A DNA stretch of 64,000 bases, from assembly GCA_963082975.1 (NCBI GenBank), contig OY720350.1:46516734-46580733 (forward strand), read 5' to 3'. Positions 1-64,000 of this stretch are shown here, piece after piece. The DNA is from Labia minor. Taxonomy: Eukaryota > Arthropoda > Insecta > Dermaptera > Spongiphoridae. The translations under genes were made by a program, and so were the position numbers. The notes beneath the pieces are model-generated. The model was not told the origin of the DNA. It searched no databases and saw only the letters and a program-made list of their open reading frames with translations. The stretch's first letter is position 1; every line of letters begins with the position of its first letter.

Positions 1-113
1 AAGAAAATGCATGATTCGTGGAGATATGTAAAAATCTCCACATGTGAAATTTGGTGTGAAAACAATACCTCCCTTACTATCGTCGGTCAGTAAAAATTAA
101 TATATAGGCAAAC
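1..113 (-). repeat. Family-B element, terminal fragment cut by window edge
   Basis: Reverse complement of the left end of the family-B repeats found complete at 53487-54110. It shows the CCGACnGACGATAGTAAGG start and the TTTCACACCAAATTTCACATG block. Only the first ~110 bp are inside the window. A mobile, Helentron/DINE-like origin is inferred from the complete copies. Confidence 0.85.
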
Positions 114-1084
114 CTCGTTTTACGGCGTCTCGTATCTTGTGTCAATTTGTATTAATGTCATAGTATAAAATAAAAAAAAATATTTCAAAAATATCAATTT
201 TTTAAACCGTGTTCTCATAAAATGTAATTTGAAGTTCTTTTGGATCAAATTAATATATTTTTTATATTTAGACAAATATAATAATTAGCATATGAAAAAT
301 TTTTAGATTTTGTAAGATAAAGTGAAATTTTTTTAGTTCTATGTATAAATTTAATACTTCTTTTTAGTTTTAAAATACAATCTTTCAATGAAATATATTT
401 ATATCTAATTTTGTTTTAAGTACTTTTTCTTGTTTAATAAACCGTTTGATTATTAGATTTTTCCAATATCATATATTATGTCGTTTTTTAACGTAGTAAG
501 CGATGAAACGCATCATATGAGGTTTACTTGTATAAATAATTATATGTTATTTACGAACCAGAATTTTATATTCTAAAATTATTATCATTGGAGCTCAGAA
601 TGTATTTATAGATTATGTTTATATAAAGTTTATATTTATTTACTATTATTTTTTATTATTTTATATTTTTTAGTAATTTTATTTATTTATTTATAATTTA
701 TAAAGGTTTTTTTAACATTTTCTAAATTAAATAAATTTTGGAATGAATTTACCAAAATTATTTGAATCTATTTATTTCACTTAATTTTTAATCATTTGAA
801 GATTATATTACCATTACATTATTAGTAAATAATATCCATATTTAAGGTAGAATAGGGTCTATCAAATATAAATAATTTGCATTACACTTGAAAAGTCAAG
901 TCCTTGAATATTCAATTAAAGTCAACTATTAAATGAATCACTAATTGAGAATCTTTTGGTATGAATATTTGATTACTTTGGTAATGTGATTCAAACACTC
1001 ATTTGACTAAAATACTCTTTAGAATCATCTAAATTCATTATCAGATATTAGATAAAAGAATTAAGGTTTCATTGAAAATAATTT
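114..1084. other. AT-rich DNA, no gene seen
   Basis: Very AT-rich sequence with short homopolymers and no ORF of useful length. I could not recognise an upstream SLC22 exon here, so the missing N-terminal exon of that gene probably lies outside the window. Confidence 0.5.
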
Positions 1085-1640
1085 GATTTGTTCTCAATTG
1101 AATAAAATACGTCTCCCAGAACCATAGACCATGCCTCACACCTATATAATTACTACAACCGGTAAAATAATTGTTTTATATATTTTAATTTTAATTCCCT
1201 TCAATATTGACGAGATAAGCCCCTTTACTGAGTGATAACAGACGTTACACAATTGCAACCTCGATTTAAATTCTTCTCGAATATTATTATTCTTTATGAT
1301 TACAGAACCTAAGTATTTAAATTTTTCTACATTTTCAAATTCTACGTTTTGTATGTTTAGACTTTGTTACTAAATAGTTTGTCTTATTACTATTAATACC
1401 AAACCTCATCGCTCTTTTTGATTAATTTTTCTATTCTAACTTTAATCGCAATTGCAGAATCTCCTATTATATCTAAATCGTCTGCGTAGCCTAATACTTT
1501 AATTTTATTGTTTAATTGGATTTGGTTTGATTTTCCGCAATTTGTCTAATAATATATTCTAATACTAAATTAAATAGTGCGTCTCATTGTTTTAACCTAT
1601 AAATAAATATGAAAAAAATGTAATCTTCAATTATAGGTGT
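1085..1640 (-). pseudogene. Non-LTR retrotransposon (RTE-like) reverse transcriptase fragment
   Basis: Read on the minus strand, the segment around 1470-1500 encodes a GYADDLDIIGDS-like motif, the YADD active-site box of LINE reverse transcriptases. It continues with KLIKKSDE- and TNYLVTKSK-like text, and near 1100-1150 with a YGxEAW-like motif. The same family recurs at 15.4-15.7, 17.8, 33.2 and 50.9-51.5 kb. Stops and frameshifts throughout show a dead copy truncated at both ends. The clade (RTE versus CR1-like) is inferred from the later GH-x-x-RM motif seen in the 51-kb copy. Confidence 0.6.
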
Positions 1641-1954
1641 GCTTATTAAAAGAAATGTTTTCCTACTCTCTAATGCATAAAATATTTTTGTAGAAAATAA
1701 TTTAGGGAAATGTTTTTTGTTTAAAATAAACTAATACTTACAAAAATGTTTAGTTAAAAGCAATAAATAATAGTTTTATTAATTTCAGTAAATTTCAGAA
1801 ATGAGGCATAATTTATGTCCACCCTCCCTTTTTATGCCCTTGTTATGAGATAAATTGGATATACAAAAAAAATTAATTATTAATTTTTTGTTATGTTGGT
1901 ACACATATGTTTCTCGTATGTTGACATTATCAGCAATTTTGGATTAGTAGTTTG

Positions 1955-2740
1955 TTTTTGAAAACTGATAAAGTTATTGATGTTTTTGTGTTTTTTCCGG
2001 TTTTACCTTAAAAAAATGGATCAAAGAATCTGTATTAAATTTTGCGTTAAAAATGGAATAAAATGCTCCAACGCACTTAAAATGTTGACAGTCGCATTCG
2101 GCAGGTCTACTTTGTCTCAAAAAAATGTTTATAAGTGGTACAAGCGATTTACAGAAGACCGTGAAGTTCGATCAAATGTGAAGGTTTTGCTCACTGTTTT
2201 CTTTGATTACAATTGCGTGATGCATCATGAGTTCTATCCAACATGTCGTACTGTTAATAAGGAATACTACAAGGAAGTTATGCAACGTTTGCGTGAAGTA
2301 ATACGGCTCAAACGATCGGAATTGTGAAAAAACAAATCATAGACTCTGCATCACGATAATGCACCAGCTCACACATCATCATTGCTTGTTCGTGATTTTT
2401 TGGTCAAAAACAACAACGTAATCATGCCTCAACCACCGTATTCACCAGACTTGGCTCGCTGTGACTTTTTCCTATTCCCAAAACTGAAAAGACCAATGAA
2501 AGGAAAGCGTTTTGACACAATTGATGAGATAAAGTCGGAATCGAAGAATGAGCTGAGGACCATACCGAAAAGCGCATTTCAGAAGTGCTTCAACGATTGG
2601 AAGAAGCGCTGGCATAAGTGCATTATTTCTGAGGGGAATTACTTTGTAGGGGACAAAATAAATATTGATGAATGAATAAATACTTTTCAAAATAATTCAT
2701 AATTCACCTTTTCTTTTGAACAAACCTCATATTTGTATGG
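1955..2740 (+). pseudogene. Mariner transposase, internally deleted and broken
   Basis: The first ORF (1977-2327) begins with a mariner helix-turn-helix part (MDQRICIKFCVKNG..., ...NVYKWYKRFTEDRE). It then jumps in frame to RSNVKVLLTVFFDYN, so roughly the middle of the protein, including the first catalytic Asp, is missing. After two in-frame stops the reading frame resumes (2330-2675) with HHDNAPAH and YSPDLARCDFF, which hold the second and third acidic residues of the mariner D,D34D catalytic triad, and the C-terminal HKCIISEGNYF. The right end near 2735 resembles a mariner terminal repeat (GAGGTTTGTTCAAAAG on the minus strand); no clear left terminal repeat was found. Non-functional relic. 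Confidence 0.85.
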
Positions 2741-2850
2741 AACAAAATTTAAAAGAATTATGATTTTCTAGAATTGACATATTATCAATCAAATAAAAAA
2801 AGTAGTGTTATTTGTTTATGGAGTGTTTTAGTGATGTAAATATATATATT

Positions 2851-3236
2851 CGAGGGCAGGTCAATAACTTTTTGAATTTCCCAACTCTTATATGAAATGG
2901 CAACACTGCTCCTCTAAGCAAGCAGCTATCAGCTGACTCCTGACGAAATTTGAACCAGCTGGGTCTTTTAGTTTTTGTTTGACATTCATTAATAGTAGAC
3001 TACCTCGTTATACGAGAAGAAAATGGAAAAAAGTGAATTTTAATGAAAATACATAAATTGGGATATGAATTGTTCCCTCATCCACCCTATTCCTTGAATT
3101 AGAAAAAAATTGGGGAAACTTTGGGCGAAGTGGATAGATATAGAGCTCAAAGGAGACTACGTTGAAAAATATAATAATTTTTTTATCCAAAAACCTGTTT
3201 CATTCAAAAAGTTACGGACTTATTGACCTGCCCTTG
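2851..3236 (+). mobile_element. Short mariner-derived element with terminal inverted repeats
   Basis: Both ends carry the same inverted sequence (GGGCAGGTCAATAA...CTTTTTGAAT), with an 8-nt deletion in the left copy, and the flanks are TA-rich as expected for TA target duplication. Inside, near 3125-3180, the + strand still encodes KWIDIELKGDYVEKYN, typical of mariner transposase C-termini, so this is an internally deleted copy rather than an unrelated MITE. The same terminal repeat occurs at 37.79 kb. Confidence 0.8.
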
Positions 3237-3279
3237 CATATATATATATATATAAATTATAGTATATAGTATATTTTTA

Positions 3280-3796
3280 CAATCTCGAAAGATATAGTAT
3301 TGCGATTAAACTAGTATGTATGTAACCAAGATTACGCAAAAACGGTTTGAGCTAGAATGATGAAATTTGGTACATGGGCATTATTCAAAATTCAAAGTTT
3401 TCTATCAACTTTTGAGAAATGTAGCTCAATCGGAAGAGGATCATTACCTACCACGTTTTGATTTTTTTTCTTCTAAAGTGACCGTAAAAATAAAAATATA
3501 TGTTTGATAATTTTTCCACATGATTAATAATTGTATAAAACTGCTATATATAGAATTTCAGCTTGATTGAATCGCTGAAAGTACCAGAATTAATTTTTTA
3601 ACACGACTGCAAATCTCACGCGCCAACACGTGACGTGGTGCCATCAACAAAGAGCCAAACATGCGCTGGTTCAATAAATATTATTAATTAATTTTAATTT
3701 ATAATTTAATTAATTTAATTTAAATTAAATTAATATATGTTATTTATTCCAATTCAAATTTGCGAGATAGTCGAGTGGAGACACTCCAGCTAATTT
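3280..3796 (+). repeat. Family-A repeat copy A1
   Basis: Shares long stretches with copies at 8.2, 22.7, 31.2, 35.7, 42.6, 45.4 and 63.9 kb: TAGTATTGCGAT, then AACGGTTTGAGCTAGAATG, and the end motif CGAGATAGTCGAGTGGAGAC. This copy lacks the segment before the microsatellite. Its right end lies about 20 bp upstream of the splice acceptor of the first visible SLC22 exon. Confidence 0.85.
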
Positions 3797-3816
3797 TTAT
3801 TTGTTTATATTTTCAG

Positions 3817-6800
3817 ATGACCTCATCACCACCGTTTTGGGGACATGGGGAAGTTGGCAGGCCCGCATTTGTCTCTGGATGTCTTTGTTGAAAATCCCAG
3901 TGGCTTATTTTCAACTGGAAATTATTTTACTAGAAGCTAATGTCCAATTCAAATGTACTGATGCTTCCAAAAGACCAATTCGATTTACCCATAAATTACC
4001 GGATCCATGTTTTTTGCCTATATATGATGAAAATTTTACGGAACCATGTCAAAGTTGGACCTTCGATGATTCCACTTTCAAACAAACCGTCGTCACTGAG
4101 GCAAGTCAATCATTTTATTAACAATTTTAATTTGTTTTATAGATATTGAATAAATCCTATTCACTATTTGGATTTTATTCATATAAATCATCATTCAAAC
4201 ATGGTTTCTATAATCAACTTTTATTTTATTTTAGTTATAATTTTAAATTATTTAGACTTTGTAAAATCTGGTTCAGTAAAATTATTATTTATATTTGCAT
4301 GTTTATATTAGTGGAAGAAGTTAGAATTTAATTTAGAAGATAATTGATATGATGGTAATTGTATTTATTAAAGCTTTTGTGGTTATTTTGATAATTATTA
4401 AGAGAATTTTTATTAAAAGACCACATTATTTGTATAAAATTATTTATTAAATTAAAATAATTGTACAACTCCGATTCTGATCAGTCCGCTTGAATCGGAG
4501 CAAGCGTACGGTTACTTGAAAACGACTGCAGAATAAGCAGTTGAAACGTTGTACAATTATTTTAATTTAATAAATAATTTTATACAAATAATGTGGTCTT
4601 TTAATAAAAATTCTCTTAATAATGATGGTAAATGTATATATTAATTAAGGTAACATGTCCATTAGATAAAACTTTACCAGTGGATTCCTTATTTAATTCC
4701 AAAGTAACTTTCCTTAAGCAACATTTGAGTCACTTAGAAGAAAAATTTAAAAAATAATTAATAAATTAATTTTCCTATATCCAAACCGAACCGAAAAAAA
4801 CCGAAAATTAGTGAATTAGTCACATTACTTAATGGCTGCACATTTCTGCTAATCAGTCAAAATTAAAAAAAATTTTTCTCGTAAACTACAAGAGATAGTT
4901 AAATGTGCCACTCAGAAGCCAAAGCGATTAACTCCACAAATAAACAAACTGAGAAAATGTTCACAGTTCACTGTTTGTATTAAATCCACTGATTAGCTGG
5001 TTATGAACGTCGAAATATGCAGCCATTAAGTAATGTGACTATTCACTTTTTTTCGGTTCGGTTTGGATATTCCTATATCCAAACTGGACAACAAAAATTA
5101 ATTTATTAATTATTTTTTTAATTTTCCTATATCCAAACCAAACTAAAAAAAAACCAGAATATTAGTGAAGCCATCTACCAGCCAAATGAATAAAACCTTA
5201 TAAATATGGTAGTTACATTTAATTTAACTGCAAATTTTAATAATTTTTATCTCGTAAACTAGAAGCGATCGTTAAATATTGCATAAGGAAAGTTTCTTTG
5301 GGATTAAAAAAGGAATCTACTGGTAAAGTTTTATCCAAATCCATGACACCTTAATTAATATATACAATTACCGATATCATTTCTCCTAATAATGAATCTA
5401 GGGAGAAGGGTAGAGAAATCAAGATCTCGTGAGAGGAGAAACCTTAAACCAGATCACAATCTGATTGATTTGGGTAATAATCAATAAGATAATTAATGAT
5501 AAGCTTGTGAATGTGAATATCCAAAATGCGCATAAAGTAAATACACTAATGAATTAGAAAGTATATATTTAAATATTTCATTCTTATTAAATAAATTTAA
5601 TTTTAGTTTTACAAATAAAATTATATATTTCACTCACCAATATAATTATCCATCCGAGACATGGAAAATATTCTTTGGAACTGAAATAATTATTTCACTG
5701 TATTTGATGTGATTATGATTTTATTTTTTATTTTATTAATATATAATGACTCAAATAAAAGTGACATCATACTCATCCGGATTCTATAATTATTAATATT
5801 ATATATTATATTAAAATATATTAAAAAAATTCCTATGCTATAAAGTGACAATAATTATATAGGTAGGTATTTCCAATATCATTTCTTGGAATTCTCTGGA
5901 CTTAAACCTTGATAATATGAAATTCATTTTAACATGTATTTAAATCCAAATGGGCATAGGAAAAAGATTGTAAATACAGCAATTAAAATAATGTCTATAG
6001 GTGCTAATATAAAAATTTGTATAGGTTTCTACTTTTATAACCTTGTTTTTAGTGTTTTTAAAACAATTTTGTATTCAAAGTTAAATTATACATAATTAAA
6101 TAATATAACAGATTTTGTATTGAGTAAAATTTGTGTCTTAAAAATTAATAAAAACCATTAAAAAAAATTTTTTTTTACTTAACTCCGGGAAAGATAAATA
6201 ATAAATTGTTATTTTTTTTTTACTTTAACATGTTGTATGACTTTCGTTTATGTTGGCTTCCACCTCATTCCTTTCAATCTTACCATCCCTTTATCTCAGA
6301 TATTAATTATTAACTTAAACTGGAAAGCTTTATTTTACTTAAACAGTTCCTGTGTTCTACATAGTTTCTATCTCACCAACTGACACCAACCACACTGCAT
6401 CATTTTATACTAAATACGAAATTTCAGATGAAGAGCGATGTTGACTTAACAAAAACTTTTTTATATCTTGAAAAAATAATGAATTTTACTTTCACTGTGT
6501 TTTATTAATTATATATATATTACTTCAAAAATTTAAAATAAATATTTTTTTTAAATTTTTGTAATATAAATATATTATACATTTCTAAATTAAATTAAAT
6601 TTGTAAAACTTTTTGGTCATATTAGTGATATTAAGTTTTTTTTTTTACCATCGATTAGAAGAGTGATTTTCCATTTATGTTTCTCTCCATTTTTATTTCT
6701 CTGGTTATCTCATGAGATGTCTGAAATAGCAAAGACGCCTATTCTTGTTCAACTCACTCTCTCCCCTTGGCTAAGCTTTTATCTTTTATATCTGACTGAC

Positions 6801-9800
6801 ATATTGGTAGACGAATATATCAAAGAATTCTTTCTTCATCAAAATCTCCATTTTTTTCACATTTCACACTCAAACAAACTGAAAAAGGACTCAATGTATT
6901 TCTTATACTCATTTGGTAAAGGATTTGTTTGTTATAATTCACTCTATAAAGAATTTTGAAAATAATTGAATATTATGGAATTTTTATTTTAACATCTTCC
7001 TAAATCAGACGTGGTTTAATATACATATATTTGATATTGACTTTGTATTAATATTATTATATTTTTTAGAATTATTAATTATCCCTTCTTTTCTTTTTGA
7101 TAAATTAATATATCATATATTCCAATGGGAAAAAATAACGATTTTAAAGGTGTATGTGTGTATGTATGTATATAAATACTATTCTTTTTCTTAATTTATT
7201 ATAAACTAAAAAAAAAAAAACATTATCATCTCTATATTTATCAATGTCCCAATTCAACAACAAATTACGAAAACATAGATATTAGTAACTTTCCAGAATA
7301 TTCCTTTGCTATATTATATAACATTAAAAAAAAATAAAAATAGAAATATATAATATATATCCTTGCATTAGAAATAATTACAAATAATCTATTCTGTATT
7401 AAATATTATTTATAATGTGAAGAAATGATATAATACCTAGAAATTAGTAATTATTCTTATTTAAACTTATTGGAATGTTAAACTACTTATCACTTGGGCA
7501 CTGATCTTAAATTATTTATTTCCGAAAATGTCTTGGCCATTTATTTAGTTTTTTTTTAATATTAGTAACAAGGGAGAAATTAGTTATTTTAGAAAAAATA
7601 TAATTCAATAATATTCAATTTATATAAATATTTTTTTTAAATATAACATAAGTAGAGTTTTCATAAACAGAATAAATGTTATTCACTACTTAATTAATAA
7701 CAAAAATAAATGTAAATAAAGTACGAGTATATTTTTCGTTAAAATGTTATAAAAGTAATGTTTTTTAGATTTACTTAACTTTAATTTTATTTGCTATTAG
7801 GTGAATTACATTTCAAAAATATTTAAAATTTAATCTGTTTTTATGTTATATTTTTTATTAACATTATATTGTACGCGAAAGTCAAATCAAGGGAATTTCC
7901 CAAAAACTTGTTTTCTTTAGTCATTGATTTCTTTACATAAGATAATAAAAAGGAGAGTCCTGTAGAAGAGTTATTAACGAATTTTAGGACAGGTTTAATT
8001 TTATAGAGAGGTATCTTCTTTCGAAAGAATATAATAACCAATATTTTTTGTTTCAAATATTCTGAAATAATACTTTGTATATTTTAATTCTTCAGCAATC
8101 TCAATCATTTTAATTGTTATTACTAACTACTTGTGTTACTTTAAATTTTGTATATTTGATAATAAGCACTTATTCGTTCGATTCCAAAACTTTATATATT
8201 ATGGGGCATACTATTTGAAAAAAATCTGGAGTGTCTCCACTCGACTATCTCGCAAATTTGAATTGGATTAAATAACATATATATTATATTTAAATTTTAA
8301 ATTATAAATTAAAATTAATATATAATATTTATAATAATATTTAGTTATTAAATTTTTTATTTTTAGTCTAAAATATATATTAATTGATTAAAAAGATGAG
8401 TCAAAAAATAAATAGGTAAGAAATTAGCTGGAGTGTCTCCTCTCGACTATCTCGCAATTTGAAGTGGATTAAATATTATATATTATATTTAAATTAAATT
8501 AAATTAATTAAATTATAAATTAAAATTAATAAATAATATTTATTAAACCAGCGCATGTTTGGCTTTTTGTTGATGACACCACGTCACGTGTTGGCGCGTG
8601 AGATTTGCAGTCGTGTTAAAAAATTAATTCTGGTACTTTCAGCGATTCAATCAAGCTGAAATTCTATATATAGCAGTTTTATACAATTATTAATCATGTG
8701 AAAAATTATCAAACATATATTTTTATTTTTACGGTCACATTAGAAGAAAAAAAATCAAAACGTGGTAGGTAATGATCCTCTTCCGATTGAGCTACATTTC
8801 TCAAAAGTTGATAGAAAACTTTGAATTTTGAATAATGCCCATGTACCAAATTTCATCATTCTAACTGAAACCGTTTTTGCGTAATCTTGGTTATATACAT
8901 ACACACACAGAGACATTTTTCTCAACCTTAGTGAAAATGATTCAGGAACCTTCAAAACGTATAAAAACATCAAAATCTCAACATCGAAAATTTTCGTGAT
9001 CGCAATACTATCTCTGGCGAGATAGTATAAATTATAAATTACTATTAATTTATCATACTTACTAGAAGAATGGACCTACTTTCAATAAAATAATTTAGTT
9101 ATTTCAAAAGAGTTTTAATACTATATTTATGACAATCTGTTAATGAAGAAACAATCCCTTCAACTAATTATATTAGTACCTTTTAATTAAATATTATATT
9201 TATGAATAAATTATAACTTTCATTAACTTATACAAAGAATCAAATTCAGTAGTAGTAAGATTCTCTTAGAAATAATATATTTATTTTAATTATCCTTTGT
9301 TTAAATTCATTTTGTTTGTTATAATTCAAAGGTAAATATATGCGTGTTTTTATATTAGAGAGAGAGAGAGACATATAAATTTTCGGTTTACGTTGTATAA
9401 GTGTATTTTTATCTTCATTTCTGTATTTATTTTATTTTTAGTGGAACCTTGTCTGTGAGAAAAGTCATTGGATGGATATCAATCAGGCTATTTTCATGGC
9501 TGGAATTCTTCTAGGAACGGCCACATTTGGAATCCTCTCCGACAGGTAATATATTTAATTATATAAACCATTAGAATAATATTATTAAATCGATTCAGGC
9601 AAAATCTGCCTAGGTATAATAATATATTTATTATATTATGTATCTATCGTTGAGATATTTGATTCTCAGCTCAAACATTTGTGGCATCGGTAACCACATT
9701 CTTTCTACACTTTTTTTAGCCTGGTCCATTCAATTCCCATCTTCTTCAAATTATCTTTAATCTAAATTTATATTGTGTGGCCACGGCATTCTTGACTTAC

Positions 9801-12800
9801 ACACCAATCCTTTCCCTAGTAGATTTTTTATAAACAATCTTCTTTCCTCACCCATTCGCGCCACTTGTTTCACATAAGGTTAATTACTTTCTCGATATTA
9901 CAATCCTAATTATATTTGGGGAATTAATTCTTTAATTCTACAAAAACAAAAAAGAAAAAGAAAATATGCAGAATTGAATATTTATTAATTAAATTTTGTT
10001 GTTTTATTTTATCTAGTATACCTATATATGACCAATCGAATTTTTAAAATTTATTTATAAAATATCTATTTAGATTTTTTATTTAATAATAGAATTGAAT
10101 AAAAATTATTCCAGAATGTAAAATATCGAATTTGATTAAGATCTGCTTAAAAGAAATTTACTAAATTATAATACACTCTCTCACTTATATCATAATAGAC
10201 ACACATTTGAAATCAGCGGTACATAAAATATACATTTTTCAAAATGCGATTATCAGAAGATAGGCTCTATTCTTCTCTTTACAATAACATAACTAAATTA
10301 AATTATCATATAATATTAGAATTAAAATTACTTATTAAATATTAAGATATATTATAAAATTATTTGTATAATGCTATTTGTATTTAATATGAATTTCGTT
10401 AGACAAATTAAAAGCAATTTTTTATCCATGATTTTGTTTTATATAAAATAAAAATTAAATTATTATGGTAACAGTGATAACAGTAACAGTAACAGTAAAT
10501 AGATGTATCATCAGTCCGCGATTTTTAATACAATTTTAATTAATATTATACTAAAAATGCCAAATGAATGTGTGGTGCCCCACACCACAAATAGATGGCG
10601 CCGCGCCAACTTGCGCCAACCCAGGTCGATAACAACAATGTCCGCCACAAATGATTATTATTATTTATTATATTTTATATTATCTTAATGAAAAATAATG
10701 ATGGAAAAAGTATTGACTGCTAATATGAGATATTTTTTATTGAAAAAAATAATTTTTTAGTTAATAAATAACACTTACGATATCGACTTCGTATATTTAA
10801 TAAGTCATTTTTAATTATTATTTTTTTTTTTAAATAATATTTAAAAATAATTCTTTTATTTTGACTGTATTTTTGTCAGGTTTGGTCGAAAAGTACCGCT
10901 GTTGGTGGCGATTATCCTGCAGGCAGTGGCCGCCCTGGCCTCTGCCCTCGTACCTTGGTTCTGGTTATTCACCGGTGTCCGATTCGTCCTGGCCATAGCT
11001 ACTGGCGGGACCCTCGTCATCTCGTTTGTTATGTGTGAGAAACAATTTATTTCTATTGTTTTAATCGAGAAAAACAAAGCGTGACATTTTATAATTCATT
11101 GAAAATGGTTTGAATGAATGTTGCAGTGACCGAATCGGTGGGTGACCGATGGCGACCCTTGATTGCAATCCTTTATCACATTCCATATATGTTTGGTATA
11201 ACTCTAATGGCGTTCATCGGGTATATGCTCCCAAATTGGCGTCATTTCCAGTTCGCCCTTGCCTGCATCTCTATCCTCTACATCTCTTACATTTGGTAAT
11301 AAAAATCTACTTTAACTAATGAATTATTTTATTAGTAAATAATGGCCATGTACTAAAATGGCCGTAACTTTTCTTTTATGGAATTCTATTTTGCAGCGAT
11401 GTTATATAAATGTCTTTGGTATTATATGCCCATAGAAATGATGAGGATTTTATTGATTATTCTAAAAAATCTATTCAAATTTAATATCTAGCAAATTCTT
11501 ATTAGAAATAGATGAAAGAAATTTGCCGCGCACTAAATAATATTTCAAAAAATTAAATAAGTTCAATCAATAATTATATGCATAGTGTGATTAATTATTT
11601 ACTCATTATATATATAATTTTATTAAAAGTCATGAATAAATATTTAAATGTAAATCAGAATATTATGTTTTTTAATCATTATTATTGATTCATCTAAAAA
11701 CGATTTAAACAAACAAGAAAAATTGATTATTTTTAAAACAAAATTTGAAGAATTTCTAGGATATAACCGTTGATGGATGATGGATGGACGTTAAAAGTTC
11801 TATTCCCCCATAGGACTATTGGAAAAGTGTTTTTTATTTTTTTTTCAAAGATAAATATTTTTTTTTTTCCTTATTTAAAACTTTTGAAATTTTTTTTTTT
11901 TGATTTATGATAATGCAAAAAAAGAATTTCAAAAATCAATACCATTCATTGGCGTCTAAAATTTGATAAATAACTGGAATATTATTTCAATTAAATTTTA
12001 TCATATTACTTTTTATTATAAGGCTTTTGCAAATTTAGAAATTTGCCACATTTTATGTAACTCTTAATTGAAGAACTTAAAATTATATCCTTAATAGAGA
12101 GAATGGATTACTAAAGTATGGTAATCTATACCACACTTTGAGACCATATAGGATTGCTTCTAAATTCTTTTTGTCATGTTTATAAATTTTTATTTGGGCT
12201 TTAGAGTATAATGAGGATTCTGAGCACACATAATTTTAAAGAGTAATGGTTAGATAATCCTTGATAATAATAATTATAAATACCTACGCGTAAACATCAA
12301 TTAAAACGGCTTATTAAATAGAATAGAATAATTAAGAAATAATCATCTTTGAAAGATTTGTTTAATAATATCTTAATTTATTTAATCTAAATATATATAA
12401 TTATGGTCACACTCGTAAAATACCTTCCGATTATAATAATAATACTGGTATATTTATCTATAGGCCATATATGTGTATGTAGTATATTTGCTAAATATTA
12501 TTAATTGATATTCATTTCATAGGTTAATCCCGGAATCACCCCGTTGGCTAACAACTACAAACCAGAAGGACAAAGCATTGAATGTTTTAAAAGATGCTGT
12601 GAAATTAAATCAAATAAATTTGAATGATAATGATTTAGAGAAGATTGTCGAGAATCAATGTGCACTTGGAGCTGAAAAAGGTTGTAGAAGACCCTTGGCT
12701 GTCTTTTCCAAACCACTTCGTTTAAGAATGTTTATTTTACTGCTTAATTGGTTCGTCTCTGGACTTACCTATTTTGGATTTTCCCAAGCAATGGGGAAAA

Positions 12801-15800
12801 TAGGAAATATCGATCTTTATATTAAGGTAGAGAGAGAACACCAATTACAATGTTTTTCTAATAATAATAATAATAATAATATATATATAATTTATTTTAA
12901 TTTCATTAGAAAACTAGGTTAAAGATTTTATTTTCATTTTGTTCTTTCATGAGGTGATTGATCGATTTACAAAGAATTAACCAAAAGTTAAAATGTGCGA
13001 AAAAAATAAGAACATTTTTATTGGTTTTTGGGATCTATGCCCTTATTAACCAGAGGTCACATTTGTGATAATTTAATTATAGGTGTATAATCTTAAAAAT
13101 GGACCCGGAGCTTAGCCGCGAGGTTATAGTGACCGGTCAGCCGACTCGAGTTCGAGGGTTCATCGATATATAAATATAAATATAAATATAAATAAATATA
13201 AATAAATAAAAATAAAAAAAATAAAAATAATAAACAAATCTGAGAAAGCTGACTAAATGGAGATATATTCCGAAAAAGTCATAAAAAAAATGAGTGAGAA
13301 GGTTTGATCCTTCGATCAGCGGATTAAAAAAATATTTAAATATTTCATTTAACATGCTAATGTGTAAAATAATTTAATTTCAAGGGTCCGTCATAAGTCA
13401 GTTAATTGAAAATGCAGTGTTGTTAGAACAATATAATAATTCATATTCATTTCTTACTGATTTACATATTTTGTCACACAATTTCTCACTATTAATTTAT
13501 ATGTTCAGTGTTCTCCAATTTAAATCTGGTAAATCAGTTGGAGTTAATATTTTTCTAACAACACAGCATTTTCAGATAACTTATGCGGTATATTATTTAT
13601 TTTTTCTGAAATCATTGTTTAAATCGTAAGATTATCATAATTGATATTAGAATTTTGAAAGAAAAAAGAATGCATAAATTTAGAATGTGATGAAGTTTTA
13701 GGTAAAAAAAAATTAAATAATACTATTTCTATAAATTATAGTCGACTTAATATAAAAAAATTAATAATTTAAGAAAAAAAATTATAGAAATAATAATAAT
13801 ATTGATTGTTTTAGGTGATAGCTGCTGGAGTCATTGGCCTCCCAGGTGTACTTATAACACTCTTTGTACTACGATTCGGTCGAAGAATTTCTAGTATAAT
13901 TACTTCAACAGTGGTTGGCTTTTGCATTTTAGCTCTTATATTCATAAATGAAGGTAGGAGAATCTTCTTCTTTTATTAAATTAGGCAAAAAATAAATCAG
14001 ACATAATTGATTGTTAATATTGATATTGAAAGATTAATAATATAAATTTTATTTTGAAGTAAAATGTTTTTCAAAATCAGAATTAAAATGTTAAACATAT
14101 ACTTACAGGGGCGGACTAAGGCCTAGGCAACCTAGGCACTTGCCTAATTTTTGGGAGCCTGAAAATTACGTGCTTAGGGTCCGAATCCGAAAATTAAATA
14201 GGCCTACAAACTATATTCCAACGGTGGCCAAATATTAACCCTGGCTCGCTTAAAAAAAGGTAAAATTTTTCTGAAAAATAGGCCTGGATTTACAATGTTG
14301 CCTTTGTTCGCCACTGTATATTTATATTATAGGAGTATAAGTAATTTAATTTTGAATTTGGGGTAGATTTTAATGGAATAATCAAAGTATTAATTTTTTT
14401 AAAAAAAGAAAATATATTCTCTCTGAAAAATATTAATCTATATATATAAAAAAAGGTTTTTGTCTGCACATTGGTAGGAATTTAAAAATTTTTGCATATC
14501 TTCGCGTTTCATGACCTCTAGAATCCAAAAGTGACTTTAGAATTTTTCATGTTTGTCTGTCTGTCCGGAAAATTACTATTTTATAGACTCAGAATTGGCT
14601 GAACCGATTTCTATGAAATTATATCACAATATTCTTATATACCACTAGTAACATAGGCTATAAATTTTATTAATAGTTAATCAATAACCGCAGAAATTAA
14701 TTTTTTAAAGTTTATATAATTCTCCGTGTTGTTCATTCAAGAGCATCTCGCTGCTCACTGTCCCTAGCGGAAGCATTTTAAACAATGAATTATCATAGCG
14801 ATTCTCAATAATAGAATTATTATAATATTTCACTTTTTATTTTAAATTCTAATATTCAAATATCAATTCAATTAAATAGTTTATTCTAAAAGTTCGCATT
14901 TTAATTAATTTAATAAAATATTTAGATCATATTTATATTAACTTAATTTTTATTTATTCTTTATATATTTGAATATTTCTTCTTTTCTATTTGAAAGTGA
15001 AAGGTTAAAAAATCTCGCTAAGAACATTCAATATTTTTATACACAAATTATTCAGAGTATTGGCAAAGCGTATCACATACAGGAAAATAACTATGATCTA
15101 AAAAAATTAATAAATGAACTTAATAATAAAAAACAAATAAATCAATTAATTTAAATTAATACTATTAATGAATGTATATATTGGTAATTTATCCATAGTT
15201 TTATACCGTTAATTTTTATAAATTGTCTCAATTCGCTATTTTTGCATTTTCTCAAGTTTCATTAAAATTAAAAATATTCAATAATAATCTAACAATGAAA
15301 ATAAAATATCAAAATGTAATGATCAAGAAATATTATACTATTATAACATAGAAAATACTTAAGAACCATAGGCGGAGGAAATATTAGGAGATATCATTAC
15401 GGGTTCAGGCCAAATCCATCAACATAAATTAAGATATTTTCTTTATTAGATATTAGAAAAAAACCACGAATTCAATATTTTTGTTCACTAATTATTTGTA
15501 CTTTGATAAAACATAAGCATGACTCAATAGATCAGGATAAACTTTTTCAAATTTTGATCTTCAAATTTGTTTTGATGGTAGTAAAAAAGAGTAAGATGCG
15601 GAAATCAATTGTAAAATATTAGGTTATCCAGGCGACTTAAATATAATAGGAGATTCGGGAATTGCAATTACAGATAGTGAGGAAAAATTAATGGAGTTTT
15701 GAAATTAATTGTGATAAGAAAAAATATTTAGTAACAAAGAGGAAGTGTATTAACATACAAAAATTCATACATACATAAATTCAGCATTGAAATTCTATTT

Positions 15801-16612
15801 AACTGAAATATTTTATAAATTAACTAATCAGATGTTTTTTGAAAAAAGATAACATGAAAATATATATATTAGTTCAAGAGCTCTTGCTTGAAATAAAAAT
15901 AAGAAAAACAAGTAAATATATTGGGAGTTGTCTCGAGATATATACAATAGAATATAGAATACGAGTAATATATAATATATATATAACGTAACGCCTACGC
16001 TGTTTGGCTAATAGAAGCTGCCGAGCTTTAAAATTATTTCCAAATTTATAATTAATTCATTCTAATAAAATATCTGCCTTTATAATCAGTTGTGTTTTTT
16101 TTAATGTAGATTAAAAATACTTTGAAACTTGTTAATCAATGTATCACATATTAATTTTTCGTTATTATAACTTTTAATGAAATAATAATATTTAGATATA
16201 TTTCAAAGACACATAATAAAATTCTTGTTTAATAAATGAAAGTATTAAAAACTGACCTTTTCTATTATCTATAATTAAAAGAGAATGTTAAAATGATTTC
16301 TATTTAAATTTCAATTGATTTTTCATTTTGATAATCATGTAGAATTCTCAGAAAATAATTGATATTGAAAGAATAAATATTTATCAGAATTTATCATTTT
16401 TTTAGATAAATTAAACAGTAAATTACAAGATAAAAGAAAAAAAGAAAATAAATTAGCCCTACCGTTTGGGCGTCTCTAGAATAAATGTCACTTCAAATTG
16501 AAAATAAAAAAATTATATTTACTTAAATGAATAATAATATCCAAATATATATTAAAAAAATCAACTCATATTGAATAGAAAATATTAAAAAATAGAATAA
16601 TAATAATAAATA

Positions 16613-16655
<43 letters not shown>

Positions 16656-19600
16656 GGGTACGATATATAATATATCCTATTATATTAAATGACATGAGTA
16701 AAAATGATATAGAAAAGAGATTAATTAGAAGAAAAGAAGATATATATATTTTCAAATTCTAATAAAATGTGTAAATAATTTTAAATTAAATTTTGAGTAA
16801 TGTGCAGATATATCACGTTAAATATATATATATATATATTAATAAATAAAATATCATTCATAATATGAATATGAAATAAAAAACAAATATGATATTTTTC
16901 TATTAAAATAATTATTAAAACAAATCAGTAAATCATTTGAGACTTTATTACAATGATGGTAGAGGTGATGTTAATTGATCGCTTTATATTGGTGAATTAT
17001 GATAATTTCAATAGAAAATACACTTACGCTTTTGATATAGGAGAGAGAGAGAGAAAGAGCGTCATCGCCGCCCGCCTGGTTTGAGTTGGCATGCACACTC
17101 AGACAACGAAATCGACTGACTGACTGACTGAGCGAGCCTTCACTCGACTAGGAGCCCCTGGCATTTAGGCAACCAGCAATACAAGCCACCCAATTTAAAC
17201 TTGAAATATTTAAATAGTATACTCTATTATTAATTATTAATCGAATTAATTCTGCATCTAATATTTTCATAAAAAATTTTAATAAGCATGCAAAAATTTT
17301 AAAATAAATTTATATATTTGAATTTTCTAATATAAGAAACGAATGGTCATCAATTTTAATGGAATTTAGAAAAAAAATAAACAAATAAAAATTTTTAAAG
17401 AAACTATTGGAAAATAAAATATTAATTATAGTATAATATCAAGATAATATCAAGATGATAGAAATATCATATATATTAGGTTTTTTTGGAATATTGTTTT
17501 GATATTTTCATAAATGGGTTTAAATAGAATTAATAAAAATAGAAAAGTAAAGAGCTATCAAAAGATGATTTAATACGAGATAAAAAAAGAAAATTTAAAC
17601 AAAATTTATACAAAATTGATTAAGGTACCTTAAGTCTATACAAGACTATGCCAGTAGGTATAGATGATTATTAAGAATAAGTAAATTTGAAAATTTACGT
17701 TATTTAATAAGTTAAATAGTGTTTCATATTTTCTCTCTTTAAATGACAGTGGGGTAAAAAAGATCATCCACCCCCTTTTGTATTGAATGAGGTGTGTGAT
17801 TCTATCTATCCGATCATAAGAAGGGTCGTAAGAGAGATGGGACAAGGGCTCAGGATAGGGACACTTGGAGAAATGTGGTTGTTGCGGCCAAGAACTTTCG
17901 AGTATCTTTGAGCCACATAGATATAACACATATACAATAATAATAATATTATATATAATTAATTTACTGATTAAATTAAAATATATTTTAAATATAAGAA
18001 CACAAAAAGAAATGAATGTTTTATGTAATATACTGATTGAAACAAAATGGATGAAAACCTTTTACTACTTTCAACCACCAAATACTATGTACCACTCGGG
18101 GGTACAGGGAGCGGAGCCCCCGTCTAGGTGTGAAGAGCGCCGAAAAGGCGCTCTGAGCAGTTTGTATTTTATAAAATTAAAAATAAATTCGTAAAGATAC
18201 TTGGGAAAATTTATAAAAAAATTAATCCTACTCATAAGTCTAGGATCTCTTTTATTTACATCTAATATCTAAAAATATAAATTAAAATAATATATAAGCA
18301 AATAAGCTTTGTAAGCTACTAGTTTTTAGGTTGAATATTTATAAAATAATTCAAAAAATGTTTTCTAAAAAGATTAGTGTAGATATAATTTCGAAATTCA
18401 GTGGACATATAAACGAGTACTATGGGATGCATGGATTCAGGCGTTATTTGAAAATATTTTGGGAATTGAATTTAAAATAAGATAAATTAGAAAATTTTAA
18501 AACAAAATTCATTTTCAATTTAATAGTATTAAATTTAACATGCGTTATTTAAAAATATTTTAGGAATTGAATTTAAAATAAGATAAATTAGAAAATTTTA
18601 AAACAAAATTCATTTTCAATTTAATAGTAAGTTTTTCAAAATTAATATTGAAATAGATAACGAAATGTTTATGATATTTTTTAAAAATAAAATAGAAAAA
18701 CATATTTGAACATTTTCTTCTAGATATAAATGTATATTTACATAAGCTAAATTTATTAAGGCTATAAATAAATATGTTTTATCCAGAAATAGCCCAAAAG
18801 TATCTTGGTCTTTTAAGAAAATAATTAATGGTTCGTTTTAACGTATTTTAAAAGAAGAATGTATTCTCGTTTCAAGTGAAAGGAATGTAATTGAATGCAA
18901 GATACTCTCTCCTTAAAAAAAAAAGAAATACGAAAATGTTGCCAAATAATTTGCATACTTTGTGTAATTTATAAATAGTATTAATCAAAAAAGATCTATT
19001 CTATTTTTTTAATCATATACATTGTAATTTGTACCCAAATACAAATTCACCAAAATCACATTTTTATTAAATTAAATGACACCCCATATCAATAATTACA
19101 TTTATAACATTATTTATATTCAGAAAATAAAAAATATTGCCAAGGAAAATAATAATAAAAAGTTAGAAATGGGGACGAGGAAAGGGGGAACTAGTCGGGC
19201 CAAAAGAGCTACTGTTTCTGGCAAACAGATAGAAAACGTGTCCCATGTAATTAATTATATTATTTAAATGGAAAAAAAGAACATTTTCAAAATAATAAAT
19301 TATAATACATAATAACAACAAAAACGAAAATGATATATTAAATATAAAATATGATTTTAATACTTTTAATGTTAATTCTATTTCTCAATTAGTAAAATAT
19401 TGAATATTTCATTAATTCATACAAAGAATATATTTTATGATTAAAATTTTTTTAAATATATGGTATCGTTTAACTGAACTAACTCTCTTTATTTCATTTT
19501 CATCATTTCATTCCATACGATATTAAACTAAACGTTGAAATTTGAAATATATTGAGGTAGAATGTCATCTCAGCGATGAATTTATCGTATAAGCAAAAAA

Positions 19601-22600
19601 GATCCCTTGTGATCTATGATATATTGCAGACTAGTCTCGAGGGGATCATCATTTGAGGAAAATCGTATGTAAGATAAAGTTTCTGATTTTGTCAATGAAT
19701 TTTTGGAAATCCAGAATATAAAAATAAATAATTTATTATTGTAGAAGATTATTTATTATAAATTATATATAAAATTAGAATAAATTAATAAAAAAAAAAA
19801 TAGTAAAAATAATATATTTTTGATATGAAATTAATAGATTTTAACTTGATGGATTTCTTTTAATAAGTTATGTAGACCAAAATTAAATTTAAAAAATATA
19901 TACAATTTAATAAGTATATTTTTTTATGAAACACTCGGTGTAGTTTCAAAATTTATTATATTTTTTTGTATACATTTCGACTATTACACCAGCAGAAGAG
20001 TTGAGAAGATGCAAGCTTCAAATAATAGTATGTTCATGGAGATGAGACATGCGAAATGTGCATAAAACAAATATATTAATAATTTTGAAACTTTAATGAG
20101 TATTTAATTTAAAATTATTTTTATTAAGTTTTATGTTTGAGTTGTTTCCTTTTATATAATATGTTTAAGATATGTTTATTGACCTCGATTAGATTTAATA
20201 TGTAAATAATTAGAAATTTAAATATCCTTTGGATGATATAAAGAAATATTTTTCGATAAAATAATATATTTATGGTATTTATTTTTTCCTTCATTTTTTT
20301 TAGATGAAGCTGCGTTGCACCTTCTATTAACTGGGGCTGCATTAACGGGCTTGGCGGTTCTTTTGCCTCTTCTCTATCTTTACTCTGCAGAGTTGATACC
20401 TACTGAAACAAGAAATGCTGGTCTAGGCTTTGCAGCTGTTATTTCACGAATAGGCTCGATAATTGCTCCATTTGCAAAATCACAGGTTAAAACAATTTAA
20501 GTATATGTTTAAAAAATCAAAAATATAAATATTTAATCAGGGAATAATAGTATGTGAATTTATTTTATTTTAATTAAAACTAAATTTATTATGTTTTGGC
20601 TTGACATGTGTATTAAAATATTTCTTTCCATTTTGACATGAATTTTTTTTTAATCTAAATTTTTTTTATAATAATTACCAAATAGTGATCTAGTCATTAA
20701 ATGATAAATAAAGTTTAAAATAAAAATATTAAAAAGTTTATAGAGGGGTGGCACTGAGAATCAAAAGTATGTTATTATAAAATTTATGAAAAATTTTAAA
20801 TCTTCTAGGACAGTGGTGCGCAACATTCAATGTTGTTTCATAAATATTTTCTTAAAATTTATAGGAAGGCTTCTTACCATTGATTATATTCGGAGTTGGG
20901 CCACTTATTGGCGCCCTTTCATTATTCTTTCTCCCTGAAACGAAAGGGATTTCACTTCCAGATACCATCCAACAAATTACAGACTTAGATGTTCGGTAAG
21001 TTTTCTACTACTCTACTTTTAGAACTATATAAACTTTTTTTTATCAATAAATTTTTGTTTTACGATTTACAACTTTAAGAAGTCAGAACACATAATTTAA
21101 GAGTGAAATTGCCTTTAGTGAAATTAAAAATAAACATTAAAAAGAGTTGAAATAAAAAAAAAACGAGAGGGAAATGTCAAAATGGTATTTTGCAAAATAA
21201 ATACCAGTTTTTAATTTCTGAAATATCTCATCGCATTAATAAACAAATATTACAAACAAAAATTATTATTTAGTTTGCCAGAAAATAAAGATAAAACATA
21301 AATAAACATGATATGCTATATTTTAATTAGATTTTATTTATATAATAATATTAGATTTTTCATTTATTAAATAAAAATTAAAGAGAAATTTATATTAAGA
21401 ATCCGCCGGTTTTAAGGTATTTATTTTATATAATATGTGCTTGCATTTATTTTGAGTAGCGACATCTATTAGTTAAGATGCGAAGTATCAATGCAAATTA
21501 AATTCGATAGTTTTGGCATTTCTTTACATAAAATAATAGTTTTCTATTTAGCATTATTGAGTTAATCAGTGTATATGTATGGTAATCAAGGAAAGGTCAA
21601 AATTGTACTTTCGACATTCATTACTTTTGATGTTTGAATTGAAGAAATCTATTCCCGAAGCACATCAAATACTTGTAGAAACGTATGGTGATTCTGCTCT
21701 ATCATATTCAAATTGTGTTTTGGTTTCAACGATTTAAAAGTGGTGATTTTGATGTCAATTATAAAAAACGGCCTGGAGGGTCATAGCAACAATCAACTGT
21801 TTCGAGATTTTTACATGCAATGGAAAAAGTCCAAAAGGAGAGAAAAATTGCTACCATACGAATTGAATGAAAATACCAATTTGAACCGTTTCAACATCGC
21901 AGTTTTATTGCTTGCCAGACAAAAAAAGAATTTTCTTTAGCGTACAGTGACTGGGGATGAAAAGTGGGTCTACTACGACAATCTCAAGCTCAAAAAGACA
22001 TGAGTTAGTCTAGGAGAGCCATCCACATCAACACCGAAGCCGAATATCCATGGCCATAAAGTCTTGCTGTGCATATGGTGGGATTAGCAAGGTGGAGTGT
22101 AGTACGAGCTGCTAAAACTTAATGAAATTGTAACTGCAGATGTCTTCTGACGTCAACTGAACGAATTGAACGACGTATTGTTGCAAAAAATTCCAGCTCT
22201 TGCATGACAACGCTCGGCGACACGTTCCAAGAGTTGTGAAGGATTCACTAATGCAGCTCGAATAGGAAGTCCCGCCGCACCTAGCGTACTTACCAGACAT
22301 AGCGCCTTCTGATTACCACTTGTTCAGATTGATGCGGAATGGCTTGGTTGGCACAGGGTTTTGAAATACCTAAGGAGTGTGAAAATGGATTGATGATGCC
22401 AAACCAACATCGTTCTTTCGATAAGGTATGGCCATATTGTAAGAAAGATGGGTAAAAATTGTAGAAAATGATGGAACATATTTTGATACCAATTTTTCCG
22501 AATAAATGACTTGTTAAAGTGAAAAAATGATTAGAAATACATGCAAGCACCTAATAATAATGGAATAATCATGAATTTTAACAATGCATTTTTTAAAAGA

Positions 22601-23325
22601 TAGCGTTTATTTTATTTTAATTAATAATTATTTTTTTTAATAATTTTTTGAAAAATAAAAATCTATTTTTGTGAAAAAAGAAATTTAATTATATATTAAA
22701 TATAATTTAGTATAGAAATAGAAATAGAATATATTTTTCTTTTTACTATCTCACTAGAGATAGTATTGCGATCACCAAAATTTTCTATGTCGATATTTTG
22801 ATGTTTTTATATGTTTTGAAGGTCCCTGAGTCATTTTCATTAAGGTTGAAAAAAATGTCTGGGTGTGTGTAGATAAGATTACGCAAAAACGGTTTGAGCT
22901 AGAATAATGAAATTTAGTATACGGACATTATTCAAAATTCGTAGTTTTGAGAAATGTAGCTCATCTGAAAGAGGGTCATTACATACCACGTTTTCATTTT
23001 TTTTCCTCTAAACTGACGGTAAAAATAAAGATATATGTTTTTTAGTTTTTCACATGATTAAAAATTGTATAAAACTGTTATATATAGAATTTCAGTTTGA
23101 TTGAATCGCTGAAAGTACCTGAATTAATTTTTTAAAACTGCAAATCATGCGTCAGCATCAGACGTGTTGACATCAACAAAGAGCCAAACATTATTTATTA
23201 ATTTAAATTTAAATATAATATATTCTATTAATCCAATTCAAATTTGCAAGATAGTCGAGATTTTTGAAAATGTATTTACTTACAAAGATAATAAATTTGA
23301 TAGACTCAATATAATATAATCATTT

Positions 23326-23362
<37 letters not shown>

Positions 23363-24521
23363 ATTTTCATCTAGAAACATGGATTTTATATTCTATTCAA
23401 TTAAGTGGCTTATTCTATGCGATGAACATTTTTCAGAACTGCAATAAATTTATTAATATTGATGAATTTACTTTTGAACCCACTATCATTAAATCTACAT
23501 AAATCATTAAACGTATATAAGTCAATATAATTTAAAATAATTTTCATTATTTATTTTATTTTTGAAATTTTATTATTTCTATCTATATTTAAATATTGAA
23601 TTTCCTGCAACATTCACATTCCTTCTACCGTCTATTATGAGCCACTTGCATCCATTTCCCATTTAGTTTTAATTCAATTTATATTAATTCTTTAATTGTA
23701 AATACATAATTACCGACCGACGATAGTAAGGGAGGTATTGTTTTCACACCAAATTTCACATGTAGAGATTTTTACATATCTCCACGAATCATGCATTTTC
23801 TTAACAGAAAAAAGTATTTTTAGCATGATGTCTGTCCGTCCGTCTGTCCGTCTGTCCGTCCGTATAGATGAGTACAGCCTGAACAGCTCAACCTATTTTG
23901 ATGAAATTTGGTATATTTACTTAATGCACCAGTATGATGAATTGATCAACTTTTGGTACAAATCCGCAAACCGGAAGTGGTAGTATTAGCGATCGACGAT
24001 AGGAAGGGAAGGGTTATTTTCACACCAAATTTCACATGAGGAGATTTTTTTACATATCACCACGGTATTGGTTTTATCCTCGGGAAAAATCATTTTCATT
24101 ATGTTTTTCTTAATTTAAAATTATATGACGTCACCCAGCCCTTCATGACGTCACAATCTCCTTATTATGATCACGGGCAACGCCGGTTACTTCAGCTATA
24201 TATTATAAATAAAATAAAATTAAAAATATTTATGTTCTATCCATACCTGTTTTTTATTACATTAATAGATATATTAAAATTATTTGAAATTGTTTCTGTA
24301 GTTGGAAATTAATTTACTTCAAACCGTCTGTCGGTGTGGACCTGGCCACAGGTCAACTTATTTTTTGTATTTTTGTATCTGTTGAAAGTAAAGAACAAAT
24401 TGAAGTTTTCATGAGAATTTTTGATAACGATCAATTTACTTTTTGTTACAGGAATAATTCGTCAAGACATGATAATGATAATAATCATCTTTATATACAA
24501 ATTTCCCAAAGAGAAAATTAA
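3817..24521 (+). CDS. SLC22-family organic ion/solute transporter (major facilitator), N-terminus outside window
   Basis: Plasma-membrane transporter of the organic cation/anion/carnitine (SLC22) branch of the major facilitator superfamily; the substrate cannot be told. Exons: 3817-4100, 9442-9545, 10880-11034, 11127-11295, 12523-12826, 13815-13953, 20304-20485, 20865-20995, 24452-24521. All join in phase and give about 512 residues from a split Asp; SLC22 proteins usually have 520-560, so only a short start is missing. Landmarks (partial numbering): EWNLVC at the exon 1/2 junction, GILSDRFGRK after TM2 (~125-134), PESPRWL after TM6 (241-247), LRFGRR (358-363), ELIPTETRN (~415), FLPETKG (~468-474), then a hydrophilic 22-residue tail. 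Intron 1 has a GC donor (GAG/gcaagt), the others GT. The last codon split, CG plus G, supports the tiny final exon. AATAAA signals follow near 24.61 kb. Confidence 0.93.
4394..4623. repeat. Perfect foldback: 76-bp inverted arms around a structured core
   Basis: Positions 4394-4469 and 4548-4623 are exact reverse complements over 76 bp. The 78-nt centre contains a further 9-bp hairpin (CTCCGATTC with GAATCGGAG) and a smaller ACTGC/GCAGT hairpin. It lies in SLC22 intron 1. The perfect arms suggest a recent foldback/MITE insertion or gene conversion; no transposase is present and the superfamily is unknown. Confidence 0.9.
4627..5376. repeat. Nested inverted repeats (one foldback inside another)
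   Basis: Outer arms: 4627-4725 pairs imperfectly with 5281-5375 (for example TTAATTAAGGT against ACCTTAATTAA, and AAAACTTTACCAGT against ACTGGTAAAGTTTT). Inner arms: about 4771-4845 pairs with 5012-5075 (CCAAACCGAACCGAAAAAA against TTTTTTCGGTTCGGTTTGG, TTAATGGCTGCA against TGCAGCCATTAA). A partial direct copy of the inner end recurs at 5115. The arms are diverged, so older than the neighbouring perfect foldback. Confidence 0.8.
5400..8225. other. SLC22 intron 1, AT-rich, no recognisable element
   Basis: Apart from poly-T/poly-A tracts and short AT repeats I see no transposon ends, GC-rich islands or credible coding frames. The ORFs at 6663-6959 and 7841-8056 have no family resemblance and the codon composition of the surrounding intron. 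Confidence 0.55.
8227..9029 (-). repeat. Family-A copy A2, with an extra end fragment in tandem
   Basis: Two starts (CTGGAGTGTCTCC) lie about 195 bp apart, at 8227 and 8425. The second runs through the full element to the terminal hairpin at 9007-9026 (ACTATCTC-TGGC-GAGATAGT). Just before it stands the palindrome CGAAAATTTTCG. This is the most complete copy, so it is the reference for family A. It is placed in SLC22 intron 1, inverted relative to copy A1. Confidence 0.88.
9546..10879. other. SLC22 intron 2, AT-rich with small repeats
   Basis: Contains a (GTAACA)n-like tract at 10469-10500 and, near 10575-10640, a small GC-richer patch with GTGTGGTGCCCCACACC, a short palindrome. Nothing coding was recognised. 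Confidence 0.5.
11296..12522. other. SLC22 intron 4, AT-rich, nothing seen
   Basis: No transposon ends or coding frames were recognised. The neighbouring exons stand out clearly from this background by GC content. Confidence 0.5.
13095..13235 (+). repeat. Possible tRNA-derived SINE head plus (ATAAAT)n tail
   Basis: A GC-richer 65-bp block contains TAGCCGCGAGGTTA, resembling a tRNA A box, and about 35 nt later GAGTTCGAGGGTTC, resembling a B box. An ATAAAT-type simple repeat follows directly, as in many tRNA-derived SINE tails. Only one copy is visible in the window, so the call is tentative. Confidence 0.4.
15370..15745 (+). pseudogene. LINE reverse transcriptase fragment (RTE-like)
   Basis: Near 15630-15680 the + strand reads GYPGDLNIIGDSG, a mutated GYADDLDIIG active-site box, followed by ITDSEEKLMEF and KYLVTKRK, matching the minus-strand copy at 1.1-1.6 kb. 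Broken by stops. It lies between the two ends of Helitron copy C1. Confidence 0.55.
17041..17165. other. Isolated GC-rich island in SLC22 intron 6
   Basis: About 120 bp with several CpGs (GCGTCATCGCCGCCCGCC), a GA tract before it and (GACT)n inside, in otherwise >75% AT sequence. No homology was recognised. It could be a promoter or 5' exon (alternative start of SLC22 or an antisense transcript) or unrelated transposon sequence. Confidence 0.4.
17755..17935 (+). pseudogene. LINE C-terminal fragment (RTE-like)
   Basis: The + strand at 17845-17925 encodes AQDRDTWRNVVVAAKNF, the typical last segment of RTE/CR1-like non-LTR polyproteins (DRdxWRxxVxxAK). The copy at 51.4 kb has the same region. 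It ends shortly before the Helitron C 3' region starts. Confidence 0.6.
18443..18629. repeat. Two-copy tandem repeat, 100-bp period
   Basis: Positions 18443-18529 and 18543-18629 are nearly identical over ~86 bp (TTTAAAATAAGATAAATTAG blocks), separated by TATTAAATTTAACATG. Local duplication within SLC22 intron 6. Confidence 0.85.
18630..20303. other. Rest of SLC22 intron 6, no gene seen
   Basis: AT-rich. A short GC-richer piece at 19160-19245 has an open frame (19076-19267) but no splice context or family resemblance. Confidence 0.45.
21434..22554 (+). pseudogene. Mariner element with both terminal repeats, transposase decayed
   Basis: Terminal repeats: GTGCTTGCATTTATTTT at the left and the inverse of GGTGCTTGCATGTATTT at the right, in TA-rich flanks; total ~1.12 kb, near the usual mariner length. 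The + strand retains a helix-turn-helix start (KKSIPEAHQILVETYGDS), VTGDEKWVYYDN with the first catalytic Asp, LHDNARRHVPRVV with the second and LPDIAPSDYHLF with the third (D,D34D type), but stops and frameshifts divide the gene. It is a different mariner lineage from those at 2.0 and 37.8 kb. It sits in the last SLC22 intron. Confidence 0.9.
22746..23256 (+). repeat. Family-A copy A3
   Basis: Begins with the hairpin ACTATCTC-ACTA-GAGATAGT and TATTGCGATCAC, and has the GTGTGTGT core, AACGGTTTGAGCTAGAAT and the end AAGATAGTCGAG; the outermost GTGGAGACACTCC is lost. In SLC22 intron 8. Confidence 0.85.
23712..24361 (+). repeat. Family-B copy B2
   Basis: Full-length copy: ACCGACCGACGATAG start, (GTCY)n at ~23833-23865, paired TGACGTCA sites, subterminal AACCGTCTGTCGG and terminal hairpin GACCTG-GCCA-CAGGTC near 24339-24354. 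It ends about 90 bp before the acceptor of the last SLC22 exon. Confidence 0.88.
24126..24153. promoter_or_regulatory. Paired CRE-like palindromes (TGACGTCA x2) inside family-B copy B2
   Basis: TGACGTCA at 24126-24133 and 24146-24153, exactly 20 bp apart. TGACGTCA is the known consensus for CREB/ATF binding; binding here is not shown. The spacing recurs in copies at 53.9 and 59.1 kb. Confidence 0.5.
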
Positions 24522-25301
24522 ATTATCTTCAACTAATGTTACTTTTAAATTTTTTGTTTTATATTTATCTTTTGTAATATGTACTTTCATAGATAATTGT
24601 TTTTTTTTCAATAAATGTTTATTTTTTATTACTAATTTAATTTATTTCTAATCTATATATTTTATTACCTGTTAATATAAGTATTCAGATATATTTTTCA
24701 AATTATAGCAATAAGTTAAAAGAAATACAAAGAGTTTAGAATTATATCAAAACAAAATAATATAAATTATTTAATTAAATAAAATTGTTTTCTTTATTTA
24801 ATGTATGCAATATTTCAACAAAATCATATTAATTAATAAGATGAAATAAGTCAAATTTGAAATATTTATTTAATTTCATAAAATGGAGTGAGTTTTAAAA
24901 AAACTTAACTAGCTATTTTCTTATCACTGTGAATTATATCCATTTGAGAATTGATTTATCTGGTTAATTTAAGTTAATATAACAGAATTATATATATAAA
25001 AGTAAAAATCAATTTATAAATTATAGTTATATATATTATATACATACCTATTTCTATTATAAAAAAAAAATTTCCTTAAATATCATATTAGATTCCTATT
25101 GTTTTTTGTTCTTTAGTTCTACTCCCTTGCAAGTAAAATTCAAATTTTTCCAATTTAATCTAGTTCTATATATATACTGTAGATGGCAGGAAATGTCAAT
25201 GAAATCTTTACCCAAATCCGCGATATATAAAATTTTATAAACAAGACATTTTTAAAAACATTATAACCTTATTTCACAAAATTCTATTCTAGACAAATTA
25301 A

Positions 25302-28300
25302 ATGGCATATAGGGGTAAAGTCATAACATATTTTCATAAATATTCTTTAAAACGATATTCTTCATCCTCAAAAAGTATACAGATATCTAATCTAGGATCA
25401 AAAAACAGTGAAAATTTACAAACTCAAGTAAATAAAAATGACAGTTGTGATAATAATATTACAGAAGAGAAACGTGATTCTAAATGGAAGCAGCCTTCAG
25501 GATTCAAAACTCCAATCGAAATTTATAATCCCATAACTAAAACAATTGTCCCTTTTTATACAAAACATTCGGGATATGTTAAATGGTATATGTGTGGTCC
25601 AACTGTTTATGATTCACCTCATATTGGCCATGCAAGGTAAATCATCAATATATAATACATTATGTAGGTAATTTTAAATGATACTAACTAAAATAGATTC
25701 TTACAGTTGTTATGTTCGTATGGATATTATTCGAAGAATATTAGAAGATTATTTTAAAATTAATTGTATTGTGGCAATGGGAATAACAAATATTGATGAT
25801 AAAATTATCAAAGCAGCACACGATAAAAAAGAAGATTTCAGAAAAATTGCACAAAAGTATGAACAGGAATTTTTAGATTCAATGAAGTTATTGGAGGTGA
25901 AACCGCCAACAATTTATACTAGAGTTACTGAATTTATTCCTAATATTCAGTTATTTATTCAAAAACTGATTGACAAAGGAATGGCTGTTATTGATAATGA
26001 TGGTAAATCATTTAAAATATCAAAATTGATTCAATATTTTACATCGTTATACCTTGAATTGTAATATCATCTTGTTTAATAAATTTATCTTATTGTTAGA
26101 TTAAAAGATTATTTGTTATCAAAATCAATTCATCAAAATTCAAAAATAAATATCTTATTGTATTGTATAAGAAATACAGTTTTATGTAATATGAAATTTA
26201 TAATATATTTTGATAAATTTTATAACCACAACATCTTTAAAATATATTGTTATAATCATAGATTTCATAACTAGTTTTGATAACTTTATTTTCATAATTA
26301 ACATCTACAAATTAATTTCAATCATTTATAGGAGATATTGTTTTTGCTACTTCAAAACATAATGGATATGGAAAATTAGTACCTTTAACAGAAGAGCAAA
26401 AAAATTCTGAATTCACTCTTTGGAAAAAAGCTAAAAGAGGTGAACCATGCTATGAAACCCCATGGTCTGTCTCTAATAGGAAATTAAAAGGTCGACCTGG
26501 ATGGCATATAGAGTGTTCTGCAATGGCTAGTCATATTTTTGGACAAGATTTAGATATTCATTCTGGAGGGATGGATTTAAAATTTCCACATCACGAGAAT
26601 GAGGAGGCTCAGAGTTGTGCATATCACGATGTTAATCAATGGGTAAATTACTGGATTCACGCAGGTAAATAAATTTTTATTATTATTTATTATTTTCCTT
26701 CACTGTAATCTATTTTTAGGGCATCTGACTCTTAGAAGTACAAAAATGTCGAAATCTCTTAGAAATACAATTTCAATTCCTCAACTTCTTCGACAATTCA
26801 CTCCAAATCAATTCCGATTTTACTGTTTAATGACAAAATATAGAAATGGTAAATATATATATATATATATATACATATTAATATAACAATTTTTAGACAT
26901 CAATTAATAAATAATTATTTTTGTTTTTATAGAATTAGATTATACACCAGAATCACTTCAAGCGTCTAATTCAGTTTTAGAATATTTTAGGACTTTTGTT
27001 TCTACTTGTAATAATTATATACAAGGTTGTATGCATGTCGCAGATATTGATGAAACAGCATTATATTCTCAAATTGAATTATCAAAAAATCAAATTCATG
27101 ACGCATTGTGCCATGATTTTGATACTGTATCAACTATTAAAATTTTACAGGTCATTTTTATGAATTACTTAAGTAACTATTATTGTTTAGATATTTAAAT
27201 TCTTTCCCTGATAAATTATACTACATGCTTTTCGGGTTTGTTTATCGCATTATAGAATTTATCAACTAATTTATTTTATAGATGAAAGTTAATATTAAGC
27301 AAGTGTAAAATATAAATTCACCAAGTAAATTTATCTTATGAAATTAACAAATTTTTTAATAAATATTAAGATTTTTTATTCAATTTAATTGATTGTTTAA
27401 ACTCTACACACACACAAAATACATAATATACATTTATTAATTGTTTTAAAAAAATTTTCATGTTCGAATTTTAACAATTGATCATTGAGAGATATTATTT
27501 TTTCCTCATTATTTTATTCTTTATACATAATCAAAGGTAAATAAATCATTTTTTTTAAATATGTCTTTTTAGAACTTAGCTTTATATACAAATTCTATGC
27601 TTATAAAAAAAATAGAAACTCCATTAGCTCCAAGATCAATTGGACCAGTTGCTGCAGTTAGTCAATTTATTCAAAATAATTTAAATGTGTTTGGAGTAGC
27701 AATTTCTACCAAGTTAGAGGTATGATATAATCTTATATATTAAAAAAATTTATTTTTGAAAAAAGTTTTACTTTCCTTTGTATCTTTTGTTTAGTCATTT
27801 ATCACTTATTTATTGATTATGTTTTTAGACTGATTTGGAATCCGAAGATCATATTTATCGTCCGGATTTAAACCAAATTTTAGATTCTGCATTGACTTTT
27901 CGGGACCACGTTCGATTATCTGCTCTGGGCAAATTTAAATCATCAAATCTTAAAAACCCCTCTCCAACACTTTTATTATTAGAAATATGTGATGCATTTA
28001 GAGATAATCTTAAAAATTCAGGAATTTACATTAAGGTATTAAAATTTCTTTAATTTTTTTTTTATTTTTATTTATTTAAATTTATATTACTAAAGGATAT
28101 TTTAATTAAATTATATTTTGTTAAATTAACATTCGTTATATTTTATATTTCTTAAGTTTAATTAAAAAAAATAAAAAAAAATTGCCGAAACCCGGGATCG
28201 AACCAGGGACCTTTAGATCTTCAGTCTAACGCTCTCCCAACTGAGCTATTTCGGCACAATAAAAATCTTCCTTTATATTTCATTCCAATTTTCTTTGGAT

Positions 28301-28401
28301 TCCCAATGCTATTATATAATCGATTTGATTTACAGGATAATGAAATGAAATCTTCATGGCATGTGGTTAATCCAAAAAACAAGAAAGAAGAAAAATTATA
28401 A
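25302..28401 (+). CDS. CARS2: Cysteinyl-tRNA synthetase, mitochondrial type
   Basis: Attaches Cys to tRNA-Cys. Eight exons: 25302-25636, 25707-26002, 26332-26664, 26720-26848, 26933-27150, 27573-27719, 27829-28035, 28336-28401. The total is 1731 nt, exactly 577 codons with stop, all phases agreeing. Class I landmarks: CGPTVYD (Cys98, zinc ligand), HIGH at 107-110, WHIEC (Cys272, zinc), [15 protein letters not shown] (His297 and Glu301, zinc), KMSKS at 330-334. The N-terminus is Lys/Arg/Ser-rich with few acids, fitting a mitochondrial import signal. The length (576 residues) and compact C-terminus match CARS2 rather than the longer cytosolic enzyme. The first ATG of the open frame is taken as start. 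AATAAA near 28.45 kb. A tRNA gene lies antisense in intron 7. Confidence 0.95.
28183..28255 (-). tRNA. tRNA-Phe (GAA)
   Basis: Minus-strand cloverleaf of 73 nt: acceptor GCCGAAA/TTTCGGC, D-arm GCTC..GAGC, anticodon stem TTAGA/TCTAA with loop CTGAAGA (anticodon GAA), T-arm with GGTTCGATCCCGGG-type B box, discriminator A. Nested antisense in intron 7 of the cysteinyl-tRNA synthetase gene. A T-run (A-run on + strand) just downstream fits a Pol III terminator. Confidence 0.97.
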
Positions 28402-28514
28402 AATTTTTTTAACGATTTTGTTTTTATTAGGTATTGTATTTTTATTAAAAATAAAATATTTATATAACATTATATTTTTTTTATTACATAACGTAAAAAT
28501 TGTTCATATATGAA

Positions 28515-28586
28515 TCCCATGTGGTCTAGTGGCTAGGATAGCTGGCTTTCACCCAGCAGGCCCGGGTTCGATTCCCGGCATGGGAA
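28515..28586 (+). tRNA. tRNA-Glu (TTC)
   Basis: 72-nt cloverleaf: acceptor TCCCATG/CATGGGA, anticodon stem GCTGG/CCAGC with loop CTTTCAC (anticodon TTC), T-arm CCGGGTTCGATTCCCGG, discriminator A. A TTTTTTT run follows at once, a good Pol III terminator. It lies 114 bp after the CARS2 stop codon. Confidence 0.97.
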
Positions 28587-28699
28587 CATTTTTTTATATC
28601 CTTAACTAAATTTAATATATTGAAAATTAAAATTCCTCCAAAAATACTGTATTTATTATTGTCCATATATTCGAGATTATTTTTATTCATATATTAATA

Positions 28700-28850
28700 A
28701 TATATATATATAAAGGTTTTTGTTTGCACATTGCTCAGAATTTAAAATTTTTTGCAGATCTTAACGTTTCATGATCTTTAGAATCCAAAAGTGACTTTAG
28801 AATTTTTAATGTTTGTCTGTCTGACCGAAAAATTTTGACGTATATTAGTA
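28700..28850 (+). mobile_element. Helitron family C, 5'-end fragment C2
   Basis: TATATATATATAAAGGTTTTTGTTTGCACATTGCTCAGAAT followed by TGTTTGTCTGTCTGACCG, closely matching copy C5 at 39.3 kb. The TC start is lost and no 3' end follows. Confidence 0.75.
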
Positions 28851-30260
28851 GTATATTAATAATAATAAAAATAATAATAATAAAATTAAAAAACTATATT
28901 CTTACCTTGGTATATAAAATTCAATTGCCCTAGACTTGTTATAGCTCTTTGTAAAGAGATACTGGTAGAAGTTCATTCATGATATATTCATCTATCTCTA
29001 TAAATATAAAAGAACTGCACTAAACGCACTGTTAATAAATTTAATAATCATAATTATTTATAATTAATAAAATTAAAATTAATTAAAAATAAAAAAAATG
29101 TCATATTTATATCGTGATTATTATGCTAATTGTAAGGTTGTGATGATAATTCTATTTATGGTACATATTAACAATCAACTGGATTGTATTGAATCAATGA
29201 GGGATAAATTTTATATTCGCCCTCGAGCACTAAAATATATATAGCATAAAAGGATAATCAAATGATGATAATGATAAACAAATCTTTAATAGATTATTGA
29301 AATTTAAAATAGATTTATTTAATGAACATAATTATTTTAAATTATATTATATCTATAACCAGTAGTTTTGGTTGTATAAGCGCTAGGGGCTTCAATAAAT
29401 CTATCACATTTAAAAAGTGTAAGAGTAATAGAATTTAAAACCGTAGAAATAGTTAAATAAAACTAGTTACCACCAATTATAGAATATTCATTTAGCTTTT
29501 TAAAAATTGCGAAAAAGTTTTTGAGGCAGGTGTATATCATATCATTGAAAACAGATCTACATTAATGTATTATAATCTATATATTCTAACAAATACATAA
29601 ATAACAATGATAAGAGTATAAATAAAGCAGTTTTTTATGATTTCTTATATATATATATATATATACTAATATATATATCTGACTGACAGGTGAAGATTAA
29701 TAAAAAACTGAAAGTGAAATCGATTATGGATAAAATGTAATCTTTTTAGGGAAAATTAAGAATAAATAATATATTTAGATTCAATTATATTCCAAAATGT
29801 CAAAAGAAAATCTTAAAATTTGAACTTTCGTTTACAAAATTTTTACTGTTAAATTTAAATTTCAATCATTAATTATTATATAATAATAAAAATGAATGCA
29901 AAGTTTTTTTTTTATTTAAATTTTAAGACATTAAATTAATTTAAAGTATAATTTTTGGTATATAACTACAAATCTGGATTAATTTATTCTTTAAAGTGGA
30001 GGAGGAAATTCTCAACATCTCTCCTCTATAGGGGAAATAAAAAAGATTTGAAGTGCTTGTTCTTTCCCTATGCCTTTATAATTTATTATGTAATAGACGA
30101 GAATTTTATCAAGGGGAGATACTTGTTCCACACTTAATAAAATGTTTTTTTTATTTATGATTTAATGTACATATTCATAAGTTAATGTTTCATATGTACT
30201 ACATACTATCTTTTATAAACACAGGTTATAAAGTGCTCGCTCCATCATTTTACTTTTTAA
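28851..30260. other. Intergenic, AT-rich, no gene seen
   Basis: Short AT microsatellites (29650-29670) and no recognised transposon or coding signal. The ORF at 29955-30137 is unsupported. Confidence 0.5.
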
Positions 30261-31032
30261 CTAACTGCCCAGACCTCCTGCGCTCTTCGCATCTTGTCAG
30301 GGGGCCTCTGCCCCCTGTACACACGAAGTAATAAGTATTATTCCGTTGAAAGTCTATCTACAAAAGGTTTTCATTTATTTGATTTATAAAACTAAAACTA
30401 ACTTTTCTAACTTATTTGGTCTCTCCACAATCATACAAAATTTAAATAAATTGAAATACTTATTTTTTTAATTTGAATACGATTTAATTTAAACTTGTGA
30501 GTCATAATAATTAGTTTTCAGAAATAATTAATGTTTTTAGCGAAATTAGATTTGACCAAATGTTGTCCAAATTGGTTTTAATCCGGATTGATATTTTCTT
30601 AAGATTAGAAAAAACTACTCCAGTCCAATTCATTTCTCCATCTAAGTCGATGAAGTACCTAAATATTGCCAAATAAGAATTTGTTTAAATTTTAACACAT
30701 TGATTCAATAATGAGCAAACAAAAGAAATTTTTGAAATTCAACTTGCTATTAAAATCAGAATTATGAGTTTCTGTGGTTATTAATTGAATATTGATATAA
30801 TTTACTATATTGTCTATCTTCAAATAGAGATATATAAGAATAAGAATATTGTGATATAATTTCATAGTAATCGGTTTAGCCAATTTTGAGTCTATAAAGT
30901 CACAAATATCACAAATAGACAGACAATTCTATAATCACTTTCCGAACCTACAGGTCATTAAACGTGAAGTTATGCAAAAATTTTTAGATTCTGAACAATG
31001 TGCAGACAAAACCCTTTTTGTACATATATAGA
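30261..31032 (-). mobile_element. Helitron family C, diverged near-complete copy C3
   Basis: Read on the minus strand it starts TCTATATATG at 31032, then TTTTGTCTGCACATTGTTCAG, GTCTGTCT, TTGGCTAAACCGATT, and ends with a GGGGGCAGAGGCCCCC hairpin and GCAGTTAG/T at 30261 (CTRR-type end). 772 bp, both ends present but the second hairpin decayed. Confidence 0.75.
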
Positions 31033-31199
31033 CTAACTGTTGAAATTAGAAACATCAAAATTTGGAAAATAAATCACACATTCATATTATAATAAATTAT
31101 TATTTTTAAATAAAAAAAAGGCCAGAATTAAATTGTAATATTTCATATTTCAGTAATATTAAAATATGTTTTCATTCTATAAAAAATATATATTCTTTT

Positions 31200-31718
31200 T
31201 ACTATCTCGCCAGAAAATTGTGTGTGTGTGTATGTAGGTATGTAACCAAGATTACGCAAAAACGGTTTGAGCTAGAATAATGAAATTTGGTACATGGGCA
31301 TTATTCAAAATTCATAGTTTTCTATCAACTTTTGAGAAATGTAGCTCAACCGGAAGAGGGTCATTACCTACATCGTTTTGATTTGTTTTCTTCTAAAGTG
31401 ACCGTAAAAATAAAGATATATGTTTGATAATTTTTCACATGATTAATAATTGTATAAAACTGCTATATATAGAATTTCAGCTTGATTGAATAGCTGAAAG
31501 TACCAGAATTAATTTTTTAACACTGCAAATCTCACGCTCCAACACGTGACGTGGTGCCATCAACAAAGAACCAAACATGCGCTGGTTTAATAAATATTAA
31601 TTTAATTAATATATTTAATAAATTTTAATTTATAATTTATATTAAATTTAATTTAAATATAATATATTGTTATTTATTCCAATTCAAATTGCGAGATAGT
31701 CGAGTGGAGACAATCCAG
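31200..31718 (+). repeat. Family-A copy A4
   Basis: ACTATCTCGCCAGA start, GTGTGTGTGTGTATG microsatellite, ACCAAGATTACGC, AACGGTTTGAGCTAG, end GCGAGATAGTCGAGTGGAG. Internal deletion after the hairpin, like copy A1. Confidence 0.87.
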
Positions 31719-31719
31719 A

Positions 31720-33129
31720 TTTTTTAAGTCAGAATAGATTATAAGAATATAAATAAAGAAATTATATATTTTAAACTAGCGTTGAACTATAAAGCCGAAA
31801 ACATTCTTTTCCACTTGGAGAATCCCTAGAATGCCTTCATAGTCAAAAAGCTTTAGATAAACTTTATAATTTAAAGTTGTTAACTCCTAATGGCTTTTAA
31901 TTTATCTCTCTAGATACTTCTCATATCTTATTCATCAAATCACCCTTCATCTACACGTACTTACCATTTACCCTCCGATACTGATTATTGATTTTTTGGT
32001 TTAAATTTTCAAATTTAATTAATAAATGGATTCTTCTCGCTTATTACTCTCATCTCTATTAATTAGATTTTACTAGAACAAATTTTTGTCTGTATAAATA
32101 TTATAATATATATTGAGATTTATATGCAAATTTAATAATAAGTATAAATTTGATTGCTTAATATATTTAATAAAATAACTTATAAAATATATGTAGTATG
32201 AATATATACATATTTATTATATTAGTTTATTTATCTAAATTTATGATCTAATGAAACTGCTATGCATGTTTTCAACTTCCTCTCTCGTGCTTTTCATTGA
32301 TTCCTTCCACGTCTCTTTTTCCTTTATTTATATCTTAAATTTTAATCATTTGTCTTCCTCCGATTCAGGATATTCGAAACTTGATTAATATATAATCCGC
32401 TATTTATTTGTTTTTCATTTTTCATTCAGAAAAGAAAATTTATTTTTTATAAAATTTATTTAAGTGTTGGCTTTAATTTATCGAAAAAATTAAATTAATT
32501 AAACTAAAAGTATTATTTTGTAACAATTGGATGAACTCTTGAGTGTAGTGTATGTCTTTTAGTGGAATGATAAAAAATATTTTCAAGTAAAATAAACTAT
32601 TTGTTTTTCTAATATCAAAACGAAAAACATTGTAGACACGAAATTAATTTGCAATAAATATTTTTATTTTAATTATCTGAATTAAAAATCTTTAAAAAAC
32701 ATACACAAAGATCAATTTCAATTAACAAAAAAATAGTTAATTAAATGTTAAGAATAATTAATGATTCTTAATATAATTACATGGAAATGTGTTAGAGGAC
32801 GCTATTTCGCCTCAGTTAACATGATAAACTACCATTTTGCGATAAAAAAAAATATATTAATTTTTCAAAGAAATGTTTTTCAATGCTTTGCTGATCTTGA
32901 ATTGTTATAAAATTTCATTTCTGCATTTAAGGAGAGTTCTCTTTTGAAATTTACATATATATTCATATTATAAAACACTGACTCAACACCTATCCATCTA
33001 TATCTTTACACCTCGAAATCTGCAACTAGTGGTTCAATCAATCGTATTTTTGACATTTAATTATAAGATAAATTTATGGTTGCCCTATTTGAATAAAAAA
33101 TTATTATAATATATATATCAAAAAATAGT
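31720..33129. other. Intergenic, no gene seen
   Basis: AT-rich with some C/T-rich stretches (32270-32370). No ORF, splice-phase chain or repeat end recognised. Confidence 0.45.
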
Positions 33130-33345
33130 CATCCTCTCAGTATAACGCATCGAAACCTACTAATTCTAAAAATACCTTTGTCTCTACTGCCTCCTTTATC
33201 AATGCTTCTTCTTGAAAGATGTACTCTGAAATTCCCTAGTCTCACTAAATTCTGGCCTATAATTTAATATATTTCTCTATAATCTCCTAATGAATATTAT
33301 CAAAAGCAAAAAATCATTGTAAATTAATTCTACTTTCTATATTAT
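33130..33345 (-). pseudogene. LINE fragment (RTE-like), minus strand
   Basis: On the minus strand it reads as a degenerate LINE segment with IHQEIIEKYIKL-like and SIDKGGSRDKGIF-like text, as in the palm region before YADD. It lies directly beside inverted repeat E1 and is absent from the matching position of E2, so it was probably inserted after, or marks the edge of, the duplication. Confidence 0.35.
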
Positions 33346-33349
33346 ATTA

Positions 33350-35245
33350 AACTTTACTTTAAATATTATATTTACATTTCCTATTTTAAAGTGCGCCATG
33401 CTAAATAAATAACGATTATTACTTACATTTGGAGAGCTGTATTTCAATTATTTCATCGTCAGAGGATAATCAAGAATTCAAATCAACATTCAGTAGCAGG
33501 AACGAAGATTGAAACATGAAATAGAAGAAGAAAAATAACTTATTAGTTTATATTATAATCAATAAATTTAAATTAAATTAAAAATAAAATTAATAATAAA
33601 TACTGACCTCGGAGTTAATAAAGGGTTGATATTTCTCGCAGATTAAACTCGAAGAACAGCTCGTAGACTTGAATTGATGTCCATCACTCGATAAAGAAAA
33701 AAATAATTTGATTAGATATTTATATTATATACAGGAAATAAAAAAATAAGATATAAATAAATAAATAATATTAATAGGATTAATAAAGTGTATGGATTTT
33801 TAAAAATATTATAATATTCTTATTTCTGTAATATTAAAATGCTAAACTTAATAATTCCTATATAGAACCATGATTATAATAAGTTATAATACGCATTTAA
33901 TAGACATATAATAAAAATATCTTAGAAAACATCAGAAAACTAATTATGATTATTTTATTAATTTCACGAAGATTTTATTCTGTTTAATTGATATATACGA
34001 GTAGGTAATAGAAATATTATTCATTTTTCAAAAGTGTTATAATAATATGAAATTAACAAAACAATATTCATATGAGATTGGAAAGGAACGGTGTGAGCGA
34101 TAATGAGATTAGAAAGATTATATAGAATATTTAAATATTATATTTATTATTATATGAATATAAGCAATTTATATTTTTTTGATTTATAATTATATTATAT
34201 GAATTTTGAAAATAATCAGCACATCTTCCTATTTTTTAAATAAATAAGTTTTAATAAGATTAATATATATATATTGAAATTTAAAAAATATTTTAATAAT
34301 ATCTTTAAAGAAAAATAAAATTTTGTATATGATTTTTTAATGTTTAAATAATTTTACTTTGAATAAAATTTAATTAATGAGATCTGATAGAATATTTAAG
34401 ATTAATTCTTTTCAAAGATTTGAATGAAAAATTTATAAATTTATTTGGGTATATGAATAAAAAATTATAAAAATGCACTTTATAAAATTTAATTTTTATT
34501 GAAATATTTTTTTTTTTAAGTTCACTAATCTTCCTTTTAATTAATAAAAATAAATAATAAAATTACAATTAATTCTTGATTAGCGACCGATTAAGGGATG
34601 ATTTCAGTGGAGGGGCCGCTCCGGGTCTAACTCACACTCAGCAGGGAAGGGGAACTGAACTCAACTCGGCCAGCCGGCCGGCAGAAGGTAAGCCAGGCGC
34701 TGGAGGGGCTTGGAGAGGGGCGAGCGGGGAGTGCAGAGGTGAGCGCTCTACTGCAAATTATTTCAAATAAAATACATATTAAAATAAAATAAAATAAACA
34801 CATATTAATTTTTAACATTAGTGGTGTTTTAGAATACATCTTAAATCGAATCAATAAGTTTAATTCTATTAAATGAATAAGCTTAATTTTATTCAAAGAT
34901 CTTATTGGAAATTTAAAAAAAAATTATAAATATAAGAAGTTCATTAATGAAATTATCATATTTAAAAAAAAAACAAGGTGGCGTATTAATGTAAATGGTT
35001 CAATTTAAATTTAAAATTGTTTGCCAAATGTGATATAATTTTAATTTAATGTAAATATATTTCATAAAAAAGAGGGTAAATGGTAAGAATTGTTCTTATC
35101 TTGGTTGGGATACGGTATAGTATGTCTACATGTCATTTCGATGATATCGATGAGTTATGCTTTTCTTTGCTGTGTTCTTAGCAAATTACTTTAAATAATA
35201 GTATGAATTTCTATTTTAATTCTAAAAAAAATTTATTAAGTAATA
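33350..35245 (+). repeat. Segmental inverted duplication, copy E1 (~1.9 kb)
   Basis: Matches 55692-57612 in reverse complement over its whole length, with scattered substitutions and small indels. Anchors: GTGCGCCATGCTAAATAAATAA at its left end, the GC-rich island 34571-34760 in the middle, and ATACGGTATAGTATG near its right end. In E1 the candidate coding exon (minus strand, ATG at 33682-33684) is stopped after 13 codons by GTT TAA, where E2 has GTT GAA. Confidence 0.9.
34571..34760. promoter_or_regulatory. GC-rich, CpG-containing island in E1 (promoter or first exon candidate)
   Basis: 190 bp of high GC in strongly AT-rich surroundings (GGAGGGGCCGCTCCGGGTC, CCAGCCGGCCGGCAG). A + strand splice-donor-like CAGAAG/GTAAGC occurs here, changed to TTAAGC in E2. 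A GTGAGT donor on the other strand is kept in both copies (GTGAGTGAG in E2, GTGAGTTAG in E1). A 64-codon + frame is open in both copies but differs at three residues. I infer a promoter/5' exon rather than a protein; not proven. Confidence 0.45.
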
Positions 35246-35375
35246 CATTAGTTACATACCCAATTAACATTTTATATATCTCAACCTTCTTTGGTTCCAG
35301 TATATTTTAAGAAACTTGGAGGAATTATTTCCAAAATAATTTTTTATATATGCAAATTAATTCATAAATCTGAAA

Positions 35376-35437
35376 TGTGAAATTTGGTGTGAAAACAATA
35401 CCTCCCTCACTATCGTCGTTCGGTACAAACAATTACA
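35376..35437 (-). repeat. Family-B fragment B3
   Basis: TGTGAAATTTGGTGTGAAAAC...CTATCGTCG, the inverse of the left ~60 bp of family B. Nothing else of the element remains. Confidence 0.75.
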
Positions 35438-35715
35438 TTCATCACATGTTATTATTAATACATATTTTGTAATTGCATATATTTTGCGAATAAAATGATT
35501 CTTCGTTTAGGATAGTAAAATATATATTCCAACATGTCTGGCCCCCAGATTTTTAAAATTTTTAAACTTGGCCCTTTCCTAACAAAGGTTGTTTTATAGG
35601 CATCAAATATATAGATCATTATAATAAATTTTATTAAAATATTGAAGGGACTTGAAATTTAAAAATAACCATCCAAAAATGATTGGGAACAGCTAATATA
35701 TAAAAAAGCTCACAT

Positions 35716-36139
35716 GGTGACGCGTTTAAAAAATTAATTCTGGTACTTTCAGCGATTCAATCAAGCTGAAATTCTATATATGGCAGTTTTAAGCAATTAT
35801 TAATCATGTGAAAAATTATCAAACGTATATCTTTATTTTTACGGTCGCTTTAGAAGAAAAAAATTCAAAACGTTGTAGGTAATGACCCTCTTCCGGTTGA
35901 GCTACATTTCTCAAAAGTTGATAGAAAACTATGAATTTTGAATAATGCCCATGTACCAAATTTCATCAATCTAGCTCAAACCGTTTTTGCGTAATCTTGG
36001 TTACATACATACCCACACACACACATATTTTTCTCAACCTTAGTGAAAATGATTCAGGAACCTCCAAAACGTATAAAAACATCAAAATCTCAACATCGAA
36101 AATTTTCGTGATCGCAATACTATCTCTTACGAGATAGTA
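35716..36139 (-). repeat. Family-A copy A5, 5'-truncated
   Basis: Starts inside the element at AATTAATTCTGGTAC and runs through ACCCACACACACAC to the palindrome CGAAAATTTTCG and terminal hairpin ACTATCTC-TTAC-GAGATAGT (36119-36138). Confidence 0.87.
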
Positions 36140-37370
36140 ACAATACACAGTCTCTGTTCTTTTAATTAATTGCTAACTAAAATGTTAACTCAAGTAAATG
36201 ATGAAAAAAACTTGAATGAGATTGGGTCAAGTGAAAATAGCGACATATGAAGTTCGATCATACATCATTCTGTTTCTAGTCTGCAGATTATCAATGTCAA
36301 TGCACCGGTAATCTTAACGAAGATTAAAGATAAAATAGAACAATGAAATAAGAAAAAGACAATGAAAAAAATGAACAAATCCCAAAAGGTGTCAATTAAT
36401 TTTAGATAAGAACTTAATCATTTATCAGATAATTAACCTTAAATTAAAATTAAATGATATATATTTATAAATTATAATTAATTATTTATAGAAAATTAAA
36501 ATTCTTCTATTTCATTTCGTTTATTAATGTAGTTTTCATTTAATTATATAATTTCAATTTAGTTATTATTTATAAATGTGTGTGTGCGATATATATAAAT
36601 TTTAATTACATTAATTCAAACAAAATCAAATATTCACTGTGATACTGGCAAGTCAGATTTCTTAAGGAAGTATTTATTAACCTAGGAGGGGTATTTTCAC
36701 TTAGATTAGAGTAATATAATTAAATAGTACCGGGACCCCGAGCCTCGACTCGGTAATTAAGCTAAAAAAAATGATTCATTATTATTTGGTTTGGCTGGTA
36801 ATATTAATACCTGAGACACCGAGCTCTCGCTCGACCCTTTAAAAATATTAATATATAATTCTTTCATTATTTATTACAATTATTAAATGTTGCATCATTG
36901 CATCAATTTGATTAAAATGAATTGAACTGGGGTCCTCAATAATACAAACAAACAATTTTAGCTAGCATAATAAGATTAGATATTAAAAAATATATAAAAA
37001 ATTACCTGAAAATAATTAGATATTTATTTGATAAAATTATATTTTTATATTAGACAATGATAAAATGTATACCTTTTACTTTTAAAAAAGACTGCCGTTT
37101 TTTAAACTTGCTTTGACTGTTTTTTCCTCTCTCAAGGAGAGAAAAAAAATTGTTGGTTAAATTCTATCAATTTAAATATAAATTTATTTTAGATATATAC
37201 CTATCTATTAATTTAATTAATATTTTCGACTTAATTAAAGAAATTGTAAGCCAACGAGTAATCACATTCATAATTTGCGTGCCGGTATTTTTTACGCGAA
37301 GGGCTGTATCTCTTCTTTTAAGTCAGCCTCTACTACATATTCCTAATTAAACTTCACCGTGTTGTCTGAG
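36140..37370. other. Intergenic, no gene; two small GC-rich hairpins
   Basis: AT-rich. At 36730-36755 CCGAG-CCTCGA-CTCGG and at 36815-36840 a GAGCTC-rich patch stand out. They may be remnants of a structured element; nothing else recognised. Confidence 0.45.
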
Positions 37371-37377
37371 CAATTAA

Positions 37378-37575
37378 TTGCGCACGGGTAGGTCCGACCA
37401 TCTTGATACGGCCAAAGCGGCCATCGGCTTTGTAGACAGTGCAACTCCCTCACTCAGGTTGAAAAATGCAAAAGAATTATGGATATATGTCTGTGGTCTA
37501 CTTTTACTTGGCCCTTGTGACCCTCTAAACACTAAACTATCCTTCTCCAGAGACATAAATAAATAAACATATAAA
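37378..37575. other. Balanced-GC block, unidentified
   Basis: About 190 bp of near 50% GC, open on both strands for more than 60 codons (+ 37378-37566; - 37374-37580). No family resemblance on either strand, and no splice-phase partner. The + end (ACATAAATAAATAAACATATAAAC) could be the tail of a SINE or LINE. I would not call it a gene without homology evidence. Confidence 0.3.
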
Positions 37576-37789
37576 CACAACTACCATATGGTAACAAGTG
37601 ACTAAGGGAAATAAATAGACATTAATTTATTCACTTGGAAATTATAAATAAAATAAGAGTCATTTAAAGTATCAACATATCAATATTAAATACAATTATT
37701 AATAATGAAAGGATCACCTTGATAAGGGGGGCATGGACTTTCAAGTTTAAAAATTTAGAATTGTAATTCAAATTTATATATATATATTT

Positions 37790-38150
37790 TCGAGGGCAGG
37801 TAAATAAGTCCGTGACTTTTTGAATTCAACACAGGTTTTTGGATAAATAAATTTTTTTTTCAACATAGTCTCCTTTGAGTTCTATACACTTTCAACGTTT
37901 CTACAATTTTTTATCCCTTACAAAAAATAAGATTTGTCTAGGACATCAACATAGATTTGTTTGAGAGATGATGAGTCAAATCTCTTTCCGCCGAGCCATT
38001 GCTTCAGGTTTGAGAACAAGAAATAGCCAATCGGGGCTAAATCTGGAGAATAGGGCGGATGAGAGAGCAATCCGTATCCGTATTCATAGAAATTCACTTT
38101 TTTACATTTTCACTTGTCCCGGTTGGCGCTCTATTAGGACAGATTTTAGA
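37790..38150 (-). pseudogene. Mariner fragment with one terminal repeat
   Basis: Terminal repeat GAGGGCAGGTAAATAAGTCCGTGAC at 37792, the same family as 2851-3236. On the minus strand 37910-38060 encodes HPPYSPDLAPIGYFLFSNL then LGGKRFDS, typical of mariner transposases. The residue expected to be the third catalytic Asp (APxD) is Gly here. The other end is missing. Confidence 0.8.
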
Positions 38151-38523
38151 AAATATTTTAAAAAGACAAAAATATGACTTCGTCTTTTAGATAATATAAA
38201 ATTAAAAAAAAAATATTTTAAGATCAACAATATTTATTGGATGGTGTGTGCGACTATTTTCATGTTTGATGAAGTTAAATTTATAATGATATTTAAATTC
38301 TATAATATATAAATATTTAAAGTATTTATAGATAATAACTTAATTTGTGTGACTACTAAAATACACTTTTCTAAAAATTCTAAGATTTGACAAGAAAATG
38401 AAATTTTATTGAAAATTCTATGTGTAGTTGTGTAAGAGGATGGAATTTGTGAAATCTCTTCCGGGGGGACAGAAAGATATGCTACGCCACTGTAATACAA
38501 TTTACAAATATAGATTTGATATA

Positions 38524-38636
38524 TCTATATATATAAAAAAAGGTTTTTGTCTGCACATTGCTCAGAATTTAAAAATTTTTGCATATCTTCGCGTTTCATG
38601 ACCTCTAGAATCCAAAAGTGACTTTAGAATTTTTCA

Positions 38637-38668
<32 letters not shown>

Positions 38669-39120
38669 GGTCTGTCTGTCCGGAAAATTACTATTTTATA
38701 GACTCAGAATTGGCTGAACCGATTTCTTTGAAATTACATCACAATATTCTTATATACCCCTAGAGTAACATAGGCTATAAATTTTATTAATATTTAATCA
38801 ATAACCGCAGAAATTAATTTTTTAAAGTTTATATAATTCTCCGTGTTGTTCATTCAAGAGCCTGGCGTGGCCCACTGTCCCTAGCGGAATCATTTCAAAC
38901 AATGAATTATCATAGCGATTCCCAATTAAAGAATTATTATAATATTTCACTTTTTATTTTAAATTCTAATATTCAAATATCAATGCATTTAAATCATTTA
39001 TTCTAAAAGTTCTCATTTTAATTAATTTAATAAAATATTTATTAGATCATATTTTTATCATAAATTATTTTTTATTTAATTGAATATTTCTTCTTTTCTA
39101 TAATATATATAATATAATAA
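38524..39120 (+). mobile_element. Helitron family C, 5' segment C4
   Basis: TCTATATATATAAAAAAAGG start, a long (GTCT)n tract at ~38639-38682, GGCTGAACCGATTTC, then ~400 bp shared with copy C1 (14437-14960). Its own 3' end is not visible before the separate copy C5 begins. Confidence 0.8.
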
Positions 39121-39286
39121 TATATAAATTTTATCATTGAATAATAAAAAAAAATATTATTTAGTATTTTATGAAGTGAAAATATATAAAAATTAAAATA
39201 TGATGATATAAAGTTATTTTAAATTTTTGACATTTTTAAATTGTGTATATTTTTTAAATTTATTAAAATGTTTTTTATTATTATTA

Positions 39287-39604
39287 TCTATATATATAAA
39301 AAAAGGTTTTTGTCTGCACATTGCTCAGAATTTAAAATTTTTTGCAGACCTTTCATGATCTTTGGAAGCCAAAAGTGAGTTTAGAATTTTTTATATTTGT
39401 CTGTCTGACCGAAAAATTTTGACGTTAATTATATCACAGTATTCTTACATATCTCTATGAATGTTTTATGTAATATACTGATTGAAACAAAATGGATGAA
39501 AACCTTTTACTACTGTCAAGCAAATACTATGTACCACTCGGGGGTACAGGGGGCGGAGCCCCCGTCTAGGTGTGAAGAGCGCCGAAGGCGCTCTGAGCAG
39601 CTAG
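39287..39604 (+). mobile_element. Complete short Helitron, copy C5 (318 bp)
   Basis: Canonical non-autonomous Helitron: A/TCTATATATATAAAA at the left; at the right two GC hairpins (GGGGGCGGAGCCCCC and GAGCGCCGAAGGCGCTC), 8 nt, then CTAG/T. It is inserted between A and T without target duplication, as known for Helitrons. Reference copy for family C. Confidence 0.9.
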
Positions 39605-40186
39605 TTCTAATATATTTTAAACATATTTGATTTGATTATTATTTTATATAATCTTACTATTCAATTCACATTTAAATTCAGTTATTAATAATAGAATAGA
39701 AAAGAAAGGATGTTTATCTTAGTTTTATAATTCTTTTTTCACAGCAAAAGATATAGTAAATAAAATTTATTCAATACTTAACTATTCTTAAGAAATTCTC
39801 TTTCTTATTTTACTCTGGTATATTTTTACCTAAGCAGGTCGTTCATTTCAAAATACGTAACCAGTAACTGAGTCATATGGGTAAGTGGGAAGTAATCAAA
39901 GACAAAAATCAAGGTGAGCTTTGCAAACCGACACTGATGGAAAAAAATCATGATTAATTATAAAAGTTAGAAAGAAATATTATATCAAATCTATTATAAA
40001 TTAAAAAATAGCATTTTTAATTAATTATATAGGATGAAGAGATTTTATTGATAAATAAATTTATGGTATAAAAATTTGCCATTAAAATATCAAGAGTTTC
40101 TTAAACTTTTAAAATTGGGTAGAAATTTAAATTTGTTAATAACTTTTAAATAAAGTTATATTCGCTAAATTTCAATTGTATATAGT

Positions 40187-40298
40187 TTATAAATTAAAAC
40201 AAATTACAATTTTTAAGTCTGTTAAATCCTTCACATTTCTGACATAAGCTCCATCTTGTCCAGTCGATTCTTCCTCCTCAACCGAACTCTTTGTTGTC
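40187..40298 (-). CDS. Candidate 3'-terminal exon of an unknown gene
   Basis: On the minus strand, TTTTCATAAGTAG/GACAAC gives an acceptor, followed by 37 open codons to TAA with coding-like composition (SSVEEEESTGQDGAYVRNV). Two further acceptor-preceded short frames lie upstream on the same strand: 40816-40902 (IDMYECLGCKNPP) and 40696-40740 (RFRVLIPGNIRRPE), each also ending in stop. They cannot all be joined as they stand. No homology recognised. Confidence 0.25.
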
Positions 40299-41365
40299 CT
40301 ACTTATGAAAAAATGTTAAATGAAGAAAAAAGAAGAATTAGTAACTCCTAGCAACCAAAATAAAACAAATTATTGTAATATTATAAATTAAAAGAAAGAC
40401 AAATTAACAAAATTTGAAGAATTAAGTTCAAAAAATTTATTTAATAATATTTGTTTTATTTGTTTTATCTATTGGTTTGTTGTTATTTTATTAATTGGTG
40501 ATAGTAGATATATATATATATCTGGATAGTCTCAACACTAGTCACTATCTATTCCATGATATATATACCCAATAAATATTTATAAACAGATGACCTCATC
40601 TTATTTACCTTGAAATTATGATTTAAATAATACAAACCCGATATTCAAAAATAATTTATAAGATTCTATATAATTAAAAAAAAACAATTGAATATTTATT
40701 CAGGTCTCCTAATATTCCCTGGAATTAGCACTCTAAACCTCTGCATTTGAAATATAAAATAAAAAAAAAATTAATCTTAAATAAATATTTACAAATTGGG
40801 CCTTAGTATATTAAATCATTTTAGGATGAATTGTATTTTTTGGATCAAACTGAAAGTTGGAGGGTTTTTACAGCCGAGACATTCATACATGTCGATTAAT
40901 ACCTAGTTAAAAAAGGGCTAATAATTTTTATAATTTCTGTAGAGTATTTCTATTATTCAACATTGCTAGATTCTACTTTAATGCTTTTTTCAAAGATCCA
41001 CAGAATAGAAGTCAGGCAGAAAATTCAAATAATGCGACTGAAATGCGCATAAAGTAAATACGTATATCAATAAACGTGAAAATTCTCATCCAGTGATTAA
41101 TTAAAAATTATTATTATAAAGTTTTAGATTTTCTAATTAATTTTTGTTTTCATAACTTAGTTCTTATATTTAAAAAATTAAATATTTCCTTTTCACTCTC
41201 ATCTTTTTAAAAACTACCTAACTTTTATAACACTATTTTAAAAAATAATATCATATCAAACCTTATTATTTATTATTTCAAAATTGTATTTAAATCTTAT
41301 AATAATACAATAGTAATTTTTTTATTTTTAATAAATAATTTTAATTATTATTAATTATTAATAAA

Positions 41366-42202
41366 ATGCTCCAGGAAAGTCTAAACCAATTAAGGTCTTA
41401 GCTTGAGAAATGGAGGATAGCAGTAAACGAAGACAAATCTGCACACTTGACTTTTACTTTGAATAGACAAACCTGTCTCGGCGTAAATTTAGACAAACCC
41501 ATTCCGGTTAAAAGTACTGTAGAGTATCTCGGAATGCACCTTGACAGACACCTAACCTGGGAGATGCATATCAAGTCAAAAAAGAAACAACTGAGACTTA
41601 AACTTAACAAATTATACTGGCTGCTCCGACAAAAATCTCAACTGACGATTGACAATAAACTTCTTATCTACAAAATGATCCTGAAACCCATTTTGTGGGG
41701 AACCGCTAGCAAATCCAAGAGAGACCAAATTCAGCGGTTTCAAAACAAAATTTTTAGACTAATAGTCGGTGCTCCTTGGTATGTCCCTAACAGTCTGATT
41801 CATAGGGTCCTGGGAATAGATACAGTAGATATGGGAATTAAAAATTACAGCCTTCGCTACAAAGAGAGACTCCTTAAACACCCTAATCCCAAACCCCGAC
41901 AACTATTAGCCACTTAAGGACAATTGAGACGACTCAAAAGACTCAAACCCCATGACTTGACAAGAGACATTAATAAATAGACCCGGCGATGGTGTACTTA
42001 CAGGAATTAACCTTCCGTTTAATAATTCAGTGACATTCCTCCTATACTATTTCCACACTTCCAATGATTCACTTTCCTTAACCTCCTCTTTATTTTCCTT
42101 TGACCTCCCCTCCCCATTTATTAATCTTTGCATTATTGTAAACCATGTATTATTGCCTTCGGGCAGATGTACAAAGTTAAATGGATGTCCAATAAAAAAA
42201 AA
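41366..42202 (+). pseudogene. 5'-truncated Jockey-like non-LTR retrotransposon
   Basis: The frame 41447-41917 matches the C-terminal third of Jockey-clade reverse transcriptases: VEYLGMHLDRHLTWEMHI, LLIYKMILKPILWGTAS, IQRFQNKIFRLIVGAPWYV. It is preceded by LEKWRIAVNEDKSAHL, in frame after a stop. A 3' UTR of ~280 bp follows, ending TGGATGTCCAATAAAAAAAAA at ~42.2 kb, the expected poly-A end. 5' truncation is usual for these elements. Confidence 0.88.
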
Positions 42203-42601
42203 ATAATAATTTGTGATATAGTAAGAATTTCTGTTCCTGATTAATTAATTAGAAATCCTGAATGCTCTCTCTGTTCTTAGCCTCTTAAGAAATACACTTA
42301 ATCAGTTAAACATATGACCTCTTTTTGTACAATTTTATAATATATCTTATTTTGTCTATATGTGAATATAATATTTAATATCTAAAAACAAATTTATAAA
42401 CAACAATTTTTAGTAAGAGGAGGAATTTGTTTTGTTTTTTGAAAAAGGTTGTAAGTTGCAAGGAAAAAAACAATAATTATTTATTATAAATATACATATT
42501 TATTTTAAAATTATTCTTTAAAAACATCACTTATGGCTTATAGAGTGAAGCTTGAATACTTTTTTAATTATTATCCCAGTGATTGCCAGCCAAAGTATTA
42601 A

Positions 42602-43014
42602 CAAATTAATTCCGGTACTTTCAGCGATTCGATCAAGCTGAAATTCTATATATATAGCAGTTTTATACAATTTTTAATTATGTGAAAAACTATCAAACAT
42701 ATATCTTTATTTTTATGGTCAGTTTAGAAGAAAAAAAATCAAAACGTGGTAGGTAATGACCCTCTTCCGGTTGAGCTACATTTCTCAAAAGTTGATAGAA
42801 AACTACGAATTTTGAATAATGCCCCTGTACCAAATTTCATTAATCTAACTTAAACCGCTTTTGCGTAATCTTGTCTACACACACACACACACACACAAAC
42901 ATTTTTCTAAACCTTAGTGAAATTGACTCAGGGACCTTCAAAACGTATAAAAACATCAAAATTTCGACATCGAAAATTTTCGTGATCGCAAGACTATTTC
43001 TGGCGAGATGAAGG
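42602..43014 (-). repeat. Family-A copy A6, 5'-truncated
   Basis: Runs from AATTAATTCCGGTAC through (CA)n at 42870-42897 to CGAAAATTTTCG and ATTTCTGGCGAGAT; the terminal hairpin has partly decayed. Truncated at nearly the same internal point as copy A5. Confidence 0.87.
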
Positions 43015-44420
43015 TATCATTATTATTTATTGAATTGTTATATAAAACTATAAATTATGTTGATATAAAATAGAAATAAATTAGTAAAAATATGTTCATC
43101 ATCATAATTGAAACATTTTAATTAATGATTAATTTCAATTTTTGGATTATTTTTTTTACGAATGACCCCAACATGGCAATGCTGATATTTAAAAATATTT
43201 TATAACTTTTATTCATTTTAGGCTTATTTATAGATAGGATAGTAAAAATATAATAAATTAAAAGCAAAATTGAAAAATATTCTTATTATTCTCAATATAC
43301 ATATAATTTATAGATTTATTTTTACCTCATTTGATGTAAATTACCCCGGTTCTTTGAATAAAGCCTTACATGGACAATTTATTATTAATTTTTTCTTTCA
43401 AATAAAGAAATATTTTTCCAAAAAATCGTCTGCAGATAAATTTGGTTGATTTTCAAATATGTATAGATATAGATATAGTTGTCATTATTAATCAGCCGGA
43501 AACTCTTTTAGAATTATTTTCTAGGTAGTTACATTGTTATATAAGAATTAATAAGTTTTCATAAGAATTTATAGAATTCTAATTTTATACGTTTTTTAAA
43601 ATTTAGATTAAAAATTATACAATAATTGTATTTAAATATAAGTATTTGTAAAATAAATAAATTAGAACAAAAAGTTGATTTTTTTATTTTATATTTATAT
43701 TCTAGATAAAAGTAAATATTAAATAACAGTAAATTGTACACTGTCTTCTCCCTACTACTTCACCCAGATATCTTATTGCGAAGAGATATTAATATTCTAT
43801 ATATTTAATATGCTACAATATTTAAATTTACACTTTAAGCAAAGAACTCAAGTAATGGTTCAGATGTTGTCGTTTGTTACATTGTGAGAAGAAAGCCTTT
43901 TGAAATATTCAAGGATTGGATTTAAGTTTTTGACAGGTCCTGATTTTAAGCGTTAAAGGATTTATTTAAGATTCAAGAGTGGAAAAGAGTACAGGATTCT
44001 CTGTCTTTTACAAGTTCGCTAGAAAAACGAGTTCATTGAAAACAACATCATACAACTGTCTCGAATTTAATTAATTTAGAAATATTTAAATTAAAAGTGC
44101 ATCTAATACATATTAATTATGATACCACATATTTTATACTTTATCCTTAATAAGAAATTAATTAACAAGACAAAAGATATATATTTGGAAGAAGTCAAGG
44201 ACTAGAAAAGATACTCCCTCTATTTCTCTCTCTCTCTCTCTCTCTCGCTATTCTGAGAAACATTTTTGACCTCATATGAAAATCGTGATGGATTTTTATA
44301 GGTACAGAAAAAAACTATTATTACTTAATTTGAAGGATCTTCTTCATGATTTTCGTGACTTTATATCCAAACACGAGTAAATTAAAATCATATAGTAATT
44401 CTTCGAGTTCTGTTCTTTTA
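43015..44420. other. Intergenic, no gene seen
   Basis: AT-rich with a (TC)n tract at 44222-44246. No coding or mobile-element signal recognised. Confidence 0.5.
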
Positions 44421-44423
44421 AAA

Positions 44424-44957
44424 TTGAGTGGAAACTTAACTTGCTGATTTACCGCCATTGGGTGAGCTTTAGCCGGTAGAGTGTGGACAGAATCATTCGA
44501 AAGAGGGCTTCGCGAAGTTTTTAACCGTTATTCTTTAGTTACGAAGGCAACAGAACGCCGTAGACCAGTACTTTGTGGAATCACTTCCTTGGACGACTAA
44601 TCTCTTTGAGAAGCGATATTAAATGGTCACTGCGTATGCTCGAATTAGCCATTTGCGATTTTTTTATGGGGCTGTTAAGTCCAGTATGTATACCGATCGC
44701 TCAAGGGCTCCTGCTGAATATAAAAATATTATTCGTCAAGCCGTGGCAAGTATGTTGGCCACCAACATACCGGTTGCTATGTTGGAAAGAATCTCTCAAA
44801 TAAAATCAGAGCATTGCTAATGAGGGGCGTCACCTCACCGATGAAATAAAATTTTCAAAGTTGTAGAATAAGAGTCTATAAGAAATAAACCAATAACTAT
44901 AACCTATTCTGTTTTATTAATTCTCTAAATCGGCAAGTTAAGTTTTCCCACCCTGTA
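44424..44957 (+). mobile_element. Deleted Tc1/mariner-type transposon with inverted ends
   Basis: Left end GTGGAAACTTAACTTGCTGATTTA is matched by the inverse of the right end (GGCAAGTTAAGTTTTCCCACCCTG). The + strand at 44620-44820 keeps a transposase tail: HLRFFYGAVKSSMYTDRS then VAMLERISQ, resembling the DFFLWGxVKxxVY...LER ending of IS630-Tc1-mariner transposases. The N-terminal and catalytic parts are missing. Confidence 0.7.
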
Positions 44958-45350
44958 TAACATTTAAGTTTGTTTTTTTGTAATCAGATTTCTATTAACT
45001 GAGACAATACGATAATATATTTATAATATATTCAACAAATCACTGCTATACAAAGTTCAAAGTTATTCAATATTAAAAAAAAACTTTTTAATTTGATTTT
45101 TTATTTTTTAGAAAGAATAAACTCAAAACTGTTTCCATTTTTAAGATCTTATAAGCCAATAGAAGATGATGCTGATGATGACGCAACAATCGAAATGCGC
45201 ATAAAACAAATATATCAATAAACTTGAAACTTCACTTAATTACAAGTTATTTTTATTAATTTGTTATATTATCAAGTTTAATTTTAGTTGACTTAACCTA
45301 TTCAAATGGGACCACAGTGCACATGTTTTAAGCTATTAAAGTAAATAAGC

Positions 45351-45969
45351 TGGAGTGTCTCCACTCGACTATCTCGCAATTTGAATTGGATTAAATAACA
45401 TAATATATTATATTTAAATTAAATTTAATTAATTATAAATTATAAATAATAAATATTAAACCAGCGCATGTTTGGTTTTTTATTGATGGGACCATGGCAC
45501 GTGTTGGCGCGTGAGATTTGCAGTGTTAAAAAATTAATTCTGGTACTTTCAGCAATTCAATCAAGCTGAAATTCTATATATAGCAGTTTTATACAATTAT
45601 TAATCATGTGAAAAATTATCAAACATATATCTTTATTTTTACGGTCACTTTAGAGGAAAAAAAATCAAAACGTTGTAGGTAATGACCCTCTTCCGGTTGA
45701 GCTACATTTCTCAAAAGTTGATAGAAAACTATGAATTTTGAATAATGCTCATGTACCAAATTGCATCATTCTAGCTCAAACCGTTTTTGCGTAATCTTGC
45801 CTACATACATACACACACACATACATACACATACACACATACACACACACACAGACATTTTTCTCAACCTTAGTGAAAATGATTCAGGAACCTTCAAAAC
45901 GTATAAAAACATCAAAATCCCAACATCGAAAATTTTCGTGATCGCAATACTATCTCTGGCGAGATAGTA
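45351..45969 (-). repeat. Family-A copy A7, essentially full length
   Basis: CTGGAGTGTCTCCACTCG start, GCATGTTTGG and CACGTGTTGGCGCGTG blocks, expanded ACAC/ACAT microsatellite at 45808-45853, CGAAAATTTTCG, and a perfect terminal hairpin ACTATCTC-TGGC-GAGATAGT (45949-45968). Confidence 0.9.
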
Positions 45970-48058
45970 AAAACAGCACTGAATTTATTATATACCGTAT
46001 AATTTTCTTAAAAATATGATTTCATTCACTTTTTACGAACTAAAATAATTCAACTCGGATAAAGTGAATTTATATGGATAAAAAAATGTTTTCTTTCAAT
46101 TCCTATTATTTTTATTTAATTTCATCTAAATATTTTTTTTTTATCATTTGTTTTTACTTATAGGAAAACTTTCATCAATACTAATAGATGAAAAATTCTA
46201 TGAAATTGAGATGTTTGAAATATACTTTTACTTTTAGAATTAAATCTAGAGTGAATTGATAAATAAGAGAGAGTGAATTTTTCATCTCTGATTTGATATG
46301 CGAATGAAAAATGTAAAAAAAAAAAAATGACTCGAAGTGAGTTGAAATGGGAGAGGGTTTTTCTTCTGTTGGCATACCTCCTAATATAGAAGAAACGCGA
46401 ATTCATTTGTGAATGTAGGAGTGTGGAAGCAATGCCCCACTCACAACCATTTTATCGTCCAATAACAGTTAGAAATTAACAAAGTGGCAAAACCTTTTAA
46501 ATTCCTAATTGAAAAGAAGAATGCAAACGAATTGTGGCTTAACACATTAAATTAATACAAAAATTATTACAGATTATTTTAATTCGAAAGAAAATATATA
46601 TTTTATTTTTTGCATTCATATTTTTCATAGAAAAATTAAAAAGAAATTATTCATTATTTTATGATATTAAAAATAAATCTGGCAAGTACGACTCTTACTA
46701 ATAAAAGCGCTGTTAGTATGCAAGATGGATATTTTTTTTTATAAAATTCCAATCAAAACTATTAATTAAATAGATAATTTTTAAAAAGTAAAACTATTCA
46801 ATAAAAAAAGAAAATTTTTTTATATGGAGAAACAATTGATGACAATTTCTCCTATTAATTAAGATGAATTTTAAATTCTGTTGATTTTTATCAATCAAAA
46901 ATTACAATAAACGGTTTATTTACAAAATTTCTCCTATTTGACCTTCTCATTGTAATAAAATGCATTTGGAAAGCCTTCTGTTTCCATTTAGGGCTTAATT
47001 TCCGTCATCATCAAAAAGTACTGATAAAATTTATTGGAAAATCGTAATAAATAACAGAAGAGAAAATGTTTAATTTATCGATAGCTGTGCATATATTAAT
47101 AAACATCAGATATTTTTAATTTAAAGTATATGGTGGGGATAATTCCATTTCATGGCTTGAAAACTTGTTACCTTTTAAGGAAACTCGAAGACTCCTCCCG
47201 CAACGGCGTCTTTCTCTTTGAAACTGTCACTTCGGCCAGGATAAATGATCATCGGCGACGGGTGAAATCGTAAAACGATATTCTTCTTCATCGTCTTCTC
47301 TGTATAGTGAAAAGTGGATTAAAGGACTGGATAGAAGATAAATCATATAAATACTTGGAATTCATTTGAGGGATGAATTGATCATAGGACAATCAATGAA
47401 ATTGATATCTATGAAAAATATCACATGTTTTATAATATATTCATGAGTATTCAATGAATAAAAGTAACGTTTTTGATGAAAATATATTGATAAATGATAA
47501 GAGGAAAAAGATATATACAAACATTATAAAGTGTCATTCAATCACGAATGTATTGAAAAGAGGAAATAAACTAATCATTTGCAAATTTATATATAAAAAA
47601 ATAATAAATAAATAAATAAAAAATTGACTTTGAGAAAATAAGTTGTCATTTGTTCTTTCATAGATGCCAATTATAATTTATGGAGAAAGCTAGAAAATGT
47701 TTACCATAAAAGACGATTTATTATACATTGTAAATTCATCTTTTTGACACTTTCTTAAATGATAGATTAAATGATAGATTAAATTCAAATATTGTAAAAA
47801 AAAATTATTTTCTTACAAGATTGTATTTCATTTTTAAATATATATAATTAATTTATAGTTAAATAATAAATTAAATTAATTCTATAAAAAAATATTGTAA
47901 TTATTTGGTTATGTCAATTAATACTCTTAAAGATTTTTGTCTAAGCATAAATTATTTTATAAACTCCAAAATTTGTATCAATCACTTTTTTTATTTTTCA
48001 AACTTTTTCAAATTAATTCTTATCATTTTTCTTATTAGAAAATATTTTTAATATAAAT
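45970..48058. other. Intergenic; mostly AT-rich
   Basis: No gene beyond the GC-richer block at 47172-47299. A poly-A tract at 46315-46327 and diverse short AT repeats. Confidence 0.45.
47172..47299 (-). other. GC-richer block, possible exon on minus strand
   Basis: Minus strand: acceptor-like CTATACAG/ before 47299, a frame of 41 codons (KEKDAVAGGVFEFP before the stop at 47175-47177), and AAG/GTAACA donor-like sequence at 47171. An alternative frame reads EDDEEEYRFTISPVADD to a TGA. The base composition is exon-like against the AT background, but no frame crosses the whole block, so a UTR or terminal exon is more likely than an internal coding exon. Confidence 0.3.
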
Positions 48059-48657
48059 AAGTTGACCTCTGGCCAGGTCCGAACCGACCGACGGTTTGAA
48101 GTAAATTAATTTCCAGCTACAGAAACAATTTCAAATAATTTTAATATATCTATTAATGTAATAAAAAACAGATATGGATAGAACATAAATATTTTTAATT
48201 TTATTTTATTTATAATATATATGTGAGACCAGGCTGTGACGTCATATAATTTTAAATTAAGAAAAAAACTAATAAAAATGATTTTTCTTGAGGATAAAAC
48301 CAATACAAAGTGCATGATTCGTGGTGATATGTAAAAAATCTCCTCATGTTAAATTTGGTGTGAAAATAACCCTTCCCTCCCTATCGTCGATCGCTAATAC
48401 TACCACTTCCAGTTTCCGGAATTGCACCAAAAGTTGACCAATTCATCCCACTGATGCATTAAGTAAATACCAAATTTCATCAAAATCCGTTCAGCCGTTC
48501 AGGCTGTACACATCTATACGGACGGACGGACGGACAGACATCATGCTAAAAATACATTTTTCTGTTAAGAAAATGCATGATTCGTGGAGATATGTAAAAA
48601 TCTCCACATGTGAAATTTGGTGTAAAAACAATATCTCCCTTACTATCGTCGGTCGGT
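48059..48657 (-). repeat. Family-B copy B4
   Basis: Reverse complement of a full-length B element, from the terminal hairpin side (AAGTTGACCTCTGGCCAGGTC) to CTATCGTCGGTCGGTAA. One of the two TGACGTCA sites, with the 20 bp between them, is missing here (single site 48237-48244). Confidence 0.88.
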
Positions 48658-48659
48658 AA

Positions 48660-49338
48660 AAACAAATTTAATCTACTTTTTAAATAAATTAAAATTATGC
48701 CATGAAACAACATTTCAATTCATTTTGTTAATTTGACAAAAAGACTATCCAATAGTAATTTTTTTACCTCTAAGTATAGTTATAGTATGAGATGGTAGGT
48801 TGAACTTCAAAGTTCCCTACAGATAAATATCATAGACAAAGAATTTATGAGAAATAATTCAATATAATTTTTTTCCAACTATTTATATTATACATATAAT
48901 ATAAATTTGTTCTAACACTAAATTAAAAATATAAAATGTGTGAAAATTAGTCATAATTTAAATTTTATTCTAATTAATTCATTAATGATGATTTGAAGTA
49001 AAAATTGTGAATTTTAGTACTGAAACAATTTTTTTTTTTATAATATCCTGATAATTGTTTTATATTTTAAATGATTAAATCACTTAATGTTCCAAAACTT
49101 TGCCTCTTATATTAATTAAATACCGTTTTATGTAAATAAGATTTTAAGTTGAGGCGTAAAATTAACAAAGTTTAAATCTCTAATATCTTAAAGTAAAACA
49201 GTGTAGTATATTTATATTTGTTTCTTTTAAAATTTAAGTATATTTAAAATTATGATTTTATAAATTGATGACAAGATAAATGAGATAGTAGAATCAGTTA
49301 ATAACTTGTAATATGATAATATAGATTTGTATAATTAA

Positions 49339-49369
<31 letters not shown>

Positions 49370-50338
49370 GGGTATTCATTTTTTAATATCTTAATATTAT
49401 AAAACATGTATATGTAAATAAGTAGTGATTTAAAATTTGCCTTTGGAAAAATAGAGGAACTTTAAATTAAGCGAGAATTTATGAATATAATAATCTGATA
49501 TATATTTAAAATTGAATGAAATATAAAAAATATATTTATAATGTATATAGAGTGCAAGAGTTTATAGAGCAGATAGGAAGAAATAGTACTGAAGCCCCAC
49601 ACCTATAAAATAACTAAAATAAATGTATGAAATTATGAATTATCTGTATTAAAAAAGGAATATACATATTACTTGTAAATTAATTTAATTGAAAATATAA
49701 TTACTTTAAAATAAATAATTGTTTTACTTTAATTATGATAGACGTTGCAATTAAAACTTTTTTTTATAGGAAGACAAAATCATTTAATGAAGATTTAATT
49801 TCTATACAATTTATAAAAATATTGGTAATTAAAATAAATTAGAAGAAAATAAAAAGAAGAGAAACATAAGTTTTAATAATAAAAGATGTAATTTTTAATA
49901 AAACAACAATTTACAAAATTGAAAAATGAAGTTACCTGTTAAATTAAATAAATAAAGTTTAAATAAAATTTATATTTACTTTGTGAAGTTGTGTAGTTTT
50001 TCTTTCTTAGAGCGATATAAATTTGACTATATGAAAGTTGAATATAATTTTAAGAAAATAAAAAGAGAAAAATAATCCAGAAGTCATATTATTATTACGT
50101 TACAATTATCACATTCTTTCAGACTTTTCATCTTGAAATTAAAATTACTTAATTATTTTTTTATTTTTAATAATTGAAAAATTTATTTCATTACTCACTT
50201 CACTATACTTCAAAAGTTAATACAATATTATATTCCTTGGATTTTCAGCCAAAATTAATTTTATCGCTTTATATAATTCCAAACAACTTATATAAACAAA
50301 TGGACTGTCTAGAAAATAAAAAGTAATTTCATTTATTT
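48660..50338. other. Intergenic, no gene seen
   Basis: AT-rich, (AT)n at 49338-49363. No coding frame or transposon end recognised. Confidence 0.5.
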
Positions 50339-50339
50339 A

Positions 50340-51540
50340 TCTATAATAATAAAAGCAAGTGTAATGTGTGTGTCTGTTTGTCTGTCTGTCTGTCTGACCG
50401 AGCTCTCCAGGCAAATCTATCGCACGCAGGGACATGGAATTTTTTACACGGAAGCACAAAGGGGCTGGCCACCAGACCTCGAAGCCCGATTTTCGATTTT
50501 TTAATTAGAAAAATTTTAAAAAAATTATAAAGAATAATTAATTAAAAATAGTTTAGTTACCATACTAGATCATAGAGGCGCAGGTGGCGATAATTTGGCG
50601 GTAATTTAAATTCTGAGCAATGTGCAGATAAAAATCATTTTATATATCTATTGATATTTACAATATCTCAATTGATCTTATTGGCCTTTTAAACTTTGAA
50701 AACATTCACATTACGGCTATAATTTAATACTATTAATTTTTAAGATTATGTGAGTAAATTATTTTAATTAAGAAAATTTGATCTCATAATTGGATTTTTA
50801 CGTAAGATTTTAATATATAATATATTTTATAATATTATTTTTATAGTAGTTTAGTGTTATGCTAATTTTATATTTTATTTTTATTTTGTTTACTCTGATT
50901 TTTTTTAAATAAATTAATAACATTTAAAGTAGCATAAAAAAATTAATCGAGGCAGGAAAATTGATGGGGTTTGAAATTAATATTGATAAGACAAAATAAT
51001 TAGTATCAGAGAGAATAATATTTGCAAAGAATTTAAATCGAGGTTGCAATCTGGAAATTATTATCAAAGGGGATCAAAATTATTAAATTATTAATTGTAT
51101 TATATGGGTGGGAGGCATGGTCTATAACCCTGGGAGATGAGAGTAGATTCAGAGTATTTGAGAATAGGATTCTTCCCAGCATTTATGGGCCAAAGAAAGA
51201 TGAGGACACAGGGGAATGGCGGAGACTGCATAACAAGGAAATGCATGACCTCTATGCATCTCTAGATATAGTTAGGGTTATAAAAGCGAGAAGGCTGGGA
51301 TCGGCAGGGCACATGGCTAGAATGGGAGAGGAAAAATATATTGGTGGGGAGTTCGATTGGAAAACGTCCGTTTGGAAGACCAATTGTGAACAGGGCGGAC
51401 AATGTAGGAAGGAACGTGAGAGAGATGGGACAGGGTAGGAGTTAGATGGTTATAGCTCAGAATAGGGACACTCGGGGGGGTACAGGGGGCGGAGCCCCCG
51501 TCTAGGTGTGGAGAGCGCCGAAGGCGCTCGAAGCAGCTAG
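50340..51540 (+). mobile_element. Helitron family C-related copy C6 carrying a LINE piece
   Basis: Starts A/TCTATAATAATAAAAGC, has (GTCT)n at 50372-50395, and ends with GGGGGCGGAGCCCCC, GAGCGCCGAAGGCGCTC and CTAG/T at 51540, the same 3' end as copy C5. Its 5' end differs from C1/C4/C5. Inside are an inverted C-type 5' end at ~50617-50662 (AAATTCTGAGCAATGTGCAG) and an RTE-like LINE fragment (50935-51470). Insertion is between A and T. No Rep/helicase frame. Confidence 0.82.
50935..51470 (+). pseudogene. RTE-like LINE C-terminal fragment inside Helitron C6
   Basis: The + strand encodes LYGWEAWSITLGDESRFR, FENRILPSIYGPKKDEDTG, EWRRLHNKEMHDLYASLD, IVRVIKARRLGSAGHMARMG: the typical C-terminal region of RTE/CR1-like non-LTR proteins (GP-x-WR-x-x-N-x-E...GHxxRM). 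Only 51241-51438 is still open. It ends at AATAGGGACACT, where Helitron 3' sequence (CTCGGGGG) begins. Confidence 0.78.
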
Positions 51541-53486
51541 TTATTTATATGTTTAAATAATAAATTAGTTATTTATAGAATATTATTAGAAAAAGTTATC
51601 TATTTATTATTAAACCACCTGCTTGACCTTGTTATCAAATTTTTTGTTCATGATTTATTCAATGGATATCCAATTTCTTTGGATGTTGCTGAGAAGTAAA
51701 ACATAACGGCTAAACTTATGCTAAAACAGAACAATATTCAAAAAAAAAAAAATAAAAATATTTTTGAACAGTTTACCTGGTTCTATAAAGATATTCCCTA
51801 TATTATTAATATTTATTCATTTCATTTATTTATTTTGACTAATTTTTCCTAGAATTATTATTTATTAGTATTTTTTATTAAAAATAATAATTAGTTAATT
51901 TATTTATTGCTGAATAAAGAAACTAAATTCTAATTTTTCCCCCTTTCATATCTGAAAGGTAGAAACGAAATTAAAAAAAGTGCAGTTAAATAATCTATGA
52001 GTGAATTAATCGCAAGTGTAATCGTAACACTAGACTAACCACACTAGAAAAAAAAATAATAAATTAATTAATTAATGACTAACAAACATTAAAGAATAAA
52101 ATAGATAAATGAAACGATGCATATATGCATTCAGTAATAATTCTACAATTTATTATATCAATAAAATTACACTTAATTAAAATTTTTAACTACAAATATT
52201 GTGTAACAAGGCGACCGTGGCATACTTGAATATTTTTAAAAAATAAAAAGTAACTGTATATGGTATTTTGGAAAGATAAACAGACTTTCTTCAATTCACT
52301 CACATAAGACGAAAATTGTTAAAAAAAAATTTTCTCGTAAAAATATCCTATGGGTTTCAAAATTGATTTATTTGTAAACAGTCAATTCAAATTATCAAAA
52401 TGAAAAGTACTTAAATTTTTGTTTTGTTAAAATTTCTCTTTAATCTTCTTCCGGGTATCTAAAACCAATTTGAACTTACAATTTTTAATATTATTTGTTT
52501 TAAATAAATTAAATAAAACAATAAAAAGATTAATGATCTTTTTTAAGGTTTTCTCATCAATAGCCTAAAAAACCTCATAATTTAGATTTTAATTTGCCAA
52601 ATTAGATCCTAATTTCATAAACAATCATTTAATCATAGTGTATAATTCAATTATTTTTATTTATATGGTTGATAGGTATTTAGGTACACTAAATTAACCA
52701 GAAAGAATGCATTTTGTAATAAAATTCCCCAGGAATTTAAAACTTAAACCAAATATTTTAATTTAGTTTAGTCATTAAATTAGAGATGTTTGTAGGAAAT
52801 TTTTCTTCATGAAGATTATTAACTTCTTGATTGGCCCATAAATGAAATAAAACAGTAACTATTTAACCTAGATCTTTATAATGCTCCTATAATAAACACA
52901 TTAACCTTCTGTTCTTCTCTCTTTAGTAAAAAAAAAATACCTTTTCTACTTTCTTTAGGAAATTACAAATTATTTTTCATTTCGTTTCATATATTTATCA
53001 ACTAATAATTCAGAGATTATAGGTTAATATATACGACCATCTCTTTATTAGTAAGATTATATACTTTCAGAAGGCATTATGATTAAATTTACTTTACTCC
53101 ACAAAGCTTGGATAATAATAATATTTTGGAGATTCGAAAGAGGTGTTAAATTTTCTTAAATTATATATTAACTTAAATAGACATTTTTACTTTCACTATA
53201 ATATATAATACTCGTTCCAGAAACTAAAAAATTGAGAATTGAGAGTTTTGAGAATTTTTTAATTTCATTTTATCATTTCAAATTTGGAATTTTTTTAAAA
53301 ATTGAAGACACTTTAAATAATTAGAGTGACTATAACAGACCAATATAAAATTTAATAAAATATTATATAACACTATATAATAAATATAAAAGTTATAATG
53401 TAAATCAATAATAATAATGGATAATAAATATTGTTAAATGCCAAGATACAAAATAAATAAATAAATATAAATAATAAATGTTTTTT
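51541..53486. other. Intergenic, no gene seen
   Basis: AT-rich throughout. No ORF, hairpin cluster or repeat end recognised. Confidence 0.5.
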
Positions 53487-54110
53487 ACCGACCGACGATA
53501 GTAAGGGAGGTATTGTTTTCACACCAAATTTCACATGTGGAGATTTTTACATATCTCCACGAATCATGCATTTTCTTAACAGAAAAAAGTATTTTTAGCA
53601 TGATGTCTGTCCGTCCGTCCGTCCGTCCGTCTGTCTAAACGGCTGAACGGATTTCGATGAAATTGGTATATTTACTTAATGCATCAGTGGGATGAATTGA
53701 TCAACTTTTGGTGCAAATCCGGAAACCGGAAGTGGTAGTATTAGCGATCGACGACAGGAAGGGAAGGGTTATTTTCACACCAAATTTCACATGAGGAGAT
53801 TTTTTACATATCACCACGAATCATGCACTTTGTATTGGTTTTATCCTCGAGAAAAATCATATTTATTAGTTTTTTCTTGATTTAAAATTATATGACGTCA
53901 TCCAGCCAATCATGACGTCACAGCCTGGTCTTGCATAGATATTATAAATAAAATAAAATTAAAAATGTTTATATTTATTATTTATGTATCCATATCTGTT
54001 ATTTATTACATTAATAGATATATTAAAATTATTTGAAATTGTTTCTGTAGCTGGAAATTAATTTACTTCAAACCGTCGGTCGGTTCGGACCTGGCCACAG
54101 GTCAACTTAT
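53487..54110 (+). repeat. Family-B reference copy B5 (Helentron/DINE-like)
   Basis: Order of parts: ACCGACCGACGATAG start; a CACACCAAATTTCACATG block; (GTCY)n at 53606-53635; a second diverged copy of the start block (~53750-53828); two TGACGTCA sites; ACCGTCGGTCGGT, the inverse of the start; and terminal hairpin GACCTG-GCCA-CAGGTC (54088-54103) before AACTTATT. A subterminal inverted repeat, central GTCY microsatellite and 3' stem-loop are the known plan of DINE-1/Helentron-associated elements. Assignment by structure only. Confidence 0.85.
53893..53920. promoter_or_regulatory. Paired CRE-like palindromes (TGACGTCA x2) inside family-B copy B5
   Basis: TGACGTCA at 53893-53900 and 53913-53920, again 20 bp apart, despite differences in the bases between them. 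Possible CREB/ATF sites carried by the element; function not shown. Confidence 0.5.
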
Positions 54111-54508
54111 TAATATTTAAGATTTCTTTGGAGTTTTTTAAATAAATAAAAATAATATATTAGTACTATCACATTCAAATAAGATTAATTGGTTTAATAA
54201 TATTTTCAGTAACATTTTAAAGACATCAATAATCCTATTATTCAATAATTGAGTGAAAATTAGAAAAAGGCTACGTATTAATAAATTGCATTTCTTATGT
54301 CAAATTATAATAATTACACAGGAAATCAGATATTGTCTGTCTAATTAAAGTTCAAATTAAACCTTGTAGATTAATTAAGTATAACATGCCTTTGTCATTT
54401 GTCTAGAATAGAGAAAGATTAATTTCATTATACACTTTATAAATGGATCAACATACGACCTTTGCTTAATATAATAATCTAACATGTTAGGCTTTTTATT
54501 AGCTCGAT

Positions 54509-55690
54509 CTATAAAATAAAATATGAACAATAGGGCAAGGGAGAATCCCAGAGAATCTTTTCTACTGATTCAAGATGAGGTACAGGGTTATCATTGTATT
54601 CTAACAGGGTATCTTGAATCTTATAAACCATACAAACACAATGATTTAAGTCATAGGAAATTATACAATGTGATGAGACTATTTTTTTGTCATCAACACT
54701 CTTGTTAATTATTACTGGGTGAACAGTGCAGGAGTCTGAGGTCCAATGATAACCCTGTACCTCATCTTGAATCACAAAAGAGAAATTCTCGCTGAAGTCA
54801 ATTGATTGATATAATGGCTTGATTTGGCGCGCAGTTATCCTTTAGACTTTTAAAATAGCTCGACTGACTTTTTGCAATATAAGAATTTGGGATCAATTTT
54901 TCTATTTTTGTTGTTAGTTCATCAATAAATTCATCAATGGTTGAAGTTTGAGTTATCATCTGTGTCCTGTCTGTAGCTACCCACTGTTTGAATTCGATCC
55001 TATCTTCTTCCTCATAGTTTTCAAACTTTGGTTGTAAGAATGCTGTTAAACTTTCTTTCGATGGACATTTTTAGGTAAAAATATTTTATTTAATATTAAA
55101 ATGTCTAATTATTAACAAAATTCAGCCATTGAGACTCTCATATTGCTCATAATTAATGTGTTGTAACTTGCAGTGGTCTTAGTAAATAGAAGGAGGCAAA
55201 TACACAAAACTTTTATTTTATTAAATTAAAGCCCATTTCATGTAGATAATTTAGGAAAAAAAAAGTTCTTGATTATCTCATTCCCTTGTCGTGATATTTA
55301 ATTTTACGCTAAACTTTGTTTGTAATTTTAAAATTTTATAATATCCAACATATAATTTTTTTAAAAATATTTTGGGGTCCGTTACATTTTTTTTACAATT
55401 CCTCATAGTTATAAGAACATGCCTTAAAAATTTCAACAAGATAGGAGGTTAAATAAGTGAATGAGAAATTATTTTCTTCTCCAATACACGTTTTATTTGG
55501 ACTTATCCGAGGCTCGGAAATTTAAAAACGCCAATCTTTAAACTGCCATTACTCAAAAACTATGTGAGATAAAAAATTAAAATTTGGTGGTGTTTTTCAT
55601 GTTTATAAATAGAACATATTTACCAATTTTCATAAAAATCTGAGATTTTGGGTGAAACGGCCTGGATGAGTTGACGTGGAATGACCCGCT
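54509..55690 (-). pseudogene. Remnant of a transposon-encoded protein, with an inverted partial copy
   Basis: On the minus strand, 55070 down to 54510 encodes PKFENYEEEDRIEFKQWV, then TIDEFIDELTTKIEKL, YIAKSQSSYFKSLKDN, and after a frameshift FSFVIQDEVQGYHW, CTVHPVIINKS, HCIISYDLNH. From memory, similar proteins with QWxxTDR and QDxxQGxHW motifs are widespread in arthropod and cnidarian genomes and are thought to be transposon-encoded; I cannot name the superfamily. A 29-bp exact inverted repeat (54569-54597 with 54746-54774) makes the same QDEVQGYH motif readable on the + strand too. GACGTGGAATGACCC at ~55675 may be the element end. Confidence 0.6.
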
Positions 55691-55691
55691 T

Positions 55692-57612
55692 ACTAAATTT
55701 TTTTTAGAATTAAAATAGAAATTCATACTATTATTTAACGTAATTTGCTAAGAACACAGCAAAGAAAAGCATAACTCATCGATATCTTACTATACCGTAT
55801 CCCAACCAAGATAAGAACAATTCTTACCATTTACCCTCTTTTTTATGAAATATATTTACATTAAATTAAAATTATATCGCATTCGGCAAACAATTTTAAA
55901 ATTAAATTGAACCATTTAAATTAATACGCCACCTCCTTGTTTTTTTTTTTTTTTAAATATGATAATTTCATTAATGAACTTCTTACTGATATATTTATAA
56001 TTTTTTTTTAAATTTCCAATAAGATCTTTGAATAAAATTAAGCTTATTGATTTAATAGAATTAATAGAATTATACTTATTGATTCGATTTAAGATGTATT
56101 CTAAAAGACCACTAATTTTAAAAATTAATATTTGTTTATTTTATTTTATTTTAATATGTATTTTATTTGAAATAATTTGAAGTAGAGCGCTCACCTCTGC
56201 ACTCCCCGCTCGCCCCTCTCCAAGCCCCTCCAGCGCCTGGCTTAACTTCTGCCGGCCGGCTGGCCGAGTTCAGTTCAGTTCCCCTTCCCTGCTGAGTGTG
56301 AGTGAGACCCGGAACGGCCCCTCCACTGAAATCATCCCTTAATCGGTCGCTAATCAAGAATTAATTGTAATTTTATTATTTATTTTTATTAATTAAAAGG
56401 AAGATTAGTGAACTTAAAAAAAAAATATTTCAATAAAAATTAAATTTTATAAAGTGCATTTTTATAATTTTTTATTCATATACCCAAATAAATTTATTAA
56501 TTTTTCATTCAAATCTTTGAAAAGAATTAATCTTAAATATTCTATCAGATCTCATTAATTAAATTTTATTCAAAGTAAAATTATTTAAACATTAAAAAAT
56601 CATATACAAAATTTTATTTTTCTTTAAAGATATTATTAAAATATTTTTTAAATTTCAATATATATATATTAATCCTATTAAAACTTATTTATTTAAAAAA
56701 TAGGAAGATGTGCTGATTATTTTCAAAATTCATATAATATAATTATAAATCAAAAAAATATAAATTGCTTATATTCATATAATAATAAATATAATATTTA
56801 AATATTCTATATAATCTTTCTAATCTCATTATCGCTCACACCGTTCCTTTCAAATCTCATATGAATATTGTTTTGTCAATTTCATATTATTATAACACTT
56901 TTGAAAAATGAATAATATTTCTATTACCTACTCGTATATATCAATGAAACAGAATAAAATCTTCGTGAAATTAATAATATAATCATAATTAGTTTTCTGA
57001 TGTTTTCTAAGATATTTTTATTATATGTCTATTAAATGCGTATTATAACTTATTATAATCATGGTTCTATATAGGATGTAAAATAATTTTAGTATTTTAA
57101 TATTACAGAGAAATAAGAATATTATAATATTTTTAAAAATCCATACACTTTATTAATCCTATTAATATTATTTATTTATTTATATCTTATTTTTTTATTT
57201 CCTGTATATAATATAAATATCTAATCTTAATTATTTTTTTCTTTATCAAGGCGAGAGTGATGGACATCAATTCAAGTCTACGAGCTGTTCTTCGAGTTGA
57301 ATCTGCGAGAAATCTCAACCCTTTATTAACTCCGAGGTCAGTATTTTATTATTAATTTTATTTTTAATTCAATTTAAATTTATTGATTATAAACTAATAA
57401 GTTATTTTTCTTCTTATATTTCATGTTTCAATCTTTGTTCCTGCTACTGAATGTTGATTTGAATTTTTGATTATCTTCTCCATCCTTGATGACGATGAAA
57501 TGATTGAAATACAGCTCTCCAAATGTAAGTAATAATCGTTATTTATTTAGCATGGCGCACTTTAAAATAGGAAATGTAAATATAATATTTAAAGTAAAGT
57601 TTAATAAAGTGG
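55692..57612 (-). repeat. Segmental inverted duplication, copy E2 (~1.9 kb)
   Basis: Reverse complement of E1 (33350-35245). The GC-rich island is at 56180-56350, the candidate exon at 57251-57336 and the GTGCGCCATGCTAAATAAATAA anchor (inverse) at ~57548-57570. The copies are separated by about 20.4 kb and face opposite ways. Similarity ends close to 55690 (transposon remnant) and ~57612. Confidence 0.9.
57251..57336 (+). CDS. Candidate first coding exon in E2
   Basis: TTTCTTTATCAAG/ acceptor, ATG at 57260, then MDINSSLRAVLRVESARNLN followed by PLLTP, and donor CCGAG/GTCAGT; ends in phase 2. 77 coding nt. The GC-rich island ~0.9 kb upstream has a GTGAGT donor that could form a 5' UTR exon. 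LRVxVESARNL-like text occurs at the start of some C2 domains, but the match is too short to name a family. A short downstream frame before CAAAT/GTAAGT (57482-57530, ILDDDEMIEIQLSK) may be the next exon, although an acceptor and phase were not confirmed. The E1 counterpart has a stop, so at most one copy is functional. Confidence 0.35.
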
Positions 57613-57614
57613 CT

Positions 57615-58180
57615 ATTTTTTGATATATATACTCGTATATATAGTTGTTAGGAATTTTCAGGTGGTTGCCTCCTACATCCATGCATGTTCTCATCCTACT
57701 AATTCATAGATTAGATTAGATTTAATAAATAAATAAAATGTGGGTGGATAAAACAAATGCCATGCTATTATTTAAGGGATGGATTGCATGAATTGCATGT
57801 CAGGTCTGAATTGTGCCATTTTGTATTACTGAGAGTGTATTTGAGGTGGATTGGATGAACGGAAATTCGGGAAGGTAATTCAGCACAGTTCCGAAATGGG
57901 ATTAGCCTGAACAGGAACAAATTGTTGGTTACCTTTTGAGCGCAGGGCTTTATCGATTAGCATGGGATGGGCCTTCCATGCCTATTGATGGAGGCTATGC
58001 ACTCCCTTACTAGGTAGGTTTTATTCCAGGTTGCCCCGAATTTCGCGATTTCATTTCCAAATCCAAAAAATCAAAGGCACTCTCAGCTGATTCAAAGAGG
58101 CTACAGACCAAACGCCTTATTTTTTTTTAATCTTTTTTTTTAAGGCAAACTTTCTCTATTATTACTTTTTCTAAATTTCG
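57615..58180. other. Balanced-GC block after E2, unidentified
   Basis: 57690-58120 is much less AT-rich than its surroundings (GGATGGGCCTTCCATGCC, GAGGCTATGCACTCCC). No long ORF, no terminal repeat, no family resemblance seen. It could hold more exons of the E2 gene or an old repeat. Confidence 0.3.
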
Positions 58181-58930
58181 GAAGGCGAGGCTTGGAAGGG
58201 CTAATTTATGGGGAAAGGAGGAGGCCCTATTAAATATTCAATTGTTTTTTTTTTAATTCAATTAATAATAAAAAAATAATTGAATATCGCGATTATTTTC
58301 TTTAACTTTTTATTTTCATTTTGAAAAATTTAAACTTTGATATATTTTAAATTAATTATTATTATAATTTCTCAATTTGAAATTAAAATGCAAACATCAC
58401 AAAAAAATCATATATATTGTAAAAATATAACTCTTTTTCATTATTATTCCTTTTTAACTTACCAAATATAAAAATATTATATTTTTTTTTATTATGGAAA
58501 TTATTTCATATGAATATAAATATATTGTAATCGAATATATCTATACTCAATAATAATTTAATATTAATCAAAAAATCAAATTTTTTTCTTATCATTGTAA
58601 TGATAAATCATATTTGGAAAGAAATAAAATATATATATAGTTAAGCTTATTTAAAAAATTAACTTAATGTATAATTTTTGTTAATTATAAACATGTGGTA
58701 CAACTTATTTTAAATAAATAATTAAATTAGATCTCCTAAAATTTTTTTTTAATTATGATAGATCAAATATTCTTATTCTTAGCTGACTTACAAATCCCAT
58801 ACCATCATTTTGCTTTTTCTTATGTGTATTCTGTCCCAGTGTCCCCGCAAAAATTCTCCGGGAGATAAAAATGTCTCAGTTTACATAAATAATAATATCA
58901 TCCGTGAATAAACCCAATATTATTCAATTT
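58181..58930. other. Intergenic, AT-rich, no gene seen
   Basis: Mostly poly-A/T; no coding or repeat signal recognised. Confidence 0.5.
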
Positions 58931-58932
58931 TT

Positions 58933-59287
58933 ACCGACCGACGATAGTAAGGGATGTATAGTTTTCACACCACATTTCATATGTGGAGATTTTTACATAT
59001 CACCACGATACATGCATTTTGTATTGGAATTATCCTCGGGAAAAATCATCTTCATTAGTTTTTTCTTAATTTTAAATTATATGACGTCACCCAGCCCTTC
59101 ATGACGTCACAGCCAGCTACTACTTATATATTATAAATATAATAAAATTAAAAATATTTATGTTATATCCATATCTGTTTTTATTGCATTTATAGATACA
59201 TTTAAATTATTTGAAATTATTTCTGTAGCTGGAAATTAATTTACTTCAAACCGTCTGTCGGTTCGGACCTGGCCACAGGTCAACTTA
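58933..59287 (+). repeat. Family-B copy B6 with internal deletion
   Basis: Start ACCGACCGACGATAG, then directly the second CATGCATTTTGTATTGG half; the GTCY microsatellite and the region between the two internal blocks are missing, as expected from recombination between the direct repeats of the family. Terminal hairpin and paired TGACGTCA (59082-59089, 59102-59109) are intact. Confidence 0.87.
59082..59109. promoter_or_regulatory. Paired CRE-like palindromes (TGACGTCA x2) inside family-B copy B6
   Basis: Third copy with two TGACGTCA sites exactly 20 bp apart, here in an element that has lost much of its other sequence. Confidence 0.5.
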
Positions 59288-59948
59288 TTTAAATGATTTT
59301 CAAAAAGTGAGTGAGATTTATATCCCTGACGTAGGGTAACTTTGCATTATCCATTGATCAATTAATATTATGATTTATTTAATAGCACTGTCGGATTTAT
59401 CTCCAATTAAATTCCTGAATATTACAAAAATAGATAAATAACTATTTCCAGTTAATCCTTTATATTTAGAGAAAATAAATAATAAATAATTATATTTCAA
59501 TTCAAAATACAAATAAATACAATAATAGCAATTTCATAAAGGCAATATAATTTTACCACAATAAGTATAAACTTTTATCGCCTACTCTTGAATTTACTTG
59601 ATATTAAATAAAATAATATCGTTAACTTTCACCACAAAATAAATTTTGTTTAATGGTTCAATTATGAAATAAAATAATTAAAAAAGTTAACAGCGGCTTA
59701 TTGTGTTATCTTAATTAAATACAAACATTAACCATTTATTATCTATTGGGATTCCAAATTTGTTTTTAAACATAAAAACAAATTTAAATTTCTTTAATTA
59801 TTAATATTAAATAAATTATAATTTCTTAGGTTTTGTTTTATAAAAGACATTTGGTTTTGAATATATTAAATTTTATATTTAATTTGCATCTAATAGAATA
59901 TAATAAATAAGTTCAATATTTAACTTAAGCTTATTTTAATATAATATG
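59288..59948. other. Intergenic, AT-rich, no gene seen
   Basis: Nothing recognised up to the TATG target site of the LTR element at 59945-59948. Confidence 0.5.
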
Positions 59949-60452
59949 TGTAGGGAATTTCGTTGTCTAGGGGTTGTTTAGCAAAAAATATCTGTTTTGT
60001 TTAAATGGTTGCAAAAATATCGTTTTATTGAATGAATATGAACAAGATAAAAATACAGTGTAAAGATAAATGAAATCGTAACTTCTTCGTTTCTTGAATA
60101 CTTCTTGCGATGTACAAAAGACTGAATAAACTCTTAACTGTAAACTGACTGAAATCTGACTATATACTAAACTCGAATCGTGCCGGTGTCCCTTTTAAAA
60201 GGAAGTCCAAACAGCTGGAACTCGGTTGCTATTGGTCGGTGGCGTGGAGTGGGAGAATGGCGGCGACGGTGATGGTAGCTCATGGTGGGGAGGCGGCGAC
60301 GGCGTCTGGGGCGCTCGCTGCTTGGAGCGGCGTTGAGAGGAAGCACTAACTCCGATGATATTGTGGTTGAGAATGGCCGACATCGAGGCAGTAAGATGCG
60401 CCAGGCTTTTGATGATTCGGACGGTGATGAGCCAAAAGGCTCCATTCCCACA
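59949..60452 (-). repeat. Downstream (3') LTR
   Basis: TG...CA-bounded 504-bp LTR, the GC-rich half nearest the ORF. The internal ORF reads on into it and ends at 60167 inside the LTR. Confidence 0.92.
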
Positions 60453-61861
60453 TTCGGCCGTCCTGCGATGTATTCGACCTCGAATACGTTAATCTTCTTT
60501 TCCTTATCTCTCCACTTCGCCTTCGTTTTTCGATATTTATCGATTTTTTTCTTCACGTAAAATAGTATTTGTGATTTGGATAAATCATTTATGCCTGTTT
60601 CTAAATTTAAATCCACATTAAAATCTTCATTTTCTTTATTTAAAACACTATCTTCAGTTTCAACTTTACTTGCAGTTTGTGTTTTATCATTATCGTTAGA
60701 ACTTTCTTCTTTAATTTCGTCTAATTTTAAAAGGACATTTGCTAAATTTAATTTTGCTTCTTTATTTCCTTCATTTGCTTGTTTTTCATAAATCACTTTT
60801 GCCAATTTTAAAACTTTCCAGGCGAATTTTAAATTAGTAACGTCATCTTCTTCACTGTCTTTCTCACCATCTTCACTTTCAGGCATTGTTTCATCAAGAT
60901 AAAAAATTTTATCATTGGGATCAATCTCTTCTTCACGAATTGTTTTATTTCGATCTTCTGAAGTGCTTTCATCCTTATCAACTTCCATTGATTCATCGTC
61001 ATTTACTTTATCCTCTTCATTAACTTCACTTTCGGTCTTTTTTTCATTATCAGTCGTTAGAGATTCTTTATCTTCATTCTTTTCTTCTTTGACTTCCTGT
61101 TTTTCAGTCTCTCCTTTTTTATTAGATTCTTTCTTTTCAGTCTCTTCTTTTTTATCAGATTCTTTCTTATCAGTCCCTTCTATTTTCTCCGATTCTTTCT
61201 TTTGAGTTTTTTCTTTTTTATTAGATTCTTTCTTTTCAGTCTCTTCTTTTTTATCAGATTCTTTCTTATCAGTCTCTTCTATTTTCTCCGATTCTTTCTT
61301 TTGAGTTTTTTCTTTTTTATTAGATTCTTTCTTTTCAGTCTCTTCTTTTTTCTTAGATTCTTTCTTTTCAGTCTCTTCTTTTTTATTAGATTCTTTCTTT
61401 TCAGTCTCTTCTTTTTTATCAGATTCTTTCTTTCCAGTCTCTTCTTTTTTATCAGATTCTTTCTTATCAGTCTCTTCTTTTTTATTAGATTCTTTCTTTT
61501 CAGTCTCTTCTTTCTTATCAGTCTCTTCTTTTTCTTCTTCTTCATCATCTTCGTCCAGTGTACATAACCAAGATAGAATGTTACCTCTAATTAGTTCGTC
61601 GCTGTCTTGCTCAGGAAGATTGAGTATATTAGATGTTCGACGTAGTTGCTTACTGGTAAGTTTTTCCTTTAATTCTTCATTTTTCTTTTCGTATTCCTCA
61701 GAACCTTCAACAAAGTTGAACCCTTCAAAGTTGAGTAGGGTTTTTCTACTGAGGCGGCAAGTTGCGTCACCCGTTATTATCGTTTTTAATCCTTTCAATT
61801 CATATGGTTTGGCCTCAATGATGTTTTTTGCGATTTTTGGAAAAAAAAACAAATTCAACAT
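60167..61861 (-). CDS. DEK-like / NASP-like fusion ORF inside the LTR element
   Basis: 564 codons, ATG at 61861. Residues ~1-102 resemble the conserved N-terminal region of DEK, a chromatin protein and H3.3 chaperone: LLNFEGFNFVEGSEEYEKK, then a SAP-like KLTSKQLRRTSNILNLPE and ELIRGNILSWL. Residues ~103-260 are a Glu/Lys 11-residue repeat (KKEETEKKESN type), followed by an acidic part. Residues ~340-390 match a TPR segment of NASP, the H3-H4 chaperone: DVTNLKFAWKVLKLAKVIYE then EAKLNLANVLLKLDEI. Residues ~391-470 are unplaced (up to EVEYIAGRPN); 471-564 are translated LTR. DEK and NASP identities are from remembered family patterns; NASP is the stronger. No introns, so probably captured from spliced RNA. 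Whether it is translated is unknown. Confidence 0.75.
   Translation of the reverse strand: MLNLFFFPKIAKNIIEAKPYELKGLKTIITGDATCRLSRKTLLNFEGFNFVEGSEEYEKKNEELKEKLTSKQLRRTSNILNLPEQDSDELIRGNILSWLCTLDEDDEEEEKEETDKKEETEKKESNKKEETDKKESDKKEETGKKESDKKEETEKKESNKKEETEKKESKKKEETEKKESNKKEKTQKKESEKIEETDKKESDKKEETEKKESNKKEKTQKKESEKIEGTDKKESDKKEETEKKESNKKGETEKQEVKEEKNEDKESLTTDNEKKTESEVNEEDKVNDDESMEVDKDESTSEDRNKTIREEEIDPNDKIFYLDETMPESEDGEKDSEEDDVTNLKFAWKVLKLAKVIYEKQANEGNKEAKLNLANVLLKLDEIKEESSNDNDKTQTASKVETEDSVLNKENEDFNVDLNLETGINDLSKSQILFYVKKKIDKYRKTKAKWRDKEKKINVFEVEYIAGRPNVGMEPFGSSPSESSKAWRILLPRCRPFSTTISSELVLPLNAAPSSERPRRRRRLPTMSYHHRRRHSPTPRHRPIATEFQLFGLPFKRDTGTIRV
61100..61545 (-). repeat. 33-bp minisatellite coding for the Glu/Lys repeat
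   Basis: About 13 units of 33 bp (11 codons) with a higher-order ~99-bp block repeated (…DKKESDKKEETEKKESN… then KKEKTQKKESEKIE, twice). The + strand shows it as TTCTTTCTTTTCAGTCTCT units. It forms the junction between the DEK-like and NASP-like parts. Confidence 0.88.
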
Positions 61862-61894
61862 CTTAATATATTTTTATTTCTTTAATCTTTACTG

Positions 61895-62165
61895 TATTAT
61901 ATCTTGTATTTTCTTTCTTGATGATTATTCACAAAAAAAAATCTTGAAAGTGAATAAGTTTTCAATCTTAAATCTTGAATCTTTTCCTTGACAATTATTC
62001 ACAAAAATCTTGAGAGTAAATAAATCTTCAATCTTGAATCTTGTATCGTTTTCGTAAGAATTATTCACAAAAATCTTGAAAGTGAATAAGACTTGAATCT
62101 TGAATCTTGTATCTTTTCTTGAAGATTATTCACATAAAATCTTGAGAGTGAACAAGTCTAGGAAT
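61895..62165 (-). repeat. Tandem ~68-bp repeats in the leader of the LTR element
   Basis: ATTATTCACA occurs at ~61925, 61995, 62060 and 62127, each followed by AAAATCTTGAGAGTG/AAAGTG and TCTTGAATCTTG, giving four diverged units between the presumed primer-binding site and the ORF start. Confidence 0.82.
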
Positions 62166-62222
62166 CTTCTTTTGCCCGAACGATAAACGAGTTGTTTTCA
62201 ATCACGGACTGAGCCTCCAATT

Positions 62223-62726
62223 TGTAGGGAATTTCGTTGTCTAGGGGTTGTTTAGCAAAAAATATCTGTTTTGTTTAAATGGTTGCAAAAATATCGTTTT
62301 ATTGAATGAATATGAACAAGATAAAAATACAGTGTAAAGATAAATGAAATCGTAACTTCTTCGTTTCTTGAATACTTCTTGCGATGTACAAAAGACTGAA
62401 TAAACTCTTAACTGTAAACTGACTGAAATCTGACTATATACTAAACTCGAATCGTGCCGGTGTCCCTTTTAAAAGGAAGTCCAAACAGCTGGAACTCGGT
62501 TGCTATTGGTCGGTGGCGTGGAGTGGGAGAATGGCGGCGACGGTGATGGTAGCTCATGGTGGGGAGGCGGCGACGGCGTCTGGGGCGCTCGCTGCTTGGA
62601 GCGGCGTTGAGAGGAAGCACTAACTCCGATGATATTGTGGTTGAGAATGGCCGACATCGAGGCAGTAAGATGCGCCAGGCTTTTGATGATTCGGACGGTG
62701 ATGAGCCAAAAGGCTCCATTCCCACA
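62223..62726 (-). repeat. Upstream (5') LTR
   Basis: Second LTR copy, no difference from the other seen by eye, implying very recent insertion. It should contain the promoter for the minus-strand transcript; a CpG-rich stretch lies at 62510-62620. Confidence 0.92.
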
Positions 62727-62767
62727 TATGTAATAAACTTAAAAAATATACTATTTTATTATTTGAA

Positions 62768-62975
62768 AGGCGCCACAGGGTGAGAGGATAGCGAAGCTGC
62801 CTCACATTCTCGGGTTTCCCGGGCCTGGCAAGGGAATTTCACTAGCTGGGGTCTATGGGACGCAGTCAACCCAGCCTCCGGGATCAAAATTGGTAAAGCA
62901 ACTTGAAAGCGCCTCCGATCAAGAAAATCAAGGTAAAGGTTGATAGGACCCATTCTACTGATCATAGGACACATA
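62768..62975. other. GC-richer block, unidentified
   Basis: GGCGCCACAGGGTGAGAGG ... CCCGGGCCTGGCAAGGG ... GGGATCAAAATTGG. A minus frame of 71 codons exists (62759-62974) without family resemblance. It could be a SINE, an old LINE piece or an exon. Confidence 0.3.
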
Positions 62976-63470
62976 ATTGATATAACCGACTTGATAGGCG
63001 TTGTCCTTACTTAGAATGTGAGAGGGTTTTTTTTATTATTTTATTTTAAAAAAGTTGTAGATAAAAGTAGAGGTGAGGAGGTATAGGAGCAGAAATTCAA
63101 AATTTATCTAGTCTAAAAACGACCTTTTTCCAACAAGATTTTTTATTAATTTTTTTCTTTTGTCAAATTTGGACTAAAAATAATTTTACTAAATCGAAAT
63201 AAGCTTATATAAGTATATAAATTGTTAATATAATTTAATTTAAAATATTTTATTTTATTTTTTATTTAAATGTTTTAATAACTTATATTTACTTAACTAA
63301 CATTATTTAAATCAAAACGTCTTATAGTAATATATTAATAATAGTGGAGGATTTGTTCTTATCGAAATAGAATATATTTAAATGAAAGCTGCACTAAAGA
63401 GTAAGTCTGACATATAAAATAAAAAAAAAGAAGACAATCAGGTGGGGTTGGCTAATTAAAGAGTGCTTAT
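62976..63470. other. Intergenic, AT-rich, no gene seen
   Basis: No repeat end or coding frame recognised. Confidence 0.5.
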
Positions 63471-63474
63471 TGGT

Positions 63475-63612
63475 TAATTGGTTTGCGCAGGTTGTGGTTG
63501 TCTGGCAACTCTAGCGAATACGGCCAGTAATCACCGAGGGTCTTTGGCCGGACACGTTGCTTGTCCTGCCCCGCCGGAAGCGATCCCTTCCCTTCCACCA
63601 AATCCCCTTCCT
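63475..63612. other. CpG-containing GC-rich island
   Basis: ~135 bp with CGGCCAG, GGCCGGACACG, CCCCGCCGGAAGCG. An open + frame (63478-63675) has no recognisable family. Possible promoter/5' exon, as for the E islands; unrelated to them in sequence. Confidence 0.35.
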
Positions 63613-63875
63613 ATTTCACTACCCAACCATCCAAGATTTATATATTATATATTAATATGTAAATATTTATTTTAATTATTAAAAATATAAAAAAAAAATA
63701 TGTTTCCTCATAAAATTTCAAAACTATGTTTAGACTATCAAAAAAGTCATTTGATGCCAAGAATATAAATTAGAAAATTCTTCTATTTTATAATTTATTA
63801 TTATACAAAAAATACATATTAGTCTGATATCACTTTTATATTATATCAATATACCAAAAAACATAAAATAATTAG

Positions 63876-64000
63876 CTGGAGTGTCTCCACTCGACTATCT
63901 CGCAACTTTGAATTGGATTAAATAACATAATATATTATATTTAAATTAAATTTAATTAATTATAAATTATAAATTAAAATTAATAAATAATATTTATTAA
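63876..64000 (-). repeat. Family-A copy A8, cut by window edge
   Basis: AGCTGGAGTGTCTCCACTCG start then TTTGAATTGGATTAAATAAC, identical in order to copy A7; it continues past the window. Confidence 0.88.

What the first reader, a model, noticed from the sequence alone, without database searches (positions are those of the whole stretch)
60167..61861. LTR retrotransposon carrying a fused DEK-like + NASP-like ORF instead of gag-pol
A 2.8-kb LTR element with apparently identical LTRs and a TATG target duplication holds an intronless 564-codon ORF. The front resembles DEK and a later part resembles a NASP TPR. Both families are established histone H3 chaperones. Two chromatin genes joined in one young mobile element suggest either double gene capture or capture of an already fused gene, and a possible way for the element to act on chromatin. 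I know of no described element like this.
Basis: partly seen in the sequence, partly recalled or inferred. Interest (0 to 1): 0.92.

Follow-up and report, generated by a model that had tools for sequence, protein, structure and literature searches.

The report
Retrotransposon that steals chromatin-gene pieces
This is a young jumping gene of the Ty3/gypsy type that has lost its own enzymes and instead encodes a DEK-type, nucleosome-binding-like front end joined to stolen pieces of two host chromatin genes (NASP and an ATRX-like gene), and sister elements in the same genome have made similar swaps with other acidic host genes.

Summary
In detail: a 2.78-kb LTR element (identical LTRs, TATG duplication) carries a 564-codon minus-strand ORF with a DEK-like front and a NASP-derived middle. 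The explanation changes. (1) The DEK-like part was not captured by this copy: it is the N-terminal domain of Gag in an autonomous Ty3/gypsy partner in the same genome (DEK–acidic–Gag–PR–RT–RH–IN in one frame) and recurs in five other Gag families (six of eight loci sampled). (2) NASP is a real capture, 84–89% identical in DNA to the host gene; a third piece comes from a host ATRX-type ADD gene (94% over 107 bp). They replace RT–RH–IN; the window form also lost Gag and protease. (3) 75 loci carry this tail, 70 with long open frames. (4) Two further DEK–Gag families swapped pol for other acidic host segments in frame; one crosses an exactly spliced intron, showing RNA capture. Most likely a non-autonomous element moved in trans, whose protein binds chromatin through DEK and an acidic tail (inferred). 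The NASP fragment lacks most of the H3–H4-binding TPR domain and its dN/dS (about 0.7) does not show selection.

The parts
62223..62727 (-). 5' LTR in coding sense (505 bp as identical stretch; TG..CA gives 62223-62726)
59949..60453 (-). 3' LTR in coding sense; carries the last ~95 codons of the ORF
59945..59948 (.). target-site duplication TATG (left)
   Evidence: read
62727..62730 (.). target-site duplication TATG (right; first T overlaps the ambiguous LTR base)
   Evidence: read
62202..62219 (-). primer-binding-site-like TGGAGGCTCAGTCCGTGA, 3 nt after the LTR; tRNA not assigned
61862..62222 (-). leader with 66-bp tandem repeats, 97% identical to the autonomous partner's leader
60167..61861 (-). 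ORF, 564 codons
   Evidence: 100% identical protein in a second copy, L001
61556..61861 (-). DEK-like pseudo-SAP/SAP-type domain, residues 1-102, shared with Gag of the autonomous partner
61506..61555 (-). acidic tract after DEK domain; end of continuous match with the autonomous element
   Evidence: element 1-1222 = L039 169-1367
60713..61387 (-). NASP-derived segment (host NASP gene L030), with 33-bp K/E repeats; weaker repeat matches to NASP extend to about 61555
60710..60874 (-). NASP TPR fragment (residues ~330-384)
60617..60723 (-). segment from host ATRX-type ADD gene (94.4% over 107 bp), overlapping the NASP match by about 11 bp
60505..60616 (-). further ADD-like residues by eye, then ~25 residues of unassigned origin
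60454..60504 (-). 3' tail shared with the autonomous partner (after its integrase stop)

Best explanation
A recent, non-autonomous Ty3/gypsy element. Shown: (a) its LTRs, leader, DEK-like domain and 3' tail match an autonomous element in the same genome whose single frame reads DEK-like-acidic-Gag-PR-RT-RNase H-IN; (b) in a derivative still present, RT-RH-IN is replaced by a fragment of the host NASP gene joined to a fragment of a host ATRX-type ADD gene; (c) the window form also lacks Gag and protease, so that the DEK acidic tract runs into the NASP K/E repeats; (d) copies with identical or nearly identical LTRs are spread over the genome. Inferred: fragments were gained by reverse transcriptase switching between element RNA and co-packaged host mRNAs at GA-rich, acid-coding stretches (RNA capture is shown only in a sister family); movement is in trans with proteins of the autonomous copies, since LTRs, leader and 3' tail are kept. 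Inferred with less confidence: the protein binds nucleosomes or linker DNA through the DEK-type domain, and the captured acidic segments lengthen the acidic tail next to it (contact with linker histone or chromatin).
For: Autonomous partner: 6 places with 1398-1399-codon frames; two read; Pfam gag, RVT_1, RNase H and integrase on pieces of one; LTR 91%, leader 97% to the window element. Intermediates DEK-Gag-CCHC-PR-NASP-ADD. NASP origin: 84.5% over 710 bp, 89.4% over 606 bp for a long form; one PF10516 locus found in the genome. ADD origin; ADD exon matches ATRX E=9e-18 and PF17981 over cut-off. DEK; DNA-contact positions 107 and 124 basic in 8 of 8 domains (residue list from PMC12263440, passages). 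Copies: 75 loci, 70 with frames of 484 codons or more. Youth: 24 of 26 measured LTR pairs without substitution. Recurrence: the L053 family's segment joins two host exons exactly at one splice site; the L054 family's segment is 98.6% over 732 bp to a host-type exon; both keep the integrase tail in frame.
Against: No expression, mobility or binding data. NASP segment against the host gene: window dN 0.066, dS 0.091 (17.0 N, 5.0 S); ratios 0.47-0.93 in L001-L027, 0.87 and 1.8 in L052 and L050, so selection on it is not shown. DEK domain: 0.27 window vs autonomous, but about 1.3 for L039 vs L011 (14 N, 3 S). Only 5 of 9 DEK nucleosome-contact positions are basic in the window domain, 3-5 of 9 in the eight domains; position 116 is acidic in 7 of 8. 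Host NASP is a single frame and the ADD piece lies in one exon, so RNA capture is not shown for the window family itself. No clear polypurine tract was seen by eye. One relative of a DEK family (L041) and two NASP-bearing loci (L050, L052) lack the DEK domain.
Confidence: 0.75

Rival explanations
1. Passive cargo: origin as above, but the captured NASP/ADD segments and perhaps the whole ORF do nothing; frames are open because the copies are young and low-complexity inserts drop in easily.
For: NASP dN/dS 0.47-0.93 in L001-L027 and few differences between copies; LTRs without substitution in 24 of 26 measured pairs, so little time for decay; the frame's LTR-coded tail differs between LTR variants, e.g. 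L011, L015, L016; some copies are split or stopped, e.g. L012, L014.
Against: In two further families with other host sources the insert is in frame at both ends, with Gag upstream and the integrase tail downstream; the four segments measured are strongly acidic (D+E 0.32-0.48, net -31 to -57); the DEK domain is kept in six Gag families, the window's included, at 29-42% identity to the window domain.
Confidence: 0.4
2. Double capture: DEK and NASP were both taken from host genes by this element.
For: Both parts have true homology to DEK and NASP.
Against: The DEK part sits in front of Gag in the autonomous partner and in other Gag families and is 33% identical to host DEK, versus 84-89% nucleotide identity for NASP.
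Confidence: 0.03
3. An already fused host gene was captured.
For: One continuous ORF.
Against: Host NASP and ADD genes lie on different contigs, C1 and C2; intermediates with Gag and protease between DEK and NASP exist.
Confidence: 0.01
4. The NASP/ADD tail spread between Gag families by recombination among elements and not by separate captures.
For: The L049/L050/L052 loci (Gag 37-40% identical to ours) also carry NASP and ADD pieces.
Against: Their pieces cover other parts of both genes (L050: a 421-bp ADD match that the window element lacks). It does not apply to L053 and L054, whose source genes differ.
Confidence: 0.3

Closest known systems
Maize Bs1 retroelement (host-gene transducing LTR element; passages of PMC13317346)
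   Same: LTR element with a hybrid ORF holding fragments of several host genes.
   Different: Here the host is animal-type, an autonomous partner and intermediates are present, an old DEK domain belongs to Gag, the fragments are acidic and two of the sources are chromatin genes, and at least two sister families did likewise.
TR-GAG non-autonomous LTR elements (search listing only; definition recalled)
   Same: Long forms keep Gag but lack RT and integrase.
   Different: A captured host segment stands in place of pol; the window form has lost Gag as well.
Acute transforming retroviruses with Gag-cell gene fusions (recalled)
   Same: Gag-fused cellular sequence replacing pol, dependent on a helper.
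   Different: Endogenous Ty3/gypsy lineage, no env seen in the partner; the partner is in the genome; fragments are low-complexity acidic pieces.
Chromoviruses (Ty3/gypsy with integrase chromodomain; recalled)
   Same: A host-type chromatin domain carried by a Ty3/gypsy element.
   Different: Here a DEK/SAP-type domain at the front of Gag, not a chromodomain at the end of integrase.
DEK (PDB 2jx3, 9l1x, 8kcy; PMC12263440, passages)
   Same: Pseudo-SAP/SAP domain over its length, E=2e-14, followed by an acidic tract.
   Different: No DEK C-terminal domain; several DNA-contact residues lost.

Membership tests
Ty3/gypsy LTR retrotransposon lineage (non-autonomous member) | LTR pair with TG..CA ends and 4-bp target duplication | tested here: met
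   window copy; in many other copies AT-rich flanks make the duplication uncertain
Ty3/gypsy LTR retrotransposon lineage (non-autonomous member) | PR-RT-RH-IN order in the autonomous partner | tested here: met
   (partner L039); PR of long forms
Ty3/gypsy LTR retrotransposon lineage (non-autonomous member) | own reverse transcriptase and integrase in the window copy | tested here: not met
   hence non-autonomous
Ty3/gypsy LTR retrotransposon lineage (non-autonomous member) | primer-binding site and polypurine tract | tested here: inconclusive
   PBS-like TGG at +3, tRNA not assigned; no clear polypurine tract by eye
DEK family | pseudo-SAP/SAP domain | tested here: met
DEK family | C-terminal DEK_C domain | tested here: not met
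   no PF08766 match in the ORF
DEK family | nucleosome binding | not testable with these tools
   5 of 9 contact positions basic in the window domain
NASP / SHNi-TPR histone chaperone | SHNi-TPR motif with four TPRs | tested here: not met
   Searches (ORF; two long forms): no PF10516; alignment stops in the TPR that follows the acidic region
NASP / SHNi-TPR histone chaperone | descent from NASP | tested here: met
Host-gene-transducing LTR element (Bs1-like) | fragments of host genes at other loci within the element | tested here: met
   NASP C1, ADD gene C2
Host-gene-transducing LTR element (Bs1-like) | capture through spliced RNA | tested here: inconclusive
   captured stretches span no host intron for the window family; shown for sister family L053
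TR-GAG | Gag retained without pol | tested here: not met
   window copy lacks Gag; met in long forms

The most novel reading that the evidence does not exclude
A Ty3/gypsy lineage whose Gag begins with a DEK/SAP nucleosome-binding domain repeatedly trades its polymerase genes for acidic segments of host mRNAs (NASP, an ATRX-type ADD gene, an RRM gene, an unidentified acidic exon), and the resulting DEK-acidic proteins act on linker DNA, linker histone or nucleosomes so as to open or choose chromatin for the element, or to weaken its silencing. Gene capture would then be an adaptive arms-race strategy and not an accident.
Probability: 0.2. Interest if true: 0.93.

Novelty: new variant of a known kind. 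Interest (0 to 1): 0.78.

Why it matters
Host-gene capture by LTR elements is known, chiefly from plants and from transforming retroviruses (the latter recalled), but cases are mostly single. Here one animal-type genome holds the whole series: autonomous partner, Gag-keeping intermediate, enzyme-less and Gag-less end form, and the host source genes, with sister families repeating the swap from other genes that share one property, acidity. That makes it testable whether capture is biased by template switching at acid-coding repeats or selected for chromatin function. A DEK or SAP domain at the front of Gag would also be a second way, besides the integrase chromodomain, for Ty3/gypsy elements to carry a chromatin-binding domain.

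Tried and rejected
Pfam on the window ORF gave nothing over cut-off, so homology rests on PDB sequence searches, a profile and the host genes. The ADD gene was first suspected to be ATF7IP because of its SUMO-binding-like motif (recalled); rejected, the only fn3_4 locus found is elsewhere, and its upstream exons match ATRX ADD (the second ADD exon alone matched no Pfam family). A host gene closer to the DEK-like part was sought only near DEK_C loci: three pass the cut-off, regions around all three were fetched, and only the canonical DEK gene aligned, at 33%; a closer host paralogue without DEK_C is not excluded. A nuclear-receptor-like frame next to host NASP (best PDB hits ROR) marks the host as an animal (recalled: such receptors are animal proteins) but not its order. 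The alignment of Gag DEK domains could not be used to scan viral contigs or the genome. The LTR DNA search for copies did not complete, so copy numbers rest on protein searches. Papers: one search found 0 papers holding retrotransposon, DEK, NASP and gag; one search found 1 for SAP domain, Gag, Ty3 and retrotransposon (a Moloney integrase paper, listing only); some searches were seen as listings. PMC12263440, PMC9122598 and PMC13317346 were read as passages, PMC12440569 as abstract (3-bp duplications and CG ends, so not this element). Absence from print is claimed only for those searches of that library.

Full report
OBSERVATION. The window holds an LTR element at 59949-62727: two 505-bp LTRs without a difference, flanked by TATG (read). 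The coding sense is minus: a PBS-like TGGAGGCTCAGTCCGTGA lies three bases inside the LTR in that sense, and a 361-bp leader with 66-bp repeats precedes an ORF of 564 codons, 61861-60167. The last ~95 codons lie in the 3' LTR. For residues 1-102 the only PDB hits better than E=0.2 are three DEK chains (best 3e-4); a 70-residue piece around residues 325-393 hits NASP (E=2e-6).

WHERE THE PARTS COME FROM. The window is part of contig C9 of a 604-Mb genome. A search with the ORF found two identical proteins (the window's own copy and one on C4) and many relatives at 95-98% (only 77 of 4503 first-look candidates were scored). Longer relatives read DEK-like, acidic, Gag with CCHC knuckles, aspartic protease, K/E repeats, NASP, LTR tail. 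A search with the Gag/protease piece found six places with 1398-1399-codon frames; two were read: 480-bp identical LTRs and a single frame DEK-like-acidic-Gag-PR-RT-RH-IN, with Pfam Gag, RVT_1, RNase H and integrase matches on separate pieces of one, and no NASP. Their LTR is 91% and leader 97% identical to those of the window element. The window element matches this partner up to its acidic tract (element 1-1222, 92.8%) and again from 2224 to the end (91.2%). The Gag-keeping form L010 matches the partner up to L039 position 2630 and from 5172 on, so RT-RH-IN is what was replaced.

NASP. One SHNi-TPR locus was found in the genome, a 701-residue single-frame NASP gene. The captured part matches it at 84.5% over 710 bp in the window and 89.4% over 606 bp in a long form. 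It holds the acidic/KE region and about one TPR. Published work places H3-H4 binding in the TPR domain, finds the acidic region dispensable for it, and cites a report that this region is needed for H1 binding (PMC9122598, passages). So a working H3-H4 chaperone is unlikely.

THIRD SOURCE. The residues after NASP match a frame at C2:84.13 Mb, 94.4% over 107 bp. The start of that frame and an exon upstream encode an ADD domain: ATRX E=0.005 for one exon and 9e-18 for the other, PF17981 over cut-off for the latter. NASP and ADD matches overlap by about 11 bp in the element, fitting a switch at short homology (inference). About 25 residues before the shared tail remain unassigned.

DEK DOMAIN. Eight loci of other Gag families were sampled by their front parts. 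Six have a DEK-like domain by tblastn: L043, L045, L044, L046 and L042 at E from 1e-20 to 3e-7, L048 over part of it at 6e-6; L042 and L046 are close to each other, so these are five families. L047 has a SAP domain over Pfam's cut-off instead; L041, a relative of L042, showed none. A profile of eight domains (three from the window family, five from others) gives DEK E=2e-14 over the domain; the first non-DEK hit is 0.13. The host DEK gene (C1:104.77 Mb, with introns) is 33% identical over 55 residues. So this looks like an old Gag domain. Using the nucleosome-contact residues listed in PMC12263440 (passages), the window domain is basic at 5 of 9 positions, the eight domains at 3-5 of 9, host DEK at 7 of 9; DEK positions 107 and 124 are basic in 8 of 8 Gag domains; position 116 is acidic in 7 of 8; contact positions are basic in 44% of cells against 30% at other basic DEK positions and 10% elsewhere. 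This suggests but does not show DNA binding.

RECURRENCE. L053 family (front part L043, one 739-codon frame): DEK-Gag-CCHC, a cut-short protease, the start of RT, then an acidic segment, then the integrase tail (61% over 96 residues to the partner's tail). The segment is 92-99% identical to exons of a host gene at C1:79.175 Mb, next to an RRM-coding stretch; one intron is removed exactly at its GT...AG borders, which shows capture of spliced RNA, while an earlier exon border is not kept exactly. L054 family (front part L044, 915-codon frame; seven places, one of which, C1:117.80 Mb, looks like a host exon): DEK-Gag-PR, a 241-residue acidic segment, 98.6% identical over 732 bp to that host-type frame, then the integrase tail (48% over 64 residues). 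L049/L050/L052: Gag 37-40% identical to ours, with other stretches of NASP and of the ADD gene; L049's front part L042 has the DEK domain, L050 and L052 do not. L055 keeps the RT start and integrase tail with only a short unassigned insert. L056 looked like a rearranged gag-pol. Captured segments are acidic: D+E 0.32-0.48, net charge -31 to -57 in the four measured. Families were chosen from the list by eye, so the rate of capture is not known, and no source beyond NASP and ADD is shown to be a chromatin gene.

COPIES, AGE, SELECTION. 75 loci carry the post-NASP segment at 96-100% identity (tallied): 70 have frames of 484 codons or more, 14 of these 880 or more; the other five are 195-457. Some are tandem arrays or neighbours (e.g. 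four at C5:65.62 Mb), so 75 is not a count of insertions, and the tool calls its counts lower bounds. Some copies are broken: L012 and L014 are split in two frames, and a few rows hold stops. Of 31 loci examined, 26 gave a full LTR pair (L002 is the window copy again, L039 and L040 are the partner); 24 had no substitution and two (L013, L018) had one; L011, L012, L015, L016 and L028 were not measured. NASP segment versus host: window dN 0.066, dS 0.091; L001-L027 give ratios of about 0.47-0.93; L050 and L052, on 62 codons, 1.8 and 0.87; L028 and L049 were not aligned. DEK: window vs autonomous dN 0.053, dS 0.196; autonomous vs L011 dN 0.063, dS 0.048. Hence purifying selection is plausible for the DEK domain in part of the tree and not shown for the NASP segment; open frames alone prove little at this age.

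HOW IT WORKS. Shown: origin of parts, losses matching an intermediate still present, recent spread. Inferred: mobilisation in trans, since both ends and the leader are shared with the intact partner and the Gag-less form is the commonest (55 of 75 loci with frames of 500-699 codons); template switching at acid-coding repeats. Least certain: that the protein acts on chromatin. Passive cargo is the main rival (0.4).

COMPARISON. It works like Bs1-type transduction (PMC13317346, passages) and, in the long forms, like Gag-keeping elements without pol (recalled). It differs by the DEK/SAP front of Gag, the complete series in one genome, and the repeated presence of acidic segments.

Noticed in passing
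L047 (C1:99325800-99327500): A Ty3/gypsy-type Gag frame that starts with a canonical SAP domain (PF02037 over cut-off) instead of the DEK-like domain; 1375-codon frames at three places.
   Followed up: partly
L017 (C5:65612500-65622400), L011 (C2:88329500-88339499): Tandem arrays of the element with one LTR between units, a sign of LTR recombination or concatemer insertion.
   Followed up: no
window 60978-61599: 33-bp (11-residue) K/E repeats whose number varies between copies.
   Followed up: partly
window 33856-35122 and 55788-57076: Long inverted repeat pairs, 94-99% complementary, about 21 kb apart; probably two copies of another mobile element.
   Followed up: no
window 8665-9031, 35775-36143, 42649-43017, 45575-45973: A dispersed repeat family, with further copies in the other orientation.
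   Followed up: no
window 41402-41917: 171-residue frame resembling the end of a LINE-type reverse transcriptase ORF (resemblance recalled, not searched).
   Followed up: no
L056 (C9:645500-647400): A frame joining RNase H-like and integrase-like pieces with parts missing (by eye), a rearranged gag-pol relative.
   Followed up: no
L061 (C1:117797900-117800100): Host-type 472-codon highly acidic frame of an unidentified gene, nearly identical to the insert of the L054 element family.
   Followed up: partly
window 60505-60575: About 25 residues (YVKKKIDKYRKTKAKWRDK-like) present in two element families with no source found.
   Followed up: partly
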